Shown one piece after another: positions 1 to 64,000 of a DNA stretch of 64,000 bases. The stretch covers positions 1 to 64,000 of the forward strand of contig NZ_VCNL01000007.1 in the NCBI RefSeq assembly GCF_007671685.1, given 5' to 3'. Origin of the DNA: Halorubrum salsamenti. Its GTDB lineage: Archaea; Halobacteriota; Halobacteria; Halobacteriales; Haloferacaceae. The first letter of the stretch is position 1. Each line of letters opens with the position of its first letter. The notes under the pieces were generated by a model. The model saw only the letters and a program-made list of their open reading frames with translations. It did not search any database and was not told where the DNA came from. Position numbers and translations under genes: made by a program.

Positions 1-325
1 GACCTGGATGACACCGAACTACCACGGCTCACATCAGATTTCCTCTTACGCCGGAGCGCAGGGGGCGAAATCCTCATCTTCGCGGACTTGATTGTTTTCT
101 TCGAGGGGTCATAAACCCATCGAAGCGTTCCAAGTCCAGCGAAACCGGGCCGAGTTGAACGGCCCGAGTTCGCAGGTGCGTTCTTCGCATTAGTCACGAT
201 GGCCGGGTTATATTTAACCCCGTCGAACTAACGGCGCCACGTCATGCGGTTTCATGCCGGGGAAGTGTGAACGAGCGGATAGCTACGCGGGCGGACACGG
301 CGAAAAACTGGTCTGGCCTCGAAGG
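1..325. other. Window edge, no supported gene; one hairpin
   Basis: No convincing gene is visible. Frame 1 of the plus strand stays open from the window edge to a TAA at 111-113 (37 codons), but its codons lack the GC-rich third positions of the surrounding genes, so a gene tail is only weakly possible. A perfect 7-bp hairpin (CGGGCCG at 146-152, CGGCCCG at 160-166, 7-nt loop) lies downstream. A TATA-like stretch (ATATTTAAC) occurs near 211-219. Confidence 0.3.
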
Positions 326-655
326 CTATTCGTCGTCGATGTACTCGATCCCCTGTTTCGAGACGTTCGCCTTTGTGATGTCGTCGAGATCGTTGAGCCA
401 GAACTCGTCGTCGGCCTCGTCGACCTCGGGGGCACTGTCCTTCCAAGCCCATCCCTCGTACTCGTGAACCTTCTGCGTCCCCTTCTCGCGGAGCCGGAGC
501 GTAACTCGCTCCGCCTCCTCTTCGGAAGGCGCGGGCTCAAGCGTGCGGGCGGCCTTGAGCGCGGCCTGACGAGGCATGTTGCCGGAGAACTCGCTCGGTT
601 CCGATCCGTCTTCCTCTCGAAGGGCAAAGTTTCGCTTACCGTCTTCACGTACCAT
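326..655 (-). CDS. Non-histone chromosomal protein MC1
   Basis: A 109-residue protein of the MC1 family, small monomeric DNA-bending chromatin proteins found in Methanosarcina and Halobacteria. The N-terminus (MVREDGKRNFALREEDG), the FSGNMPRQAALKAAR helix and the RLREKGTQKVHEYEGWAW segment are family hallmarks; Trp69, Trp71 and Trp86 sit in the part of the fold that contacts bent DNA in known MC1 proteins. The haloarchaeal version is more acidic than the methanogen one, as seen in residues 41-50 and 78-91. It is monocistronic. A GGAGG Shine-Dalgarno motif (663-667 on the complementary strand) sits 7 nt before the ATG, which is unusual among the mostly leaderless genes here and supports this start. 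Length and motifs make the call secure. Confidence 0.95.
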   Translation of the reverse strand: MVREDGKRNFALREEDGSEPSEFSGNMPRQAALKAARTLEPAPSEEEAERVTLRLREKGTQKVHEYEGWAWKDSAPEVDEADDEFWLNDLDDITKANVSKQGIEYIDDE

Positions 656-947
656 GGTTTATCCTCCGTGCGAACCCAACACACAGTCTGTAATAAATAT
701 ATCGGGGAAATGAAAGCTGAGCTGCAAAACATTTTTATATTAACTCTACACGGGCTAGCGATTTCGGTCACTCATCGAGAGAATCCGAACGCGGTCAGCG
801 ATCGAAACGACGGTGAGAGGTTCAAAACGGGGACTCGATCGGTCTCGATACGCCGCGAGCGATACCACAGAAACGGCACCGCGGGGCCTATTCGGGTAAA
901 CAACACTTATGTGTCTGCTATGGCGAAGTCCGACCAGTACAACCGCG
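656..947. promoter_or_regulatory. Divergent promoter region between MC1 and an AbrB-like gene
   Basis: 292 bp without a gene. AT-rich boxes occur near 690-702 (AATAAATATATC), placed to drive MC1 on the minus strand, and near 729-745 (ACATTTTTATATTAAC). The right part is GC-rich and leads into the start of the small gene at 948. No repeats or RNA gene were recognised. Confidence 0.5.
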
Positions 948-1151
948 ATGGTTCGTAAAAAGAAGCTTAGCCCCAGTGGCGCCAAGGACGACGAGGGGGA
1001 GTACCACAACGTCCACGTGAACCTCCACGAAGACGAGCTCGCCGTCGCCGGGATGGAGATCGGCGACGAAGTGTTCGTTCGGGTCCGAGACGGGAAGATA
1101 ATCATCCAGAAGGCCGACTCCAGTCCCGAAGACCTCGAACACGACTTCTGA
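948..1151 (+). CDS. Small AbrB/SpoVT-like conserved protein
   Basis: A 67-residue protein starting MVRKKKLSPSGAKDDEGEY. The segment HVNLHEDELAVAGMEIGDEVFVRVRDGKIIIQKA has the alternating hydrophobic pattern and the GDEV/RVRDGKIII strands of the swapped-hairpin AbrB fold, a DNA-binding or antitoxin-type domain. The ATG at 948 was chosen because the conserved basic MVRKKK start follows it; the upstream in-frame GTG at 909 would add 13 residues of unrelated composition. No toxin partner is adjacent, so a stand-alone regulator is more likely than a toxin-antitoxin pair. The specific role is unknown. Confidence 0.75.
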   Translation: MVRKKKLSPSGAKDDEGEYHNVHVNLHEDELAVAGMEIGDEVFVRVRDGKIIIQKADSSPEDLEHDF

Positions 1152-1281
1152 GACGGGCGTATGTCTGTCGCACTTTCTTTCCGAAGACCGAGCAGAGACG
1201 TAGAGATAATCGTGCTGCGCGCGAGGATCCCTAGCGGCGGCGGTCGGCGGATTGATGCCTGTCCGTGACGAGACCGAAACG

Positions 1282-2337
1282 ATGGGCGCCTACGATCTGT
1301 TAAAGCCGGCGCTGTTCGGAGTTCCGCCAGAGACTGCACACAGGCTGACACACCGGCTGTTACGGGCGACACAGACGACACCGGTGGCAGATCTCCTCCG
1401 CGACCGGTTCGTCGTGGACGACCCCCGGCTGCGCGTCGAGGCGTTCGGGAATGAGTTTCCGAACCCTGTGGGCGTCGCGGCCGGGTTCGACAAGAATGCG
1501 GAGGTTCCGCGCGGCCTCGCCGCGCTGGGGTTCGGTCACGTCGAGGTCGGCGGCGTCACCGCCGAGCGACAGCCGGGGAACCCGCGACCGCGACTGTTTC
1601 GACTGCGCGAGGACGAAGCTCTGATAAACCGAATGGGATTCAACAACGAGGGAGCCGACGTCGTCGGCGAACGGCTCGACAGAGAGCCGCTACCGGCGGT
1701 TCCGGTCGGGATCAACATCGGGAAATCGAAGTCGACGCCCCTCGAGGAGGCTCCCGACGATTACCAGTACACCTACGAACGCGTCGCGGACGCGGGCGAC
1801 TACTTCGTCGTCAACGTTTCGAGTCCGAACACGCCCGGGCTCCGTGAGCTCCAGAACCGCGCGGCGTTAGAGGAGATTCTCGGCGCCCTCGCGGATGCTG
1901 GTGCCGAACCCCTCCTGGTGAAGCTGTCCCCGGATCTCCCGGAGCCGGCCGTCGAGGACGCGCTCGGAGTCGTCGACGATCTCGGCCTCGACGGTGTCAT
2001 CGCGACCAACACCACGACCTCTCGGCCGAACTCCCTGAAAAGTCCCCAGCAAGCCGAGCGCGGCGGGCTCTCGGGAAAGCCGATAGAGTCGATCGCCACG
2101 GAGCGGATCCGGTTCGTCGCCGAACGCACCGACGTTCCGGTGATCGGCGTCGGGGGGATCTCGGACGCGAAAGGCGCCTACGAGAAGATCCGGGCGGGCG
2201 CGTCCGTCGTGCAGTTGTACACGGGGCTCGTCTATGAGGGACCCGGCATCGCGCATGACATCAACGAAGGAATCCTCGATCTGCTCGATCGCGACGGCTT
2301 CGACTCGGTCGAGGCCGCCGTCGGCGCGGATCTGTAG
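1282..2337 (+). CDS. pyrD: Dihydroorotate dehydrogenase, quinone-type (class 2)
   Basis: Oxidises dihydroorotate to orotate, the fourth step of pyrimidine synthesis, passing electrons from FMN to membrane quinones. The 351-residue protein has the class 2 N-terminal helical extension (MGAYDLLKPALFGVPPETAHRL) that contacts the membrane, then the FMN barrel. NPVGVAAGFDKNAE, VEVGGVT, INRMGFNN and NVSSPNTPGLRELQ are recognisable; the serine in the last motif is the expected class 2 catalytic base. TNTT and GVGGI near the C-terminus bind FMN phosphate. The start at 1282 matches the family N-terminus; a longer in-frame start at 1252 adds ten residues. It is not in a pyrimidine operon here: valS follows on the opposite strand 23 bp away. 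Confidence 0.95.
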   Translation: MGAYDLLKPALFGVPPETAHRLTHRLLRATQTTPVADLLRDRFVVDDPRLRVEAFGNEFPNPVGVAAGFDKNAEVPRGLAALGFGHVEVGGVTAERQPGNPRPRLFRLREDEALINRMGFNNEGADVVGERLDREPLPAVPVGINIGKSKSTPLEEAPDDYQYTYERVADAGDYFVVNVSSPNTPGLRELQNRAALEEILGALADAGAEPLLVKLSPDLPEPAVEDALGVVDDLGLDGVIATNTTTSRPNSLKSPQQAERGGLSGKPIESIATERIRFVAERTDVPVIGVGGISDAKGAYEKIRAGASVVQLYTGLVYEGPGIAHDINEGILDLLDRDGFDSVEAAVGADL

Positions 2338-2360
2338 CCGGACTGCGCCGAAACGACGTT

Positions 2361-5024
2361 CTACGCTTCGTTGCGGACGATGACGACCACGTCGTCCGCC
2401 TCCAACAGCTCGCCGTCGCCCTGGTACTGTCGCTCTTCCTCAACCGCGAACTCCTCGTCGACGAGCGTGATGCCCGCGAGGTGAAGCTCGTCGCCGTCGA
2501 TCTCGTACTCGCCCTGCGCAATCGCCGCCTCGATATCCCCGACCCGGTCGCCGTACTTCGGGCCGACCGTCGCGTAGTCGAGGTCGATCCCGGTGACGAC
2601 CGTTTCGACCGGAGCGTCCTCGTCGGGGTTGACGGTGAGGTCGGCGACGTGCATCACGCCCGTGATGTCGTCCTCGAACCCGCGGACGTCGGCGTACACC
2701 TCGACCGCGTCCAGCTCGGCGTTGAGCGGGAGTTGGCTCTCGCTTTTGTACTTCCGGAGGACGCCGACGACGGCGGTGGCGGCCGTGCCCGCGTCCCGGT
2801 CGGCGTCGATCCCGAGCGGCTCGGGCCAGTCGGCGAGGTGGATCGAGTCACGCGCGCCGTCGGCGACGGCGGCGTCGACCGCGTCGGGGTCGCTCGCCCC
2901 GTCGGCGTACATGTCGTGCCACAGCTCCTCGGTGACGTGGGCGAGAAGCGGGGCGAACAGCTTCAGGAACCGCCGGTGGGCGGTCCGGAGCGTGTACGCC
3001 GCGGCCTCGTCCTCGCGCTGTTTGGCGATCTCGAGGTAGTCGTCACAGAACGTGTTCCAGAAGAAGCTCCGGAGCTCGTCGCGGGCCTTCGAGAACGCGC
3101 GGTCCTCGAACAGCCCGGTGAGCCGCTCGATCTCGCCGTCGAGCTCGGCGAGCAGCCAGCGGTCGAGCTCCCGGAGGTCTTCGTCGTCGGGCTCGTCCGG
3201 GTACGGCTCCGGCGCGAGCGACTCGACGAGCTTGGAGGCGTTCCACAGCTTGCGGATCAGCTTCTCGCCCGCGCGGAGGTCCTTCTCCTTGAACGGGAAG
3301 TCGTCGCCGACGGCGGTGCCGGCGGCCCAGTAGCGCGTGGCGTCGACCGGGAACTCCTCGAGCACGGTCTCGGGCTCGACGACGTTGCCGACGGACTTCG
3401 ACATCTTCTCGCGGTTCTCGTCGAGGACGTGCCCGTTGATCATCGTCTCCTCGAACGGGACCTCGCCGGTGTGCTCGTAGCACTTGACGAGCGTGTGGAA
3501 CAGCCAGAAGCTGATGATGTCGTGGCCCTGCGGGCGGAGGTCGAACCGGTACAGCTCCGGGTGCTCCATGGTGAACTCCTCGGCCTCCCCGTCCCAGTCC
3601 CAACCGGCGTTGATGAGCGGCGTCAGGCTAGAGGTGGCCCACGTGTCGAGCACGTCGTTTTCCGGTTCGAACTCGTCGTGGCCGCACTCGGGGCACGCGT
3701 CGACCGGCGGATCGTCCGAAAGCGGGTCGACGGGGAGGTCGGCCTTCTCGGCGACGACGACCTCGCCGCAGCCCTCGCAGTACCACACGGGGAACGGGAT
3801 GCCGGAAGAGCGTTGCCGGGAGATGAGCCAGTCCCACTGCAGCCCCTCGACCCAGTGTTCGTACCGGCTGAACATCTTGTCCGGGGACCACTCCATCTCC
3901 CGACCGATCTCGAGATACTCGTCGGTCTTGTCGAGCATCTCGATGTACCACTGCTCGGTGACGAGGAACTCGACGCTCGTCCCGCAGCGCTCGTGGACGT
4001 TGACGGTATGGGTGATGTCGCGCCGGTCGAGCAGCGCGCCCGCGTCGTCGAGGTCCTCGACGATGGCCTCGCCGGCCGCCGAGGAGTGCAGTCCCTCGTA
4101 CTCCTCGGCGACGTCGGTCATGTGACCGGACTCGTCGATGGCGACCCGGAGGTCCAGGTCGTGGACCTGGTACCACTCGATGTCGTTCTGGTCGCCGAAC
4201 GTACAGCACATCACGATGCCGGAGCCGGTCTCCATGTCGACGCGCTCGTCGGCGATGATCGGGACCTCGTGGCCGAACAGCGGGACCTCGGCGGACTCGC
4301 CGACCAAGTGTTGGTTCTCGTCGTCGTCTGGGTGGACGAAGACGGCGACGCAGGCCGGGAGGAGCTCCGGGCGGGTCGTCGAGATGACGAACTCCTCGTC
4401 GTCGTCGGAAGCGACCGGGAACGCGATGTCGTTGAAGTGGCTGGCCTGCTCGTCGTCCTCGGTCTCGACCTGCGAGATGGCGGTCTCGCACTCGGGACAC
4501 CAGATCGCGGGCGCCTTCTCGCGGTACTCGCGGCCCTGCTCGTACAGGTCGACGAACGACAGCTGGGAGACGCGCTGGACGCGCGGCTCGATGGTCTGGT
4601 ACGTGTGGTCCCAGTCGACGGAGACGCCGAGCGACTGGACGTTCTCGGTGAACTGCTCCTCGTACTGCGCGCAGACCTCGCGGCATTTCGCCTGGAACTC
4701 GCGGCGCTCGAAGTCCTGATGGCGGATGTCGAGCTCGTCCTCGGTGAGCCGCTCGGAGGCGATCCCGTTGTCGTCGTAGCCGAACGGGAAGAACGTCTCC
4801 CCGCCGTTCATGCGCTCGAAGCGCGCGACGAAGTCCTGAAGGGTGAAGCCGTACAGGTGGCCCATGTGGAGGCTCCCCGATACCGTCGGCGGGGGCGTGT
4901 CGATGGAGAAGACGGTGTTCGGGTCGACCGGGTCGTCGTCGGGGTAGGCGTACGTCTCCTCGTCGACCCATCGCCGCTGCCACCGCGGCTCGACGGTGTC
5001 GGGGTCGTACTCACCACTGGGCAT
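2361..5024 (-). CDS. valS: Valine--tRNA ligase
   Basis: Class I aminoacyl-tRNA synthetase that charges tRNA-Val. The 887-residue length fits archaeal ValRS. The ATP-binding HIGH motif appears as HMGH at residues 53-56 (GSLHMGHLYG) and KMSKS as REKMSKSVGNV near residue 540. Between them lie the editing domain and paired cysteine zinc knuckles (CPEC, CEGCGE, CPECGH). The C-terminal part has the tRNA anticodon-binding helical domain and a haloarchaeal acidic tail. A very long open frame on the opposite strand (2481-5303) is a GC-skew shadow. The gene is monocistronic and ends 23 bp from pyrD, tail to tail. Confidence 0.97.
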   Translation of the reverse strand: MPSGEYDPDTVEPRWQRRWVDEETYAYPDDDPVDPNTVFSIDTPPPTVSGSLHMGHLYGFTLQDFVARFERMNGGETFFPFGYDDNGIASERLTEDELDIRHQDFERREFQAKCREVCAQYEEQFTENVQSLGVSVDWDHTYQTIEPRVQRVSQLSFVDLYEQGREYREKAPAIWCPECETAISQVETEDDEQASHFNDIAFPVASDDDEEFVISTTRPELLPACVAVFVHPDDDENQHLVGESAEVPLFGHEVPIIADERVDMETGSGIVMCCTFGDQNDIEWYQVHDLDLRVAIDESGHMTDVAEEYEGLHSSAAGEAIVEDLDDAGALLDRRDITHTVNVHERCGTSVEFLVTEQWYIEMLDKTDEYLEIGREMEWSPDKMFSRYEHWVEGLQWDWLISRQRSSGIPFPVWYCEGCGEVVVAEKADLPVDPLSDDPPVDACPECGHDEFEPENDVLDTWATSSLTPLINAGWDWDGEAEEFTMEHPELYRFDLRPQGHDIISFWLFHTLVKCYEHTGEVPFEETMINGHVLDENREKMSKSVGNVVEPETVLEEFPVDATRYWAAGTAVGDDFPFKEKDLRAGEKLIRKLWNASKLVESLAPEPYPDEPDDEDLRELDRWLLAELDGEIERLTGLFEDRAFSKARDELRSFFWNTFCDDYLEIAKQREDEAAAYTLRTAHRRFLKLFAPLLAHVTEELWHDMYADGASDPDAVDAAVADGARDSIHLADWPEPLGIDADRDAGTAATAVVGVLRKYKSESQLPLNAELDAVEVYADVRGFEDDITGVMHVADLTVNPDEDAPVETVVTGIDLDYATVGPKYGDRVGDIEAAIAQGEYEIDGDELHLAGITLVDEEFAVEEERQYQGDGELLEADDVVVIVRNEA

Positions 5025-5107
5025 TTCACGCTCACGTTCCCCCGGTTCCCCCTTAACGGCCTCGGTTGTGTGGGGCGCGCGCTACGCCGCGTCGTCCGCC
5101 TCGGAAC

Positions 5108-5362
5108 TCACACCACGTCGTCGAGGTCGTGCTCGGCGGCCATCTTCGACGCTTCCGCGGCGAACCGCTCGACCTCGTCGGCCGGGCTCTCACCGAGCGC
5201 GCTCTCGTCGACGTCGCGGCCGGCGGTGATCCCGTCGCCAGTGACGAGCCGCTGTTCGGCCAGTTCCTTCGTGTGCATGCGCTCGCCGTCCTCCGTGGCG
5301 TAGGTGAGCCGCACGAGCCCCTTCGAGTCGAACTGTCGGTCGACGAGCCAGACCGTGGTCAT
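5108..5362 (-). CDS. Conserved haloarchaeal hypothetical protein, 84 aa
   Basis: Translates as MTTVWLVDRQFDSKGLVRLTY followed by an acidic, helix-rich C-terminus ending HDLDDVV. It starts with a short beta-rich segment (VWLVDRQF, LVRLTYAT) and then a helix with alanine and glutamate. No catalytic motif, cysteine pair or membrane segment is visible. The ATG at 5362 was chosen; the frame stays open upstream to 5710 but crosses a dispersed repeat and loses coding character. I do not recognise a named function. Confidence 0.7.
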   Translation of the reverse strand: MTTVWLVDRQFDSKGLVRLTYATEDGERMHTKELAEQRLVTGDGITAGRDVDESALGESPADEVERFAAEASKMAAEHDLDDVV

Positions 5363-5429
5363 ACGCGGCGATGGGTGCCTGCGACGCTTAAAAAGGACGG
5401 TCGACACGAGGCGACGGCGGACGGAGCGC

Positions 5430-5750
5430 CAAGCGACGGCGTTCGATCTCGGCGATCGCGGTTGGCGCGCGCCTCCGAGTGGCCGACAGGCCGCGAGGAG
5501 CGCCGCGCGAGGGACGCGGCGAACGCGAGCCGTGAGCCGCGAGGTTGGGGAGGTGTGAGGTGCGGTTGCGGTGCGGTCGGTGGGACTCAAAGGGGCAGCC
5601 GAGAGGACGGCACAGGCGATGTAAGCACCGCAACGAGGGAGCGAACAACGTGAGCGACCGAGTGAGGCGCGCAGCGAGCGTGCGCCGTCCTCCCGGCTGG
5701 GGCTTTGCAAGTCGTCACCGTCGATCCGTCGGCAACTATTTATAAGCGAG
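5430..5750 (-). repeat. Dispersed structured element, copy A
   Basis: Read on the minus strand it begins with a TATA-like box (plus-strand 5737-5746), then the core GGATCGACGGTGA and CAAAGCCCCAGCCGG (5693-5707). An outer hairpin has 17-nt arms at 5681-5697 and 5598-5614 with two G-U pairs and a 66-nt loop. The conserved block GGCTGCCCCTTTGAGTCCC follows (5581-5600 complement, with one change), then the CACCGCAACCGC and CCTCCCCAACCTCG tail. The region 5363-5893 holds no gene besides this element. It is in inverted orientation relative to copy B across the ferredoxin gene. Confidence 0.75.
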
Positions 5751-5893
5751 CGGCCGGGACCTCGGAGAGAGTCATTTACTAGACGACATCTCGTCAGCGA
5801 TCGTATCGACCCGCAACCGATCAGTCACCCGGTTCAGTCGATCCACAGTAAGCCGTCGCCAGCGCTTTGTACCGCGTCGTCAAACCCGAAGGC

Positions 5894-6136
5894 ATGCACG
5901 TGAAGTTCGACCGCGACACCTGCGTCGGGATGTACCAGTGCGTCGCCGAGTGGGACGCCTTCGAGAAGAACCTGAACGACGGGAAGGCCGACCTGCGGGG
6001 AAGCGAAGAAGAGGAGGAGGACGTGTTCGTAGTCGACGTGCCCGACGGCGAGGAGTTCGACGCGAAGTTCGCGGCGCGGGTCTGCCCGGTCGACGCCATC
6101 GAGGTGTACGACGACGACGGCGAGCAGATGGTCTGA
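5894..6136 (+). CDS. Short ferredoxin with altered cluster motif
   Basis: An 80-residue ferredoxin-like protein, probably a low-potential electron carrier in the cytoplasm. FDRDTCVGMYQC gives Cys10 and Cys16, and ARVCPVDAIEVYDDDG gives Cys64 followed by Pro65, the usual last ligand of a single-cluster ferredoxin. The middle cysteine of a CxxCxxC motif is replaced by Met13, which points to a [3Fe-4S] cluster or a four-iron cluster with an outside ligand. An acidic insert (EEEEED) is typical of halophiles. The ATG at 5894 was preferred over 5867 because the family begins at MHVKFDRDTC. The gene stands alone between two inverted copies of a dispersed repeat. Its partner, possibly a P450 as in other organisms with such ferredoxins, is not adjacent. 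Confidence 0.8.
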   Translation: MHVKFDRDTCVGMYQCVAEWDAFEKNLNDGKADLRGSEEEEEDVFVVDVPDGEEFDAKFAARVCPVDAIEVYDDDGEQMV

Positions 6137-6149
6137 TAGGACTTGACGG

Positions 6150-6545
6150 TAATTGCCTCCAAAGACCCAGCCGCTTGCTTATAAATCGTTGACACCGGAT
6201 CGACGGCGAATACCGCCAAAGCCCCAGCCGCTCGGCAGTACGTGATCGACTGCTCCGCGGTGAAGGCCTCCAAAGCCCCAGCCGCGACGGCTCGTGTGAC
6301 TCGCTGCGCTCCTCGTCACTCGCTCCGCTCGTTCCTGCGGTGCTTGCGTCGTCAAGCGTCGCCCTCGCGGCTGCCCCTTTGAGTCCCGCCCCGCACCGCA
6401 ACCGCAACCGCAGCCTCACGCCTCCCCAGCCTCGCGGCTCACGGCTTCGCCGCTCGCGTTCGCCGCGTCCCTCGCACCGGCGTCGCCGGCGCGACGCGCC
6501 GGCTGACAGAGGGACCGAAGGCCCCTCGCTGTTCGCGGCCCTCCG
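6150..6545 (+). repeat. Dispersed structured element, copy B, with triplicated core
   Basis: The AAAGACCCAGCCG / AAAGCCCCAGCCG core occurs three times, at about 6161, 6218 and 6272. A TATA-like TTATAAAT lies at 6180-6187, about 20 nt before the second GGATCGACGG. The third core is followed by a shorter outer hairpin (GCCGCGA 6281-6287, TCGCGGC 6365-6371), the conserved GGCTGCCCCTTTGAGTCCC block (6369-6387), a CCGCAACCGCAACCGCAG run and the CCTCCCCAGCCTCG tail, then further GC hairpins around 6475-6505. The whole gap 6137-6610 between ferredoxin and hemB has no gene. Confidence 0.75.
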
Positions 6546-6610
6546 AGCCGCTCACCGGGGCGCGCCGAAGTGACTAATTAGCAAGAGCGCCGATCACCAC
6601 CCGCGCCGAC

Positions 6611-7591
6611 TTATAAGCGCTCGGCCAGGTCCTCGGCGAAGTACGTGACGATCAGGTCCGCGCCCGCGCGCTTGAGCGACAGCAGCGACTCGTGAGCGGT
6701 CTCCTCCAAGTCGAGCCAGCCCTTCTCCGCGGCCGCGTGCAACATCGCGTACTCGCCGGAGACGTTGTACGCGGCGATCGGGTGGTCGAACTCCCGTCGG
6801 AGGTCGCCGACGATGTCGAGGTAGGGGAGGCCGGGCTTCACCATCAGCACGTCCGCGCCCTCCTCGGCGTCGATCCGGGCCTCGCGGAGCGCCTCGCGGC
6901 GGTTCGCGGGGTCCATCTGGTAGTGCCGGCGGTCGCCGAACGCGGGCGCGCCGTCGGCCGCGTCGCGGAAGGGCCCGTAGAAGGCGGACTCGTACTTGAC
7001 GGCGTAGCTCATCAGCGCCACCTCCTCGTGGCCCGCGTCGTCGAGCGCCTCGCGGATCGCCCGCACCTGTCCGTCCGTCATCGCGGAGGGGGCCACCATG
7101 TCCGCGCCCGCGTCCGCCTGCGAGACGGCGGTCTCGGCGAGCAGCTCCAGCGTCTCGTCGTTTTTCACCGTGAGCGTCGGGTCCGTCTCCGCCGACTCCT
7201 CGATCACGCCGCAGTGGCCGTGGTCGGTGTACTCACAGAGGCAGACGTCGCCGATCACGTAGGCGTCGGTCTCGGCGGTGATCCGGCTGATCGCGCGCTG
7301 GACGACGCCGTCCTCGGCGTACGCGCGGGTGCCTTCAGAGTCCTTCGACTCCGGGATCCCGAAGACGATGACCGCCTCGACGCCGGTCTCGCGGACCTCC
7401 TCGACGCGGGCGACCGCCTCGCTCACGGGGACTCGCTGGTGGCCCGGCATCGTCTCGATCGGCACGCGCTCGTCGGTCGTCGCGTCGACGAAGACGGGCG
7501 CGACGAGGTCCGACGCCGACAGCGACGTCTCGCTGACGAGCGGGCGGACGCCGTCGGTGCGGAGCCGCCGCGGCCGGTCCGTTGGGTGCAT
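6611..7591 (-). CDS. hemB: Delta-aminolevulinic acid dehydratase (porphobilinogen synthase)
   Basis: Condenses two 5-aminolevulinate molecules to porphobilinogen in tetrapyrrole synthesis (heme, siroheme, cobamides). The 326-residue protein carries the zinc-binding segment DVCLCEYTDHGHCG, with the three cysteines of the zinc-dependent type, and the Schiff-base lysines in MSYAVKYESAFYGPFRDAA and VLMVKPGLPYLD. The N-terminal MHPTDRPRRLRTDGVRPLVSE contains the R-x-R arm that packs neighbouring subunits of the octamer. The ATG at 7591 fits the family start. The small zinc protein at 7698 lies just upstream on the same strand, 106 bp away. Confidence 0.97.
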   Translation of the reverse strand: MHPTDRPRRLRTDGVRPLVSETSLSASDLVAPVFVDATTDERVPIETMPGHQRVPVSEAVARVEEVRETGVEAVIVFGIPESKDSEGTRAYAEDGVVQRAISRITAETDAYVIGDVCLCEYTDHGHCGVIEESAETDPTLTVKNDETLELLAETAVSQADAGADMVAPSAMTDGQVRAIREALDDAGHEEVALMSYAVKYESAFYGPFRDAADGAPAFGDRRHYQMDPANRREALREARIDAEEGADVLMVKPGLPYLDIVGDLRREFDHPIAAYNVSGEYAMLHAAAEKGWLDLEETAHESLLSLKRAGADLIVTYFAEDLAERL

Positions 7592-7697
7592 GCCCGAGCG
7601 TTGGCTCCGGGGCGCCTTCTATGATCCGTCCGCGGCGAACGGGCAAATCGGCGAATAAGGGGGGACGAGGGGATCGACAGTCCGTTCCGGTCGACGG

Positions 7698-7862
7698 CTA
7701 CTCGGACGATTCGATGTCGATCTTGTCGCGGAGCGAGGCGAGCTCGTCGGACTCGGCGAGCTCCTCGACGCGCGCCTTGAAGTGCTCCTCGCAGAGCCCG
7801 ACGACCACGCCGCTCTGCTCGGCCTCGTAGGTGGCCTCCCGTTCGCAGTAGTGACACCGCAT
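7698..7862 (-). CDS. Small zinc-finger protein, DUF6757-like
   Basis: A 54-residue protein, MRCHYCEREATYEAEQSG then VVVGLCEEHFKARVEEL and an acidic tail ending IESSE. Cys3 and Cys6 pair with Cys24 and His27 (CEEHF) to form a compact treble-clef-like zinc site; the rest is one amphipathic helix. Families like this are common in Halobacteria and are of unknown role; the match to DUF6757 is from memory. The ATG at 7862 lies 17-20 nt downstream of a weak AT-rich stretch, and the gene could be cotranscribed with hemB. Confidence 0.75.
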   Translation of the reverse strand: MRCHYCEREATYEAEQSGVVVGLCEEHFKARVEELAESDELASLRDKIDIESSE

Positions 7863-7930
7863 ACGTCACACTCAGTGGCCATCGGGCTTAACCTTGTTCG
7901 TCGATCGGGAAGGTCGGGAACCTCGACCCG

Positions 7931-8752
7931 TTAGGGCGCGTCGGGGCGGAGGTCGGGATCGGGCTCCGGCAGTCGCTCTCGGATCGGCTCGAACGCCGCC
8001 GCCGTCAGCCCCGCCTCGGCGAGAGTGCGCTCGTGCGCGTCGGTGCCGCCCGTCAGCAGGAGATCGCTCTCGGCGGCCACCCGTTCGACTCGCGCGTCGT
8101 CGACCGCCCGCTCGTAGGGATAGAACCGCTCCACCGCGTCCAGATCGCGGGCCACGTCGAGGGCGGCGTCCACGTCGTCGTACCGGAAGGGATGCGCGAG
8201 CCCGACGACCGCGCAGGCGTCCCGAAGCAGTTCGGCGCCGCGCTCCAGTTCCGTCACCTCGCGCGCGACGTAGCAGGGACCGTCGTTCCCGATCAGCTCG
8301 TCGAAGGCGCCCGCGTAGTCGTACGGCGCCGGCGACTCGTCGATCGCGCGGGCGATGTGCGGGCGCCCGAGTCCGGGACGGGGCTCGACGTCGAGATCGA
8401 CCCCGAGTCGGTCCTCGACCGCGTCGAGGATCGCGGCCCCGCGTTGCTCGCGGTCGGTCTGGAGCCGCTCTATCTCGTCGTCGAGCGCGTCGGTGTGTTC
8501 GACCCCGTAGCCGAGGAGGTCGAGCCGCTCGAAGCCGGCGTCGACGCGGAGTTCGATCCCGCGAACGACCCGGACCCCGTCGCGCTCGACGACCGGCGCG
8601 CCCACGTCCGGGTGCACGCGATCGTGGTCGGTGATCGCGACCCAATCGAGGCCGGCCTCGCGGGCGACGTCGACGAGCTCGTCGGCCGTCATAGTGCCGT
8701 CGGAGACCGTCGTGTGCGCGTGGAGGTCGGCGACGATCCGGTCCGTGTCCAT
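7931..8752 (-). CDS. PHP-domain metal-dependent phosphoesterase
   Basis: A 273-residue PHP-family hydrolase. The metal-binding residues are clear: VADLHAHTTVSDG (His11, His13, Asp18), AITDHD near residue 40, GIEL near residue 66, GLAHPFRY, and the C-terminal GGTDAHE. These match the YciV/TrpH-type group that removes phosphates from 3',5'-bisphosphonucleotides or trims RNA 5' ends; the natural substrate here is not known. The ATG at 8752 gives the family N-terminus. An in-frame ATG at 8848 would add 32 residues containing a QPPx repeat and a basic stretch, and the AT-rich sequence near 8863-8880 is well placed for a promoter of that longer form. The true start is therefore uncertain. Confidence 0.88.
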   Translation of the reverse strand: MDTDRIVADLHAHTTVSDGTMTADELVDVAREAGLDWVAITDHDRVHPDVGAPVVERDGVRVVRGIELRVDAGFERLDLLGYGVEHTDALDDEIERLQTDREQRGAAILDAVEDRLGVDLDVEPRPGLGRPHIARAIDESPAPYDYAGAFDELIGNDGPCYVAREVTELERGAELLRDACAVVGLAHPFRYDDVDAALDVARDLDAVERFYPYERAVDDARVERVAAESDLLLTGGTDAHERTLAEAGLTAAAFEPIRERLPEPDPDLRPDAP

Positions 8753-8790
8753 GTCGGTCGTTCGGCGACGGCGCACTAAGCGTCGGCGGT

Positions 8791-8835
8791 CGAGCGGCGG
8801 TTGGTCGAAAGGCGGTTGGCCGACCGGCGGTTGGT
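8791..8835. repeat. Three 15-bp tandem repeats
   Basis: Three consecutive 15-bp units sharing GGCGGTTGG (CGAGCGGCGGTTGGT and two variants). On the minus strand they read in frame with the PHP gene upstream of its assumed start, giving QPPL, QPPF and QPPV steps. Either they lie in the leader or they encode a proline-rich N-terminal extension. Confidence 0.85.
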
Positions 8836-8945
8836 CGTCGTCGATCATGATAACAACCGACAATATAAGGAAATAAAATGTGATTCTCCGGATTAAGGTT
8901 ATACATGGACAATCATTAAGGATCATCGGCGGCTCGCAGTAGTTG

Positions 8946-9230
8946 ATGCGCTTGAACGGCGTCGACGACCGACTCGAACGGCACCAATATCCGACGACCT
9001 CGGAAGAACTGATCGCGGCCCACGGGAACGCGACCGTAGAGCTCGCCGACGGCTCCGAGCGTCTCGGAGACGTGCTGGAGCGGTTCGGTGACCAGACGTT
9101 CGACAACGTGGAGGACGTGTTCACCACGCTCCGCGCGGGCGTCTGCCATCGCGGAGTCGGTCGGCGGTTCTACTCGGACCGCGACCCGACGACCGACGCC
9201 GACGACGGACCGTCGCCGGTCTCGTTCTGA
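8946..9230 (+). CDS. DUF5789-like small haloarchaeal protein
   Basis: A 94-residue protein, MRLNGVDDRLERHQYPTTSE, then ELADGSERLGDVLERFGDQTF and a C-terminal YSDRDP segment ending SPVSF. The layout (N-terminal MRLNG, central acidic helix region, GRRFYSDRDP) matches a widespread haloarchaeal family of unknown function that I recall as DUF5789. No catalytic motif or zinc site is visible. A TATA-like GGTTATACA stands about 45 nt upstream. It is transcribed divergently from the PHP gene, and the AT-rich gap between them probably holds both promoters. Confidence 0.75.
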   Translation: MRLNGVDDRLERHQYPTTSEELIAAHGNATVELADGSERLGDVLERFGDQTFDNVEDVFTTLRAGVCHRGVGRRFYSDRDPTTDADDGPSPVSF

Positions 9231-9349
9231 ACGAGCGGCGGAGACGACACCTCGTTTTACGAGCGGCTCAGCCCGACAGCGGCGCGCCTGTCGGAGTGTC
9301 GTGCGATGAAAACGCCGAGAGATCTTCGTGGCGGCCCGTTACCGGTCGG

Positions 9350-10396
9350 TTAGACCCAGTCGATCGCGGCGGACAGATCGAGCGGCACCGACCCTTTCCG
9401 GTACCCTTCGACGTGCCCGTTCGGGCGCGCACGGAGGACGACCGCCGGCCTGTGTCGGACCTCCGGTCGCGCCTCGCGGACGGCCTCCCAGTCGTCCGCG
9501 GGAAAGGAGGTGCAGTCCACGAAGAGGGTGACGCCGCCGCCGTGAGCCTCTAGCTGTCCGCTCGTCTTCGTCTCGGCCGTGTCGCGAACCGCTGCGACGG
9601 GGTCGCTCGCGGAGCGCCCGGAGACGGGTTGCGGGCGCGTCACCTCGACCAGCGAGGCCGCCCCGGTGTCCGGGTCCGTCGCGCGGTAATCGAGCGAGTG
9701 ACCCGTCGTCACCTCGATCTCGGGAGTCACCTCGTAGCCGGCCTCGGTCAGGATCCGGGCCGCCGTGAACTCCGCGATCGCGGCGCTCATCCGGACCAGA
9801 TCGAGCGACGCCGAAGTCCCGAGCTTCCCCGCCATCACCTCGCGGTGGTCGTCGAGCGTTCCCGGGCGGAGCGTCTCCTCGACGAACCCGGTCCCTTCCT
9901 CGCGGGTCGCGTTCGGGAACCCGGCCGCGTGGTCGCGGAAGAACGCCCGCGTCGTCTCGGCGCCGTCCTTCGAGCAGAACACCGGGAGGAAGAACCACGA
10001 GACGTGCGGATACGCCGCGAGCCACGGCTCGTCGTCGTGAAGCCCCGCGAGCAGTTCCCGCTGGACCCACCGGGCGACCGGGTAGGGGACCTCGTCGAAC
10101 CCGTACTTGTCCGTCCGCCAGAGCTGGCTCGGTGTCTCAGTGTTGCCGACCCAGTACCCGACCGGGCCGCCGTCGGCGCCGTCCGGCGGGTCGTCGTCGC
10201 CGTCCGTCCAGCAGAACAGCGCGAACGAGCCGTCGTCCATGTCGAACCGTCGGGCCTCGTAGCCGGGGGGCGAGGCGAACCACGGGTCGCTCGCGGTCGC
10301 CCCGAGGTTGTCGTCGAGGGGGCGTTCGAGCTGCGAGCGGACGCGATCGGCGCTCCAGTCGCCGGGCGCGCGCCTGAATCGGAGGGGTTGTGCCAC
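9350..10396 (-). CDS. DUF5784-like conserved haloarchaeal protein
   Basis: A 348-residue soluble protein beginning VAQPLRFRRAPGDWSADRVR from a GTG codon. The N-terminal half is rich in tryptophan and aromatic residues (FALFCWTDG, VGYWVGN, VSWFFLPVFCSKDGAE). The C-terminal half has a segment (AARILTEAGYEVTPEIEV, then SLDYRATD, ASLVEVTRP) whose spacing recalls the restriction-endonuclease-like fold with D...ExT, but this is a weak structural guess. The GTG at 10396 was preferred because sequence upstream loses acidic coding character. It is monocistronic; I recall the family as DUF5784, of unknown function. Confidence 0.75.
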   Translation of the reverse strand: MAQPLRFRRAPGDWSADRVRSQLERPLDDNLGATASDPWFASPPGYEARRFDMDDGSFALFCWTDGDDDPPDGADGGPVGYWVGNTETPSQLWRTDKYGFDEVPYPVARWVQRELLAGLHDDEPWLAAYPHVSWFFLPVFCSKDGAETTRAFFRDHAAGFPNATREEGTGFVEETLRPGTLDDHREVMAGKLGTSASLDLVRMSAAIAEFTAARILTEAGYEVTPEIEVTTGHSLDYRATDPDTGAASLVEVTRPQPVSGRSASDPVAAVRDTAETKTSGQLEAHGGGVTLFVDCTSFPADDWEAVREARPEVRHRPAVVLRARPNGHVEGYRKGSVPLDLSAAIDWV

Positions 10397-10559
10397 GGCG
10401 GTGCTACCGCACGGCGGGGTTAATTGGTTCCGGTGGATCAGACATCGCCACGACCGTGTCGCCGGGCAGATCCCCGCCGTTATCATCCGCCAACCGTCTC
10501 GAATATCGGATGTTTCACCGACACATATAATACTGATAGATTCCAAGCTAGAGTGTACC

Positions 10560-10733
10560 ATGTCAATGGGTGCCTATGACGAGGCCGAACACGAGCGTCG
10601 CGAGAAGAAGACCAGCGAAGTCGACGCCGACTTCGACGCCGAGCGGCCGGAGTACTCCGGATCGCTCACGTACGATTCGGGCGACTCCACGGAGGCACTC
10701 CTCGACAAGTTCCAAGAGCTGCAGGATAAGTGA
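10560..10733 (+). CDS. DUF5786-like small acidic protein
   Basis: A 57-residue acidic protein, MSMGAYDEAEHERREKKTSE, ending ALLDKFQELQDK. It has a charged N-terminal half and a C-terminal amphipathic helix, with no cysteines or membrane segment. This is a near-universal haloarchaeal small protein (DUF5786 from memory) of unknown function. A TATA-like ACATATAATA at 10523-10532 is 28-37 nt before the ATG, so the message is leaderless or nearly so, which supports this start against the long upstream open frame. Confidence 0.82.
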   Translation: MSMGAYDEAEHERREKKTSEVDADFDAERPEYSGSLTYDSGDSTEALLDKFQELQDK

Positions 10734-10819
10734 ACCGGCTGCTCGTCCCCTTCTTCTCCGATCCGATTGGTCTCGTGAACCAGATCGACAGTCGTCGTTG
10801 AGCCGCGACGATACCGCTC

Positions 10820-11488
10820 TCAAGACAGGGCGATCGCCGCGGAACAGACGATCGCGACCGCGAGAACGTGTCCGACGACCGCCCCGAGCAGGGCCGGTTC
10901 CTCAAGCAGGAACGGGACGAGCGCCAGTTGGACCGCCGAGAACGCGATGTTCTCCGCGTCGAGCCGCCTGACGCGGGATGTCGCCGCCGGAGGGAGGTCC
11001 ACGTGGACCGCGCGCCACAGCGCGATGACCGCGCTCCACCACGAGGTGCCGATCCGGTAGGTGAGGTCCCAGAGGATCAACAGCGTGAGGTAGACGACCG
11101 GGATCGGCGGGTTCGAACCGAACAGCCGATAGATCAGCGAGCCGTCCCACGCGATCATGTACGTGACCAGAGCGATGAACGCCAGCACGCCGAGGACGAT
11201 TTCGATGCTCGATCCGAACAGCAGGCGCTTGTGCGCCGCCGGCGTCGGGAGCCGGCGGTTGATCGCACCGAGGCGGTGCATCTCGACGCTGCCGACGGCC
11301 GCCACCGCGACGGCGACGGTTCCGGCGAGGACCGCGTCCCACAGTCCGTAGTACCAGCCGAGCGCCACCACGCCGACCTCGAACAGGACGAACTGGATCG
11401 CGACCGCGAGCGTCCGAGAGATCCCGAGTCCGGGAATGCCGCCGACGAGGCTCTCGTACACCCACGTCTCGCCGTAGTTGCGGCTCAC
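10820..11488 (-). CDS. Integral membrane protein, unknown function
   Basis: A 222-residue membrane protein starting VSRNYGETWVYESLVGG at a GTG. About five or six hydrophobic segments are visible (SRTLAVAIQFVLFEVGVVAL, AVLAGTVAVAVAAVGSV, SIEIVLGVLAFIALVTYMIA, PVVYLTLLILWDLTYRIG, a C-terminal pair around FLLEEPALLGAVVGHVLAVA). The GTG overlaps the stop of the upstream epimerase-like gene by 4 nt (GTGA), so the two are translationally coupled. No transporter or enzyme signature is recognised; a partner role with the NAD(P)-binding protein is possible. Confidence 0.75.
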   Translation of the reverse strand: MSRNYGETWVYESLVGGIPGLGISRTLAVAIQFVLFEVGVVALGWYYGLWDAVLAGTVAVAVAAVGSVEMHRLGAINRRLPTPAAHKRLLFGSSIEIVLGVLAFIALVTYMIAWDGSLIYRLFGSNPPIPVVYLTLLILWDLTYRIGTSWWSAVIALWRAVHVDLPPAATSRVRRLDAENIAFSAVQLALVPFLLEEPALLGAVVGHVLAVAIVCSAAIALS

Positions 11489-12405
11489 GACCGCGGCCCC
11501 TCCAACCGATCCATCTCGTCGATCGCCCGCGCGACCGCGACCTCGAACGGCGTCTGGTCGATCGGCACGAGGTCGCGGATCCGGTCGTCCTCGACGATCA
11601 CGGTGTTGCGGAGCCCCTCGACGAGCGACCGGGCGAGGTAGGGGTTCACGTCGGTCACGAGCCGAAGCCACTTCGCCGACAGCTCCGGGCTCAGGACCGG
11701 AACCCGGATTATCCACAGTTTGTGACCGAGTTGGCTGCGGGTTCTCCGGAGGATCTCCGCGTACGTCAACACGTTCGGGCCGCCGATCTCGAAGGTGTCG
11801 CCGGCGGTCGCCGGCGCTTCGACCGTCCCGACGAGATACCCGACCACGTCGTCGATCGCGATCGGCTGACAGAGGGTGTCGACCCACTTCGGCGTGGTCA
11901 TCACCGGAAGTCGGCTCGCGAGCCCGTGAATCACCTCGAAGCTCGCGCTGCCGGCGCCGACGATGATCGCCGCCCGCAGCGTCGTGAGCGCGGGGTCGCC
12001 GGTGCCGAGGATCCGTTCGACCTCGCGGCGGGACCTGAGGTGTTCGGAGAGGTCCTCGCGGTCCTCGCCGAGTCCGCCGAGATAGATGATCCGGTCGGTG
12101 GCCGCGGCCGACGCCGCCTCGACGAAGTTCCGGGCGCAGTTGCGGTCCCGCTCCTCGTAACCCGGACCGCCGTCCATCGAGTGGACGAGGTAGTAGGCGG
12201 CGTCGACGGGGTCGCCGTCGACCTCGAACGCGGGCGGTAGGGTGTCGGGTTCGAGGAGGTCGCCCTCGACGACGCGAACCCCCGCGGGCGGGACGTAGCC
12301 GTCGGCGTCGCGGACGAGCGCGACCGCCTCGTGGCCCCGGTCGAGGAGCGCCGGGATGAGCCGACTGCCGACGAATCCCGTGGCGCCGGTAACGAGCACG
12401 CGCAT
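11485..12405 (-). CDS. NAD(P)-binding NmrA/epimerase-like protein
   Basis: A 306-residue atypical short-chain dehydrogenase. It opens with the Rossmann motif MRVLVTGATGFVGSRLIPAL, which binds NAD(P), followed by ALVRDA and VVEGDLLEPD, the pattern of YbjT/NmrA-type proteins. The usual YxxxK catalytic pair is not obvious, suggesting a sensor or an unusual reductase. AYYLVHSM and IIYLGGLG follow the family. It shares a four-base overlap with the downstream membrane protein, so the two form an operon. Confidence 0.85.
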   Translation of the reverse strand: MRVLVTGATGFVGSRLIPALLDRGHEAVALVRDADGYVPPAGVRVVEGDLLEPDTLPPAFEVDGDPVDAAYYLVHSMDGGPGYEERDRNCARNFVEAASAAATDRIIYLGGLGEDREDLSEHLRSRREVERILGTGDPALTTLRAAIIVGAGSASFEVIHGLASRLPVMTTPKWVDTLCQPIAIDDVVGYLVGTVEAPATAGDTFEIGGPNVLTYAEILRRTRSQLGHKLWIIRVPVLSPELSAKWLRLVTDVNPYLARSLVEGLRNTVIVEDDRIRDLVPIDQTPFEVAVARAIDEMDRLEGPRS

Positions 12406-12548
12406 ACGGATCCCACGGACGGGGCGACCATAAGGGTCCGCCACGCCGATACGGTCGGTCGCGGCGAGTGGCTGCGGTCGCGGCGGATCCCTCGAACCAC
12501 TTCGTCCCGACCGATCGTTAAAAGGCGTCGCGCGTGAGTCGTGACCAC

Positions 12549-13469
12549 ATGCACGCAGGCGAGTTCGAGGCGGTTCGCGGGGTGCCGGACCTGTACGTTC
12601 ACGACACCGGGATGTACGACACCGACGAGTACGGGGCCGTGTACGTGTACGACGCCGAGCGACCGATCGTGATCGACACCGGGACGGGGGCGAAGCGCGA
12701 GTCGCTGTTCGAGACGATAGACGATATCGGGATCGGCCGCGAGGAGCTGGCGTGGATCCTCCCGACGCACGCCCATCTCGACCACGCGGGCGGCGCGGGC
12801 CACCTCGCGGAACGCTATCCGAACGCCGAGGTCCGTCTCCCCGAGAAGGGAGTCCGGCACCTCGTCGATCCGGGGGCGCTCGTCGCCGGCACGAAGTCCG
12901 CCGTGCAGGATCAGTGGCAGTACTACGACGAGCCCGTGCCCGTCCCCGAGGACCGCATCGCTGGACTCGCCGAGGGCGACCGGATCGATCTGGGTGACCG
13001 CGAACTTGTCGTCCACGAGGCGCCCGGACACGCCCCGCATCACGCGTTCTATCACGAGCCCGACGCCGACGTCGTCTTCACCGCCGACGCCGCCGGGATC
13101 TACGTCCCGGAGGTCGACAGGGTCCGTCCCACGTCGCCGCCGCCGCAGTTCGATCTCGACCAGTGTCTCAGAGACCTCTCGACCATCGAGGAGATCGACC
13201 CGGAGTACCTCTGTTTCGGCCACTTCGGCCCGCGCGAGTACGAGCCGTCGCTGATCGGCGAGGCGAAACGGGCGTACGTCGAGTGGGTCGAAGCCGTCCG
13301 AGAGAAACGCGAGGCGCTCGGCGACGACGAGGCCGTCGTCGAGCACTTCGAGGAGACGAGCCGGGAGGTGGAGTTCTGGAACCCGGAGCGCGCGAGGGCC
13401 GACGCGAGCCTGAACTCCCGTGGCGTGTTGACGTATCTCGATCGGGTCGAGGAGGGGTCTGAGGAGTAG
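12549..13469 (+). CDS. MBL-fold metallo-hydrolase
   Basis: A 306-residue metallo-beta-lactamase-fold hydrolase. THAHLDHAGG (residues 73-82) is the HxHxDH motif that binds two metals; GHAPHHAFY, TADAAG and FGHFG supply the further histidines and the bridging aspartate. The sequence resembles thiolesterase or glyoxalase II-like members, but the substrate is not known. The ATG at 12549 follows the haloarchaeal pattern (MHAGEFEAVRGVPDLYV); a GTG at 12534 would add five residues. A TTAAAAGG box about 30 nt upstream supports a near-leaderless transcript. Confidence 0.88.
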   Translation: MHAGEFEAVRGVPDLYVHDTGMYDTDEYGAVYVYDAERPIVIDTGTGAKRESLFETIDDIGIGREELAWILPTHAHLDHAGGAGHLAERYPNAEVRLPEKGVRHLVDPGALVAGTKSAVQDQWQYYDEPVPVPEDRIAGLAEGDRIDLGDRELVVHEAPGHAPHHAFYHEPDADVVFTADAAGIYVPEVDRVRPTSPPPQFDLDQCLRDLSTIEEIDPEYLCFGHFGPREYEPSLIGEAKRAYVEWVEAVREKREALGDDEAVVEHFEETSREVEFWNPERARADASLNSRGVLTYLDRVEEGSEE

Positions 13470-13542
13470 CGCCGACAACGCGGGGGCTGCTGCAGTCACG
13501 ACGGAAACCCCAAAACCCCGCGCCGCCTAGCCGTGCCTATAA

Positions 13543-14148
13543 ATGGGCATCTTCGACACGATCCGCGCCGTGCTCGGAACGAGCGCCGAGACGGACGCGA
13601 CCCGCGAGGCCGACCCCGAGGACCTCTTCGGGATGTCGACCGCGTACATGACGATGGAGGCCGACCTCGGCTACGACCACTGCGGGGAGGCCGCGCTGTG
13701 CTTCTCCGGCGTCGACAGCACCCGGTTCGACGACGCGGTCGAGACCGTCGAGGCCATCTTGGAGGCCGGCGAGATCGACACCGGAACCGGGTTCCATCGA
13801 CACGAGGACGACCACGGCTACCAGTGGTTCGTGCTGGAGGACGACGATCCGGAAGACCTGGTGACGAGCGTCCACTTCGCGGCCGACCAGTTCATCGAAG
13901 AGGGGTTCGGCTCCCGCCTGCTTGCGGCCGTCTTCGGCTTCGAGCGGGACGGCACCGACGCCTACTGGATCTACTCGTTCCGGCGCGGCGCGTACTACCC
14001 GTTCTCCCCGAAGGGGACGAGCGACCGGAACCAGCAGGTCGAGTTCAAGCTCCAGTCCGTCCTCGACGGGGAGCTCGGGCTCGAGGACGACGAATCCTAC
14101 TGGTACCCGCTGTGGCCCGACGCGCCGGGGAACCGCCCGTGGGAGTGA
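13543..14148 (+). CDS. pspAB: PspAB-like PspA-associated protein
   Basis: A 201-residue acidic protein beginning MGIFDTIRAVLGTSAETDA. Its conserved parts (EDLFGMSTAYMTMEADLGY, GYQWFVLEDDD, IYSFRRGAYYPF) match, from memory, the haloarchaeal and actinobacterial family called PspAB, found near PspA-type membrane stress proteins. No PspA gene lies in the window. TATA-like CCTATAA directly precedes the ATG by about 5-10 nt, so the real promoter is probably further upstream. It leads a compact three-gene run with a membrane protein (4-nt gap) and an IMPACT-family protein. Confidence 0.65.
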   Translation: MGIFDTIRAVLGTSAETDATREADPEDLFGMSTAYMTMEADLGYDHCGEAALCFSGVDSTRFDDAVETVEAILEAGEIDTGTGFHRHEDDHGYQWFVLEDDDPEDLVTSVHFAADQFIEEGFGSRLLAAVFGFERDGTDAYWIYSFRRGAYYPFSPKGTSDRNQQVEFKLQSVLDGELGLEDDESYWYPLWPDAPGNRPWE

Positions 14149-14152
14149 ATCG

Positions 14153-14638
14153 ATGAGGGCGACCGAGAGCGATGCGGACCGCTCGTACGCCGGGCGCGAT
14201 ACGACGCGAAAGCGCCTCCTCCGGGCAGTGGCCGCACAGACCGCGGCGCTGAGCGCGACCGTCCACTTCCTGTGGGCGTGGCCGCGGCTCGTCGAACCCG
14301 CGGACGCGCGTCCCTACGTGTTCCTGCTCGGTGGCGTGTTCACCGTCGCGATCGCAGTCGCGACGCTGCGCGCGGAGGAGTTCCGACGGCTGTACGCGCT
14401 GGGCGCCGGGACCCTCGCCGCGTTCCTCGTCGGCTACGCGGGGTGGCACGGGAGCGAGACGGCGGCCGCGCTCGCGATCGATCCGCTGGCGATCGTCGGG
14501 AAAGGCGCAGAGGTCGTCGGCGTCGTCGCGTTCCTCGCGCTGTACCGGCTCGCGCCGCCGACGAGCGTCGTGGTCGATCGACGGAAGGAGACCGAGAGCG
14601 ACGGCGAAACGACCGAAGACCGAGACGCGCGCGCATGA
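14153..14638 (+). CDS. Four-helix membrane protein, unknown
   Basis: A 161-residue protein with a charged N-terminus (MRATESDADRSYAGRDTTRK) and four hydrophobic helices: the AVAAQTAALSATVHFLWAW region, YVFLLGGVFTVAIAVATL, ALGAGTLAAFLVGYAGW and VVGVVAFLALYRL. The C-terminal tail is acidic and hydrophilic. The ATG lies 4 nt after the pspAB stop, and its TGA overlaps the next ATG (ATGA), so it belongs to the operon. Function is unknown. Confidence 0.7.
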   Translation: MRATESDADRSYAGRDTTRKRLLRAVAAQTAALSATVHFLWAWPRLVEPADARPYVFLLGGVFTVAIAVATLRAEEFRRLYALGAGTLAAFLVGYAGWHGSETAAALAIDPLAIVGKGAEVVGVVAFLALYRLAPPTSVVVDRRKETESDGETTEDRDARA

Positions 14639-15267
14639 CCGAGACCTACCTGACGGTCGAGGAGTCCGCGACGGCGACGTTCGAGGTGCAGGGCTCGGAG
14701 TTCCTCGGGCACGTCTCGCCGGCGGACACCGTAGAGGCGGCCGAGGAGTTCGTCGATCGCGTCCGGGCCGAGTACGACGACGCGACCCACAACGTGCCGG
14801 CGTACCGGGTACCCGCGGGCGAAGCCTCTGCCCGGACGCCTGGTAGCGAAGTCATGCTCCGAGAGTACTCCTCCGACGACGGGGAGCCGACCGGCTCAGC
14901 GGGGAAGCCGGCCCTCAACGTGCTCCAACAGCGCGAGATCCGGAACGTCGTCGCGGTGGTGACCCGGTACTACGGGGGGACGAACCTCGGCGTCGGCGGG
15001 CTCGCGCGCGCCTACTCGCGGGCGGTGAAAGAGGGAGTAGACGAGGCGGGCGTGATCGAGGAGCAGCCCCACCGGCGGCTGGTCGTGGAGACAGCGTACG
15101 ACGACTCGGGGACCGTTCGGGGCGTGATCGAATCGTCGGGCGTCGAGTTCGACGCCGACTACGACGAGCGCGTGCGGTTCGCGCTTCGGGTTCCCGTGGC
15201 CGAAGCGGAGGCACTCGTGGAGCGACTCAACAGCGCCACAAGCGGTCGGGTCGAAATCGACCGGTAG
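14635..15267 (+). CDS. IMPACT/YigZ-family protein
   Basis: A 210-residue protein of the UPF0029 (IMPACT, YigZ) family. The N-terminal domain holds the conserved GSEFLGHVSP, ATHNVPAYRV, SSDDGEPTGSAGKPAL and VVAVVTRYYGGTNLGVGGLARAYSRA motifs; the C-terminal DUF1949-like domain follows from about residue 140. In eukaryotes IMPACT modulates GCN2; the prokaryotic role is unclear, possibly nucleic-acid or ribosome binding. The start overlaps the upstream stop (ATGA), supporting coupled translation. Confidence 0.92.
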   Translation: MTETYLTVEESATATFEVQGSEFLGHVSPADTVEAAEEFVDRVRAEYDDATHNVPAYRVPAGEASARTPGSEVMLREYSSDDGEPTGSAGKPALNVLQQREIRNVVAVVTRYYGGTNLGVGGLARAYSRAVKEGVDEAGVIEEQPHRRLVVETAYDDSGTVRGVIESSGVEFDADYDERVRFALRVPVAEAEALVERLNSATSGRVEIDR

Positions 15268-15470
15268 TCGATCTGTATTGGCGGTCGATGGCGAGGGCGT
15301 CGATGGCGAACAGGCGACGCGCGGCTTCGGGTTGGGTCCGGTTGCCCGCGGCGGTGCGTCGCGCTCCCGCCCAGTGCGCCGCGGGCGACGGTCAGGTCAC
15401 GGCGGGACTGGCGGCGGAATCGTACTTCAACCGTCGGGCGTATCGCGGGAGGTCGGTGAAAGTCGGGGCG

Positions 15471-17081
15471 CTACGCGAACTTCCTGACGGTCATCTCGAG
15501 GGTGTCCAGATCGAGAATCGGCGCGTAGCCGGCGTCGGGGTCGATGTTGACGGACTTCTGGAAGTCGGTCTGAGCCTGCCAGCAGCCGGAGTTGACGGCG
15601 AGGACGTTGTGGTACTTCCCCCAGCCGAGCTTGTGGACGTGTCCGGTGTGGAACACGTCGGGCACGTCCTCGATGACGAGGTAGTCGCGCTCCTCCGGCG
15701 CGACGCGGGTGTGGCCGCCGAACTGCGGCGCGACGTGGCGCTTCTTCAACAGCTGGTACATCGCCTTGTGTGGCTCGTCGTAGCTCGCCTTCTCCTCGGG
15801 GAGCTCCGCGATCACCTCGTCGAGCGAGACGCCGTGGTACATCAACACGTCGACGCCCTCGACGGTGACGGTCGCCGGGTTAGAGACGATCTGCGCGTCG
15901 TGGACGTCCATGATCGAGCGGATCTCGTCGTTGAACCCGGGCTGCGGTTCCGCGAGCCGGACCGCGTCGTGGTTGCCCGGGATCATCACGATCTCCGTGT
16001 CCGCCGGCACCTCCTTGAGGTGCTCCGCGAACACCTCGTACTGTTCGTAGATGTCGACGATCTCCAGCTCCTCGTCCTGGTCGGGGTAGACGCCGACGCC
16101 CTCGACCATGTCGCCGGCGAGCAGCAGGTACTCGATCGGCTCGGCCTCGGGCGTGTGGAGCCAGTCGGTGAACCGGCTCCACGCGTCGGCCATGAACTCG
16201 TCGCTGCCGACGTGAACGTCGGAGATCAGCGCGGCCTGCACGTGGCGGTCGGCCGCCCCGGTCCGGTGGGTCCGAGGAACGTCGGGGAAGTGGAGGGAGT
16301 CGGCGAAGAGGATACCGGAGTCGTCGGCGAGCGTCCCCTCGACAGCGAGACACTCGTCCATCAGGATCTCGTCGACGAGGTCGGCGAGCCCCTTGTCCTT
16401 CATGATCAGCGCCGGGAACGTCCCGGTCGTGTCCTCCAGTTCGACGAGCCAGTGGCCGGACTTGGTGGACCGGACGTCGTTGACGAGCCCGATCATCGCG
16501 GCGTCGCTCCCGCCGGGCATCTCCGCGATCGCCTCGGCGGGGCGGTGGTTGACGCGGCCGCGGAGCACCTTCGAAAGCCGCTCGTAACGGTCGCGAAACG
16601 TCCGAACGAAATCGGCATACTCTCCGGTCCCGGTGCTCCGGCCGGTCATGTCGTTGCCGACCGCTAACTCCCGCAGATCGGGGTCGTGATGGGGGGCGCT
16701 GTCGGCGGTGTTGTCGGAGTCGGATCCGCGGTCTGAAGAAGACCCCTCCATTTCGACTGGAGATTGGGTCGTCGAGGCCGCAGAAGCCGATTCGTCGCTA
16801 TTTCGGGTTGGAGGCGATTCGTGGGTCGAACGGGAGCCGGAATCGGTGGCGTCGCCACCGGAGGCGTTCGTATCGGTGTCGGAAACGGGGTGGTCGTTCG
16901 TGACGGCGCGGACGTGGTCGGAGGTGATACGGAGGGTATCGTCCGGAGCGTGATCGACGACCGATTCGACGGCAACGGCGGAGTCGGACGCGCTCGCTAG
17001 GAGGGTGATCGCTTCGCGTTCGGCGTTGTATCCGTGTCTGGCGAGCTCCTTTGCGATCCTGGCGTTCGACTCCAGCGGCAC
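15471..17081 (-). CDS. dp1: DNA polymerase D small subunit (DP1, exonuclease)
   Basis: The 536-residue small subunit of the archaeal replicative polymerase D. The N-terminal domain (VPLESNARIAKELARHGYNA) is followed by a long acidic and serine-rich linker (about residues 75-150), an OB fold (IGLVNDVRSTKSGHWLVELED) and the Mre11-like calcineurin domain: ISDVHVGS, LLAGDMVEG, IPGNHD, MYHGV, GGHTRVAP and TGHVHKLGWG carry the metal-binding residues of 3'-5' proofreading. The GTG at 17081 is chosen because upstream sequence runs into the signal peptidase gene on the other strand. Head-to-head arrangement with signal peptidase and closeness to orc1 are typical of haloarchaeal origin regions. A site resembling an origin recognition box lies inside it at 16740-16765. 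Confidence 0.93.
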   Translation of the reverse strand: MPLESNARIAKELARHGYNAEREAITLLASASDSAVAVESVVDHAPDDTLRITSDHVRAVTNDHPVSDTDTNASGGDATDSGSRSTHESPPTRNSDESASAASTTQSPVEMEGSSSDRGSDSDNTADSAPHHDPDLRELAVGNDMTGRSTGTGEYADFVRTFRDRYERLSKVLRGRVNHRPAEAIAEMPGGSDAAMIGLVNDVRSTKSGHWLVELEDTTGTFPALIMKDKGLADLVDEILMDECLAVEGTLADDSGILFADSLHFPDVPRTHRTGAADRHVQAALISDVHVGSDEFMADAWSRFTDWLHTPEAEPIEYLLLAGDMVEGVGVYPDQDEELEIVDIYEQYEVFAEHLKEVPADTEIVMIPGNHDAVRLAEPQPGFNDEIRSIMDVHDAQIVSNPATVTVEGVDVLMYHGVSLDEVIAELPEEKASYDEPHKAMYQLLKKRHVAPQFGGHTRVAPEERDYLVIEDVPDVFHTGHVHKLGWGKYHNVLAVNSGCWQAQTDFQKSVNIDPDAGYAPILDLDTLEMTVRKFA

Positions 17082-17202
17082 GACATCCGAGATGGGAGCG
17101 CGGCTCAAAACGGTTCCGGACCCCGTCGGTTCCCGGGATCGACCGCGACCGCGGAGACCGGGACCCGGAAGCTTATGACCGAAACCCGTCAACGCGAACG
17201 TA

Positions 17203-18282
17203 ATGGACGAAGGGGATCGGTCGGGCGACGGCGACGAACCCGACCGGGAGACCGGGTCGGCGGACAGCGATACCGGGAGCGGAGATCCCGTCGGCAGTAG
17301 GGTCACTCCCGGCGACGACGAAAACGACGGCGACGGGATGGTGTCCGAGAGAGATGGCGAGTCGAGTGACGAGAGGGAGCGAGTCGCCGGAGATCGGAGC
17401 GAAGCTGGCCGGTTTGGAGCCGAAACGGGACGGGACGGGACCGAGGCGGACCGACCAAGAGCCGAAACGGGCCGGCGAGAAGCTGAAACGAGCCGACGAG
17501 AAGCTGAAACGAGCCGAGATCCGCGCGCTTCCGACGAGGGGGTTCTGTACCGGTTCCGCCACGACAGGGAAGGGCCGTTGATGTGGATCCGAGAGATGCT
17601 CTCCAGCGTCGGCATCGTGCTCGTGATCGGGTTGATCCTGTTCGGCGTCAGCGGCGTGTGGCCGCCGATGGTCGCGGTCGAGTCCGGGAGCATGGAACCG
17701 AACATGGAGGTCGGCGACCTCGTCTTCGTCACGGAACCGGGACGGATCGCGCCTGATGCCGCCGACAACGACATCGGCGTTGTGACTCACGAAGCCGGCG
17801 AGACCGCCGACTACCGGACGTTCGGGTCCTACGGATCGGTGGTGATCTACCGGCCGCCCGGACGGACGGCTTCGCCGATCATCCACCGCGCGATGTTTCA
17901 CGTGGAAGAGGGCGAGAACTGGTACGATCGCGCCGACGATCGGTACCACAGCGCCGCCGACTGCGGCGAACTCAACCACTGTCCCGCACCTCACGACGGG
18001 TTCATCACGCTCGGCGACAACAACGGCGCATACGATCAGGCGAACGGTCTCGCCGCGCCGGTCAAGGCCGACTGGGTGACCGGGGTCGCGCGGGTCCGCG
18101 TCCCGTACCTCGGCTACGTGCGGTTGATCGCGACCGGACAGGCAGAGCCGGGCGACGTGTTAGCGACGAACGTCGCGGTTCGGACGGGATGGATCGGAGT
18201 CGGGGAGATCAACCGGAGGGACGGTTCTGGCCCGAATCCCACCGTTTCAGGTGGAGACACATTCGCAGACGCGATCGCTTGA
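17203..18282 (+). CDS. sec11: Signal peptidase I, archaeal Sec11 type
   Basis: A 359-residue S26-family membrane protease that cleaves Sec signal peptides. Residues 1-110 are a hydrophilic, highly charged region with a short repeat (RREAETS twice, residues 91-104), unlike most signal peptidases. A membrane helix spans about residues 134-151 (SSVGIVLVIGLILFGVSG). The catalytic serine is Ser163 in VESGSMEP and the general base is His228 in PIIHRAM, so this is the Ser-His (ER/archaeal) type; ITLGDNN is the conserved downstream box. A C-terminal hydrophobic stretch (PYLGYVRLIATG) follows. It is divergent from dp1, with about 120 bp between start codons. The codons near the 3' end contain a sequence similar to the box upstream of orc1. 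Confidence 0.92.
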   Translation: MDEGDRSGDGDEPDRETGSADSDTGSGDPVGSRVTPGDDENDGDGMVSERDGESSDERERVAGDRSEAGRFGAETGRDGTEADRPRAETGRREAETSRREAETSRDPRASDEGVLYRFRHDREGPLMWIREMLSSVGIVLVIGLILFGVSGVWPPMVAVESGSMEPNMEVGDLVFVTEPGRIAPDAADNDIGVVTHEAGETADYRTFGSYGSVVIYRPPGRTASPIIHRAMFHVEEGENWYDRADDRYHSAADCGELNHCPAPHDGFITLGDNNGAYDQANGLAAPVKADWVTGVARVRVPYLGYVRLIATGQAEPGDVLATNVAVRTGWIGVGEINRRDGSGPNPTVSGGDTFADAIA

Positions 18283-18339
18283 AAAATCGGAGATCCAACC
18301 GAGAGATTCGGACAGTCGAAGAATCAGCCGATGGAGTCG

Positions 18340-20082
18340 TCAGTTGTCGAACCGAGCCTGAACGAACGGCTGCGCGTTCTCGATGTCGCCGAGCCGGGAG
18401 TCGGACAGCAGGACGGCTTCGGTCTCCTCGACGGGGACCGACAGGCCCATCTCCTTGGTGCGACCGTAGCGTCCCTTCGAAACGACGACCGCGTTGACGA
18501 TCCCGAGCATATCGAGCTCGCTGATGAGGTCGGTGACGCGGCGCTGGGTGAGCACGTCGGCGTCGATCTCCTCGCAGAGGCGCTTGTAGATGTTGAACAC
18601 CTCGCCGGTGTTGATGTTGTGGACGCCGTTCTTCTCCAAGAGGATGACCGCGAACAGGACGATCTTGCTCTGGGTCGGAAGGGTCCGGACGACCTCGACG
18701 ACGCGGTCGAGCTCGATCTTGTCCTGCGCCTGCCGGACGTGTTTCTCGGCGACGATCTCGGCCTGCGAGCGCTCGGCGAGTTCGCCCGCAGTGCGGAGGA
18801 GATCGAGCGCGCGACGGGCGTCCCCGTGTTCCTGTGCGGCGAACGCCGCACAGAGGGGGATCACGTCGTCGGTGAGCGCGTCTTGTTTGAACGCAATGTC
18901 AGCGCGGTGCTGGAGGATGTCGCGGAGCTGATTCGCGTCGTAGGGTGGGAAGACGATCTCCTCCTCGCCGAGGCTAGACTTGACGCGAGGGTCGAGGAAG
19001 TCGGTGAACTTCAGGTCGTTCGAGATCCCCATGATCGAGATCCGAGACCTGTTGAGCTCCGAATTCATCCGCGAGAGGTTATAGAGGGTGTCGTCCCCGC
19101 TCTTCTCGACGAGCTTGTCGATCTCGTCGAGCATGATCACGACCACGCGCTCGTGGTAGTCGACCGCCTCGAAGAAGGTCGAGTAAACCCGGTCGGTGGG
19201 CCAACCGGTCATAGGGACCTCCTCCATCTCGTCGGCGTCGGCCTCGAGCTCGTCGATCCGACCGTCGAGCTCGTCGACGGTCGCGAACTCGGTGTCGGTG
19301 AGGGCTGCCGGATCGTCGACCGCGGCGGAGCGGAGCTCACGACATCGGTCAAGCTGGTCCGCGATGACCGCTTGATTCTGTTCGATGAAGGTGTTCGCGA
19401 GCTGTGCGAGGACACGGTACTGCGTGTCCGTCACCTCGCAGTTGATGTACTCGACCTCGCAGGGCACGTCGTACTTCTGTGAGGTGGACTCGAGTTCCTG
19501 CGAGACGAACTTCGCGGAGGCCGTCTTTCCCGTCCCCGTCTTGCCGTAGATGAGGATGTTAGAGGGAGTTTCCCCGCGCAGCGCGGAGACGAGGATCGTT
19601 GCCATTCGGTTGATCTGGTCGTTGCGGTGAGGAAGCTCGTGAGGGGTGTAGGACGGACGGAGGACCTCCTTGTTCTCGAATATCGGCTCACCGGAGAGCA
19701 GGTCGTCGAACAGGCCCTGATTGTCGTCGTCGTCGTCGTCGAGGACGACACCATCGAAGTCGACATCGGGAGAGGATCGGTCTCGTCCCCCGCTTCCGAC
19801 ATCGAGGTCCGTCGAAACATCGTCGATGTCTGTCGAAACGTCAGTAGCGGGTTTCGACTGCGAGTTCGTGCCCGAGTCCGACTCTACCGGGTCTGACTCC
19901 GCCGAGTCCGATCGAGATGCCGAGCGATCGGATGGCGACGATGAGTCGGTCGATGGCGGATCGTCGAGATCAGCGTCGGTTTCGTCAGTTTCGTCAGCGT
20001 CGTCAGCTCCGGACAGATCCCCGGCGATCCCGCTGTCGTCTTCCGATTCACCGGTCTGCGGTGTGTTCTCTCCTTCGTCCAT
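18340..20082 (-). CDS. orc1: Orc1/Cdc6 replication initiator
   Basis: Archaeal replication initiator that binds origin recognition boxes and loads MCM helicase. The 580-residue protein has a disordered acidic N-terminus (residues 1-125), Walker A GKTGTGKT (180-187), Walker B VVVIMLDEID (Asp319, Glu320), sensor 1 around ISIMGISND and a C-terminal winged-helix domain (from about residue 480). An insertion of about 55 residues (240-295) separates Walker A and Walker B and is rich in acidic residues. The gene is transcribed away from the adjacent origin, and a recognition-box-like sequence lies a few bases upstream of its ATG, suggesting autoregulation. Its linkage to dp1, sec11 and oapABC identifies it as the main chromosomal initiator. 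Confidence 0.97.
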   Translation of the reverse strand: MDEGENTPQTGESEDDSGIAGDLSGADDADETDETDADLDDPPSTDSSSPSDRSASRSDSAESDPVESDSGTNSQSKPATDVSTDIDDVSTDLDVGSGGRDRSSPDVDFDGVVLDDDDDDNQGLFDDLLSGEPIFENKEVLRPSYTPHELPHRNDQINRMATILVSALRGETPSNILIYGKTGTGKTASAKFVSQELESTSQKYDVPCEVEYINCEVTDTQYRVLAQLANTFIEQNQAVIADQLDRCRELRSAAVDDPAALTDTEFATVDELDGRIDELEADADEMEEVPMTGWPTDRVYSTFFEAVDYHERVVVIMLDEIDKLVEKSGDDTLYNLSRMNSELNRSRISIMGISNDLKFTDFLDPRVKSSLGEEEIVFPPYDANQLRDILQHRADIAFKQDALTDDVIPLCAAFAAQEHGDARRALDLLRTAGELAERSQAEIVAEKHVRQAQDKIELDRVVEVVRTLPTQSKIVLFAVILLEKNGVHNINTGEVFNIYKRLCEEIDADVLTQRRVTDLISELDMLGIVNAVVVSKGRYGRTKEMGLSVPVEETEAVLLSDSRLGDIENAQPFVQARFDN

Positions 20083-20085
20083 TGG

Positions 20086-20107
20086 AACCCCCCTGTTTCA
20101 GGTGGAA
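20086..20107 (-). promoter_or_regulatory. Origin recognition box at the orc1 start
   Basis: On the minus strand it reads TTCCACCTGAAACAGGGGGG plus two bases: a dyad-like TTCCACCTGAAAC followed by a G string, the archaeal ORB layout. It ends 4 nt before the orc1 ATG, so Orc1 bound here would cover the transcription start. Confidence 0.8.
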
Positions 20108-20629
20108 GTCTCCCGCACAACAACGACAGGTGTCGTATTCCGGCCTGAAACATCGATATTCGACTGAGGTCGAAGTCGAATACGTCCAGTTGATGCAGTC
20201 GAAGCAGATGAAGAGGGGGAACAAAAGCGTTACTCTCCGGACCCGAAACGGACCGGTCCGTTCGTGATCGACGGCGAAATCGGCGGCGAAATCGGCGGCG
20301 AAATCACAGCGGCTGATCGAGAGGACGGCAAGTGAGACCCGATCGAAACGATAAGTACCGGGACGATAGCTGATGAGAACGGTTGGACGGAAACGGAGGT
20401 GCCGTCTCCCGAGTCGAACGTGTGAGAGGGACCCGGTCTATCCCCCGTGATCGACATCTTGTCTTGAAGGTGGTCCAGAACGGCCCCGGAGTCGCACAGA
20501 GCCGGCTTCGGACACACGCCGATTCGGTGTCGGTGTCAGCCACTAACGTTGGTTGTTTGGTGATACTGTCGATCCGTCATCTCTTGACCTCTCGGTTCCT
20601 TTCGACCCCACCTTTGACTCTCACCCTTG

Positions 20630-20659
20630 ACCCCCCCACCCCTTCGTTTCGGGTGGAAC
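20630..20659 (-). promoter_or_regulatory. Origin recognition box, left of pair
   Basis: On the minus strand it reads GTTCCACCCGAAACGAAGGG followed by GTGGGGGGGT, with its G string pointing away from the AT-rich centre. It is the mirror of the right box across a centre near 20757. Confidence 0.85.
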
Positions 20660-20693
20660 TCGAATTTGGTGGGGGAGGGGGTGGGAGGGCGGG

Positions 20694-20812
20694 TATTTTA
20701 TATCGTTGGTTTTATTATAATGTCTGTTAAACAGTGCCCTCGACAATCCATCTCTGTTTATTTTATTAATGTTATTAGATATAGTAAAGGGAGTAGTGTA
20801 GAGTTTAACCCC
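20694..20812. other. AT-rich DNA unwinding element
   Basis: A strongly AT-rich stretch in a GC-rich genome, with runs such as TATTTTATATCG, TTTATTATAATG and TTTATTTTATTAATG. It is centred between the two inverted recognition boxes and is the expected site of initial melting. Confidence 0.85.
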
Positions 20813-20854
20813 CCGAGTTGCTATTTCCCACCTCCACCCCCACACCGACACCAG

Positions 20855-20884
20855 TCTCCAGTCGAAACGAAGGGGTGGGGGGGT
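20855..20884 (+). promoter_or_regulatory. Origin recognition box, right of pair
   Basis: TCTCCAGTCGAAACGAAGGG followed by GTGGGGGGGT on the plus strand, in inverted orientation to the left box and sharing GAAACGAAGGGGTGGGGGGG with it. Its G string faces outward from the unwinding element. Confidence 0.88.
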
Positions 20885-21288
20885 GAGTAGATGTGGCGAA
20901 AGGAGAGCGGCCACGGAGAGAGCGGAGCACAAGGAGAGTTCAGAGAACGAGTAGAGAGGACTAGAGAGGACTAGAGAATGAGTAAGAGTATCAAATGCGT
21001 GAGCGCGTATCGAACTGTTCGAGACCCCAGCTCTCAACTTCGACCTTCGGTACCACATCCCGATCGCTAAGAATATATAAATAAGATCAAATAAACAAAC
21101 GGCTGATATCGCAGGCGTCAACAACCGCACGACCCGAATATCACCAGATCGGGTGTGTCTGACGCAGTTCTTAAGTGAGAGGGGCGTGGATTCTACCTTA
21201 ATTCCCCGAACACACGCTGGATCTGCGGTATCGAGCGTTACCACACCGCACAACGTGTCTGGGAGAGAACACAGGACTGGAGGTCAGG

Positions 21289-21930
21289 ATGGGACTGCTC
21301 ACGAATCTTAAAGACAGCATATCACGGGTCACCGACGGGCTGTTCGCGGCCGACGAACCCAAGCGGATCGGGATCTACGGACCGCCGAACGCCGGAAAGA
21401 CGACCCTCGCGAATCGGATCGCACGCGACTGGACGGGTGACGCCGTCGGGCCGGAGAGCCACATTCCACACGAAACCCGCCGGGCACGCCGGAAGGAGAA
21501 CGTGGAGATCGAGCGCAACGGACGCAAGGTCACTATTGACATCGTCGACACGCCGGGCGTGACGACGAAGGTCGACTACAAGGAGTTCCTCGACCACGAC
21601 ATGGAGAAAGACGACGCGATCCGCCGGTCGCGCGAGGCGACCGAGGGCGTCGCGGAGGCGATGCATTGGCTCCGCGAGGACGTCGACGGCGTCATCTACG
21701 TACTCGACTCCACGACTGACCCGTTCACGCAGGTGAACACCATGCTCATCGGGATCATCGAGTCGCAGGATCTCCCCGCGCTCATCCTCGCGAACAAGAC
21801 GGACCTCCCCGGGTCGGACGTCCAGCAGATCGCGAACGCCTTCCCGCAACACGAGACGATTCCGCTGTCCGCGCTGGAGGGCGAAAACATGGACGAAGTG
21901 TACACGAAGATCGCGGAGTACTTCGGCTAA
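21289..21930 (+). CDS. oapA: Origin-associated Era-like GTPase OapA/ArvA
   Basis: A 213-residue small GTPase. G1 is GPPNAGKTT (residues 31-39), G3 DTPG (87-90) and G4 NKTD (169-172), with SALEG as G5. The family is linked to orc1 in many Halobacteria, hence the name OapA, and a member (ArvA) is known to control formation of extracellular vesicles in haloarchaea. It heads an operon with oapB (1-nt overlap) and oapC (no gap). AT-rich sequence at 21066-21105 and near 21170 may hold its promoter, so its transcription begins inside the origin region. Confidence 0.9.
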   Translation: MGLLTNLKDSISRVTDGLFAADEPKRIGIYGPPNAGKTTLANRIARDWTGDAVGPESHIPHETRRARRKENVEIERNGRKVTIDIVDTPGVTTKVDYKEFLDHDMEKDDAIRRSREATEGVAEAMHWLREDVDGVIYVLDSTTDPFTQVNTMLIGIIESQDLPALILANKTDLPGSDVQQIANAFPQHETIPLSALEGENMDEVYTKIAEYFG

Positions 21931-22346
21931 TGCCGGGCCCAACCCCTAACGTCGACGGCGACGACGCCCCCTCAGACGACTCCGACGACGGGGTCCGGAT
22001 CGACATGATAAGCGGAGCTCGGATGGACGGTCTCACCGGGATGGAGAAGATCCGTCTCATCCTTGACGGGGTTCGCGACGGCAACATCGTCATCCTCGAA
22101 GAGGGGCTCTCTCCGGACGAGGAGTCGAAGCTCATCGAGGTGACGATGACCGAGATCAGCCCCGACGACTTCACCGGCATCGAGATCGAGACGTACCCGA
22201 AGGCGGAGGCGGGCGATCAGAGCTTCCTCGACAAGCTGATGGGCCGCAAGTCGACCCAGAAGCTCACCGTCATCGGTCCGGCCAACCAGATCGAGACCCT
22301 GCACAAAGACGAGAACCTCATCAGTACGCTCGTCTCTCGCAAGTAA
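21930..22346 (+). CDS. oapB: OapB/ArvB family protein (DUF2073)
   Basis: A 138-residue protein with an acidic N-terminal tail and a conserved core: MDGLTGMEKIRLILDGVRDGNIVILEEGLSPDEESKLIEVTM. The last third (STQKLTVIGPANQIETLHKDENLISTLV) is also typical of DUF2073. It has no membrane segment or zinc site. The start overlaps the oapA stop by one base (TAATG), and oapC starts directly after its stop, so the three proteins are probably made together and act as a set. Confidence 0.87.
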   Translation: MPGPTPNVDGDDAPSDDSDDGVRIDMISGARMDGLTGMEKIRLILDGVRDGNIVILEEGLSPDEESKLIEVTMTEISPDDFTGIEIETYPKAEAGDQSFLDKLMGRKSTQKLTVIGPANQIETLHKDENLISTLVSRK

Positions 22347-23018
22347 ATGCCACACCAGTGTACCACCTGCGGTCGGACGTTTCCCGACGGCTCCAAGGAG
22401 ATGCTCTCCGGGTGTCCGGACTGCGGCGGGAACAAGTTCCAGTTCAAGCCCGCAGGTGAGACGATCGACGCCGATGAGACGACTGACGCCGGTGAGACGA
22501 CTGACGCCGGTGAGACGACTGACGCCGGTGAGACGACCGACGAGAGTGCCGGCTCCGTTACCGATACTCCCGATTCCGAGTCCCCACGACCCGACTCCCA
22601 ACCGCCCGAGGCTCAGACGCCGAACGCCCAGGCCCAAGAATCCAAGACACCGGACGCCCAGAAGACGGACTCAGAACACATCCGTGACCGGACCCAAGAA
22701 GATATCGCGCAAGCGAGCGCGCGTTCGGATGTCGTCTCGCCCGACGAACTCGATCAGGCGAGCCGAGATGTCGAGAGCGATTCACCGACCGGTTCCGATC
22801 CCGATTCGTCGGGCGATCCAGAGGGTCCACGCCCCGATATCGACGATCTCCGAGACGAGCTCAACGAGCAGTTCGAGAGCATCCGAATCGTGAGCCCCGG
22901 GAAGTACGAGCTCAACCTGATGGAGCTGTACGACCGACAGGAGTACATCATCTCGCTCCAGGAGGACGGCCGGTACGTCATCGAGATGCCCGACGCGTGG
23001 GGCATCTCCGACGAGTAG
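22347..23018 (+). CDS. oapC: OapC/ArvC zinc-ribbon protein
   Basis: A 223-residue protein with an N-terminal zinc ribbon (CTTCGRTF...CPDCGG, residues 5-28), a long low-complexity acidic linker, and a conserved C-terminal domain of about 65 residues (DDLRDELNEQFESIRIVSPGKYELNL to the end). The linker contains about five repeats of a six-residue step (GETTDA), followed by proline, glutamine and serine-rich sequence. It is the last gene of the oapABC operon. The zinc ribbon and C-terminal domain match the family associated with orc1-linked GTPases; the repeats are likely variable among strains. Confidence 0.87.
   Translation: MPHQCTTCGRTFPDGSKEMLSGCPDCGGNKFQFKPAGETIDADETTDAGETTDAGETTDAGETTDESAGSVTDTPDSESPRPDSQPPEAQTPNAQAQESKTPDAQKTDSEHIRDRTQEDIAQASARSDVVSPDELDQASRDVESDSPTGSDPDSSGDPEGPRPDIDDLRDELNEQFESIRIVSPGKYELNLMELYDRQEYIISLQEDGRYVIEMPDAWGISDE
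22455..22544 (+). repeat. Five 18-bp tandem repeats within oapC
   Basis: Units of 18 bp (GGTGAGACGACTGACGCC and close variants) run in frame and encode a six-residue acidic and threonine-rich repeat in the oapC linker. Units 3 and 4 are identical, suggesting recent slippage. Confidence 0.92.
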
Positions 23019-23250
23019 TCAGACCCTCTCCCCTTTCTTGCTTCGCCCCGCTCAGCGATCAGTCGATCGAAATTCACCGGGCATCGCCCCGCTTCGCGAT
23101 CGATCTAAATCGTCTGGCGACCCTTGTCGAAGAAGACACAGTTATGCGGCTTCCTCCGTTACGGGCGCCCATGTCTACCGATCACACTCTCAGTGTAGCG
23201 TCTCGTTCGCTCTCTCTCCCGGCTCGACCGGCCGATAGCGAGGTGGCCGT

Positions 23251-24432
23251 ATGCGCGTAGTCGCCAAGTTCGGCGGCACGAGCCTCGGAAGCGGCGACCG
23301 GATCGAACGCGCGGCGGACTCGGTCGCGAACGCGGTCTCGGCGGGCCACGAGATCGCGGTCGTCGCGAGCGCGATGGGGTCGACGACCGACGACCTCCTC
23401 GACGACATCACCTTCGAGACGGACGACGCCGACCGCGCCGAGATCGTCTCGATGGGCGAGCGCACTAGCGTTCGGATGCTGAAGGCCGCGCTCTCGGTCC
23501 GCGACGTCGAGGCCGTCTTCCTCGAACCCGGCCACCCGGACTGGCCCGTCGTCACGAACGAGCTCGGCGAGGTCGACGTCGAGGAGACGAAGAAGCGCGC
23601 GCGGAAAATCGCCGCCGAGATGGACGGCGTCGTCCCCATCATCACCGGCTTCCTCGCGGAGGACCACGACGGGAACGTCACGACGCTCGGGCGCGGAGGA
23701 TCTGACACCACCGCCGTCATGCTCGGCAACTACATGGACGCCGATGAAGTCGTGATCGTCACCGACGTGGAGGGCGTGATGACCGGCGACCCGCGGGTGG
23801 TCGAGGGGGCGCGCAACGTCGGACGGATAACCGTCGACGAGCTGCGAAACCTCTCGTTCCGCGGCGCGGAGGTCGTCGCGCCGTCCGCGCTCTCCTACAA
23901 GGACGAGGACCTCGCCGTCAGGGTCGTCCACTACCAGCACGGCGACTTACTCAGGGGCGGCACCCGGATCGAGGGCGAGTTCGAGAGCCTGATCGACATG
24001 CGCGAGGAGCCGCTGGCGTGTCTCACCATCGCCGGCCGCGCGATCCGGAACCGCTCGGGCATCCTCTCGCAGCTCGCGAACGCGCTCCGCGAGGAGGAGA
24101 TCAACATCGACGCGGTCGCCTCCGGAATGGACTCGGTCACCTTCTACGTCGACGTCGACGTGGCCGAGACGGCCGAGGCGCTGCTCCACGAGGCCGTCAT
24201 CGACGACGAGACGCTCTCCTCGGTGACCGTCGCCGACCCGATCGCGGTCATCCGGGTGACCGGCGGCGAGCTCCCGAACCAGTCCGGCGTCATCCAGGAG
24301 ATCATCGCGCCTCTCGCCGAGGACGGGATCAACATCATCGACCTGATCACGAGCGCGACCTCCGTCGCGGTGTTCGTCGACTGGAACGACCGCGAGGACG
24401 CGCTCGAAATCGTGCAGGGCCGGTTCGACTGA
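23251..24432 (+). CDS. lysC: Aspartate kinase
   Basis: Phosphorylates aspartate at the start of threonine and methionine synthesis (and lysine where made by the DAP route). The 393-residue protein begins MRVVAKFGGTSLGSGDRIE, the amino-acid-kinase signature, with GRGGSDTTA for nucleotide binding and VMTGDPRVV in the core. Two ACT domains follow from about residue 255 (AIRNRSGILSQLANALREEE and ELPNQSGVIQEIIAP), implying feedback control by an end product. No other pathway gene is adjacent; thrC is at 47776 on the other strand. The ATG at 23251 begins exactly at the family N-terminus. Confidence 0.94.
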   Translation: MRVVAKFGGTSLGSGDRIERAADSVANAVSAGHEIAVVASAMGSTTDDLLDDITFETDDADRAEIVSMGERTSVRMLKAALSVRDVEAVFLEPGHPDWPVVTNELGEVDVEETKKRARKIAAEMDGVVPIITGFLAEDHDGNVTTLGRGGSDTTAVMLGNYMDADEVVIVTDVEGVMTGDPRVVEGARNVGRITVDELRNLSFRGAEVVAPSALSYKDEDLAVRVVHYQHGDLLRGGTRIEGEFESLIDMREEPLACLTIAGRAIRNRSGILSQLANALREEEINIDAVASGMDSVTFYVDVDVAETAEALLHEAVIDDETLSSVTVADPIAVIRVTGGELPNQSGVIQEIIAPLAEDGINIIDLITSATSVAVFVDWNDREDALEIVQGRFD

Positions 24433-24456
24433 GAGAGTCACGCCGCGGAGCTTTCG

Positions 24457-24888
24457 CTAGTCCTCCTCGTCCAGTTCGGTCGAGTCGATCACGTACCGCG
24501 TCGTCCGCCGTCCCTCGAACCGCGGTCCCGACCCGGCCGACTCGAACCCGGCGTCTTCGAGGATATTCCCGGTTCGCTCGTCGTTCGGAACGACGACCTC
24601 GACCCCCATTCCTTCCCGTCGAGCGAACCGACGCGGCTCCTCGAACAGCCGGCGGATCGCGTTATCGCCGCCGTCGAAGTCGGTCACGTGCACGGTCTCG
24701 CCCCGTACGTCGAACGCGACGAACCCCGTGACGGCCGAGCTGTCACCGTCGCCACTGTCCTCTCCGTCCCCCGCCACCGCGACGCGGACCGATCGGTCGT
24801 GGACCATGTCTTTCACGACCCCTCGCGGCCGATCGGTCGCCGCCGCCAGCGCTTCGGCGTCCGACTCGAGCGCGTCACGAATTCGCAT
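24457..24888 (-). CDS. GNAT-like acetyltransferase, small
   Basis: A 143-residue protein with a GNAT-like plan: MRIRDALESDAEALAAATDRP resembles the N-terminal helix-loop-helix, VTGFVAFDVRGETVHVTDFD the central strands, and NDERTGNILEDAGFES the C-terminal signature NxxAxxLYxKxGF in reduced form. The acetyl-CoA loop (Q/RxxGxG/A) is degenerate, so activity is uncertain. A TTTATACC box about 25 nt before the ATG suggests a leaderless transcript. Confidence 0.65.
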   Translation of the reverse strand: MRIRDALESDAEALAAATDRPRGVVKDMVHDRSVRVAVAGDGEDSGDGDSSAVTGFVAFDVRGETVHVTDFDGGDNAIRRLFEEPRRFARREGMGVEVVVPNDERTGNILEDAGFESAGSGPRFEGRRTTRYVIDSTELDEED

Positions 24889-24933
24889 ACTACGCGTATC
24901 CGGTGTTCAGGTATAAATGCGGTGTCGGCGTAC

Positions 24934-25002
24934 CGGCATCGGCTCGCCGCCTCGTCGAATATACGCAGCGGCATCGGTTCGCCGCCTCGCCGAAGAATAT
25001 AG
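24934..25002. repeat. Imperfect 35-bp direct duplication
   Basis: Two adjacent copies beginning CGGCATCGG(C/T)TCGCCGCCTCG, each ending in an AATATA-like box. The second box lies about 30 nt before the small membrane gene at 25034 and probably serves as its TATA element. Confidence 0.75.
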
Positions 25003-25033
25003 TTTTAAACGACCGGCGGACGCAGGCACGTTC

Positions 25034-25123
25034 ATGAGCAAATCCACCCAGATCGTCGTCGGCACGATCGGCGTTTCGGCCGTCCTGTCGCTCCTCATTA
25101 TCCTCTCGTACGTCTTCGCCTGA
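25034..25123 (+). CDS. 29-residue single-pass membrane microprotein
   Basis: Encodes MSKSTQIVVGTIGVSAVLSL plus nine more residues: a short polar N-terminus and one membrane helix covering nearly the rest. A TATA-like AATATAGTTTTAAA lies about 25-35 nt upstream, and the TGA overlaps the next ATG (TGATG), so the gene is probably real and translated with its neighbour. No family is recognised. It is too short for standard gene callers, so homologues may be missed. Confidence 0.6.
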   Translation: MSKSTQIVVGTIGVSAVLSLLIILSYVFA

Positions 25124-25992
25124 TGTTCTCGACGCGTCCGCTCGACGACGACCTCGACGCGGTTCGCGAGGCCCACGCGCCGGGCTCTCCGGTGCTCGAC
25201 GTCGACGCGGACTTCGAGACGCTCCCCCCGGCCTCGGCGGAGGACCTCGGGCTGTTCGTCGACGGGCTCTCGCCCGCGTCGTTTCCGGTCGAGTGGCTTC
25301 CCGACGAGGTCCCCGACCTGCTCCGCAAGTACGCCGGCCCGACCTTCACGGTGGGGCTTCCGGGGGACGGCACGGTCGTGCGAACGACCCAGACCGATCC
25401 GCAGACCGTGCTCGTCAAACACCGGGCCGAGGGGACGCCGGACGACTTCCTCGCGTTCCTGATCGCGGACCGGCTGGTCCAAGTCGGTATCGAGCCGGTG
25501 TCGGGGTCGTTGCCCGAAGGGACCTCCGGTTCTCGCCTCCCCGAGAGCTTCCTCCCGTTCTTCGGCGAGCGCTACCGCGACCTCGACGCCGCGATCCGGC
25601 GCCCGGACCCGGACACGGGCGCGTCCACCACCGGGCTGGGCCCCAGCGACGTCTTCCAGATCGCGGCCGCGCTGTACGACGCGTGGGTCGGTCTGTACAC
25701 CCGCGACGCCTTCGCGTCGTGGGACGGCACTCACCCCCGGCTGTACGACGCGTGGGTCGACGCCGGCGACAGCCTCGAAGGGCGGCTCGGCGAGCTCGCG
25801 GGCGAGGTCGCTCGCGGCGAGACCGACTTCGCGAGCGCGACCGAGTACGCCTGCTCGGCGGTCCGTCACGGCCTCGATCTGCCCGCGCCGTTCGCGGCGC
25901 TCGACACCGCGGCGTACCGCGACCGCGGCGCTCCCTACGCGGTGACGTGGGCGGAGAAGACGGTGGCGTCGATGGTCGAGGCCGCGGAGTAG
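25123..25992 (+). CDS. Conserved haloarchaeal hypothetical protein, 289 aa
   Basis: A 289-residue soluble protein starting MFSTRPLDDDLDAVREAHAP. It is mixed alpha-beta, with VLVKHRAEGTPDDFLAFLIADRLVQ and a helical C-terminal half (FQIAAALYDAWVGLYTRDAFASWDG). There is no recognisable nucleotide-binding, zinc or membrane motif. Its start overlaps the stop of the small membrane peptide, suggesting that the two act together. Function unknown. Confidence 0.72.
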   Translation: MFSTRPLDDDLDAVREAHAPGSPVLDVDADFETLPPASAEDLGLFVDGLSPASFPVEWLPDEVPDLLRKYAGPTFTVGLPGDGTVVRTTQTDPQTVLVKHRAEGTPDDFLAFLIADRLVQVGIEPVSGSLPEGTSGSRLPESFLPFFGERYRDLDAAIRRPDPDTGASTTGLGPSDVFQIAAALYDAWVGLYTRDAFASWDGTHPRLYDAWVDAGDSLEGRLGELAGEVARGETDFASATEYACSAVRHGLDLPAPFAALDTAAYRDRGAPYAVTWAEKTVASMVEAAE

Positions 25993-26010
25993 TCGGGTAG
26001 TCGGAAAACC

Positions 26011-26592
26011 CTACTTCATGCCGACGGTCACGTTCCCGTCGCCGTCGAGCTCGATGGCGCCCTCGAACAGGTCCCGGAACCGGTCGAGCGTCGCGACCTC
26101 GTGGACCTCCTCGGAGAGGTGGAAGATGCCGACCGCGTCGTGTTCGTCGAGGAGCGCGAGGAGGTCGGCGGCCGCCTCGTACACGGCGTCGTCGTCGGCG
26201 TAGTACGCCATCTCGGTGAGCGAGTCCACGGAGACGCGTCGCTTCCCCTCGTGTTCGGTGAGGAACCGCTCTACCCGATCGACGACCCCGTCGAGGTCGT
26301 CCGGCGCGGAGACGTAGTACACGTCGTCGGAGGTGCGTCGCGAGTACCCGCGCTCGACGGAGAGGGTGTCGAGGATGGTCGCCTTCGTCTCGTCGACGTC
26401 GTAGTACTCCAGCTTCTGCTCGACCTCGCGCGCGGTGGTCCGCGTGGAGACGACGAGGAAGGCGTCGGTGTCGGTCTTCAGGAAGTCCGTGTCGATCCGG
26501 TCGGTCTCGCCGATGCTCGGATGAACGAGGAGGAGCCCGGTTCCGCCCGGGATCGTTTCCGGCCCGTTCTCGATGGCGAGCGAGTAGTCCAT
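26011..26592 (-). CDS. RecA/KaiC-like degenerate ATPase-fold protein
   Basis: A 193-residue protein with the strand-helix pattern of archaeal KaiC-like proteins: TGLLLVHPSIGETDRIDTDFL occupies the position of the P loop but has no GKT, so nucleotide hydrolysis is unlikely. FLVVSTRTTAREVEQKLEYYDVD and VSVDSLTEMAYYADDDAVYEA resemble the HTR-like and KaiC-like families of Halobacteria, where such proteins may take part in signalling. It converges with the 25123 gene, leaving 18 bp between stops. Function not established. Confidence 0.65.
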   Translation of the reverse strand: MDYSLAIENGPETIPGGTGLLLVHPSIGETDRIDTDFLKTDTDAFLVVSTRTTAREVEQKLEYYDVDETKATILDTLSVERGYSRRTSDDVYYVSAPDDLDGVVDRVERFLTEHEGKRRVSVDSLTEMAYYADDDAVYEAAADLLALLDEHDAVGIFHLSEEVHEVATLDRFRDLFEGAIELDGDGNVTVGMK

Positions 26593-26713
26593 GGGATCGA
26601 AAACCGCCCGACCGACTTAACGATGCGGGCCACGGCGCTCTGCCCCGGTTCGCGCTCTCTCACCGACCCGTTCCCGTCCGGTTTTTTCACCGTCGGCGTC
26701 GTTGGCACGGTCG

Positions 26714-27286
26714 ATGCCCGGCCACGACACCGCCCGCGACGTCTACCGGCAGGCGCTCCCGGTGATCCTCGTCAGCCTCGTCGCGGGGCTGTTCTCCGGA
26801 ACGATCCTCGGATCGGAGACGATGCGGGCCGGCATCTCCGAGGTGCCCGGCCTCCTCCTCCTGCTCCCGGCGTTCCTCGCCACTCGCGGGGGCGTCTACG
26901 GGTCGCTCGGCGCTCGGCTCTCGACCGGGCTCCACCAGGGGCTCATCGAGCCGCGCTTCCAGTTGGACAGCCGGCTCACCAACGCGATCCTCGCTTCCTT
27001 CATCAACGGGATGACCGTCTCCGTGTTCATCGCCGTGATCACGTTCCTCTGGCTGCGGCTCTTCGGGAACGCCGGGAACCTCCTCGAACTGGTCGGGATC
27101 ATGGTCGTCGCCGGCTTCCTCTCGGCGGTGCTCATGATCTCGGTGCTCATCGCCGTTATCTTCGTCGGCTACCGGCGCGGGCTCGACCCCGACAACGTGA
27201 TCGGTCCCGTCGTGACGACGCTCGGCGACGTGTTCGGGATCTCCTTCCTCCTCGTCGGGATCTACGTCGTGGGGGCGATCGTATGA
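26714..27286 (+). CDS. MgtE-type divalent cation transporter domain, first half
   Basis: A 190-residue membrane protein with about five helices, matching one MgtE integral membrane domain (magnesium or related cation uptake). PALLL-like LLLLLPAFLATRGGVYGSLGARLSTGLHQGLI holds the family ATRGG and LS segments, and the C-terminal VVTTLGDVFGISFLLVGIYVV is the second conserved block. It lacks the cytoplasmic N and CBS domains of bacterial MgtE. A second single-domain protein follows at 27329, so the two probably combine into one transporter, as in the duplicated eukaryotic SLC41 proteins. The ATG at 26714 (MPGHDTARDV) is chosen over 26702. Confidence 0.85.
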   Translation: MPGHDTARDVYRQALPVILVSLVAGLFSGTILGSETMRAGISEVPGLLLLLPAFLATRGGVYGSLGARLSTGLHQGLIEPRFQLDSRLTNAILASFINGMTVSVFIAVITFLWLRLFGNAGNLLELVGIMVVAGFLSAVLMISVLIAVIFVGYRRGLDPDNVIGPVVTTLGDVFGISFLLVGIYVVGAIV

Positions 27287-27334
27287 ACGTCGCGGGGGCG
27301 ATCGTATGAACGTCGCGGGGGCGGTACTGTGAGT
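27266..27334 (+). repeat. Three 23-bp tandem repeats at the MgtE gene junction
   Basis: Three consecutive units of 23 bp each carry GGGGGCG and end in ATGAAC, ATGAAC and GTGAGT. The first encodes the end of the upstream gene and its stop; the last contains the start of the downstream gene. Units 1 and 2 differ at one position. Confidence 0.92.
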
Positions 27335-27949
27335 TCGAGCGGAGTGAGTTCGAGCGGATCCGGCGGCGACCGCGGCCGAAACCCCGACCGCGAGTACGTC
27401 GACGAGTGGTCGGTCCGCCGGATCGTCAGGACGATGATCCCGCTGTTGGCCGCGCTGTCGGTTCTCCAACTGGTTTCCGGGGCAGTCCTCGAAACGTACC
27501 AGGAGACGCTCGTGTCGAACCCCGCGCTCCTCGTGTTGGTGCCGGTCCAGATCGGGACGGCGGGGAACCTCGCGTCGATCACCTGCTCTCGGCTCACCAC
27601 CCAGCTCTACCTCGGGACGTACGAGCTGCACCCGTCGAATCCGGACCTCCGCGCCAACGTCGGCGCCGTGTTCGCGCTCGCGGGAACCGTCTTCGGCGCG
27701 GTCGGCGTCGCCGCGTGGGGGATCGGCGTCGCGCTCGGCGGGACCCTCGGCCTCGGGCGCGTGCTGCTCGTCTCGCTCGTCTCGGGGATGCTGCTCGCCG
27801 TCCTCGTCGTCGTCGCGAGCGTCGCCGCGGTCGAGGTGTCGTACCGCGTCGGGCTCAACCCCGACGACACCACCATCCCCGTCGTCACCAACCTCTGTGA
27901 CGTCGCCGGCGTACTCATCCTCTTCGCGGTCGTCTCGGTGATCGTTTGA
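27329..27949 (+). CDS. MgtE-type divalent cation transporter domain, second half
   Basis: A 206-residue membrane protein with a Gly/Ser-rich N-terminus (starting at GTG, VSSSGVSSSGSGGDRGRNPD) and about five helices. ALLVLVPVQIGTAGNLASITCSRLTTQLYLG holds the MgtE-family P...GN...S.LTT pattern, and VVTNLCDVAGVLILFAVVSVIV matches the C-terminal block. The two halves show the related but unequal pair of domains expected for an antiparallel transporter. The start overlaps a two-codon-out-of-frame stop (GTGA), so translation is probably coupled through the short repeats before it. Confidence 0.83.
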   Translation: MSSSGVSSSGSGGDRGRNPDREYVDEWSVRRIVRTMIPLLAALSVLQLVSGAVLETYQETLVSNPALLVLVPVQIGTAGNLASITCSRLTTQLYLGTYELHPSNPDLRANVGAVFALAGTVFGAVGVAAWGIGVALGGTLGLGRVLLVSLVSGMLLAVLVVVASVAAVEVSYRVGLNPDDTTIPVVTNLCDVAGVLILFAVVSVIV

Positions 27950-28011
27950 TGGTCGTTTCCGTAGTCGCCTGATCGACGAAGGCTCGATCGACGGTCGAAC
28001 CGCGCCCGCCC

Positions 28012-28455
28012 TCAGAACACGCTGTCGGCGGTCGCGGCGCCGACCACGCTGAACACCGCGCCGACCGTGACCGCCTTGAACGTCGTCGCCCACAGCTCGG
28101 CGCCGACCACGCCCGCCTCGATGAGGAACGTACCGGGCGCGTCGAAAAGCAGCGCGAGCAGCAGCACGGACCCGAAGGCGACGATCATCAGCGAGACGAA
28201 CCGAACGGGGATCCCGGCGACCTCCCGCTCGTCGTCCGGGTCGCGGTCGGTGTCGGCCCGGTAGAGCGCCGCGTAGCCGATCAGCCCGACGATACCGGCG
28301 GTCAGAACCCCCTGCAGCCAGCTCATGCTGGCCGCCAGCACCCACACCTCCTCGGTGACGACGAACGGGCCCGCGAGGAGGAATCCCCCGACCGCCTGCT
28401 GCGCGGAGTCCGCGATCCGGAACTTCGGTCGACGGGGGCCCCGCGGTCGTTTCAT
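28012..28455 (-). CDS. DUF2391/TIGR02587-like integral membrane protein
   Basis: A 147-residue membrane protein with about four helices. The N-terminal KFRIADSAQQAVGGFLLAGPFVVTEEVWVLA is characteristic, from memory, of a haloarchaeal group in the TIGR02587/DUF2391 family of putative integral membrane proteins. Hydrophobic segments follow at ASMSWLQGVLTAGIVGLIGYA, VSLMIVAFGSVLLLALLF and the C-terminal VTVGAVFSVVG. The ATG at 28455 is chosen because upstream sequence changes to non-coding character. Function is unknown. Confidence 0.75.
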   Translation of the reverse strand: MKRPRGPRRPKFRIADSAQQAVGGFLLAGPFVVTEEVWVLAASMSWLQGVLTAGIVGLIGYAALYRADTDRDPDDEREVAGIPVRFVSLMIVAFGSVLLLALLFDAPGTFLIEAGVVGAELWATTFKAVTVGAVFSVVGAATADSVF

Positions 28456-28588
28456 ACTTCCTGAAGGAACGTCAGCCGATAAAACGGCGACGCTTTTCGC
28501 GGCGACGCTTCTCGTCGCCTCCGATCGGCTCTCCTCCCGTCGCCGACTCTCCGAACCCGTTTTCACCCGCCCGCTCGTTCGCCCGCGT

Positions 28589-29266
28589 ATGAGCGTTCGC
28601 GAGGAGTTCGACGAGTGGGCGGCGGCGGGGAAGGACCGCGGCATGGAGGACCGACACTGGCACACCGCCAAGCACGTCCTCGCGCGGATGCCGGTCGAGG
28701 CGGGCGACGCCGTCCTCGATCTCGGCACCGGCTCCGGCTACGCGCTTCGCGCGCTCCGCGAACGGGGGATCGGTCGGGCGTACGGTCTCGACGGCGCGCC
28801 CGAGATGGCGCGCAACGCCCGGAGCTACACCGACGACGACGCGGTCGGGTTCCTCGTCGGCGACTTCGACGCGCTCCCCTTCGCCGACGACTCGCTCGAT
28901 CACGTCTTCTCGATGGAGGCATTCTACTACGCGGCCGACCCGCACAACACCCTCCGGGAGATCCGGCGGGTGTTGAAGCCCGGCGGCACCTTCTACTGCG
29001 CGGTCAACTACTTCGCGGAGAGCGAGCAGACCCACGCGTGGCAGGAGAACATCTCCGTCGACATGACGCTGTGGAGCCGCGAGGAGTACCGCGAGGCGTT
29101 CCGCGAGGCGGGGCTGTACGTCGCCGCACAGGACGCGATCCCGGACCGCGAGATCGAGATTCCGGACGCCGCCGCGTTCCCGACCGACGACTGGGACTCC
29201 CGCGAGGCGATGGTCGACCGGTACCGGACGTGGGGGACGCTTCTGACCGTCGGCGTCTCGCCCTGA
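28589..29266 (+). CDS. Class I SAM-dependent methyltransferase
   Basis: A 225-residue methyltransferase. VLDLGTGSGYALRAL is motif I that binds AdoMet; GLDGAPEMARNAR, GDFDALPFADDSLDHVFSMEAFYY and EIRRVLKPGGTFYCAV are motifs II to IV of the UbiE/Methyltransf_11 type. The N-terminal MSVREEFDEWAAAGKDRGME is a substrate-cap region seen in archaeal members. The substrate is not known. The gene stands alone; the dispersed element copy C begins right after its stop. Confidence 0.87.
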   Translation: MSVREEFDEWAAAGKDRGMEDRHWHTAKHVLARMPVEAGDAVLDLGTGSGYALRALRERGIGRAYGLDGAPEMARNARSYTDDDAVGFLVGDFDALPFADDSLDHVFSMEAFYYAADPHNTLREIRRVLKPGGTFYCAVNYFAESEQTHAWQENISVDMTLWSREEYREAFREAGLYVAAQDAIPDREIEIPDAAAFPTDDWDSREAMVDRYRTWGTLLTVGVSP

Positions 29267-29269
29267 CTC

Positions 29270-29645
29270 GATCGGTTATTTATAAGTGGTCGTTGGTGTC
29301 GGCGGATTCGATGGTGACCGTTCTGATGTCCTCGTCGTTCGCTTATAAGTGATTGCTGACGGCGGATCGACGGTGAACACCTCCAAAGCCCCAGCCGTGA
29401 GGGCGGCGCAGGCGACGTAAGCACCGCAGGAACGAGCGAAGCGAGTGACGAGGAGCGTGGTTCGAAACGGCGAAGCCGTTTCGTCATCACGAGACGCCGA
29501 AGGCGTCTCGAACGACAACGAGCGTGCGCCGCCCTCACGGCTGCCCCTTTGAGTCCCGCCCCGCACCGCAGCCTCACGCCTCCCCAGCCTCGTCGCTGGC
29601 GCCGCCGGCGCCAGCGACTCCCTCGCGCGGCGTCGTTCGCGCCCT
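29270..29645 (+). repeat. Dispersed structured element, copy C (most complete)
   Basis: Begins with TTATTTATAAG (29275-29285) and a diverged core, then a second box GCTTATAAG (29341-29349) followed by GGATCGACGGTGAACACC and AAAGCCCCAGCCG (to 29397). The outer hairpin has perfect 17-nt arms at 29394-29410 and 29525-29541. Inside are two perfect 8-bp hairpins with GAA loops at 29464-29482 and 29491-29509. The conserved GGCTGCCCCTTTGAGTCCC block is at 29539-29557, then the CCGCACCGCAG and CCTCCCCAGCCTCG tail and a perfect 12-bp hairpin at 29592-29618. The 485-bp gap 29267-29751 has no other gene. Confidence 0.82.
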
Positions 29646-29751
29646 TATCAGGGCGCTCACAAGCGCGCGCCACCGCGGATCGATTTATGTATATTCTCTC
29701 GTATTCGGCGACTTCTTTTAAGTGTGCAAACCGTTGGCACAGGTGATCACG

Positions 29752-30639
29752 ATGGAACTCCGCTGCGAGGGCTGCGCCGGCTGCTGCGTCGACTGGCGAC
29801 CGCTCGCGCCCGAAGCGGCCGGCTCCGACCGCACCGGCCGCCGCCCGCCGCTCGACGACGCCTACGACCTCGTGCCGCTCACGCGCGACGAGATCGCCGG
29901 CTTCCTCGACGACGGCCTCGGCGACGTGCTGGTCCCTCGGCTGTTCGAGCCCGCCGAGGGCGACGACGCGGTCCGGATCGACGGCGTCGCGGTCGCCGCC
30001 GCCGGCGACCGCCCCGTCTTCGCGGTCGGCCTGCGGAAGCCCCCCAAGCCGGTCGCGCCGATCGGCACCGACGAACACCGGTGGCTCGACGCCTGCGTCT
30101 TCCTCGACCCGACCACGCTCCAGTGCCGGATCCACGGCGACGAGCGCTACCCCCGGACCTGCTCGACGTACCCCGCCCACAACCTCGAACTGGACGCCGA
30201 GACCGAGTGCGAGCGCGTCGCGGCCGCCGGCGGCGGCGACCGCCTCCTCGACGACGCGGTCCCCGACGACACCCCGCCGCTCCCGTTCGGTCCCCGAGCC
30301 GCCGGCGCGACCGTCTTCGCGTACCCCGACCCGGACGACCTCGACGGGGTCGTCGACCGGCTCCGCGGAGAGCGGCTCACCCCCGACGACCGCGCCCGGT
30401 TCGTCGGGGCCGCGGTCGGCTCCAGCCCCGGTTCGCTCTCCGTCGACCGCGACCGGATGGCCGAGGCGCGGGACCGCGCCCGCGAGGCCGACTCTTGGGC
30501 CGGACGCGCGATCCGGACGTGGAGCGAGCGGGCCGCGGGCGACGGCGACCCGGTCGCGCTCGATCCGGACGACCGCGAACGGCTGGTCCGCGAGCTGGAG
30601 GACGACGCCGGCGCGCCCGGGACCCCGGGGTGGGAGTGA
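29752..30639 (+). CDS. YkgJ-family cysteine cluster protein
   Basis: A 295-residue protein with a cysteine cluster for zinc or iron-sulfur binding: MELRCEGCAGCCVDWRPL at the N-terminus and CVFLDPTTLQCRIHGDERYPRTCSTYP near residue 115-140, the CxxCxxCC and CxxY/HxxRPxxCxxxP pattern of the YkgJ family. The C-terminal half is charged and helical, variable among haloarchaea. Function of the family is unknown. The ATG at 29752 starts at the conserved segment; an upstream in-frame ATG at 29722 would add ten residues. Confidence 0.87.
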   Translation: MELRCEGCAGCCVDWRPLAPEAAGSDRTGRRPPLDDAYDLVPLTRDEIAGFLDDGLGDVLVPRLFEPAEGDDAVRIDGVAVAAAGDRPVFAVGLRKPPKPVAPIGTDEHRWLDACVFLDPTTLQCRIHGDERYPRTCSTYPAHNLELDAETECERVAAAGGGDRLLDDAVPDDTPPLPFGPRAAGATVFAYPDPDDLDGVVDRLRGERLTPDDRARFVGAAVGSSPGSLSVDRDRMAEARDRAREADSWAGRAIRTWSERAAGDGDPVALDPDDRERLVRELEDDAGAPGTPGWE

Positions 30640-30669
30640 CGCGGGGCGGGAGTAACCACGGGATCGAAC

Positions 30670-31710
30670 TCACCTCGAATCCGGCCGCCAGACTCCCTGC
30701 CGCCGGTCGAGCCACGCGGTGACGACGACGTGCGGGAGCGTCAGCGCCGCGATCCCGACGAGCGACGCCGCGAGCAGGTCGCCCGGCGCGGCGACGCCGG
30801 CGGGGGCTGCGAGCCCGACCCCGGCGAGCGCGACGAACCCCCCGAGCGTGAGCGGGGCCGCGTCGCGGGCGAACCGCGCGAGCGCCCGCCGAACGTCGCC
30901 CTCACCGAGCGCGGCCGTCGCGTCCGGATCGACGAGGATCAGTCGCCCCACGTGTCTGAGCGAATGCCAGAGCGCGAAGTACGCCCCGATCGCGAACACC
31001 GGCGCCGCGAGCAGGAACCACGCCCACAACACCGCGACCTCGCCGGTGTCGCGGAGCCACCCGCGTCGCGAGGCGCCTCGCCGGACCCGCGCGTACCCCA
31101 GCCCGACCGACGAGAGCGTCGCCGCGATCACGACCGCGCCGACCGCCAGCCGGGTTTCCGGGACGAAGAGAGGGTCGACCGCGGCGGCCGCCGCGCCCGG
31201 ATCGACGACGAACAGCCCCACGATCCATTCCGCGACGAGCCGGTACTCCCCCGGGTGGGAGAGGAGGGGAACCCCCATCGGGAGCCCGCCGCGGACGACG
31301 AGGCTCAGCCGGCGCTCCGTCGAGGTCGGGAGGTGCTCGACGCCCGCGAGCGCGAGCGCGGCCACGTCGCCCTGCCCCCAGTGGAGCCACGTGAGCGCGA
31401 CGAACCCGGCGAACGCGGCGACCGGCGCGGCGAAGAACGAGGCGACGACCGTCCCGCCGAGGACCGCGTACGCGACCGAGACGACCGCGATCGACCGCCG
31501 GAGCGACACCCCCGGCGCCGCCCGCAGCGGGACGAGGTGGTCGACCGCGCCGTGGGCCATTCCGACCGCGAGCGTGCCGAGCGCGAACGTCGCGATCCCG
31601 AGTTCGACTGGAAACAGAGGGGTCGCGGCGCCGATCGGCAGCAGCGCGGCGAGCGCCAGCGCCGGGTACAGCGCGAAGAGGCGATCCGCCTGCGCCGTCG
31701 CCTCAGTCAT
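30670..31710 (-). CDS. brp: Beta-carotene 15,15'-dioxygenase, Brp/Blh family
   Basis: Cleaves beta-carotene to two retinal molecules, the chromophore of rhodopsins. The 346-residue membrane protein has many helices and the iron-ligand histidines in GMAHGAVDHLV, LTWLHWGQGD, LWHSLRHVGR and LPHVVVTAWLD. The ATG at 31710 overlaps the stop of the upstream lycopene cyclase by 8 nt, so the two form one operon that takes lycopene to retinal. No opsin gene lies in the window. An HTH-10 family regulator, the family of the opsin activator Bat, lies about 5 kb away but not next to this operon. Confidence 0.92.
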   Translation of the reverse strand: MTEATAQADRLFALYPALALAALLPIGAATPLFPVELGIATFALGTLAVGMAHGAVDHLVPLRAAPGVSLRRSIAVVSVAYAVLGGTVVASFFAAPVAAFAGFVALTWLHWGQGDVAALALAGVEHLPTSTERRLSLVVRGGLPMGVPLLSHPGEYRLVAEWIVGLFVVDPGAAAAAVDPLFVPETRLAVGAVVIAATLSSVGLGYARVRRGASRRGWLRDTGEVAVLWAWFLLAAPVFAIGAYFALWHSLRHVGRLILVDPDATAALGEGDVRRALARFARDAAPLTLGGFVALAGVGLAAPAGVAAPGDLLAASLVGIAALTLPHVVVTAWLDRRQGVWRPDSR

Positions 31711-32521
31711 CGCCGGGTTCGAGGACGGGAGCGGTGTCCGCGTCGACGCCGGTCTCACCGCCTTTCTCTGCTGCCGAACCGGCCGCGCTCCGACGGTCGT
31801 TCCAGTCGAGGACCCACTCGAACAGCACGAGCCCGTCGACGGTCATCACGCCGGCCGAGACGAAGAAGAGCAGCTCCTCGATCGGGAGGCCGAGGACGGC
31901 GATTCCGGTGGTGAGCTCCTCGGCGATGCGCCACGTTCCCATACCGATCGCGATCCGGTCGACGATCCAAAAGTACGCCGCCGGCAGGAGCGTCGCGGTG
32001 AGCCACACTCGCGGCGTGCGAGCGAGGTAGCCGCCGCCGACGGCCCACTGGAGCGCGAGCACGGGGCCGACCCACGCGATCAGCCCGCCGAGGTACAGCA
32101 GGGAGGCGTCGAGCGAGACGAGCCAGAGCCCGCCGCCGAGCATCGCCGTCCCGACCACCACGCCGGCGACGCGCGGGACGCGGTCGAAGTCGCCCTCGCG
32201 GAACGTCGGGTCGAACCCGAGCCGGTGGAGCGCGAACGCGACGGCGAGCGTCTGGATCGCGACGTAGAGGTACTCGCCGAGCGGGACCGACAGGGCGCGA
32301 ACCAACACCGCGCCGTCAGCGTACGACCACGCGCCCCGCCGGATCATGTGCGCGATCCACGGGACGGTGTACGCGTACGCGATCGCGACGAGGACCGCGA
32401 CCCCCGCCGCCGCGCGTCGGCGTCGTCGCCCGCCGTACCGCGGCGCGAGGTACCACAGTGCCGCCAGCACCGGGAGGCTGAAGACGAGGTGGAACTGCAG
32501 GTACGTCGGCGTGGGGATCAT
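31703..32521 (-). CDS. crtY: Lycopene beta-cyclase, fused CrtYc-CrtYd type
   Basis: A 272-residue membrane protein carrying two lycopene cyclase domains in one chain. The first holds LSVPLGEYLYVAIQT and the second LGLPIEELLFFVSAG; the PxE(E/Y)xL(F/Y) motifs are the hallmark of the heterodimeric-type cyclases. It makes beta-carotene, the substrate of the adjacent Brp. About seven helices are visible and a hydrophilic acidic tail follows (residues 240-272). The start MIPTPTYLQFHLVF is the family N-terminus. Confidence 0.92.
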   Translation of the reverse strand: MIPTPTYLQFHLVFSLPVLAALWYLAPRYGGRRRRRAAAGVAVLVAIAYAYTVPWIAHMIRRGAWSYADGAVLVRALSVPLGEYLYVAIQTLAVAFALHRLGFDPTFREGDFDRVPRVAGVVVGTAMLGGGLWLVSLDASLLYLGGLIAWVGPVLALQWAVGGGYLARTPRVWLTATLLPAAYFWIVDRIAIGMGTWRIAEELTTGIAVLGLPIEELLFFVSAGVMTVDGLVLFEWVLDWNDRRSAAGSAAEKGGETGVDADTAPVLEPGDD

Positions 32522-32642
32522 CGGCCCACCCGGTCGGAGGCTGCCATACCCGGACGAGGCGACTCGGTCGGCATGAAGGGACCGTCCAAATTATCGCGAC
32601 CGGATCTGTCGGAGGTCGGTCCAGTGCCGCTGTACCCGCCGG

Positions 32643-33287
32643 CTACTCCGCGGGGAGCACGTCGTACCCCTCTAACACCTTTCCGAGCCGGAACATCGAG
32701 GCGACGACGGCGTCGCACACCGGCCGGACCGCGTCCTTGGGGACGAACCCGATCGAGATCCCCGCGACCTCCAGCATCGGGAGGTCGTTCGCGCCGTCGC
32801 CGACCCCGACGGTCTCGGCCATCGGGATTCCGAGGTCGTCGGCGAGCGCCGCCAGCGCGTCGTCTTTCGTTCCCTCGATGAGCGGCCCCTCGGCCTCGCC
32901 CGTGAGCTTCCCGCCGTCCATCGGGAGGCGGTTCGCGACGACCGTGTCGGCCTCGACGCCCTGCTTCGCGAGCGCGCGCTCCACCCCGCGCTCGAACCCG
33001 CCCGTGAGCACGGCGACGTGGTGCCCCTCGGCCTGCAAGCGCTCGATCAACTCGCCGGCGCCCGGCCGGAGAACCACCTCGTCGAACGCGGCCGCGACCT
33101 CCGCCTCGCCGAGCCCGTCGAGCAGTTCGGCGCGCCGGTAGAGGCTCTCGGCGTAGCTGAGTTCGTCGTTCATCGCCCGCTCCGTGATCTCGGCCACCTC
33201 GTCGGCGACGCCCGCGCGCTCCGCGAGCAGGACCGTCATCTCGGAGTCGGAGAGCGTGCCGTCGAAGTCGAACGCGATGAGGCTCAT
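32643..33287 (-). CDS. serB: Phosphoserine phosphatase
   Basis: A HAD-family hydrolase of 214 residues that dephosphorylates phosphoserine in serine synthesis. FDFDGTLSDSE carries the nucleophile and acid aspartates, AVLTGGFERGVERAL is motif II, and GVGDGANDLPMLEVAG is motif III. ANRLPMDGGKLTGEAEGPLI is typical of SerB. Its pathway partner serA is at 45041. The ATG at 33287 is preceded by GTTTTTAAGC about 25 nt upstream (TTTTTAA), a plausible leaderless promoter. Confidence 0.92.
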   Translation of the reverse strand: MSLIAFDFDGTLSDSEMTVLLAERAGVADEVAEITERAMNDELSYAESLYRRAELLDGLGEAEVAAAFDEVVLRPGAGELIERLQAEGHHVAVLTGGFERGVERALAKQGVEADTVVANRLPMDGGKLTGEAEGPLIEGTKDDALAALADDLGIPMAETVGVGDGANDLPMLEVAGISIGFVPKDAVRPVCDAVVASMFRLGKVLEGYDVLPAE

Positions 33288-33384
33288 GGGATCCGTTCGG
33301 CGCGGCGGGGTTTTTAAGCACCTGATCGCGCAACGTGACGCGTCCTCGGTGGTCTTTTTGCCCGTCGCGGTCGTCGCACCCGCT

Positions 33385-33588
33385 ATGGACCGAACAGACA
33401 CGGACCGCGCCGACGTCGACGTCGACGACCTCCTGAAGGTGATCCTCGTGCTCGCGATCGCGTGGCTTCTCTTAGAGATCGTTGACACGGTGCTCGATCT
33501 GACGTTCGCGCTCTTGGACGCGATTCCGACGCTTCTTGCGATCGTAATCGTCGTGCTAATCGCCTTACGGCTCGCCGACCGTATCTGA
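33385..33588 (+). CDS. Small membrane protein with acidic N-terminus
   Basis: A 67-residue protein, MDRTDTDRADVDVDDLLKVI, followed by two hydrophobic stretches (LVLAIAWLLLEIVDTVLDL and ALLDAIPTLLAIVIVVLIAL) that form two membrane helices. Such proteins are common in Halobacteria and have no known function. It starts three bases before the next gene's region and shares its direction; the stop at 33586-33588 is followed after 3 nt by a GTG start, so the two are likely cotranscribed. Confidence 0.7.
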   Translation: MDRTDTDRADVDVDDLLKVILVLAIAWLLLEIVDTVLDLTFALLDAIPTLLAIVIVVLIALRLADRI

Positions 33589-33591
33589 GGC

Positions 33592-34173
33592 GTGTTCAGC
33601 CTGAACGTCCCGCTCCCGCCCGCGATCGAGCGAGCCGCGACGGATCTCCAGTCGAAATGCTCGGGGTTCGATCGAGTGCGAGACCGACGCACGCTCGTCT
33701 GCAAGCGGTTCGGCGTCGAGGACGTGCCGGACCGCGTCGCGAGTGAGGATGTGGATACTTCGCCCGGCTCTCCCGCTGGCGGACCGTCACCGCCAAGACC
33801 CGACGCGCTCGGCGCCCTCCGCGACGACCTCCATCCGCTGCTCGCGGGGACCGACCCCTTCCCGGTCGCGGTGACCGGGATCGACGTCTTCGACGCGCCC
33901 GCGTCCGGGTCGGGACCGGTGCTCTATCTCGCCGTCGAGAGCGACGCGCTCGTCCGGGTCCACCGCCGGCTCTGTGCCGCCTACGGCGCGGTCGAGGGGA
34001 TCGAGGGGGAGGACTACACGCCCCACGTTACCGTGGCTCGCGGTGGCAATCCCGAGTCGGGCGTCGTCGCCGACCTCGTGAGCGCCGAGTTCGAGCCGAT
34101 CCGGTGGCGCGTCCACGCGCTCGACCTGTACGACCCCGAATACCGCGAGGTCGCCGCGACGATCGAGTTGTAG
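33592..34173 (+). CDS. Degenerate 2'-5' RNA ligase-superfamily protein
   Basis: A 193-residue protein of the two-histidine phosphoesterase fold (LigT/2H). The second motif is intact as YTPHVTVARG (His145, Thr147), but the first, expected near residue 36 as HxTL, reads RTLVCKRF. Both catalytic histidines are normally needed for RNA cyclic phosphodiesterase, so activity is doubtful or altered. A full-length homologue with both motifs is at 42874, so this copy may have diverged in function. It starts at a GTG (33592), 3 nt after the small membrane protein gene. Confidence 0.68.
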   Translation: MFSLNVPLPPAIERAATDLQSKCSGFDRVRDRRTLVCKRFGVEDVPDRVASEDVDTSPGSPAGGPSPPRPDALGALRDDLHPLLAGTDPFPVAVTGIDVFDAPASGSGPVLYLAVESDALVRVHRRLCAAYGAVEGIEGEDYTPHVTVARGGNPESGVVADLVSAEFEPIRWRVHALDLYDPEYREVAATIEL

Positions 34174-34202
34174 GTGGTTCGCGGTGGATGAGTGGCGAAC
34201 GG

Positions 34203-34335
34203 TCCAATTCTCCGGCTAACTATTTATAAGCAATCCGTGGTAGATCGACGGTGAACGCCTCTGAAGCCCCAGCCGCGAAGCGTGAAGCGCCTCTGGCAGC
34301 CGGCGCGCAGCGCCGGCGACGCCACCGCAGTTCGT
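34203..34335 (+). repeat. Dispersed structured element, partial copy D
   Basis: Begins CTATTTATAAGCAA (34201-34214), then GATCGACGGTGAACGCCTC and GAAGCCCCAGCCGCG (34263-34277), matching the first module of the other copies. The outer hairpin and GGCTGCCCC block are absent. A perfect 8-bp hairpin GCCGGCGC / GCGCCGGC (34299-34317, loop GCA) follows, then a second TTTATAAAC near 34331. Confidence 0.7.
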
Positions 34336-34530
34336 TTATAAACCCGCTCCGCTGTGGTCGCTCTCGTCCGGCTCGTCAACCGCGTGGTGCGGCCCGACCG
34401 GCCCGTGCGTCGGGCAGACCCCGGCGATCGGGGTCGCGTTGAGACAGCAGGCGCGCTGCCGGCTCGCGATGGCGCCCCGCGAGAGGCGCTCGCCGCAGCG
34501 CCGGCAGTACAATTCCGTCTCGCCCGCCAT
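34336..34530 (-). CDS. Small zinc-ribbon protein next to P450
   Basis: A 64-residue protein, MAGETELYCRRCGERLSRG, then SRQRACCLNATPIAGVCPTHG and an acidic tail. YCRRC and CC...CPTHG form a zinc site of an unusual CxxC...CC...CxxH layout. It starts 5 nt after the P450 stop, so cotranscription is likely. A role as adaptor or regulator of the P450 is a guess; no known redox partner has this sequence. Confidence 0.7.
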   Translation of the reverse strand: MAGETELYCRRCGERLSRGAIASRQRACCLNATPIAGVCPTHGPVGPHHAVDEPDESDHSGAGL

Positions 34531-34535
34531 CTCGC

Positions 34536-35945
34536 TCAGCGCTCCCGAATCCGCATCGGCACCGGGTGGTCTGGGTGCATCGTCAGCGACCCGCGCAGCG
34601 AGAGGTCGGGCCCCTCGTACTCCAAGTCGTACTGCGAGCACACCTTCGCGAGGATCAGCTTGGCTTCCAGCAGCGAGAACGCCTTCCCGATGCAGTGACG
34701 GGGGCCGCCGCCGAACGGGAAGAAGGCGAACCGGGGGCGCCGACTCCGACGCTCGGGTTTCCACCGGCTCGGATCGAACGCCTCGGGGTCGTCGTACCAG
34801 CGCGGCGAGCGGTGGACCACCCACTGCGGCAGCATGAGCGCGGAGCCCTCCGGGATCCGGTACCCCCCCAGTTTCACGTCGAGCCTCGGCTCGCGGAAGA
34901 GGGTGTAGACGGGCGGATACAGCCGCATCGCCTCGTTGAGCACGCGGTCGGTGAACTCCATCTCGCGGGCGTCGGCGGCGGTCGGCGCCCCGTCGGTCGT
35001 CGCCGCAGCGGCTTCCTCAGCCACGCGCTCCCGCGCCTCGGGGTGGTTCGAGAGCAGATAGAACGTGTACGTGAGCGTCAGCGCGGTCGTGTCGTGGCCC
35101 GCCAACAGCATCGTCACCAGTTCGTCGCGGAGGTTCTCGTCGGTCTGCTCGCCGCGGTCGCGGGCGCGGAGCAGGACGGAGAGGAGGTCCATCGGGAGGT
35201 CGCCCCCACCGTGCCCGTCGGAACCGTCCTCCGCGGGGCCGCGCACCGCGACGCCCTCCGGTCCGGCCGGGTCGGCGGCGGGATCGCGCTCGGTCCCCTG
35301 CCGGCGCTCGACGATCCCGTCGATCACGGACTCGAGGGTGTCGACGGCGTCGTCGAACTCGCGGTTCTCGCGGGTCGGTACCCAGTTCGGGATCAGGAAG
35401 CGCCGGGGGTCGGGCTCGAACCGGGCGCCGAGCGGCTCCAGCTTCTCTTGGACCGTCTTGACCTCCTCGTCGGTGATGTCGGCGCCGAACATCGCCGAGA
35501 CGATGATCTTGACGGTGAGGCGGGCGACCTCCAGCTGCACGTCGACGACCTCGCCGTCGCCCCAGTCCGCGAGCTGCGACTCGGTGTGGTCGACCATCGT
35601 CCCCGCGAGCGCCCCGATCCGGCGGCTGTGGAAGGAGGGGTTCGCGAGCGTCCGCTGGCGCTGCCACGTCTCCCCCTCGCTCATGAGGAGGCCGTTCCCG
35701 AGCAGCGTGTCGATGGCGTCGTCGCCGAAGTCCGGTTTTCGATACCGCTCGGCGTCGGCGACGAGGACCCGCTCGATGTCGGCCGGGTTCGCGAGCATGT
35801 ACGTCTCGCGCGGACCGAGATCGAAGCGGACGATATCGCCGTAGCTGTCGGCGCAGACGCGCATAAACGAGAACGGGTCGGCGGCGTACCGGCGACCGTT
35901 GCCGAAGACCGGGTCGCCGATGGGTCCGGGCGGCGTGACGGACAT
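34536..35945 (-). CDS. Cytochrome P450
   Basis: A 469-residue heme monooxygenase. The I-helix AGHDTTALT and the ExxR of EAMRLYPP are in place, and FPFGGGPRHCIGKAF contains the heme-ligating Cys418. A PERF-like region reads DPSRWKPERRS. An acidic loop rich in proline and glycine (RQGTERDPAADPAGPEGVAVRG and following) is inserted before the I-helix, as in other haloarchaeal P450s of the CYP174-like type. Substrate is unknown. The redox partner may be a ferredoxin such as the one at 5894, but no reductase is adjacent. The ATG at 35945 is clean. Confidence 0.93.
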   Translation of the reverse strand: MSVTPPGPIGDPVFGNGRRYAADPFSFMRVCADSYGDIVRFDLGPRETYMLANPADIERVLVADAERYRKPDFGDDAIDTLLGNGLLMSEGETWQRQRTLANPSFHSRRIGALAGTMVDHTESQLADWGDGEVVDVQLEVARLTVKIIVSAMFGADITDEEVKTVQEKLEPLGARFEPDPRRFLIPNWVPTRENREFDDAVDTLESVIDGIVERRQGTERDPAADPAGPEGVAVRGPAEDGSDGHGGGDLPMDLLSVLLRARDRGEQTDENLRDELVTMLLAGHDTTALTLTYTFYLLSNHPEARERVAEEAAAATTDGAPTAADAREMEFTDRVLNEAMRLYPPVYTLFREPRLDVKLGGYRIPEGSALMLPQWVVHRSPRWYDDPEAFDPSRWKPERRSRRPRFAFFPFGGGPRHCIGKAFSLLEAKLILAKVCSQYDLEYEGPDLSLRGSLTMHPDHPVPMRIRER

Positions 35946-36040
35946 GAAGGGATCGGAGGGCTCGGCGAGGTTAAACGTTCGGCGGGGAGGGGCCCTCGTG
36001 TTCGAGGGATCTGTCGAGGGATCCGGTCTCTACAACCCTC

Positions 36041-36718
36041 TCACGACAACTCGCGCAGCTCCATGAACGCGGTCATCATGGCCGACTCCGCCTTCCGGAG
36101 GTGCTCCGACGCGGTGCTCGGAGAGGCGTCGATCCATTCGGCGACGTCCTCGACGGTCGCCGCCCGCGGGGACTCGTAGTACCCGATTTCGACGGCGGCC
36201 GCGAGCGCGTCGAACTGCCGGGCGGTCAGCCCCGGGTCGAAGAGGTCCTGTCGCCAGTCGTACTCGCCGATCCGGAGCACAGAGGTCTCGATCCGCTCCG
36301 GGAGCTCCGCGAGCGCGCCCCGCAGCGCCTCGCCGTTCCCGATGACCGTCAGATGAGCGATCCCGTTCGGGCGGAAATCGATCGGCGGGACGACGACCAC
36401 ACCGGCCCGTTGGAGGGGACCGAACATCGCCTCGTCGACCGCGTCGCGCCGCTGCGTGAGAAAGACGTAGTGTCCCGTCTCGTCGATCCGAGTGACCTCG
36501 AACTCCCGGATCCGGTCGACCGATCGGAGCGTGTCGGCGTACACCTCGATGTCGCCCTCCACGTAGAACAGGAACGTGTCGTCCTGCCCGTTGAGGATCG
36601 TTCCGTGGAGGAGTACGTCCCGATCCACGTCGTCCGACTCGTCGATGAGCCGATGTACCGGGTGTATCAGATCCGGCGGATACCGGAGCTCGATCCGGAG
36701 GTACTTCACGTCGGCCAC
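36041..36718 (-). CDS. HTH-10 (Bat-like) transcriptional regulator
   Basis: A 225-residue DNA-binding regulator of the bacterio-opsin-activator HTH-10 family. The C-terminal 55 residues (LTARQFDALAAAVEIGYYESPRAATVEDVAEWIDASPSTASEHLRKAE) form the HTH, and the N-terminal half is a sensor-like domain with HLTVIG typical of this family. It has no PAS or GAF domain. It is divergent from the lone nuoCD gene with a gap of 76 bp, and TATA-like sequence TTATAAA occurs near 36730-36737, so it may control itself and nuoCD. Confidence 0.85.
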   Translation of the reverse strand: MADVKYLRIELRYPPDLIHPVHRLIDESDDVDRDVLLHGTILNGQDDTFLFYVEGDIEVYADTLRSVDRIREFEVTRIDETGHYVFLTQRRDAVDEAMFGPLQRAGVVVVPPIDFRPNGIAHLTVIGNGEALRGALAELPERIETSVLRIGEYDWRQDLFDPGLTARQFDALAAAVEIGYYESPRAATVEDVAEWIDASPSTASEHLRKAESAMMTAFMELRELS

Positions 36719-36794
36719 TGCCGTCGTCGGAGCTTATAAAAACCCGTCTTGATCCGGCAGAAGCGTCGGGTCGTCCGGCCGCGTTCGTCCACGT

Positions 36795-38450
36795 ATGTCG
36801 ACCGACGCGCAGATCGAACGGGCGGACGCCGGCGCAGAGACGGACCCCTTTTCCTCGATCTCGAATCTGATCACCGCGCGCGAGACGCACCTGAACGCCC
36901 CCGCCGCCCGGATTCCGCCGGACGCGACCCAGGAGGCGCTCTCGACGCTGAAGCGAGAGGCCGGGTACGACCACCTCGCCTGCGTCACCGCTCAGGAGTA
37001 CGAGAACCGGTGCGAGTCGATCTATCACCTCCGATCGTTCGACGACCCCACCCGCGAGGTCAGCGTCGTCGTGCCCGCCGACAAGGACGACCCGGTCTCG
37101 GAGTCCGCCGAGCCCGTGTTCCGCACGGCGGACTGGCACGAACGGGAGGCGTACGATCTGGTCGGGATCCGGTACGGCGACCACCCGGACCTCCGCCGGA
37201 TCCTCCTGCCCGAGACGTGGCAGGGGCACCCGCTCTCGATGGACTACGACGGGGACGGGTCGCAGATCGTCACGCTCTCGGAAAACGAGCCCATCGAGCC
37301 GGGGTCGTCGACCGCGACCGGGAGCGACACGATGCTCCTCAACGTCGGGCCGCACCACCCGGCGACCCACGGAGTGCTCCACCTCCAGGTCACGCTCGAC
37401 GGGGAGGACGTCGTCGGCGTCGAGCCGGACATCGGCTACATCCACCGCTGCGAGGAGCAGATGGCTCAGTCGGGCACGTACCGCCACCAGATCATGCCGT
37501 ACCCCGACCGCTGGGACTGGGGCGGTGGCGGCCTGCTCAACGAGTGGGCGTACGCCCGCGCGGCCGAGGACCTCGCCGACATCGAGATTCCCGAGTACGC
37601 CCAGGTGATCCGCACCATGAGCGCGGAGTTCAGCCGGATCCTCTCGCACATGCTGGCGCTGGGGGCGTACGCGCTCGACGTGATCGGCGACTTCACCGCG
37701 ACGTTCATGTACGCCATCCAAGAGCGCGAGCGCGTTCAGGAGATCGTGGAGGACCTGACGGGCCAGCGGCTGATGTTCAACTACTTCCGGCTCGGCGGCG
37801 TCGTCTGGGACCTCCCCGAGCCCCGCGAGGAGTTCTTTTCGACGGTTCGAGAGTACCTCGACGGGCTCCCGCGTCGCCTCGAAGAGTACCACGATCTGCT
37901 GACTCGGAACGAGATCCTCCAGATGCGGACGGTCGACACGGGCGTTTTGCCTCCCGAGGTCGCGAAGGAGTACGGGACGACCGGTCCGGTCCTTCGCGGG
38001 TCGGGCGTCGACTACGACCTGCGTCGCGACGACCCGTACGGCTACTACGACGAGCTCGACTGGGACGTGATCACCGAGGACGGCTGCGACAACTTCAGCC
38101 GCCTGCTCGTTCGGATGCAAGAGGTCGAGGAGTCCGCGAAGATCATCGGGCAGTGCGTCGACCTGCTTGAGGACTGGCCCGAAGACGAGCGGAACATCCA
38201 GGCGAACGTCCCGCGGACGCTGCGCCCGGACGACGACACGGAGATCTACCGCGCGGTCGAGGCCGCCAAGGGAGAGCTCGGCATCTACATCCGCGCGGAC
38301 GGCACCGACAAACCCGCCCGCTTCAAGATCCGCGGTCCCTCCTTCTCGAACCTGCAGGCGCTCCCCGAGATGGCCACCGGCGAGCGGATCCCGGACCTGA
38401 TCGCCTCGCTGGGGAGCCTCGATACGATCATGGGCGAAGTCGATCGGTGA
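36795..38450 (+). CDS. nuoCD: NuoCD-like fused NADH dehydrogenase subunits C and D
   Basis: A 551-residue fusion of the two peripheral-arm subunits of respiratory complex I. NuoC covers about residues 20-165 (DWHEREAYDLVGIRYGDHPDLRRILLPE) and NuoD about 185-551 (LNVGPHHPATHGVLHL, YIHRCEEQMAQSGTYRHQIMPY, ending SLGSLDTIMGEVDR), which contains the quinone-site residues. A short Gly/Ser/Thr linker joins them. Normally this gene sits inside a full nuo operon; here it stands alone, flanked by an HTH-10 regulator and a transducer. It is either a second copy or a relocated gene. Confidence 0.9.
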   Translation: MSTDAQIERADAGAETDPFSSISNLITARETHLNAPAARIPPDATQEALSTLKREAGYDHLACVTAQEYENRCESIYHLRSFDDPTREVSVVVPADKDDPVSESAEPVFRTADWHEREAYDLVGIRYGDHPDLRRILLPETWQGHPLSMDYDGDGSQIVTLSENEPIEPGSSTATGSDTMLLNVGPHHPATHGVLHLQVTLDGEDVVGVEPDIGYIHRCEEQMAQSGTYRHQIMPYPDRWDWGGGGLLNEWAYARAAEDLADIEIPEYAQVIRTMSAEFSRILSHMLALGAYALDVIGDFTATFMYAIQERERVQEIVEDLTGQRLMFNYFRLGGVVWDLPEPREEFFSTVREYLDGLPRRLEEYHDLLTRNEILQMRTVDTGVLPPEVAKEYGTTGPVLRGSGVDYDLRRDDPYGYYDELDWDVITEDGCDNFSRLLVRMQEVEESAKIIGQCVDLLEDWPEDERNIQANVPRTLRPDDDTEIYRAVEAAKGELGIYIRADGTDKPARFKIRGPSFSNLQALPEMATGERIPDLIASLGSLDTIMGEVDR

Positions 38451-38492
38451 GACGATCGCGGGAACGCGGACGCGACGAGGCCCTGTGGCGGG

Positions 38493-40106
38493 CTACTGCC
38501 CCCCTTTCTGCTTCGCGTCGAGTCGCTCGACGCGGGTGATCAGCTCGTCGACGGCGACCTCTTGGTCGTCGGTGGCGTCGACGATGCGCTGGGTCGCGTC
38601 CTCGGTGCGGTCGGAGCGCTCGCGGACCGCCTCCAGCGACGACGTGAGTTCCTCGACGGTCGCGGCTTGATCGTCCGTCGTCCGGGCGACCTCGGCGACG
38701 CCGGCGGCGGCCTCGTCGACCGCGTCGGCGATCTCCGCCAGGGAGTCGAGCACCGTCTCGATTTCGGTGCCGGCGTCCTCGATGCGCTCGTGCGAGCGCT
38801 CGACGGCGGTGCTCGTCTCGTCGGACTGCGCCTGCAGCTCCGCGAGGCTCTCCGTGATCTCCTCGGTGTAGCCGCGGGTCTCGTCGGCGAGCTTCTTCAC
38901 CTCCTCGGCGACGACCGCGAAGCCGTCCCCGCCCTCGCCGGCGCGGGCGGCCTCGATGTTGGCGTTGAGCGCGAGCAGGTTCGTCTGCTCGGCCACGTCG
39001 GAGATGACCTCGATGACCTCCTCGATGTCGTCCATGCGCTCGGAGAGCGCGCCGACGCTCTCGACGAGCTCGTCGCCGATCTCGACCACGTCCTCGGTCG
39101 CCTGTCGGGCGTCCTCGCTGGCGTCGAGCCCCTCGTCGGCGGCCTCGCTGGCCGCGACCGCGGCGGAGTCGACCTGGTCGGCCGTCGCGGCGACCTCCTC
39201 CATCCCGGCCGAGAAGGACTGCATCTCGGAGACGCTCTCCTCTAACAGCTCGTTCTGCTCGTCGACGTTCTCGGCGATGTCCGCGGCCGCGGTGCTGGCC
39301 TTCTGGACCGTCTGGTCGATCTGTCGGGCCTGCTCGTGGACGCTCTCGGAGAGGTCCTGGAGGTTCTCCGCCATCCGGTTGACGACGTCGATGACGCTCA
39401 ACAGCTCCTCGTCGAGGGTCTCGCACTCCTCGTGACGGACGGCCCGCGCCTCGAGGTTCCCCTCGCCGATCGCCTCGGCCGTCTCGCGGACCTCGGTGAC
39501 CAGGGTTTCGGTCGCGTTCCGCTGGTTGATGTTCTCCGTCCGGTCGATGACGACCTCGGTGACGCCGACGACCTCGTCGCCCTCGTAGAGGGGGGCCGCC
39601 GTGAACTCGATGTGCTTCTCGTCGCCGTGGCGGTCGACCATCGTGCTGGTGTCGCGGTAGCGGGTCTGCGCCGAGTCGGAGCGCTCGACGCCGTACACCT
39701 CGTCGGCGCTCTCCGGCGCGTCGAGCACCTTGTCGGCGAGGGTGTCCGCCCGCCGGCCGTCGGGGTAGAACAGCTCCGAGACGTGCTCGTGACCGATCGC
39801 GTCCTCGCGCTCGTTCCCGGTGAGCGACGCGATGGACTCGTTCCACTCGGCGACGTTGCCGTCGGCGTCGAGGATGAACGTCGGGACGCCGGTCGAGTTG
39901 AACACCTGCTCGAGACCGGCGGCAGCGAGCGTCCCGTCGTGGTCGGCTCCTCCTTCCTCCGACATGTTGAGCCCGTTCCCCTCGCTCGCGCCCGCTCCGG
40001 TCGCGCCGTCGTCGGAATCGTCCACGACGACCCCGCCGTCCGGGACCGACCGCGAATCCCGATCCCGACCGAACGCGCGTCGGAACAGCCCTCGAATTCC
40101 CGTCAT
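38493..40106 (-). CDS. Soluble methyl-accepting chemotaxis transducer with PAS domain
   Basis: A 537-residue cytoplasmic transducer with no membrane helix. A PAS domain spans about residues 65-185 ([20 protein letters not shown]), followed by a HAMP-like linker and the long antiparallel coiled coil of the MCP domain; the conserved tip is [20 protein letters not shown]. It signals to CheA/CheW in archaellum-driven taxis; the PAS domain suggests redox, oxygen or light sensing through a bound cofactor. Residues 1-60 are charged and disordered. It converges on nuoCD, with 42 bp between stops. No che genes lie in the window. Confidence 0.9.
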
Positions 40107-40248
40107 TTCTACGTGGGGCTCTCCCAAGCACCCGCATAAACCGTTCCCCCCGTTATTCACGATTGATAACCACCGCGTCATCGGATGACGAGCCGCTCCC
40201 GAGATCCGCCCGTAGCGTTCAAACGCGTTCGGCGGCTACGGAGATCCG

Positions 40249-42033
40249 ATGGACGCCGACGCCGTGCGCGAGCGGGCCGCGGACCTCCCGACCGAGCCCG
40301 GCGTCTACCAGTTCCGGGCCGGAGAGACGACGCTGTACGTCGGCAAGGCGGTCGACCTCAGCGACCGCGTCAGGTCCTACGCCGACCCGCGCTCGGGGCG
40401 CATTCGGGGGATGGTCGGGCGCGCCGACCGGATCGAGTTCGCGGTGACGGACACGGAGACGCAGGCGCTGCTGCTGGAGGCGAACCTCATCAAGCGGCTC
40501 CGACCGCGGTACAACGTCCGGCTGAAAGACGACAAGTCGTACCCGCTTGTCGCGATCACGGACCACCCGATCCCGCGGATCGAGGTGACCCGCGACCCCG
40601 AGGAGGGCGCCGTCGCGTACGGCCCGTTCACGAACAAGCGACGAGTGGACGCGGTCGTGAAGGCGATCCGCGACGAGTACCGCCTCCGCGGCTGCTCCGA
40701 CCACAAGTACGCGAACCGCGACCGCCCCTGCCTCGACTACGAGATGGGGATCTGCTCGGCCCCCTGTACCGGCGAGATCGACTCCGAGAGCTACGCGGAG
40801 GACGTGGCGGCCGCCCGCCGGTTCTTCGAGGGCGAGACCGGCGTCCTCGCCGACCCCCTGCGCCGGCGGATGGAGGCCGCCGCCGGGAGCGCGGAGTTCG
40901 AGCGCGCCGCCAACCTCCGGGACCGGCTCGAAGCGGTCGAGGCGTTCCACGGCGAGGGCGGCGAGGCCGTCAGCGACCGCACCGACGACCGCACCGTCGA
41001 CGTGCTCGCGGCCGCCGCCGAGGGCGACACCGCCCGCGTCGCCCGGCTTCACAGCGAGCGCGGCCAGTTGGTCGACCGGAGCCGGCACCGACTCGATGCC
41101 GCGGCGGTTGGGGACGAGGGCGACGGAGACGATGTCGGGGAGGAGGACGCCGGGGAGGACGCCAACACCCCCGCCGCGGTGCTCTCCGCGTTCCTCACGC
41201 AGTACTACGCCGAGCGGGAGTTCCCGGACGCGGTCCTCCTCGCGGAGCGCCCAGCCGACCCGGACGTGGTCGACTGGCTGGAGGCGGAGGGGGTCTCGGT
41301 CCGCGTCCCGGGCGCGGGCCGCGAGGCGAAGCTCGTCGAACTCGCGCTGAAGAACGCCCGCAAGCGCGGCGGCCGCGAGGACCCCGTCGGCGCGCTCGGC
41401 GAGCGGCTCGGGATCGACCGCCCCGCTCGGATCGAGGGCTTCGACGTGAGCCACGCGCAGGGGACCGCGGTGGTCGGCTCCGACGTGTGCTTCGTCGACG
41501 GGAGCGCGGAGACGAGCGACTACCGCCGGAAGAAGCTCACCGACCGCAACGACGACTACGCGAACATGCGCGAGCTGGTCCGGTGGCGCTCCGAGCGCGC
41601 GGTCGCCGGCGAGGACGACCGCCCCGACCCCGACCTCCTCCTGATCGACGGGGGCGAGGGCCAGCTCGGGGCCGCCCGCGACGCGCTCGCGGAGACCGGC
41701 TGGGACGCCCCCGCCGTCGCGCTCGCGAAGGCCGAGGAGCTGGTGGTGACGCCGACCGGAACCCGAAAATGGCCCGACGACGCCCCCGAACTCCATCTGC
41801 TCCAGCGCGTTCGCGACGAGGCGCACCGCTTCGCCGTCTCCTATCACCAGACCGTCCGCGACGAGGTCGCGACGGTCCTCGACGACGTGCCCGGGGTCGG
41901 CCCCCAGACCCGCCGCCGGCTCCTGCGTCGGTTCGGATCGGTCGAGAGCGTACGCGAGGCCTCCCTCGATGACCTCACCGACGTCGACGGCGTCGGCGAC
42001 GCGACCGCCGAGACGCTCCGAGAGCGCCTGTAG
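40249..42033 (+). CDS. uvrC: Excinuclease ABC subunit C
   Basis: A 594-residue nucleotide excision repair nuclease. The N-terminal GIY-YIG domain is present ([20 protein letters not shown], residues 16-35) for the 3' cut, followed by a UVR helix pair ([21 protein letters not shown]), the RNase H-like domain for the 5' cut ([30 protein letters not shown]) and C-terminal helix-hairpin-helix motifs ([34 protein letters not shown]). Halobacteria share uvrABC with bacteria through old transfer. It is monocistronic, divergent from the MCP gene. TATA is not obvious. Confidence 0.96.
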
Positions 42034-42146
42034 CGCGACGAGTCGATCCCGGACCCGTTCACTCCCCGCAGGCGATCCGCGCGACGCGTGCGGGACGTTC
42101 CCGTTCTCACCGAAACTACTTACCGGTGAGCTGAACATTCCACGGC

Positions 42147-42740
42147 ATGGCTTCGCCCTCCCCCGTCCGGCCCCTCAGGCGCTACTCGGTCCCGCTGGCC
42201 GTGTTCGCCATGGTGGCGGTCGCCGTCCTCGTCATGCCCCCGCTCGTACTCGCCGAAGCGACGACGCGGACGTACGCCCTGACCGCGGCGATACTCATCC
42301 TCGCTCTCAGCTCCGCGTTTCCGTACGCGGTGCTCGTCGCGCTGGGGACGCTTCCGCTCTGCTACGCCGGCGTCGCGAGCTTCGCGGCACCGCGTCCGGC
42401 GGCCGACGAGCCGCATCCCTTCTCGGCCGTCGCGGCCCTCCGACACGCCGTCGCCGGTCTCGCGTACGTCTCGGGGTCGGCCGCGGTCGGCGCCGTCGGG
42501 ATGGGCGCCCAGATCGGGCTGTCGAGCGACCTCTCGGCGATGCCGGCGGCCTTCCGGCCGTCCTTCCTGCATCTCGGCGGCGTGCTCGTCGCCGGGGCCT
42601 TCGTCTCCCTGCAGCTGTGGCGGTACGAGACGCCCCCGACCGAACTCGCCCCGCGCACGGTTCTCGGAACGCTCGCTCTCGGCGTCCCGATCGCGCTGTC
42701 GCCGGGCGTCGCCTTCTGGGTGTTCAACGGGGCCCTCTGA
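42147..42740 (+). CDS. Membrane protein of unknown function, 197 aa
   Basis: A 197-residue membrane protein with about five hydrophobic helices (YSVPLAVFAMVAVAVLVMPP, YALTAAILILALSSAFPYAVLVALGTLPL, AVAGLAYVSGSAAVGAVGMGAQIG, HLGGVLVAGAFVSLQLW and the C-terminal GTLALGVPIALSPGVAFWVF). No transport or enzyme motif is recognised. A short AT-rich sequence (AACTACTTACCGG) occurs about 30 nt upstream. It is 134 bp before thpR and might share its transcription. Confidence 0.68.
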   Translation: MASPSPVRPLRRYSVPLAVFAMVAVAVLVMPPLVLAEATTRTYALTAAILILALSSAFPYAVLVALGTLPLCYAGVASFAAPRPAADEPHPFSAVAALRHAVAGLAYVSGSAAVGAVGMGAQIGLSSDLSAMPAAFRPSFLHLGGVLVAGAFVSLQLWRYETPPTELAPRTVLGTLALGVPIALSPGVAFWVFNGAL

Positions 42741-42873
42741 GAACCGGTTCCGGCGAGGGCTCCCCGGACACCGCACCGTCGTCGCACCGCCGCCGTCGAG
42801 CCGCGCCCCTCGTTCTCACCGCCCCCTCCTCACCCCACACTTATGAACGATCTCGCCCAACCCCCGGCCGTCT

Positions 42874-43485
42874 ATGCGCGCGTTCTTCGCCGTCGACCTC
42901 CCGGACGACCTCGCGGCTCCCGTCGCGGACGCGCAGGCCGCGTTCGCGGACGCGGCGGGGTTGACCCTCGTCGACCCCGAGCAGACGCACGTGACCCTGA
43001 AGTTCTTGGGCGAAATCGGTGAGGGTAGCGGGGTGGACGGTGGCGGCGACGGCGGCGAGAGCGGCGACGACGACTCCACACCCGCCCTCGACGACGTGAT
43101 CGCGGCCGGCGAGCGCGCGGTCGAAACCACCGACGTCGGCCCCTTCGAGTGTGCGGTCGAGGGATTCGGCGTCTTTCCGAGCCTCGACTACGTCTCGGTC
43201 GTCTGGGCGGGCGTCGACGCGGGGAGCGAGGAACTGACCGCGCTCCACGAGGCCCTCGAAGCGGAGACGACCGCGCTCGGCGTCGACCCCGAGGACCACG
43301 ACTTCACCCCGCACGTCACGCTCGCCCGGATGAACGACGCCCGCGGGAAGGAGTTAGTGCAGGAGGCCGTCCGCGAGCGTGACCCCGATATCGGCCGGTT
43401 CGAAGCCGAGACCGTTCGGCTGGTGAAATCGACGCTGACGAGCGACGGGCCGGTGTACGAGCCCGTCGCGTCGTTCGGTCTGTAG
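42874..43485 (+). CDS. thpR: RNA 2',3'-cyclic phosphodiesterase
   Basis: A 203-residue 2H phosphoesterase that opens 2',3'-cyclic phosphates on RNA; the family was named for 2'-5' RNA ligase activity. Both HxT motifs are present: HVTLKF (His39, Thr41) and HVTLARM (His147, Thr149). An insertion of about 20 Gly/Asp/Ser residues (52-70) follows the first motif. MRAFFAVDLPDDL is the canonical start. A second, degenerate relative is at 33592. The gene ends 15 bp before the convergent CNNM gene. Confidence 0.92.
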   Translation: MRAFFAVDLPDDLAAPVADAQAAFADAAGLTLVDPEQTHVTLKFLGEIGEGSGVDGGGDGGESGDDDSTPALDDVIAAGERAVETTDVGPFECAVEGFGVFPSLDYVSVVWAGVDAGSEELTALHEALEAETTALGVDPEDHDFTPHVTLARMNDARGKELVQEAVRERDPDIGRFEAETVRLVKSTLTSDGPVYEPVASFGL

Positions 43486-43500
43486 CGGGAGCGACCGCGG

Positions 43501-44814
43501 TCACTCGGTGTCGCCGTCGGATAAACCGGCGTTCGCGGACGCGTCCGGGCCGCCGTCGTCGCTCTCGATCCCCGGATGCTCGACCCGCACTCGGGTCACT
43601 CGCGTCGCGGTCGCGCCCGTGACCGCGAGCGTCACGTCGCCGATCTCGACGCGGTCGCCCTCGGCGGGGACTCGGCCGAGCTGCCGGGTCACCAGCCCCG
43701 CGACGGTCTCGGTGCCCCCCTCGATCGGGAGGTCCAGCCCGAGCGTCTCGTTGAGGTGCGCGACGGTGGTCCACCCGCGCACGACCGCGGCGTCGGGCGC
43801 GACCACGTCGACGTGGTCGGTCTCCCACCGGCCGACCAGCTCGCCGACGACCTCCTCGACCACGTCCTCCAGGGTCACGATCCCGGCCACCGAACCGAAC
43901 TCGTCGACGACGATCGCCATCCGGAGATCGCTCTCCCGCATCGCCGCGAACAGCTCGTCGACCGGCTGCGTCTCCGGGACGAAGGTCGGCTCGCGGAGCG
44001 CGCTCGCGAGGGGCTCCCCGCGCTCGTCGGCGGCGACCGCGTCGCGCAGGTCGACGATCCCGACCACGTCGTCGCGGTTCTCGCCGTACACCGGCATGCG
44101 CGTGACGCCCTCCGCGGCGGCGGTCGAGACCGCCTCGGCCGGCGTGGCGGTGTCGGCCAGCGCGACCATGTCGGTCCGGGGGACCATCACCGCCGACACG
44201 CGGACCGACTCCAGATCGAGGACGCCGCGGATCATCGCGCCCTCGTCCGGGTCGAGCGCGCCCGCCGCCTCGCCCGAGAGGACGAGCGTCTCGATCTCCT
44301 CGCGCGTGAGGTACGACTCGATGTCGGACTCGCCGCCCGTGAACCGGTTGACGACGCCGGAGAGCGCCTCGAACACGTACAGCACGGGACGGATGACGCG
44401 CTGGATCGCGACCACCGGCCGGGAGACGCGAAGCGCGTGCTTCTCGGCGTTCGCCACCGCGTACGACTTCGGCGCGATCTCGCCGAAGACGATGACGAAG
44501 ACGGAGGTGACCAGCGTCGAACCCGTGGCCGCCTCGCCCCCGGAGAAGCCGAACCGGACGAACACCGCGGTGGCGACCGACGCGGCCGCGATGTTGGCGA
44601 CGTTGTTGCTCACTAGGGCGGTGACGAGGAACCGGTGCGAATCCCCCCGAAGCACCGCGAGCGCCCGCGCGCCGGGCACGTCGGCGGCGAGCAGCGAGTC
44701 GACCCGGTGGACAGGGACCGAGAAGACGGCGAGCTCGGAGCTGGAGAAGAAGGCGCTGATCCCCGTCAACACGAGGATGGCGGCCACGCCGGCAAACGCG
44801 ATCGTGATGTCCAT
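43501..44814 (-). CDS. CNNM/HlyC-CorC family membrane protein with CBS domains
   Basis: A 437-residue integral membrane protein: a DUF21 domain with three to four helices (residues 1-165, including GISAFFSSSELAVFSV and VFVIVFGEIAPKSYAV), two CBS domains (VMVPRTDMVALADTATPAEAV and VVDEFGSVAGIVTLEDVVEEVVGEL), and a CorC_HlyC C-terminal domain. Members export or sense magnesium and related ions. The ATG at 44814 (MDITIAFAGVAAILV) is preferred over the 45066 start, whose extra residues have non-coding composition. Divergent from serA, with 227 bp between. Confidence 0.88.
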   Translation of the reverse strand: MDITIAFAGVAAILVLTGISAFFSSSELAVFSVPVHRVDSLLAADVPGARALAVLRGDSHRFLVTALVSNNVANIAAASVATAVFVRFGFSGGEAATGSTLVTSVFVIVFGEIAPKSYAVANAEKHALRVSRPVVAIQRVIRPVLYVFEALSGVVNRFTGGESDIESYLTREEIETLVLSGEAAGALDPDEGAMIRGVLDLESVRVSAVMVPRTDMVALADTATPAEAVSTAAAEGVTRMPVYGENRDDVVGIVDLRDAVAADERGEPLASALREPTFVPETQPVDELFAAMRESDLRMAIVVDEFGSVAGIVTLEDVVEEVVGELVGRWETDHVDVVAPDAAVVRGWTTVAHLNETLGLDLPIEGGTETVAGLVTRQLGRVPAEGDRVEIGDVTLAVTGATATRVTRVRVEHPGIESDDGGPDASANAGLSDGDTE

Positions 44815-45040
44815 ACCCGTCCAAGCGGCCGGATATAAAAGGCAGTACCGCCGGGCGATAGGCTCCGAACCGATCTTGGTCCGGTGGTGAGACGAAATCC
44901 TGCCCGGAGGATCGGTACCCACGAACGAGTGGGTTCCATCCGAAACGAAGGGGTTTGAGATCCGCGATCGCGGATCGTCACGGCCGGCAAAACGGAGCGA
45001 TGAGGAAAGGGTTAACCTCGCGCCGCCGGTGAAAACGCCC

Positions 45041-46642
45041 ATGAAGGTACTCGTGACCGACCCCATCGCCGACGCGGGGTTGGACCGACTCCGAGACGCC
45101 GGCCACGAGGTCGTAACGGACTACGAAGTCGAGGGCGACGCGCTGCTCGACGCCGTGAGCGACGCCAACGCGCTGATCGTTCGCTCCGGGACCGACGTGA
45201 ATGAGTCGGTCTTCGAGGCCGCCTCCGAGCTCGTCATCGTCGGGCGCGCCGGCATCGGCGTCGACAACATCGACATCGAGGCCGCCACCGACCACGGCGT
45301 CATCGTCGCCAACGCGCCCGAGGGGAACGTCCGGGCCGCCGCCGAGCACACGGTCGCGATGACGTTCGCCGTCGCGCGCTCGATCCCGCAGGCCCACGGC
45401 CGCCTCGTCGGCGGCGAGTGGGCGAAAGGCGAGTTCCTCGGCACCGAGGTGAACAACAAGACGCTCACCATCGTCGGCCTCGGCCGCGTCGGGCAGGAGG
45501 TCGCCAAGCGCCTCGACTCGCTCGGGATGGATCTCGTCGTCTACGACCCGTACATCTCCGAGGAGCGCGCCGACCGGCTCGGCGCCGAGCTCGTCGAGGA
45601 CCTCCACGAGGCGCTCGCGCGCGGCGACTTCGCGACGGTCCACACCCCGCTCCTCCCCGAGACCGAGGGGATGATCGGCGAGGACGAGCTGGCCCAGCTC
45701 GAGGGCGGCTACCTGATCAACTGCGCCCGCGGCGGCATCGTCGACGAGGACGCGCTCGCGGCGGCGGTCGACGACGGCGTCCTCGCGGGCGCCGCGCTCG
45801 ACTCCTTCGCCGAGGAGCCGCTCCCGCAGGACTCGCCGCTGCTCGACGTCGAGGAGATCGTCTTGACGCCTCACCTCGGCGCCTCGACGGAGGCCGCACA
45901 GGAGAACGTCGCGGTCGACACCGCGGAGGCGGTGCTCTCGGCGTTCGACGACGAGCCCGTCCTGACGGCGCTCAACGCCCCCTCCGTCGACGAGACCGCC
46001 TTCCCCCGGATCAAGCCGTACATCGCCGTGGCGGAGACCGCCGGCAAGGTCGCCGCGCAGCTGCTCGACGGCCGGATCACGGAAGTGGAGGCGACCTACG
46101 AGGGCGACATCGCCGAGGAGGACGTGGAGCTCGTCACCGCGAGCGCGCTGAAGGGCGTCTTCGAGCCGCTGGAGTGGCAGGTGAACTCGGTGAACGCGCC
46201 CCGGCTCGCCGAGGAGCGCGGCATCGAGGTCACCGAGTCGAAGACCCGCCAGACCGAGGACTTCCAGAGCCTCGTGCGCGTCACCGTCCACAACGGCGAA
46301 GACTCGATCGCGGTCGAGGGAACCCTGTTCGCGGGTGAGGACCCGCGGATCGTCCGGATCGACGGCTTCCGCGTCGACGCGGTCCCGTACGGTCACATGC
46401 TGGTCGCGCGCAACACCGACGAGCCCGGCGTCATCGGGCTCATCGGCACCGTGCTCGGCGACCACGACGTGAACATCGCCGGGATGTACAACGCCCGCGA
46501 GACGCAGGGCGGCGAGGCGCTCACCGTCTACAACCTCGATCAGGACGTGCCCGACGAGGCCGTCGAGGCGCTGCTCGCCGACGACCGGATCGTCGAGGTC
46601 ACCGAGATCACGCTGGACGACGACGACCGACGGGCGGAGTAA
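45041..46642 (+). CDS. serA: D-3-phosphoglycerate dehydrogenase
   Basis: First enzyme of serine synthesis, oxidising 3-phosphoglycerate with NAD. The 533-residue protein contains the D-isomer hydroxyacid dehydrogenase fold: IVGRAGIGVDNIDIEAAT, the Rossmann motif IVGLGRVGQEVAKRL near residue 145, INCARGGIVDEDAL, and the catalytic His in HLGAST. An ASB intervening domain (about 320-450) and a C-terminal ACT domain (ARNTDEPGVIGLIGTVLGDHD) allow serine feedback. Start at 45041 (MKVLVTDPI) rather than the in-frame start at 45029. serB at 32643 completes the step after transamination. Confidence 0.95.
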   Translation: MKVLVTDPIADAGLDRLRDAGHEVVTDYEVEGDALLDAVSDANALIVRSGTDVNESVFEAASELVIVGRAGIGVDNIDIEAATDHGVIVANAPEGNVRAAAEHTVAMTFAVARSIPQAHGRLVGGEWAKGEFLGTEVNNKTLTIVGLGRVGQEVAKRLDSLGMDLVVYDPYISEERADRLGAELVEDLHEALARGDFATVHTPLLPETEGMIGEDELAQLEGGYLINCARGGIVDEDALAAAVDDGVLAGAALDSFAEEPLPQDSPLLDVEEIVLTPHLGASTEAAQENVAVDTAEAVLSAFDDEPVLTALNAPSVDETAFPRIKPYIAVAETAGKVAAQLLDGRITEVEATYEGDIAEEDVELVTASALKGVFEPLEWQVNSVNAPRLAEERGIEVTESKTRQTEDFQSLVRVTVHNGEDSIAVEGTLFAGEDPRIVRIDGFRVDAVPYGHMLVARNTDEPGVIGLIGTVLGDHDVNIAGMYNARETQGGEALTVYNLDQDVPDEAVEALLADDRIVEVTEITLDDDDRRAE

Positions 46643-46681
46643 CGGCTCGGTACGTTCGCTTTCAGCGGACCCCGGTTCGGC

Positions 46682-47515
46682 TCAGTCCGCGCTGTTCGAT
46701 TTCGCACCGATGAGCATCGACTCCCCTTTGCCCTCTCGGATGGGTTTCTCCGTGACGGAGAACCCGTGTGATTCGAGGGTGGCACGGATATTCCCCACCG
46801 AACTCCCCTGTTTTTCGAGTCGGTCCGCGTGTGTCTCACAGTACACTAACCGGCAGTCGGGGCGCGACAGCGTTGCTTCTAACCCGTCGAGTACCGCCTG
46901 TTCGGCGCCTTCGACGTCGATCTTGAGAACGGTCGGACGGGGAAGGTCCTCCTGGGCGATCAGCTCGTCACCGCGGATCTTCGGAACCGTGATCGACTCG
47001 AGGTCCGGGGACCAGTCGGAGACGAGCGTGTGGCCGGCCGACCCGACCTTGTCCAACGTGATCGTGAGATCCGCTTCTCCCGTCGACTCGGCGAGCGCAC
47101 GCCGGAAGACGGAGATGTCAGCTCCGTTGAGATCGGCGTTGTCTTCGAGCCGGTCGGCGTTGCCGGGATGGGGCTCGAACGCGATAACGGGCCGGGTCAC
47201 CACGTCCGCCACGAGACACGAGTACAGCCCGAGATTGGCACCGACGTCGTAGAAGACGTCATCGCGACGCAGGTTCGACACGAGATGGTCGAGGATCGGT
47301 CGTTCTTTGATCGTCCGAAAATCCGTCCACTCGTTCCGCGTCGGGATGTGGAATCGCGCGCTGGCGCTTCCGACTTCGACCCCGTACGTCTCTCCAGCCA
47401 ATCGGTACTGGAGGCCACCCCACCAGCGGTAGAGCGGCAGTACCACTGGTTTAAGTCTCAACGACTCGACGAGGTGCCGTCCCCAGCGATACAGGCGTGA
47501 GGTTACGGAGCCCAT
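46682..47515 (-). CDS. FkbM-family methyltransferase
   Basis: A 277-residue AdoMet-dependent methyltransferase of the FkbM type. DDVFYDVGANLGLYSCLVAD is motif I, IAFEPHPGNADRLEDNADLNG motif II, and VLKIDVEGAEQAVLDGL the C-terminal family signature. Members methylate sugars or small molecules in glycan or antibiotic pathways. The N-terminal 40 residues include two hydrophobic patches. It is separated from thrC by 260 bp without genes. ATG at 47515 is chosen over a GTG three codons upstream. Confidence 0.87.
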   Translation of the reverse strand: MGSVTSRLYRWGRHLVESLRLKPVVLPLYRWWGGLQYRLAGETYGVEVGSASARFHIPTRNEWTDFRTIKERPILDHLVSNLRRDDVFYDVGANLGLYSCLVADVVTRPVIAFEPHPGNADRLEDNADLNGADISVFRRALAESTGEADLTITLDKVGSAGHTLVSDWSPDLESITVPKIRGDELIAQEDLPRPTVLKIDVEGAEQAVLDGLEATLSRPDCRLVYCETHADRLEKQGSSVGNIRATLESHGFSVTEKPIREGKGESMLIGAKSNSAD

Positions 47516-47775
47516 ACTTGGCACGGACCGGTACCAGTCGTATTAGTATGTCTCAGCTAACGCACGCCATCGAGTATTACCCACCCGGAGGCCGATCACC
47601 GCGTGGGTTCCGTTACCGCGTGTTTCAGACCGTCGCGGCGCGGGATTCACGCCTCGGATCGACCACGCGCTGGGAATGCGATGGACGCCGGACAGCTCCG
47701 ATTCTCCCGGGGGCACGCGACTGATCGCGGCGGTTCCACACTCGATCGGCCGCGCGAGCCAGCCGCGCGAGTCGA

Positions 47776-49059
47776 TCAGTCGCGCAGGTGTTCGACGACC
47801 GCGTCCACGTCGTTCGGGACGGGTTCGGGGTCGCCGCCGGCCTCGTAGGCGGCGTCGGGGTCTTTTAAGAGGTGCCCCGTCGTCAGGCAGACGACCTGCT
47901 CGTCGTCCTCGACGACGCCCTCGCGGCGGAGCTTCCTGAGCCCGGCGAGGCTCGCGGCGGAGGCGGGCTCGACGCCGACGCCCTCCTCGGCGAGGTCGCG
48001 CTGCGCGTCGGTGATCTCGTCGTCGCTGACGGCGACCGCCGTGCCGCCCGTGTTCCGAATACCCGGGATGGCCTTCGGCGCGTTGACCGGGTTGCCGATG
48101 CGGATCGCGGTCGCGCGCGTCTCGACCTCCTCCCAGCGCCGGACCTCGTCGTTCCCCTCCTCGATCGCCTCGACCATCGGCGCGGCGCCCTCGGCCTGCA
48201 CGCCGGTCAGCTTGGGGACCTCGTCGACTTCGAGCGCGCCCGACTGGACCAGCTCGCGGAACGCTTTATAAAGCGCCGAGGTGTTGCCCGCGTTGCCGAC
48301 GGGGAGGACGATCCGGTCCGGGAACTCGCCGTAGTCGTCGCGGAACGCCTCTAAGATCTCGAAGCCGATCGTCTTCTGGCCCTCTAGGCGGAACGGGTTC
48401 AGGGAGTTGAGCAGGTACGCCTCGCCGCGGGCGGCCAGCTCCTGGACGATGTCGAGGCAGGCGTCGAAGTTGCCGTCGACTTCGAGGATTCGGGCACCGT
48501 GGAGGCTCGCCTGCGCGATCTTCCCGGCGGCGACCTTCCCCTCCGGGAGGAGCACGAGCGTCTCCATCCCGCCGCGGCCGCCGTAGGCCGCGAGCGCGGC
48601 GGAGGTGTTGCCCGTCGAGGCGCAGGCGAGCGCGCCGACGCCCAGCTCCTCGGCGACCCGAACGCCGACGGTCATCCCGCGGTCCTTGAACGATCCGGTG
48701 GGGTTCATCCCCTCGTGTTTGATCCGGAGCGCGTCGACGCCGACCGCCTCCTCGATCCGGGGGACGCGGTGGAGCGGGGTGTCGCCCTCGGGGAGCGTCA
48801 CGCCGAGGTCGAAGGGGAGCGCCTCGCGGTAGCGCCAGACGCCGCGTTCGGGGCCCTCGGAGGGAGCGCCCGCGCCGAACTCCTCGAAGGTCGGCGGGTC
48901 GGCGTAGCGGACTTCGAGCAGGCCGTCGCACTCGTCGCAGGTGTACCGGACGTCCTCGAAGGGAGCGAACGTCTCGTCGCACTCGATGCAAGCGAGCCAC
49001 GTCCCGTCGTCGGCGCAGTCGGGCGCCGCCGGGGCCGGGGCGTCGATGGCGAGATCCAT
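47776..49059 (-). CDS. thrC: Threonine synthase
   Basis: PLP enzyme of 427 residues that converts O-phosphohomoserine to threonine. An N-terminal zinc-ribbon-like CIECDETF...CDECDG (residues 23-45) precedes the PLP fold, and the PLP lysine lies in NPTGSFKDRGMTVGV. The phosphate-binding loop PVGNAGNTSALYKAF and CASTGNTSAALAAYGG follow. This zinc-bearing form is common in archaea. It is distant from the aspartate kinase at 23251. Its stop lies next to a 260-bp gene-free stretch. Confidence 0.94.
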   Translation of the reverse strand: MDLAIDAPAPAAPDCADDGTWLACIECDETFAPFEDVRYTCDECDGLLEVRYADPPTFEEFGAGAPSEGPERGVWRYREALPFDLGVTLPEGDTPLHRVPRIEEAVGVDALRIKHEGMNPTGSFKDRGMTVGVRVAEELGVGALACASTGNTSAALAAYGGRGGMETLVLLPEGKVAAGKIAQASLHGARILEVDGNFDACLDIVQELAARGEAYLLNSLNPFRLEGQKTIGFEILEAFRDDYGEFPDRIVLPVGNAGNTSALYKAFRELVQSGALEVDEVPKLTGVQAEGAAPMVEAIEEGNDEVRRWEEVETRATAIRIGNPVNAPKAIPGIRNTGGTAVAVSDDEITDAQRDLAEEGVGVEPASAASLAGLRKLRREGVVEDDEQVVCLTTGHLLKDPDAAYEAGGDPEPVPNDVDAVVEHLRD

Positions 49060-49149
49060 TACGTCGCCGTCCGTGCCGCCGCGGCTTAAGACGGGCGGTC
49101 GGGACGGACGTTGCCGTGCGGATGAGAAGTGCGGCCGGCTTCCGGCCGC

Positions 49150-49362
49150 TCAGTCGACGATGATCTCGGAGCTGTCGCCGTCGTCGGGGCCGGATCCGAG
49201 TCGGTCCTGGTAGCGCTGGATCCAGTCAGCGAAACAGTCGGGACAGAGCCGCTGGGTGTCGATGTTCGCCCGGTCGACGCTCAGCCGGACGACGCGCGCG
49301 AGCGCGTCCGTGGTGGGGTCGCCGCAGCCGTCGCAGGGCTCGGTCGTCGGCGCGTCGCTCAT
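49150..49362 (-). CDS. Small zinc-binding haloarchaeal protein, 70 aa
   Basis: A 70-residue protein, MSDAPTTEPCDGCGDPTTDA, then LCPDCFADWIQRYQDRL and an acidic tail. CDGC and CPDC provide four cysteines for one zinc ribbon. Function unknown; it sits alone between thrC and upp on the same strand. An in-frame start at 49362 gives a normal haloarchaeal N-terminus. Confidence 0.72.
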   Translation of the reverse strand: MSDAPTTEPCDGCGDPTTDALARVVRLSVDRANIDTQRLCPDCFADWIQRYQDRLGSGPDDGDSSEIIVD

Positions 49363-49434
49363 ACGGATCGGTCGCGCGGGCGGTTCTTAAAAGTACGTCG
49401 GCGGCGGAGGAGCGTCTCCGTCACCGCGGTCGTC

Positions 49435-50112
49435 TCAGACCGTCCGGAACGCGCGGTCGCCGGCGTCGCCGAGGCCGGGGAGGATGAACCCGTCGTCGTC
49501 GAGGCGGTCGTCGATGGCGACCGTCAGCAGGTCGGCCTCGGGGACTGACTCGCTCACGCGCACGAGCCCCTCGGGCGCGGAGACCGCCGAGAGGACGAAC
49601 AGGTCCTCGAAGTCGCCGGCCTCGTCGAGGACGTGGTCGAGGACGGCGCACATCGTCGAGCCGGTCGCGAGCATCGGGTCCGCGACGATCACGGTGTCCT
49701 CGGGCCGGATCTCGGGGAGCTTCACGTAGTCGATGGTGATCGGGAACTCGCCGTCGGCGGTCATCCCGGCCTCCTCGTCGCGGCCGGCGGAGATGACGCC
49801 CTGCTTCGCGCGCGGGAACGCCTTGAGGAGCCCCTCGACGAACGGGGTCGCGGCCCGGAGGACGTTGATGATGACCACGTCGTCGAGCCCCTTCACGCGC
49901 TCGCCGGTGGTCTCCTCTAAGGGGGTCTCCACCGGGACGTACTCCGTCTCCATCGCGCCGTCGATGATCTCGTACCCGCAGATCCGGCCGAGCTTCACGA
50001 GCCCCTTCCGGAACGCGACCTGCTCGGTCTCGACGTCGCGGAGCCGCGAGAGGGTGTCCTTCGCCAGCGCGTGCGTGATGAGGTGTGCGTCGTCGCGGTC
50101 TTCGATCGTCAT
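49435..50112 (-). CDS. upp: Uracil phosphoribosyltransferase
   Basis: A 225-residue salvage enzyme that makes UMP from uracil and PRPP. The PRPP loop is in [22 protein letters not shown], and the C-terminal [43 protein letters not shown] binds uracil. The central [19 protein letters not shown] is also diagnostic. The ATG at 50112 starts [15 protein letters not shown]. It complements pyrD at 1282. The GGTT-rich region upstream is short, and a TTAAAAGA box about 30 nt before the ATG fits a leaderless message. Confidence 0.95.
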
Positions 50113-50195
50113 TGTCGGAAAAAGCGCCGCGTTCGGCTTAAAAGATGACGAAACCCGCCGGTTCGTCGGCTCGCTCGGTCGGCGGCGCGACCGAC

Positions 50196-50411
50196 TCACC
50201 GCAACACCGCGAGGTACGTCACCCCGAAGACGATCAGCGCGAGCGTCCCCACGTTCACCGCGGTGAACGCGACCGCGCCGAGCCGGTCGAGCCCCCAGAC
50301 GACGGTCCACGCGAACCATCCGGACAGGACTGCGTTCAAGAGGAGGATCAGCCGGGGGTCCCCTTTCGACTCCTCGACGCCCTCGCGCATCCCCTTCGAC
50401 TCCTCGCTCAT
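50196..50411 (-). CDS. Small two-helix membrane protein, 71 aa
   Basis: A 71-residue protein with a charged N-terminus ([20 protein letters not shown]) and two membrane helices ([19 protein letters not shown] and [24 protein letters not shown]). Function unknown. It is divergent from the 50483 gene and lies just upstream of upp in the same direction. Confidence 0.72.
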
Positions 50412-50482
50412 AGGGAACGTCGTGGGAGACCGGCACTTAGCTCTTTGTCCGTGCGGCTCGTACGGTTCCGCTGGGTGTCGAG

Positions 50483-50797
50483 ATGCGTGTTCACAACCGC
50501 CGCGGTGACCGGGTAGACCCCGTTCCGTTCCTCGTCACCGGCGGAATCGCGTTCGCGTTTGCGCTCTCGTTCGGCCCGATCTACGGCCTCTCGTACGGGC
50601 TCACGCTCGCGACGTCGCTGGCGCTGTCGACGCTCGCGTTCGCGGTCGCGACCGCGATCGCCTACCAACAGCTCGTCCGCTGTGCCCCGCCGCGTGACGC
50701 CGGTCCGCTCCCGCCGGGCCCGCGGGTCGAGCGGCTGCTGTACGCCGGGATAGGGCTCGGCGTCCTGATCGTCGCGCTCACGCTCCCGCTGCTCTGA
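50483..50797 (+). CDS. Small three-helix membrane protein, 104 aa
   Basis: A 104-residue protein starting MRVHNRRGDRVDPVPFLVTG, with helices over PFLVTGGIAFAFALSFG, LTLATSLALSTLAFAVATAIAY and LLYAGIGLGVLIVALTLPLL. The first two are separated by a short PIYGLSYG turn. No family is recognised. It is 71 bp from the divergent membrane protein gene, so the promoters overlap. Confidence 0.7.
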   Translation: MRVHNRRGDRVDPVPFLVTGGIAFAFALSFGPIYGLSYGLTLATSLALSTLAFAVATAIAYQQLVRCAPPRDAGPLPPGPRVERLLYAGIGLGVLIVALTLPLL

Positions 50798-50891
50798 CCC
50801 GCGTTCGCCCGGCCACCGATCGACTCCGCGGCTGTGCGTCGCACTCACACACCACCGGGAGAGTAAGGTGCCGCACTCCGAACGATCGGTC

Positions 50892-51131
50892 ATGGGTCTC
50901 TTCGACACGGTGACCGACGTGCTGGAGGGATCGACCCAGCGAGCGCCCGGGACCGCCGGCGACGACGGCTCCGAGGGGTCGTACTGGTGTGACGACTGCG
51001 GCGTGCGAGTCCGCGACGTCGAGGTCGACGCGGAGGGGTTCGACCGCGACGGCGACGGCACCCCGACCTGTCCCGACTGCGGCGAGTCGATGCGGTTCGA
51101 GCGCGCGAGCGGGCCGGGCTGCGCCTGTTGA
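50892..51131 (+). CDS. Small zinc-ribbon protein, 79 aa
   Basis: A 79-residue protein, MGLFDTVTDVLEGSTQRAPG, with CDDCGVRVRD and CPDCGESMRF forming a zinc ribbon and a C-terminal CAC. The N-terminal helix MGLFDTVTDVLEG resembles those of other haloarchaeal small proteins. The ATG at 50892 is chosen over 50868. Role unknown; possibly nucleic-acid binding. It lies 36 bp from the convergent CobW gene. Confidence 0.72.
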   Translation: MGLFDTVTDVLEGSTQRAPGTAGDDGSEGSYWCDDCGVRVRDVEVDAEGFDRDGDGTPTCPDCGESMRFERASGPGCAC

Positions 51132-51167
51132 GGGCGCCGCCTGTCGTCCCGCCGTTCGGCCCCCGGC

Positions 51168-52412
51168 TCAGGGCTCGCGGAGCGCCAGCTCCGCGCCCTG
51201 TTCCGACGGGAAGGGAAGTTCCCCGTCGATCTCGTCGCCGTCCTCCTCGAAGGTCGCCCACTCCGCGTCGGTGACGAGCGCGTCGTCGAGGCGCTCGCGG
51301 ATCGCCGCCTCGTCGATGTCGGTCCCGATGACGACGTACTCCGTCAGGCGGTCGCCGTGTTCGTCGTCCCAGTCGAGGGCCGGCCGGTTCGAGCGTAGCA
51401 TGTCTCGCTCGACCGCCGGGAGGCTCGCGATCCAGGGGCCGAGCGCCTCGACGCGGACCGACCGCCCGGCCTGCCCGACCCGCTGGCGCTGGTCCGTCCC
51501 CGCGACCCACAGCGTCCCCTTCGATCGGACCACGTCGTCCGGGAAGTCGCGGAGGAGGGCGGCGAGCCGGTCCGGGTGGAACGGTCGCCGGCGGCGGTAG
51601 GTGAAGGAGGTGACGCCGTACACCTCGTCGGGGTGGCGGTGAGCGTGGTCGTGGTGGCCGCTATCGCCGTGAGCGTGGTCGTCGCCCTCGCGTCCCCCGG
51701 CCAGCGCCCGCTTCCACCCCGGCAGGTCGCCGAGCGCGTTCGCCTCGAACAGATCGACGTCGAGGATGCGGTCGGGGTCGACCGCGGAGAACTCCGAGAC
51801 GACCGTCTCCGCGTCGGGCTGGAGCGCGCCCACGAGCTCGACCGCTTCGTCGATCTCCGCGTCGGTACAGAGGTCGGCCTTGTTACACACCACGAGGTTG
51901 GAGACCTCGACCTGCTCGACGAGGAGGTCCGAGAGCGGGCGGTCCTCCTCGTCGCCGTCCGCGGCGACGCGACGCTCGGGGGCCTCGGCCCCGGCGAAGG
52001 CGTCGAGGAACTGTCGCGTGTCGATCACGGTCACCAGCGCGTCGACGCGATAGCGGGCCGCCGCGCGGGACTCGGTCGTGAACAGCCGCGCGACAGGCGC
52101 GGGTTCGGAGATGCCCGACGACTCGACGACCAAGGCGTCGAAGGAGCGCTCGTTCGCGAGCCGGACCACGGCGCTTTCGAGGTCGTCCTGCAGCTCACAG
52201 CAGATACAGCCGTTCGACAGCTCCGTGACGCCCTCGACGTCGACCTCGGACTCCTCGGCGATCAGCTCGGCGTCGACGTTCACGTCGCCCATGTCGTTGA
52301 CGAGCACCGCGACGTCGCGGTCGCCGGCGTTCCGCAGAAGGTGGTTCAGCAGTGTCGTCTTGCCGGCGCCGAGGCTTCCCGAGAGCACGGTCACCGGGAT
52401 CCGGTCGTCCAT
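51168..52412 (-). CDS. CobW-family GTPase, zinc chaperone type
   Basis: A 414-residue G3E GTPase. Walker A is SGSLGAGKTTLLNHLL (residues 11-26), the metal-binding motif GCICC lies in ELSNGCICCELQDDL, ESSGISEP is the switch region, and NKADL is the guanine-specificity motif. A histidine-rich loop (DHAHGDSGHHDHAHRHPDE) precedes the C-terminal CobW_C domain and is typical of zinc metallochaperones of the ZNG1/YeiR type, rather than the cobalt-chelatase CobW. The metal is inferred. Zur control could not be shown in the upstream sequence. Confidence 0.88.
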   Translation of the reverse strand: MDDRIPVTVLSGSLGAGKTTLLNHLLRNAGDRDVAVLVNDMGDVNVDAELIAEESEVDVEGVTELSNGCICCELQDDLESAVVRLANERSFDALVVESSGISEPAPVARLFTTESRAAARYRVDALVTVIDTRQFLDAFAGAEAPERRVAADGDEEDRPLSDLLVEQVEVSNLVVCNKADLCTDAEIDEAVELVGALQPDAETVVSEFSAVDPDRILDVDLFEANALGDLPGWKRALAGGREGDDHAHGDSGHHDHAHRHPDEVYGVTSFTYRRRRPFHPDRLAALLRDFPDDVVRSKGTLWVAGTDQRQRVGQAGRSVRVEALGPWIASLPAVERDMLRSNRPALDWDDEHGDRLTEYVVIGTDIDEAAIRERLDDALVTDAEWATFEEDGDEIDGELPFPSEQGAELALREP

Positions 52413-52531
52413 GGAACCCCTCGGTCGGCGGCGCCCTTCAACTCGGCGGCGACGGGTTCGCAGAGACGTTCGACCCCGTCCGGCCGTCGAAAGCCGATAC
52501 GTTGATACGTCGGGCCCGCGGACCGCGCACC

Positions 52532-52738
52532 ATGTTCCAGTCCGTGTCCGCGGTGGGGATCGTCGCGACCGTCATGACTCTCCTCATGGTCGTCGCGATG
52601 CTGTATCTCGTCTGGGGTGCGGTCGGTGAGAGCGCCCACACGCCGACCCCCGACGACGGCGATCAGCCGGAGCTCGGCGAGGGCGACGACGCGGACGAGG
52701 CGCAGGCGGAACTCGCCGCCGACGGCAACTCGGCCTGA
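52532..52738 (+). CDS. Small single-pass membrane protein, 68 aa
   Basis: A 68-residue protein with an N-terminal membrane helix (FQSVSAVGIVATVMTLLMVVAMLYLVWG) and a strongly acidic, Asp/Glu-rich C-terminal tail (TPDDGDQPELGEGDDADE). This layout is typical of haloarchaeal membrane-anchored small proteins with unknown function. ATG at 52532, starting MFQSV. A divergent start with cobW means the promoters share 119 bp. Confidence 0.65.
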   Translation: MFQSVSAVGIVATVMTLLMVVAMLYLVWGAVGESAHTPTPDDGDQPELGEGDDADEAQAELAADGNSA

Positions 52739-52791
52739 TCGGTCCGCGGGTCCGCGACAGCTTTTACCCCGCCGGCGTATCACGATGAATC

Positions 52792-53088
52792 ATGACAGTC
52801 GCCGATCGGATCGCCGCCTTTCGGGCCGCCCTTGAGGAGTGGCTCCGCGGGCTGTACCACGGGATGATAACCCATCCGGCCTACGAGAAGATCGAGAAGG
52901 AGGCGGAGGACACGGAAGACGAGTTCATGCTCGCGTGTTTCCCCGACGCGTTCGGGATCCCCTCGCCGGTCTCGTACTACACCGCGGAGCTGCTCCCCTA
53001 CCTCGAAGACGAGTTCGAGGCGTGGGAACGGCGGCTCTGGGACCGCGAGAGCCTCATCGAACGAAAGGGCCAGCAGTACCACTTCTGA
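52792..53088 (+). CDS. Conserved small protein coupled to ArsA-type ATPase
   Basis: A 98-residue acidic helical protein, MTVADRIAAFRAALEEWLRG, with conserved aromatic residues (LYHGMITHPAYEKIEKEAED, PVSYYTAELLPYLEDEFEAWERR). No cysteine or membrane segment. Its stop overlaps the start of the Get3-like ATPase (TGATG), so it is made with it and may be a cofactor or client-handling partner. The gene pair appears conserved in haloarchaea by my recollection; no function is assigned. Confidence 0.75.
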   Translation: MTVADRIAAFRAALEEWLRGLYHGMITHPAYEKIEKEAEDTEDEFMLACFPDAFGIPSPVSYYTAELLPYLEDEFEAWERRLWDRESLIERKGQQYHF

Positions 53089-54098
53089 TGGAGCGGTTCG
53101 TCTTCTTCGGCGGGAAGGGCGGCGTCGGGAAAACCACCGTCTCGTGCGCCTACGCACACCGCTGTGCGGACGCGGGGATACGCACGCTCGTCGTCTCCAC
53201 CGACCCCGCGCATTCGGTGTCCGACGTGTTCGACCAGCGGTTCGGCGACGACCCGGAGCCGGTCGACGGAATCGAGGGGCTCGACGCGATGGAGATCGAC
53301 CCCGAAGACGAGATGCAGCGGCACCTCCAGGAGATCCGCGAGTCGCTCTCAGAGCAGGTGTCGGCGGCGATGGTCTCGGAGATCAACCGCCAGCTGGAGA
53401 TGTCGCACGGGACCCCGGGCGCGTACGAGGCCGCCCTCTTCGACGCGTTCGTGGGCGTGATGCGCGAGGAGAGCGACCCGTACGACCGCGTCGTCTTCGA
53501 CACCGCTCCGACCGGGTCGACGCTGCGGCTGCTCGGGCTCCCGGAGTTCCTCGGCGACTGGATCGACCGGCTGCTGTACAAGCGCAAGCAGTCGATCGAC
53601 CTGTTCGAGAAGGCCGCGATCGGCGACATGGAGCCGCGGCGCCTGATGGAGGGAGACCCCGTCTTGGAACGCTTACAGCGCCGAAAGGAGTTCTTCGAGT
53701 TCGCCGGCGACACGATGCGGAACGACGCCGCCTTTTACCTCGTGTTGAACCCCGACCAGCTGTCGGTCAACGAGACGGGCCGGGCGATCGAGGGGTTCAC
53801 CGAGCGCGACCTGCGCGTCCGCGGGCTCGTCGCGAACAAGCTCACCCCGTCGCCGGACGACGACGAGGAGGGGCGGGGGGCAACCTACCTCCGTAACAGG
53901 GTCGCGACCGAGCGCGAGCGCCTCGATCAGGTCCGCGAGGAGTTCGAACCGCCGCTGGTCGCCGAGATCGAATCGCGGACGCGGGAGGTGCGCGGCGACG
54001 TGCTCGCGGAGGTGGCGGCCGCGCTCGACATCGAGACGGACGTCGATGACGATGGGGACGGGTCCCACGTCGACGACCCCGTGCGCGCCGATCGGTGA
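53088..54098 (+). CDS. ArsA/Get3-family ATPase
   Basis: A 336-residue single-domain ATPase of the ArsA/TRC40 family. The deviant Walker A FFGGKGGVGKTT is at residues 6-17, switch I is STDPAHSVSDVFD, and FDTAPTGSTLRLL is Walker B/switch II. A methionine and leucine-rich helix region (MEPRRLMEGDPVLERLQRRKEF) could hold hydrophobic substrates. It lacks the CxxC zinc dimerisation motif of eukaryotic Get3, as many archaeal members do; targeting of tail-anchored proteins or arsenite export remain possible. Starts at 53088, overlapping the upstream gene stop. Confidence 0.86.
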   Translation: MERFVFFGGKGGVGKTTVSCAYAHRCADAGIRTLVVSTDPAHSVSDVFDQRFGDDPEPVDGIEGLDAMEIDPEDEMQRHLQEIRESLSEQVSAAMVSEINRQLEMSHGTPGAYEAALFDAFVGVMREESDPYDRVVFDTAPTGSTLRLLGLPEFLGDWIDRLLYKRKQSIDLFEKAAIGDMEPRRLMEGDPVLERLQRRKEFFEFAGDTMRNDAAFYLVLNPDQLSVNETGRAIEGFTERDLRVRGLVANKLTPSPDDDEEGRGATYLRNRVATERERLDQVREEFEPPLVAEIESRTREVRGDVLAEVAAALDIETDVDDDGDGSHVDDPVRADR

Positions 54099-54316
54099 GG
54101 GCAGGCCCACTCCGCGAGGTGAAGGCAGGCCCGACCCGCGACCGCGCGCAGTAGCGCCCGCTCACTTCCACAGTGTATTTTATTAATTGATATAAGCAAT
54201 AAACCGACACCGACCGAGTGAAACCGCTTCTCTGCGGGAGTCTTCGCCGATATATCATGGTTGAAGATAATGTTTAAGTGATCGATAGTGAATCGATATC
54301 ACGAGGGAGGGAACCT
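54099..54316 (+). promoter_or_regulatory. AT-rich leader region of cstA
   Basis: 218 bp upstream of cstA. It holds an AT-rich block (TATTTTATTAATTGATATAAG, about 54175-54197, quoted as 21 bases minus one here as TATTTTATTAATTGATATAA), a dyad of two ATCGAT sites near 54279-54296, and a GAGGGAGGG ribosome-binding stretch just before the ATG. A direct repeat of GGCAGGCCC lies at the 5' side, one copy near 54099-54110 and one near 54123-54133. Confidence 0.5.
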
Positions 54317-56203
54317 ATGACAAACGTAATTTGGATCGTCGTTGCTGTGCTCGGCACGTTCACCGTGGGGTATATGGGGTACTCCCGGTACCTCTCGCAG
54401 TTCGTCGACCTCGACGACGAGCGGGAGACGCCGGCACACAAGTACGAGGACGGACAGGAGTACGTACCGGCGAAGAAGCCGGTGCTACTGGGGCATCACT
54501 TCTCGAGTATCGCGGGCGGCGCGCCGATCGTCGGCCCGATCACGGCGGGGGCAATCTGGGGGTGGGTCCCGGCGTTGCTGTGGGTCGCTATCGGCAATCC
54601 GCTGATGGGGGCGGTTCACGACTTCATCTCCCTGTCGGGTTCGATGCGACACGAGGGGAAGTCGATCGGGTACATCATCGGTGAGTACGTCGGCGAGCGC
54701 GGCAAAAACATGCTGCTGTGGTTCGCGTTCCTCACGATCATCCTCGTGGTCGCGGTGTTCGCGCTCGTCGTGGGTATCGTGTTGAACGCGTTCCCGTCCG
54801 CCGCGACCGCGAGCCTGGTGTACATCGCGCTCGCGTTCGCGTTCGGCGTCTACCTCTACCAGCTCGACGGGCCGTTCCTTCCCGGGACGGTCGTGTTCGT
54901 CGCCGGCGTGTTCGCGGGCGTCTGGCTCGGTATTCAGTACCCGCTCGCGCTGTTCCCGGCGGTCGAGGCCGGGACGTACCCGACGGGGACGATCGTGCTC
55001 TTCGAGTTCCTCGGGAACGGGGCCTGGCTGCCCGGCGCGGTGATGAGCACCGACGCCATCCTCCAGCCGAACGTCGCGGCGTGGGTGCCGGTGATCCTCA
55101 TCTACGCGACGCTCGCGAGCGCGCTCCCGGTGTGGGTGCTGCTCCAGCCGCGCGACTACCTGTCGTCGTTCCTGCTGTACTCGGGCGTCGGCGGGGCGCT
55201 GGTGGCGATCATCGTCGGCACCCTCCTCGGTACCTCCGCCCAGCCGTTGACCATCGACCCCTCCATCGGGGCCTACATGGGCTTCTTCGGGAGCGACCTG
55301 GCCATCGACACGCGGGGGATCACGCCGCTGTTCCCCATCCTGTTCGTGACGATCGCCTGCGGGACCATCAGCGGCTTCCACTCGCTCGTGTCGTCGGGGA
55401 CGACGGCCAAACAGCTGAACAAGGAGAGCGACGCCCGCCTCATCGGCTACGGCGGTATGCTCGGTGAGGGACTCCTCGCGGCGGTCGCGATCTCGACGCT
55501 CGCGGTGGCCGGCGCGACCACGGCGGCCGCGGGCGGCGGCATCGGCGGCGCGCTGCCAAACTTCGCGACCGGCGGCGGGATCATCCTCACCAGTCTCGGG
55601 ATCCCGCAGGCGTACGGCGCCCCGTTCATGGCGCTCGTGCTCGTGAGCTTCCTGCTCACCTCGACCGACACCGCCGCGCGGCTCGGTCGGTACATGATGG
55701 AAGAGATCGTCGGGACTCGCGGCAGCGGGACGACCACGGGCCTCTCGACCGACCTCGGCAGCGTCGCGAAGGGCCGGTACACGAACCCCGTCGTCCAGTC
55801 GCTCGTCGCGTACCTGCTGGTCATCTCCGGCGAGTGGGTGACGCTGTGGGCGCTGTTCGGCGGCGCGAACCAGCTACTCGCGGCGCTGGCGCTGCTGGCC
55901 GGCACCGTCTGGCTCGCCAACTGGGACGAGTCCAAACAGCTCGTCTCGACCGGCGTCCCGATGACGATCATGGTGACGATCACCGTGCTCGGGCTGTCGT
56001 GGGTGGCGCTGTGGGACAACCTCTACCAGAAGCTCATTCTGGGGAACGTCACCGCGCTCGCCGGACAGATCTCCGCCGTCGTCCAGATGGCGCTCGCGTT
56101 CGTACTCATCTATCTCGCGCTGTCGCTGGTGCGGATCGGCTACGACAACATCACGACCGTGCGGGGCGGGAGCGAACCGGCGGCCGAACCGAGCGACGAC
56201 TGA
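54317..56203 (+). CDS. cstA: Carbon starvation protein CstA family
   Basis: A 628-residue membrane protein of the CstA family, peptide or pyruvate transporters. About sixteen hydrophobic segments are visible; conserved CstA motifs include the N-terminal GYMGYSRYLSQFVDLDD, AGGAPIVGPITAG and GNPLMGAVHDF. The C-terminal part contains GEWVTLWALFGGANQLLAALALL, typical of the family. Start at ATG 54317 is supported by the GAGGGAGGG stretch before it; the ORF also has an in-frame start at 54278. The upstream AT-rich leader and dyad suggest regulation by nutrient status. Confidence 0.9.
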   Translation: MTNVIWIVVAVLGTFTVGYMGYSRYLSQFVDLDDERETPAHKYEDGQEYVPAKKPVLLGHHFSSIAGGAPIVGPITAGAIWGWVPALLWVAIGNPLMGAVHDFISLSGSMRHEGKSIGYIIGEYVGERGKNMLLWFAFLTIILVVAVFALVVGIVLNAFPSAATASLVYIALAFAFGVYLYQLDGPFLPGTVVFVAGVFAGVWLGIQYPLALFPAVEAGTYPTGTIVLFEFLGNGAWLPGAVMSTDAILQPNVAAWVPVILIYATLASALPVWVLLQPRDYLSSFLLYSGVGGALVAIIVGTLLGTSAQPLTIDPSIGAYMGFFGSDLAIDTRGITPLFPILFVTIACGTISGFHSLVSSGTTAKQLNKESDARLIGYGGMLGEGLLAAVAISTLAVAGATTAAAGGGIGGALPNFATGGGIILTSLGIPQAYGAPFMALVLVSFLLTSTDTAARLGRYMMEEIVGTRGSGTTTGLSTDLGSVAKGRYTNPVVQSLVAYLLVISGEWVTLWALFGGANQLLAALALLAGTVWLANWDESKQLVSTGVPMTIMVTITVLGLSWVALWDNLYQKLILGNVTALAGQISAVVQMALAFVLIYLALSLVRIGYDNITTVRGGSEPAAEPSDD

Positions 56204-56267
56204 GCGTCGCTCTCGTCCGGGCGGTCTCCACGAGATTTTTCGCGCGAGCGCGGTCAAAACGCGGCGA

Positions 56268-56894
56268 TCAGCGCCAGAACCGCTTGGCGAACCGCGAGAA
56301 GAACCCCTCGTTCGGCGGGTCGACCCGCTCCCACAGGCGGAAGGCCGCGGCGGTGTCGGCGTTCTCGCTGGCGACGATCTCCTCGCGGTCGGGCGCGACC
56401 GCGACGAGGTTCACCTCGTAGTGGCCGTAGTACCCGAACTTCAGGAGGGTCCGGTCGCGGAACCCGTCGACGAACGCGGCGACGTCGTCCGGGATTCGGT
56501 CGGCGACGAGCGCGACGGTGATGTCGGTGCCGTAGTGTTCTTCGTGGCCGTCGATCCGCTTCTCGGCGACGTCGTGGGCGAACTCGACCAGTCGCTCCAG
56601 TTCGCCGACGCTCGGCGTCGACACGCGACGAGCGAAGACGTACTCCATCAGGTCGTGGTCCGCGTAGCTCAACGCCGGATGGAGGAACTGCTTCTGGTTC
56701 CGCACCCGCATCTCGGCGGTGAGATCGAAGCGTTCGCCGTCGGCGACGACGTCGCGGTCGAGGTCGTAGCTGTACATCAGCCGGTCGGAGACGCGGTCGA
56801 GGTACTCGTCGTCGTAGTCGGGGACCGCCTCGCGGATCTCGGCCGGGAGCTCCTCGGGGTCGCGGCGGTCGTCGCTGCCGGCAGCGTCACTCAT
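56268..56894 (-). CDS. Conserved haloarchaeal hypothetical protein, 208 aa
   Basis: A 208-residue acidic protein, MSDAAGSDDRRDPEELPAEI, with mixed alpha-beta content: YLDRVSDRLMYSYDLDRDVV, VRNQKQFLHPALSYADHDLMEYVFA and VALVADRIPDDVAAFVDGF are its most regular parts. It contains no obvious motif. Its start overlaps the stop of the upstream cupin gene by 8 nt, so it is coexpressed with it. Function unknown. Confidence 0.72.
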   Translation of the reverse strand: MSDAAGSDDRRDPEELPAEIREAVPDYDDEYLDRVSDRLMYSYDLDRDVVADGERFDLTAEMRVRNQKQFLHPALSYADHDLMEYVFARRVSTPSVGELERLVEFAHDVAEKRIDGHEEHYGTDITVALVADRIPDDVAAFVDGFRDRTLLKFGYYGHYEVNLVAVAPDREEIVASENADTAAAFRLWERVDPPNEGFFSRFAKRFWR

Positions 56895-57267
56895 CGGTCG
56901 GATCGTACGCGACCGCGTCGTCGTCGGCCGGCGGCGCCCCGATCGCGAGCACGGTCACCGGTCGGTCGGCGTCCGCGGGGTTGTACGCCCGCTGGGGGCT
57001 CTCCGGATCGACGACGAACAGGTCGTCCGCGGGCACCTCGTAGGTCCCGTCCGGCGTCTCCACCGCGAGGGTCCCGTCGAGCACGTAGAACGCCTCCTGT
57101 TGGGTCTCGTGGTAGTGGTACGCCAGCGGGAGCTGCTCGCCCGGCTCCGCGCGGAAGCGGTTGATCGCCGCCGCTTCGAGCCCCCCGGGGCCAGCGAGCT
57201 TCCGGCACTCGCAGGGGCGGTCGGGCTCCGGCTCGACCGACTCCGTGTCGACGACGCGATATCCCAT
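56887..57267 (-). CDS. Cupin-domain protein
   Basis: A 126-residue cupin. The first motif is YHYHETQQEAFYVLDG, holding the two histidines and glutamate that bind a metal, and the second is PADDLFVVDPESPQRAYN, where the histidine is missing. The protein begins with a CECRK segment. Small cupins act in sugar binding, isomerisation or regulation; no function can be fixed here. Start at 57267 gives MGYRVVDTES. Confidence 0.8.
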   Translation of the reverse strand: MGYRVVDTESVEPEPDRPCECRKLAGPGGLEAAAINRFRAEPGEQLPLAYHYHETQQEAFYVLDGTLAVETPDGTYEVPADDLFVVDPESPQRAYNPADADRPVTVLAIGAPPADDDAVAYDPTDE

Positions 57268-57400
57268 GTGAACTCGTTCCACGGAGCGAGTAAAAGGTCG
57301 TCGGGGTCCGTCCGAGGGGACCGAGACCGGACGCGAGGCGGTACCGGAGGTGAGAGGCGGTTTTAACACCGTGGAACGCCTACACGCGGCACGAACACAC

Positions 57401-57679
57401 ATGACTGACCCGGAGGCCCGAACTCAAACGGCGCGGGCGCAGGACGCCCACGACCAGGAGATCAAAGCGGAGGCGTGCGGTCGGTGTTCGATGTCGACCG
57501 TCGTGGGCGCGGTGAGCGGGGACCGGGACCCGGAGGAGCGCGCCGAGCGCGATCCGTTCGCCGGCGAGCGCATCGAGGTCGACGAGTCGTCGATTCGACG
57601 GGTGTCGCCGGCGGGGTTCCTCAGCGATCTGAAAGACCGGATCGACGCGTTCGGCCGCCGGCTCTCGTACGGGAAGTAG
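57401..57679 (+). CDS. Hypothetical haloarchaeal protein, 92 aa
   Basis: A 92-residue charged protein, MTDPEARTQTARAQDAHDQE, followed by a CGRCSMSTVVGAV segment with two cysteines and a C-terminal basic stretch (RIDAFGRRLSYGK). The pair CGRC is suggestive of a metal or redox site, but no other cysteine pair exists. I do not recognise a family. It sits 58 bp before a DUF5828-like gene. Confidence 0.6.
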   Translation: MTDPEARTQTARAQDAHDQEIKAEACGRCSMSTVVGAVSGDRDPEERAERDPFAGERIEVDESSIRRVSPAGFLSDLKDRIDAFGRRLSYGK

Positions 57680-57736
57680 CGGTTCACGCCGCGTCGGGGA
57701 GACTTATACGCGTTCGTGTCATAGCGGGGGCAAGCG

Positions 57737-58423
57737 ATGGAAGAGAGCATCTCCGGCTTCAAGGTGCGCGGGGACTGGGGCGATGTCGTCGAACACGGCG
57801 AGCGGATCGCCTTGGCGCTCCGGGAGACGGGCGCCGACGGCGACGCGTTCTACGAGTTCGACGACTGGCGTCCGAAGTCCCACGAGCGTATCGACGAGGA
57901 CGTGTCAGAGAAGACTGCCGAACAGGCGTCCGTCGGCGAGGGCGAGGGCGAACAGGCCGGGAAATCGCCCGGTGAGGACCTTCAGACGGCCGGAGAGAAG
58001 CTCACAGAGTCCTACGAGAAGGTCGAGGAGAACGACACCGAGAGCGCGATGGAGAGCTGGGGCGAGTCGATCGGTCACGTCGCCCGCGCGGCCGACTCGG
58101 CGAGCCGCAAGGCGCTCCGGAAGGTCGAGGACACGGTGTACCGGAAGGTGATGACCCAGATGGCGCCGTACTACTTCGACAACGAGCTCGTCAGCGCCAA
58201 CATCCAGGAGGTCGGCCGCGGCGAGGGCGGCGAGACGTTCGTCTTCGAGGTGAACGTCAACGACGACGAGCTGAAAGACGAGGTGAGCGACATCCTCGCG
58301 GAGTACGAGTCCGAGATCGACCGCTGGCACGTCGAGGCCGAGAAGCGGACCGAGGACGTGGCCGCCGCCGAGGGAGTCGAGCCACCGGAGGAGGAGGGCG
58401 GTCCGGACTCGACGATGACCTGA
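57737..58423 (+). CDS. DUF5828-like conserved haloarchaeal protein
   Basis: A 228-residue protein with an N-terminal MEESISGFKVRGDWGDVVEH, a Glu/Lys-rich helix (ESYEKVEENDTESAMESWGE) and a conserved C-terminal core (RKVEDTVYRKVMTQMAPYYFDNELVSANI, FVFEVNVNDDELKDEVSDILAEYES). Family name DUF5828 is from memory. Function is unknown. A TATA-like TTATACGC lies about 35 nt before the ATG. Confidence 0.75.
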   Translation: MEESISGFKVRGDWGDVVEHGERIALALRETGADGDAFYEFDDWRPKSHERIDEDVSEKTAEQASVGEGEGEQAGKSPGEDLQTAGEKLTESYEKVEENDTESAMESWGESIGHVARAADSASRKALRKVEDTVYRKVMTQMAPYYFDNELVSANIQEVGRGEGGETFVFEVNVNDDELKDEVSDILAEYESEIDRWHVEAEKRTEDVAAAEGVEPPEEEGGPDSTMT

Positions 58424-58437
58424 CCCTGATCCCGTTC

Positions 58438-58525
58438 CGTCGGCTCGAACACCCCGAACCGTCGGCTCGAACACCCCGAACCGTCGGCTCGAACACCCCG
58501 AACCGTCGGCTCGAACACCCCGAAC
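58438..58525. repeat. Four perfect 22-bp tandem repeats
   Basis: Four uninterrupted identical units of 22 bp beginning CGTCGGCTCGAACACCCC. They lie between the stop of the DUF5828-like gene and the start of the next small gene and end 29 bp before it. There are no spacers, so this is not a CRISPR. Confidence 0.95.
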
Positions 58526-58554
58526 TTAACTCGCGGAGCCGCGAACGAACGCCA

Positions 58555-58797
58555 ATGACCGAGGTACTCCGGGTGGCGGCCGGCGAGCTGTCGGTCGACG
58601 AGATAATCGACGCCCTCAACGACGGACAGCGGATCCTCGTCGACGTCGAAGTCGCCGGCGGCGACCACGAGGTCGTGCTCCGGTACGACGGCGAGACCTA
58701 CCACTGCGACACGCCGACGAACCTCCACCGCCACAGCGACGAGTCGGGGATGCGCGGGTGTATCCGTCGGATGGGATACGCCGCGGGCGACGACTGA
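58555..58797 (+). CDS. Small conserved haloarchaeal protein, 80 aa
   Basis: An 80-residue protein: MTEVLRVAAGELSVDEIIDA, then VDVEVAGGDHEVVLRYDGETYHCDTPTNLHRH and GMRGCIRRMGYA. It contains a histidine and cysteine-bearing segment (YHCDTPTNLHRH) that could bind a metal. Family and function are not known. The frame starts 29 bp after four tandem repeats, which may affect expression. Confidence 0.7.
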   Translation: MTEVLRVAAGELSVDEIIDALNDGQRILVDVEVAGGDHEVVLRYDGETYHCDTPTNLHRHSDESGMRGCIRRMGYAAGDD

Positions 58798-58878
58798 TCG
58801 CCGCCGACCGACATCTCGACACCGCCATCACGCGGGGCGGATGGCGACTTTTAACCCGAGCGCCGCCGAACGGCACCT

Positions 58879-59256
58879 ATGAGCGATCGCGAGATCGAGG
58901 ACCTCGTCGGCGACGTGTCTCCCTCCTTCGAGCACGTGCTCTCCTGCGTGTTCGGCGTCCGGGACCACGAGAGCCGCACGTACCTGACGCTGCTCGATCA
59001 TCCGGGGAGCACCGTCGCCGAGCTCGCCGAGACCCTCGATCGGGACCGGTCGAACGTGAACCGGTCGCTGTCGACGCTGCGGGAGAAGGGGCTCGTCGAG
59101 CGCCGCCGCCGCTTGCTCGACTCGGGCGGCTACGTCTACCAGTACACCGCGATCCCGGTCCCGGAGGCGAAAGAGCGCCTCCACGACGCCCTAGACGAGT
59201 GGGTGGAGGGCGTCCACGCCGCGATCGACTCGTTCGACCCGGACGACCTGGAGTAA
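58879..59256 (+). CDS. TrmB-like winged-helix regulator
   Basis: A 125-residue protein with a winged-helix DNA-binding domain: ESRTYLTLLDHPGSTVAELAETLDRDRSNVNRSLSTLREKGLVERRRRLLDSGGY. It looks like the TrmB/HTH-type regulators, without the TrmB sugar-binding domain. It sits alone, divergent to none; targets are unknown. A TTTTAACC box is about 25 nt before the ATG. Confidence 0.82.
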   Translation: MSDREIEDLVGDVSPSFEHVLSCVFGVRDHESRTYLTLLDHPGSTVAELAETLDRDRSNVNRSLSTLREKGLVERRRRLLDSGGYVYQYTAIPVPEAKERLHDALDEWVEGVHAAIDSFDPDDLE

Positions 59257-59360
59257 GCGTCGCTCCTCGGTCCGTTCCTCTCGCCTGCCCTCTCCGCGTG
59301 TCAACTGACGAGCTCGAAACGCGTCGGGAGCCGGAACGCCGTCGGAAGCCCGGGGTTCCG

Positions 59361-59969
59361 TCACTCCGCGTCGTTGTCGAACGCCAGCGTCGCGCCGTCG
59401 GCGTCGACGGTCGCGCCCGCGGCGCACACCGGGTGTTCGAAGTCGGCGCCGAGGACCTCGGTCGCGGCCGCCGCGGCGTCGGGCGTCTCGGCGTCCGCCG
59501 CCGCGAACTCGTACGACTCGGGGCTGTCCGTCTCGTAGGTGGCGACGATGGTGGGCTCGTCGACGGCCTCGACCGCGAGCCCGTCGCGGCGGACGACCCC
59601 GATCGTCGCGGTCTCGGCGCCGACGACGCCGGCGATCCGGGGCGTGTCGTAGTCGTCCTTCTCGAAGTCGAGCGCGAGCAGAGGCGTTGCCAGCGCGTCG
59701 CGGGCGGGGTACCCCAGTTCGAGCTTCTCCGCGATCGGGTCGACGTGCGAGCCGTTGCCGACGACGGCCAGCGGCTCGTCGGTCGGCGTCCGGACCGCGC
59801 GCGCGCAGTTGTACGAGACGTACGGGTTGTCCGTGTCGGGAGCGTCCGGGGTGGGTCCGACCGTGAGCGTCCCGTCCCGATCGGTGACGCGACGGTTCGG
59901 GAACGAGCGCGAGGAGACGCGGTAGGCGCCGATACCGGGAGCGACGACGACGAATCGTCCGACGTACAT
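59361..59969 (-). CDS. purO: Archaeal IMP cyclohydrolase
   Basis: Last step of purine synthesis, closing FAICAR to IMP. The 202-residue protein matches the archaeal PurO family, which replaces the PurH cyclohydrolase: [32 protein letters not shown], and the [12 protein letters not shown] segment are family marks. The substrate-binding loop is the SFPNR region. It is monocistronic, opposite the HTH gene. Confidence 0.9.
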
Positions 59970-60160
59970 ACAGGTTCGTGGCTATCCGACCGGCTAAAGC
60001 GCATCGATATGCGCACGTTCGGCGATCGGATTCGCACGGGGCCGCTCCCCCGCCTCCTCACACTCCCCCCGATTCGCTTCCGATCGACTGTGAACGCGTA
60101 CCAGAGGGCCGGCGACGCGCAACGCTTACAAAGACCCACTGGCTATCGGTGAGTGCGCAC

Positions 60161-60233
60161 AGTCCATTGGGGTAGTGGCCAATCCTGTTGCCTTCTGGGG
60201 GCAACGACCCTGGTTCGAATCCAGGATGGACTA
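60161..60233 (+). tRNA. tRNA-Gln (CUG)
   Basis: Folds as a full cloverleaf: acceptor AGTCCAT with ATGGACT plus discriminator A (60233), anticodon stem TTGCC/GGCAA around loop TTCTGGG with anticodon CTG at 60195-60197, and T arm CCTGG TTCGAAT CCAGG. The D arm is GGG...CC with a short loop. CTG reads glutamine CAG codons. No intron. A 3' CCA is not encoded, as expected in Archaea. Confidence 0.97.
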
Positions 60234-60398
60234 TTCTCGCGGTTCGCTCCGGTCGATTTTCGTCCGATTCGCCGATCCGCCCGCCGTCGGAGCCGCGTCC
60301 CACTCTCGCCCTCCGTTTCGGTTGGAGTCGAAATTTCTACTGGAACGAAACCGCCGCCACGTACTGCGTTTTCCAATCGAAGTAAAGGGGTTCGGCTC

Positions 60399-60998
60399 CT
60401 ACTTCTCGACGTCGAGAAGCGCGACGCGTTCGCGGACGATGTCGGGGAGGTCACCGGCGGTCGCCGCGATTTCGCGCTCGCCGATGTCGTAGAACTCCCG
60501 GACTCGTTCCGCGTCGAACGCGGGATCGAACTCGCCGTCATCGACGGGTCCCGCCGGCGACACGAGCAGATCCCTCACCGACGCGACGGCCGCGTCGAGG
60601 TCCGCGTCGGGCCGATCCGCGCTCGGAACCGCTCCGAAGTCCGCGACGAGGACGACCGCGCGCTGTTCTCCCTCCTCGACGCCGAGCGTGAACGCGCGGT
60701 CGATCTGACGTCTGCCGGCCGCGTACAGCATGACCTCGACGCCCGGATCGCGGGCGACGGCCTCGCCGCGGGCGATCGCGCGGGCGGCGAGGCGGGTCGC
60801 CTCCCGGAGGTGCGCGGCCGAGACGACCAGCTCCGCGTCGAACGCCTGTACGACCGCGCCCGTCTCCGCCGCGATCTCGTCGAGCGACGCGAGGAACGCG
60901 TCGAGGTCGTCGATGGCGGCGGTGCCCGCGACCAGACGGTGAGGCGGAGTCGGCGGGGAGAGGAGCCCGCCGTCGGCTCCGGCGTCGCCGTCGCTCAT
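60399..60998 (-). CDS. cgi121: KEOPS complex subunit Cgi121
   Basis: A 199-residue subunit of the KEOPS complex, which makes the t6A modification of tRNA. It binds Bud32 and the tRNA 3' end. [28 protein letters not shown] and [20 protein letters not shown] are the conserved Cgi121 core, with a variable acidic C-terminus. Its ATG overlaps the stop of the upstream helicase (ATGA), giving an operon with Hel308. The rest of KEOPS is not in the window. Confidence 0.9.
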
Positions 60999-63460
60999 CG
61001 GAAATCACCCAGGCTCGCCTGTCCCTCGCCGTCCTCGTCGCTCGCGGAGCCGGCGGTCGCGGCCGCGGAGGCCGACTTGTCCGGTCGCACGTCGTCCATC
61101 GAGGGGTCCTCGCGGCCGGCATGTTCGAGGATCCGCTCGGCGGTGCGCTCGCGGCCGCGGAGCGCGCCGAGGACGACCGCCTTGTCGGCCTCCCGGAGGT
61201 CGGCGCGGGTCTCGATCCCGGCCTCGAACAACCGCCGGGCGCGCTTTCGGCCGACGTTGCGGACGCCGGCCAGATCGAGCAGCTCCTCGCGGACGCCGTA
61301 CTCGATGCGCTTCCGAGCCTCGCGGACCGCGACGACGACGTCGCCGTCGACGCCCTCCACGTCGCGCGCGAGGGTCTCGGCCGCGCGCAGCAGCCACTCG
61401 GCGGTGTCGACCTTCCCGCGGATGTCGCCGGGGCCGACGCCGTACCGCTCCGTGATGCGGTCCTCGTCGACCTCGTTGGCCCAGTCCTCCAGCAGGCGGG
61501 CCGTCTTCAGCGAGGCGAGCCAGTCCTCGAAGCGCACGTCCTCGTACTCGGAGGGCACGTCGCCGAGGAACTCCGCCTCGCGCTCGTAGCAGAGCTCGGT
61601 GTACTCCTCGCGGTCTCCCGACTTCAGGTAGAGCTCGTACATGTCGGGGGTGCGGCTGACGAGGTGGTAGAGGCCGAGGGGGGTGACTTCGGGGGCCGAG
61701 GCCTCGGCGTCGTCGGACGCCTCCGTTCTCTCCCCGTCGTCGCCTGCCGTCGACTCGTCATCGCCGGGCCGCGTGTACGTCCCGAACCCGGGCTCGTTGC
61801 CGTCGTCACCGGTCCTGACGAACTCGCCGTCTTCTCCCTCGGCGCGCGCGGCCGCGCCGTCGGCGTCCCGAGCGACCGACCGGAGCCCGTCGATCATCTC
61901 GGCCGCGCTCATCGGGTCGAGGTAGAGCCGCGAGACGGTGTGACCGATGCCGGTCGCGGTCAGGCCCTCGCTCCCGCCGTCGCGGTCGCGCTCGATGAAG
62001 CCGTTGACGGCGAGGTAGTCGAGGACGGTGTCGGTGACGGCCGCGAGCCGCCCCTCGTCGTCGGTCTGGGTCGCGTAGAGGGTGTTGTCGAGGAAGGAGA
62101 GCAGCCCGTCGCGCGTGGAGGCGAAGCCGGAGGCGACGGTGGCGAGCACGTGGGTTCGGAGCGCGGGTTCCGCCGCGAGCTTCGAGCGGACCGGCTCGGG
62201 GTCGGCCCAGAGGTACCGCTCGAACAGCTCCTCTTTCGTGTCCGCGTCGTTCGCGAGCAACACCGCCTCGCCGTACGGGTCGAGTCCGGGGCGCCCCGCG
62301 CGCCCGCACATCTGGTGGACCTCCAGCACGTCGAGGGGCTTCATCCCGCCGAACTCCCCGTCGTACCGGCGCCAGTCGCGGACGATCACCCGGCGGGCGG
62401 GGGTGTTGACGCCGGCGGCCAGCGTGGGCGTCGCGGAGATGCACTTGATCAGCCGGTCGCGGAACGCGTCCTCGACGCGGGCTCGGTCCTCGCTCCGGAG
62501 CCCCGCGTGGTGGAAGGCCGACCCCCGCTCGACCGCGTCCGCGAGGTCAGAGGCGGTGTCGGTGTCGGAGCCGGACCGGATCTCCTCGGCGAGCTCGCGG
62601 AGTTTATCGCACTCCTCGTCGGTGAGCCGGGGGCCGGTCACGTCGGTGAGCTTCCGCGCCGACGACTCGGCGTTGCGTCGGGAGTTGACGAAGACGAGCG
62701 AGGAGCCGCCCTGCCCGTCCTCCTCGGTGTCGAGCGCGTCGGCGACGAGCCGGGCGGTCTGGTCCTCGCCGCGCTCGACGGGGACCTCCCGCTTGCTCCC
62801 GTCCGCGAAGTCGATCGCGTTGCCGAAGTGGACGCCCATCCGGAGGTCGATGGGGCGCCAGTCGGACTCGACCAGCTCGGCGTCGAGCCAGTCGGCGATC
62901 ACGTCGGCGTTGCCGACGGTCGCCGAGAGCGCGACCGTCTGGAGCCCGGGGTTCACCCGCCGGAGCTTCGCGAGGGTCACCTCGAGGGTCGGGCCGCGGT
63001 TCGGGTCGTCGACGAGGTGGACCTCGTCGCTCACGACGCAGGTGAGGTCGTCGATCCACGGCGCGCCGTTGCGGATGAGCGAGTCGACCTTCTCCGAGGT
63101 GGCGACGATGATGTCGCGGGTCGCCAGCCACTCGCCGTCCGACTCGTAGTTGCCGGTGGAGACGCCGACCGTGACGCCGAACTCCTCCCAGCGCTCGAAC
63201 TCGGTCTTCTTCTCGCTGGCGAGCGCGCGCAGCGGGACGATGTAGAGGGCCTTCCCGCCGCGCTCGACCGCGGAGAGCATGGCGAGCTCGGCGATCAGGG
63301 TCTTTCCGGAGGCGGTCGGGACCGCGGCCACGAGGCTCTCGCCGTCGGCGACGCCGGCCTCGACGGCGGCCTCTTGGGGGGGATACAGCTCCGCGACGCC
63401 CTCCGCTTCGAGCGCCTCGCCGACGCCCGCGGGGAGCCCGGAGAGCGAACTCGGTTGCAT
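60995..63460 (-). CDS. hel308: ATP-dependent helicase Hel308
   Basis: An 821-residue SF2 helicase for stalled replication forks. The Q motif is YPPQ, Walker [16 protein letters not shown] (residues 44-58), motif II SDEVHLV, motif III SATVGN, and motif [14 protein letters not shown]. The C-terminal helix-hairpin-helix ([23 protein letters not shown]) is present. An acidic insertion of about 55 residues (from [15 protein letters not shown] to [12 protein letters not shown]) breaks the winged-helix/ratchet region. The 4-nt overlap with cgi121 is the common haloarchaeal arrangement by my recollection. Confidence 0.95.
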
Positions 63461-63535
63461 TGGTGGAGGGTGGGTCCCGACCCGATTTAAACCGTCGGAA
63501 CGCCGTTGCGGGCGGCTCGGCGGCCGCCTCCCCGC

Positions 63536-64000
63536 CTACAGCTCGCCCTTCGTACTCGGCGTGTCGCTGCGGCGCCCGTCGAGCCGCGTCGCGTCGTCGA
63601 GCGCCCGCGCGAGCGCCTTGAACAGGGCCTCCACCTCGTGGTGAGCGTTGTCGCCCGTTTCGACCGCGGCGTGGAGCGTCAGGCCGGCGTTGTGTGCGAG
63701 CGAGAGCGCGAAGTGGTCGGCCATGACGCTCGTGAACTCCCCGACCGACTCCTGGGAGAACTCGCCCTCGAACTCGTAGTACGGCCGGCCCGCCACGTCG
63801 ACGACGACGCCGGCGACCGCCTCGTCGAGGGGGACGCGCCGGTCGGCGTATCGCCGGATGCCGCGCTTGTCGCCGAGCGCCTCGTCGAACGCCTGCCCGA
63901 GACAGATCGCCACGTCCTCGACCGTGTGGTGGTCGTCGATCTCGAGGTCGCCGTCGCAGTCGACCGTCAGGTCGAAGAGGCCGTGCTTGGCGAACGACGT
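63536..64000 (-). CDS. hisB: Imidazoleglycerol-phosphate dehydratase, partial
   Basis: The C-terminal 154 residues of HisB, which dehydrates imidazoleglycerol phosphate in histidine synthesis; the gene runs off the window edge at 64000. The conserved metal-binding [17 protein letters not shown] and the second HNAGLTLH and [17 protein letters not shown] motifs are present. It is read from the edge as [19 protein letters not shown]. It is divergent from no gene inside the window; 75 bp separate its stop from the hel308 start. Confidence 0.95.

Follow-up and report, generated by a model that had tools for sequence, protein, structure and literature searches.

The closest known relatives of the repeat described here are the SMR, PATE and MITE elements of Haloquadratum (PMC3119063) and the REP and BIME sequences of bacteria (PMC3733652). 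SMR-A elements of about 110 bp insert into the near-terminal palindromes of PATEs, and their mobilisation was reported as unknown (PMC3119063). REPs are 20-40 bp long, are conserved in sequence and carry a terminal GTAG or CGTC tag; haloarchaea are not mentioned in the text of that work (PMC3733652). The omega RNAs of haloarchaeal TnpB/IS605 elements (PMC12558985; Rfam RF02656, RF02657) are a further structured and repeated class with a link to mobile DNA.

The window (the whole stretch of 64,000 nucleotides of Halorubrum salsamenti DNA that was analysed) carries three copies, A, B and C, of an intergenic repeat of ~250 bp with three hairpins. Its 5' side has a fixed order: the AT-rich octamer TTTATAAG, ~27 nt, CCAAAGCCCCAG and hairpin I, with a stem of 17-18 bp and a loop of ~70 nt. 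The 3' side is equally fixed: CTGCCCCTTTGAGTCCC, a C-rich linker ending in CTCACRCCTCCCCARCC, hairpin II, TCCCTCGCGCG, hairpin III and GCGCGCCACCGC. Among copies, sequence conservation is seen in the unpaired motifs, whereas the hairpins differ widely in sequence yet stay self-complementary. The stem under study is that of hairpin I, which the initial annotation had noted without recognising it as one of three hairpins.

Like the repeats of Haloquadratum walsbyi, the element is haloarchaeal, multicopy, transposase-free and palindromic (PMC3119063). Hairpin I plus its loop may correspond to the ~110-bp SMR unit with inverted ends, the position of the loop within hairpin I recalls the nesting of one Haloquadratum repeat type inside the palindromes of another, and part of the copies lie within an inverted-repeat MITE-like unit. 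Unlike those repeats, the present element has three hairpins in fixed order, conserved unpaired motifs, stems with GA tandems, arms whose sequence changes among copies while staying complementary, and related copies in 37 genera or more. With REPs and BIMEs it shares short intergenic palindromes, many copies, composite arrays and the avoidance of coding regions (PMC3733652); it differs from REPs in its length of ~250 bp and its three variable hairpins, no common GTAG/CGTC tag was recognised, and neither the REP palindrome or tag nor a Y1 (RAYT/TnpA) gene tracking copy number was found. Compared with the omega RNAs, it is likewise structured, repeated and linked to mobile DNA, but the window has no Rfam match and no TnpB or TnpA association was seen. 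No link of the three-hairpin repeat to a known transposon was found, nor was a description of it in the open-licence literature, and a paper elsewhere is possible. Integron attC sites are recognised as a folded single DNA strand, and their stem sequence varies while the structure is kept. As a general comparison, the present stems are likewise free in sequence and constant in structure; unlike attC sites, the copies are dispersed and not in an array.

All parts of copy A except the loop were read on the minus strand. The 5' arm of hairpin I lies at 5681-5699 (CAGCCGGGAGGACGGCGCA, with GCCGGGAGGACGGCGCA at 5681-5697) and the 3' arm at 5596-5614 (TGTGCCGTCCTCTCGGCTG, with TGTGCCGTCCTCTCGGC at 5598-5614). 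The inner loop (5615-5680) is purine-rich on the plus strand, where AC-GA-GG-GA-GC-GA-AC..GT-GA-GC-GA-CC-GA-GT alternates Watson-Crick dinucleotides with tandem G.A. The conserved flanks are at 5697-5707 (5', CAAAGCCCCAG) and 5582-5598 (3', CTGCCCCTTTGAGTCCC), followed by the conserved pyrimidine linker at 5540-5559 (CTCACACCTCCCCAACCTCG), hairpin II at 5515-5540, the sequence of which differs among copies, and hairpin III at 5464-5508, with the conserved ends GCGCGG..GCGCGCC. The TATA-like, AT-rich octamer of copy A (CTTATAAAT) is at 5738-5746, upstream of the CAAAG flank. An ORF of 81 aa between copies A and B (5894-6136) resembles a small ferredoxin.

Copy B is on the plus strand: hairpin I (6279-6373) is a variant in its lower stem (CGACGGCTCG..CGTCGCCCTCG). 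The range 6371-6566 holds the 3' flank motif, the linker and hairpins II and III, with an extra two-hairpin insert in hairpin III. Upstream of it, two hairpin-less 5' units (CAAAG[C/A]CCCAG) lie in tandem at 6160-6227 (plus strand); across 6141-6287 the 5' unit (GATCGACGG..CCAAAGCCCCAGCCG) recurs at spacings of 57 and 54 nt. Similar tandem units also precede other copies.

Copy C, also on the plus strand, has its hairpin I arms at 29392-29410 (5', CAGCCGTGAGGGCGGCGCA) and 29525-29543 (3', TGCGCCGCCCTCACGGCTG), and an inner loop (29411-29524) that runs in the opposite orientation to that of copy A and is longer by a two-hairpin insert. The 3' flank motif and pyrimidine linker (29541-29592) are followed by hairpin II (29593-29617), a perfect palindrome, and hairpin III (29625-29671). 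Extra two-hairpin inserts of about 50-60 nt (hairpin-linker-hairpin) occur within the loops or junctions of many copies, in both orientations, and belong to several families (e.g. GAGG..CCTCTGGCAGCCGGCG..CGCCGGCGA; window 29411-29524 and loci L028, L033, L034 and L059). Elsewhere in the window, 34243-34323 is a decayed piece of the repeat, CTGAAGCCCCAGCCG then CAGCCGGCGCGCAGCGCCGGCGAC, without the 3' flank motif; 58431-58540 holds about five units of a 22-bp tandem repeat (CCCGAACCGTCGGCTCGAACAC); and 20630-20884 holds an inverted repeat of 51 nt (ACCCCCCCACCCCTTCG..), imperfect and containing runs of C and of G, that seems to have no relation to the three-hairpin element.

Genome-wide, the 3' flank motif CTGCCCCTTTGAGTCCC gave 80 matches (≤2 mismatches) against one for the reversed control, and BLAST gave 43 matches in the same genome. 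The motif was found in 48/52 Halorubrum genomes (1 to 185 copies each) and was nearly missing from most other genera of the family, the exception being a single genome from a different genus, which has 72 copies. The 3' module was present in 148/391 genomes and 37/86 genera sampled across the class, with zero control matches in every row, and relatives of the hairpin I flank also occur outside Halorubrum. Five Halorubrum genomes (G122, G130, G138, G145 and G153) have zero or very few 5' half motifs, and some of these keep a few 3' modules; they could serve as natural controls for any function of the repeat. At a conserved position, some species carry no copy, or only a remnant. Four haloarchaeal plasmids carry the 3' module with no annotation beneath it; in pHAR01 of Halorubrum salinarum, it lies, unannotated, between two convergent genes. 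Searches of hairpin I against plasmid and phage collections gave no match, and the motif plus linker was not found in viral contigs. Rfam gave no match at the gathering score over the whole window and, at a relaxed score around copies A and B, only a chance-level match to a CRISPR repeat (18.2 bits vs 42).

The initial annotation had compared the hairpin I arms of copies A and C and had taken three differences with no lost pair to suggest that the RNA stem is under selection. The arms that it quoted are present in copy A (5598-5697, minus strand) and copy C (29392-29543, plus strand, perfect), and pair 10 is a clean double change, G-C in copy C and A-T in copy A. Pairs 5 and 15 are indeed G.T in copy A; pair 15 is G-C in copy C, while pair 5 is T-A there and is altered on both sides, so that the three differences are three altered pairs holding five substitutions. 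The inversion of the ~70-nt inner loop of copy C relative to copy A had been missed.

Covariation was assessed on ungapped arms from a wider set of copies. Among 54 distinct arm pairs with regular (unbulged) stems, bulged stems being left out, 96.6% of cells were paired, compared with 75.1% after shuffling of partners and 34-54% after partners were slid by 1-3 columns; 190 cells were changed on both sides vs 46. For 150 distinct arm pairs of any stem class, 2324/2700 cells were paired (shuffled mean 1849, maximum 1908). The paired state is maintained far above that of shuffled partners in both sets, and covariation in the hairpin I stem is overwhelming. A single alignment of all cores gave an uninformative consensus fold, because the stem classes do not align.

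The way in which pairs change was followed in near-sister copies (51 disjoint copy pairs, loops at least 90% identical, mean divergence 5.7%). Over the first 13 stem pairs, there were 109 double and 33 single-sided changes: at 6% loop divergence, 16% of stem pairs carried a double change and 5% a single-sided one, and the commonest double change was C-G to G-C (42). Independent point mutation at this divergence predicts the reverse ratio, so stepwise compensation was rejected as the source of the paired changes; the data favour the replacement of modules or copying templated by an arm. At 43 orthologous sites (flanking genes about 78-95% identical and in the same orientation), the mean identity of hairpin modules was 0.60, vs 0.62 between random copies, and one chromosomal site can hold unrelated modules in two species. 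The loop was flipped in 11/221 copies, copy C included. Taken together, the double changes in sisters, the dissimilarity at orthologous sites and the loop inversions indicate that arms and loops move as modules, which may involve a donor copy at another locus, synthesis templated by an arm, or recombination between arms. Since arms change as units, a comparison of two copies says little about selection. The case illustrates a trap: textbook covariation among repeat copies can come from module replacement, and can mislead on the strand. Of the original claim, pairing kept beyond shuffled and slid controls stands; the RNA nature, the strand and the stepwise logic are not supported.

The folding strand can be recognised from imperfect pairs, because G.U on one strand is A.C on the other. 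On the strand read in the initial annotation, the first 13 pairs held A.C in 51 and G.U in 15 distinct stem contexts (p=1e-5), with shared ancestry only partly controlled in such counts. With pair 4 left out, the figures were 35 and 14 (p=0.004), and in disjoint sister pairs 20 and 6. The two G.U pairs of copy A itself run counter to this A.C excess, which could partly reflect strand-biased mutation. Imperfect pairs on the annotated strand are mostly A.C, at odds with its assignment as the folding strand.

Mismatches and loops were compared on the opposite, purine-rich strand. In hairpin II outside Halorubrum (81 sequences, 76 scored), 121/133 two-by-two mismatches were GA/GA, compared with 13/44 in a swapped-half control, and the Watson-Crick segments between GA tandems were mostly of two pairs. 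The dinucleotides between the tandems were GC 18 times and CG once in this set, and GC 29 times and CG never in the inner hairpins of Halorubrum. Y-GA-R is the context expected for sheared tandem G.A pairs, and the preference for GC over CG, which creates this context, fits such pairs. GNA triloops cap 37/76 of the hairpin II sequences outside Halorubrum. Among perfect hairpins in Halorubrum, triloops are favoured (270/465); GNA loops number 70 and their complement TNC 39, and GNNA loops 34 against 3 for TNNC, with GNRA accounting for only 11. GNA and GNNA loops with G-C stems form extraordinarily stable DNA mini-hairpins (PMC4686876). The biases in imperfect pairs, tandem mismatches and loops single out the purine-rich strand, and both the wobble and the loop chemistry are biased to one strand, as would be looked for in an element folding as single-stranded DNA.

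The explanation that we favour, to which the sequence comparisons lend about an even chance, is a haloarchaeal, transposase-free, intergenic DNA repeat with three hairpins, whose purine strand would fold when single-stranded and whose hairpin modules would be exchanged among loci. The functional fold would be that of the purine-rich strand, with Watson-Crick stems and sheared G.A tandems capped by GNA/GNNA loops, and would be used not as RNA but as single-stranded DNA, while the DNA is replicated, repaired or moved. The copying of hairpin modules from one locus to another, or of one arm from its partner, would generate new stems, and either route would supply ready-made 'compensatory' changes. 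Between genes the repeats would do little harm, which would explain why they are kept mainly there, and part of them would be carried in a ~450-bp inverted-repeat (MITE-like) unit. One-strand folding and modular exchange rest on computed results; the preference for DNA over RNA is inferred mainly from the loop type, an indirect argument, and from the absence of a promoter so placed as to serve the purine strand.

G.U and tandem G.A pairs also suit an RNA from the purine strand, and the foremost alternative is that the purine-rich strand is transcribed into a structured, multicopy non-coding RNA, with the stem selected as RNA on the strand opposite to the annotated one. Such an RNA would account for the strong covariation, for unpaired motifs conserved while stems vary, and for the excess of G.U over A.C and the tandem G.A on the purine strand. 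Significant covariation with kept pairing, as expected of structured RNAs in general, was found, though the double changes come as modules. By RNA energy rules, the purine strand had the lower folding energy in 135/135 copies, a gap that is partly compositional, the dinucleotide-shuffled z-scores of the two strands being -4.8 and -5.0. Against transcription, there is no Rfam match and no suitably placed TATA: the octamer at the hairpin III end lies 6-8 nt outside, and a start ~25 nt from it would truncate hairpin III. GNRA loops are fewer than triloops and GNYA loops, UUCG is absent, and a range of 0-185 copies per species with decayed copies fits a dispensable repeat. We regard this alternative as possible but rather doubtful.

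A passive palindrome, free of selection for folding and subject to quasi-palindrome correction, in which template switching during replication rewrites one arm to match its partner, would produce the three-to-one excess of double over single changes, including C-G/G-C flips, as well as the loop inversions and the same coordinated variation in all three hairpins. It would also erase GA/GA mismatches, which nevertheless make up nearly all two-by-two mismatches in hairpin II outside Halorubrum, and it predicts neither a strand bias in G.U/A.C, GNA/TNC or GNNA/TNNC nor a shortage of CG between GA tandems. Passive correction alone is insufficient to explain the strand biases, and we consider it improbable as a full account.

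A comparably small chance is given to a Haloquadratum-type small mobile repeat, of the kind found as SMR in PATE or IS605-type palindromes, in which the ~70-nt loop would be the insert and the arms the palindrome halves. SMR-A within PATE palindromes is a published precedent (PMC3119063). Here, hairpin I plus loop measures ~100-110 nt with inverted ends of 17-18 bp, but the ends differ among copies. The loop sits at the palindrome centre in both orientations, arms end in A and start with T in 66/72 scored copies, and loop-less or otherwise filled hairpins occur at the equivalent place (L054, L065 and L072); no exact before/after pair was found. The loop is similar from copy to copy but the arms are not, hairpins II and III show the same variation although they hold no insert, and neither an IS605-type terminal motif nor a TnpA association was found.

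Regarding mobility in general, several copies in the H. salsamenti genome lie in ~450-bp MITE-like units whose 16-bp inverted ends (GATCGATAGCGGGAGT) are imperfect (for example G000, C1:717088-717538, C12:178151-178601 and C15:393620-394066), and many copies lie outside such units. Among 65 matches to these ends in that genome, none were paired at transposon-like spacing and no transposase-sized unit was found. Target-site duplications are not definable because the outer ends vary. A Y1 (HUH) transposase was rejected as the driver, since its counts do not track copy number: the Y1 transposase PF01797 is missing from 11/52 Halorubrum genomes, three of which (G105, G119 and G123) have 69-100 copies.

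The genomic setting bears on a BIME-like role, in which the element would act in place between convergent genes, for example in topoisomerase binding or as a transcription stop. None of 208 classified Halorubrum copies overlapped an ORF called by a simple gene caller, and 100 of the 208 (48%) lay between convergent genes, compared with 22% of gaps. Divergent and tandem sites are used too, however, copy orientation between tandem genes is unbiased (41 vs 33), copy number runs from 0 to 185, and the convergent bias was not seen in other genera (5/24 copies). An insertion bias against promoters accounts equally well for the convergent excess, and the BIME-like role seems very unlikely. As a point against the favoured reading, no replichore orientation pattern was visible; in the one-contig G126 chromosome, for which only plus copies were considered, these are spread along the whole length.

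Another point against the favoured reading is the octamer TTTATAAG, which lies ~35 nt before hairpin I and would suit a promoter of the strand opposite to the purine-rich one. An RNA of the annotated strand started by it is nonetheless hardly credible: its distance from CCAAAG (mostly 32, 35 or 38 nt) would fit a start just before that motif, but the A.C excess, the TC/TC mismatches and the weaker folding of that strand argue against it, and the octamer is rare before ordinary genes (2/672) and also flanks the other end of the repeat.

A broader form of the favoured DNA reading is offered tentatively, as possible rather than probable: class-wide haloarchaeal DNA elements would evolve like structured RNA (conserved unpaired motifs, free stems, helices of Watson-Crick dinucleotides and tandem sheared G.A, GNA/GNNA caps), would act as folded single-stranded DNA and would be recognised by a putative enzyme that copies hairpin modules between loci. 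For the haloarchaea, the finding is a large, apparently unannotated repeat family with an unusual, testable secondary structure, and it prompts one to ask which enzyme maintains the family.
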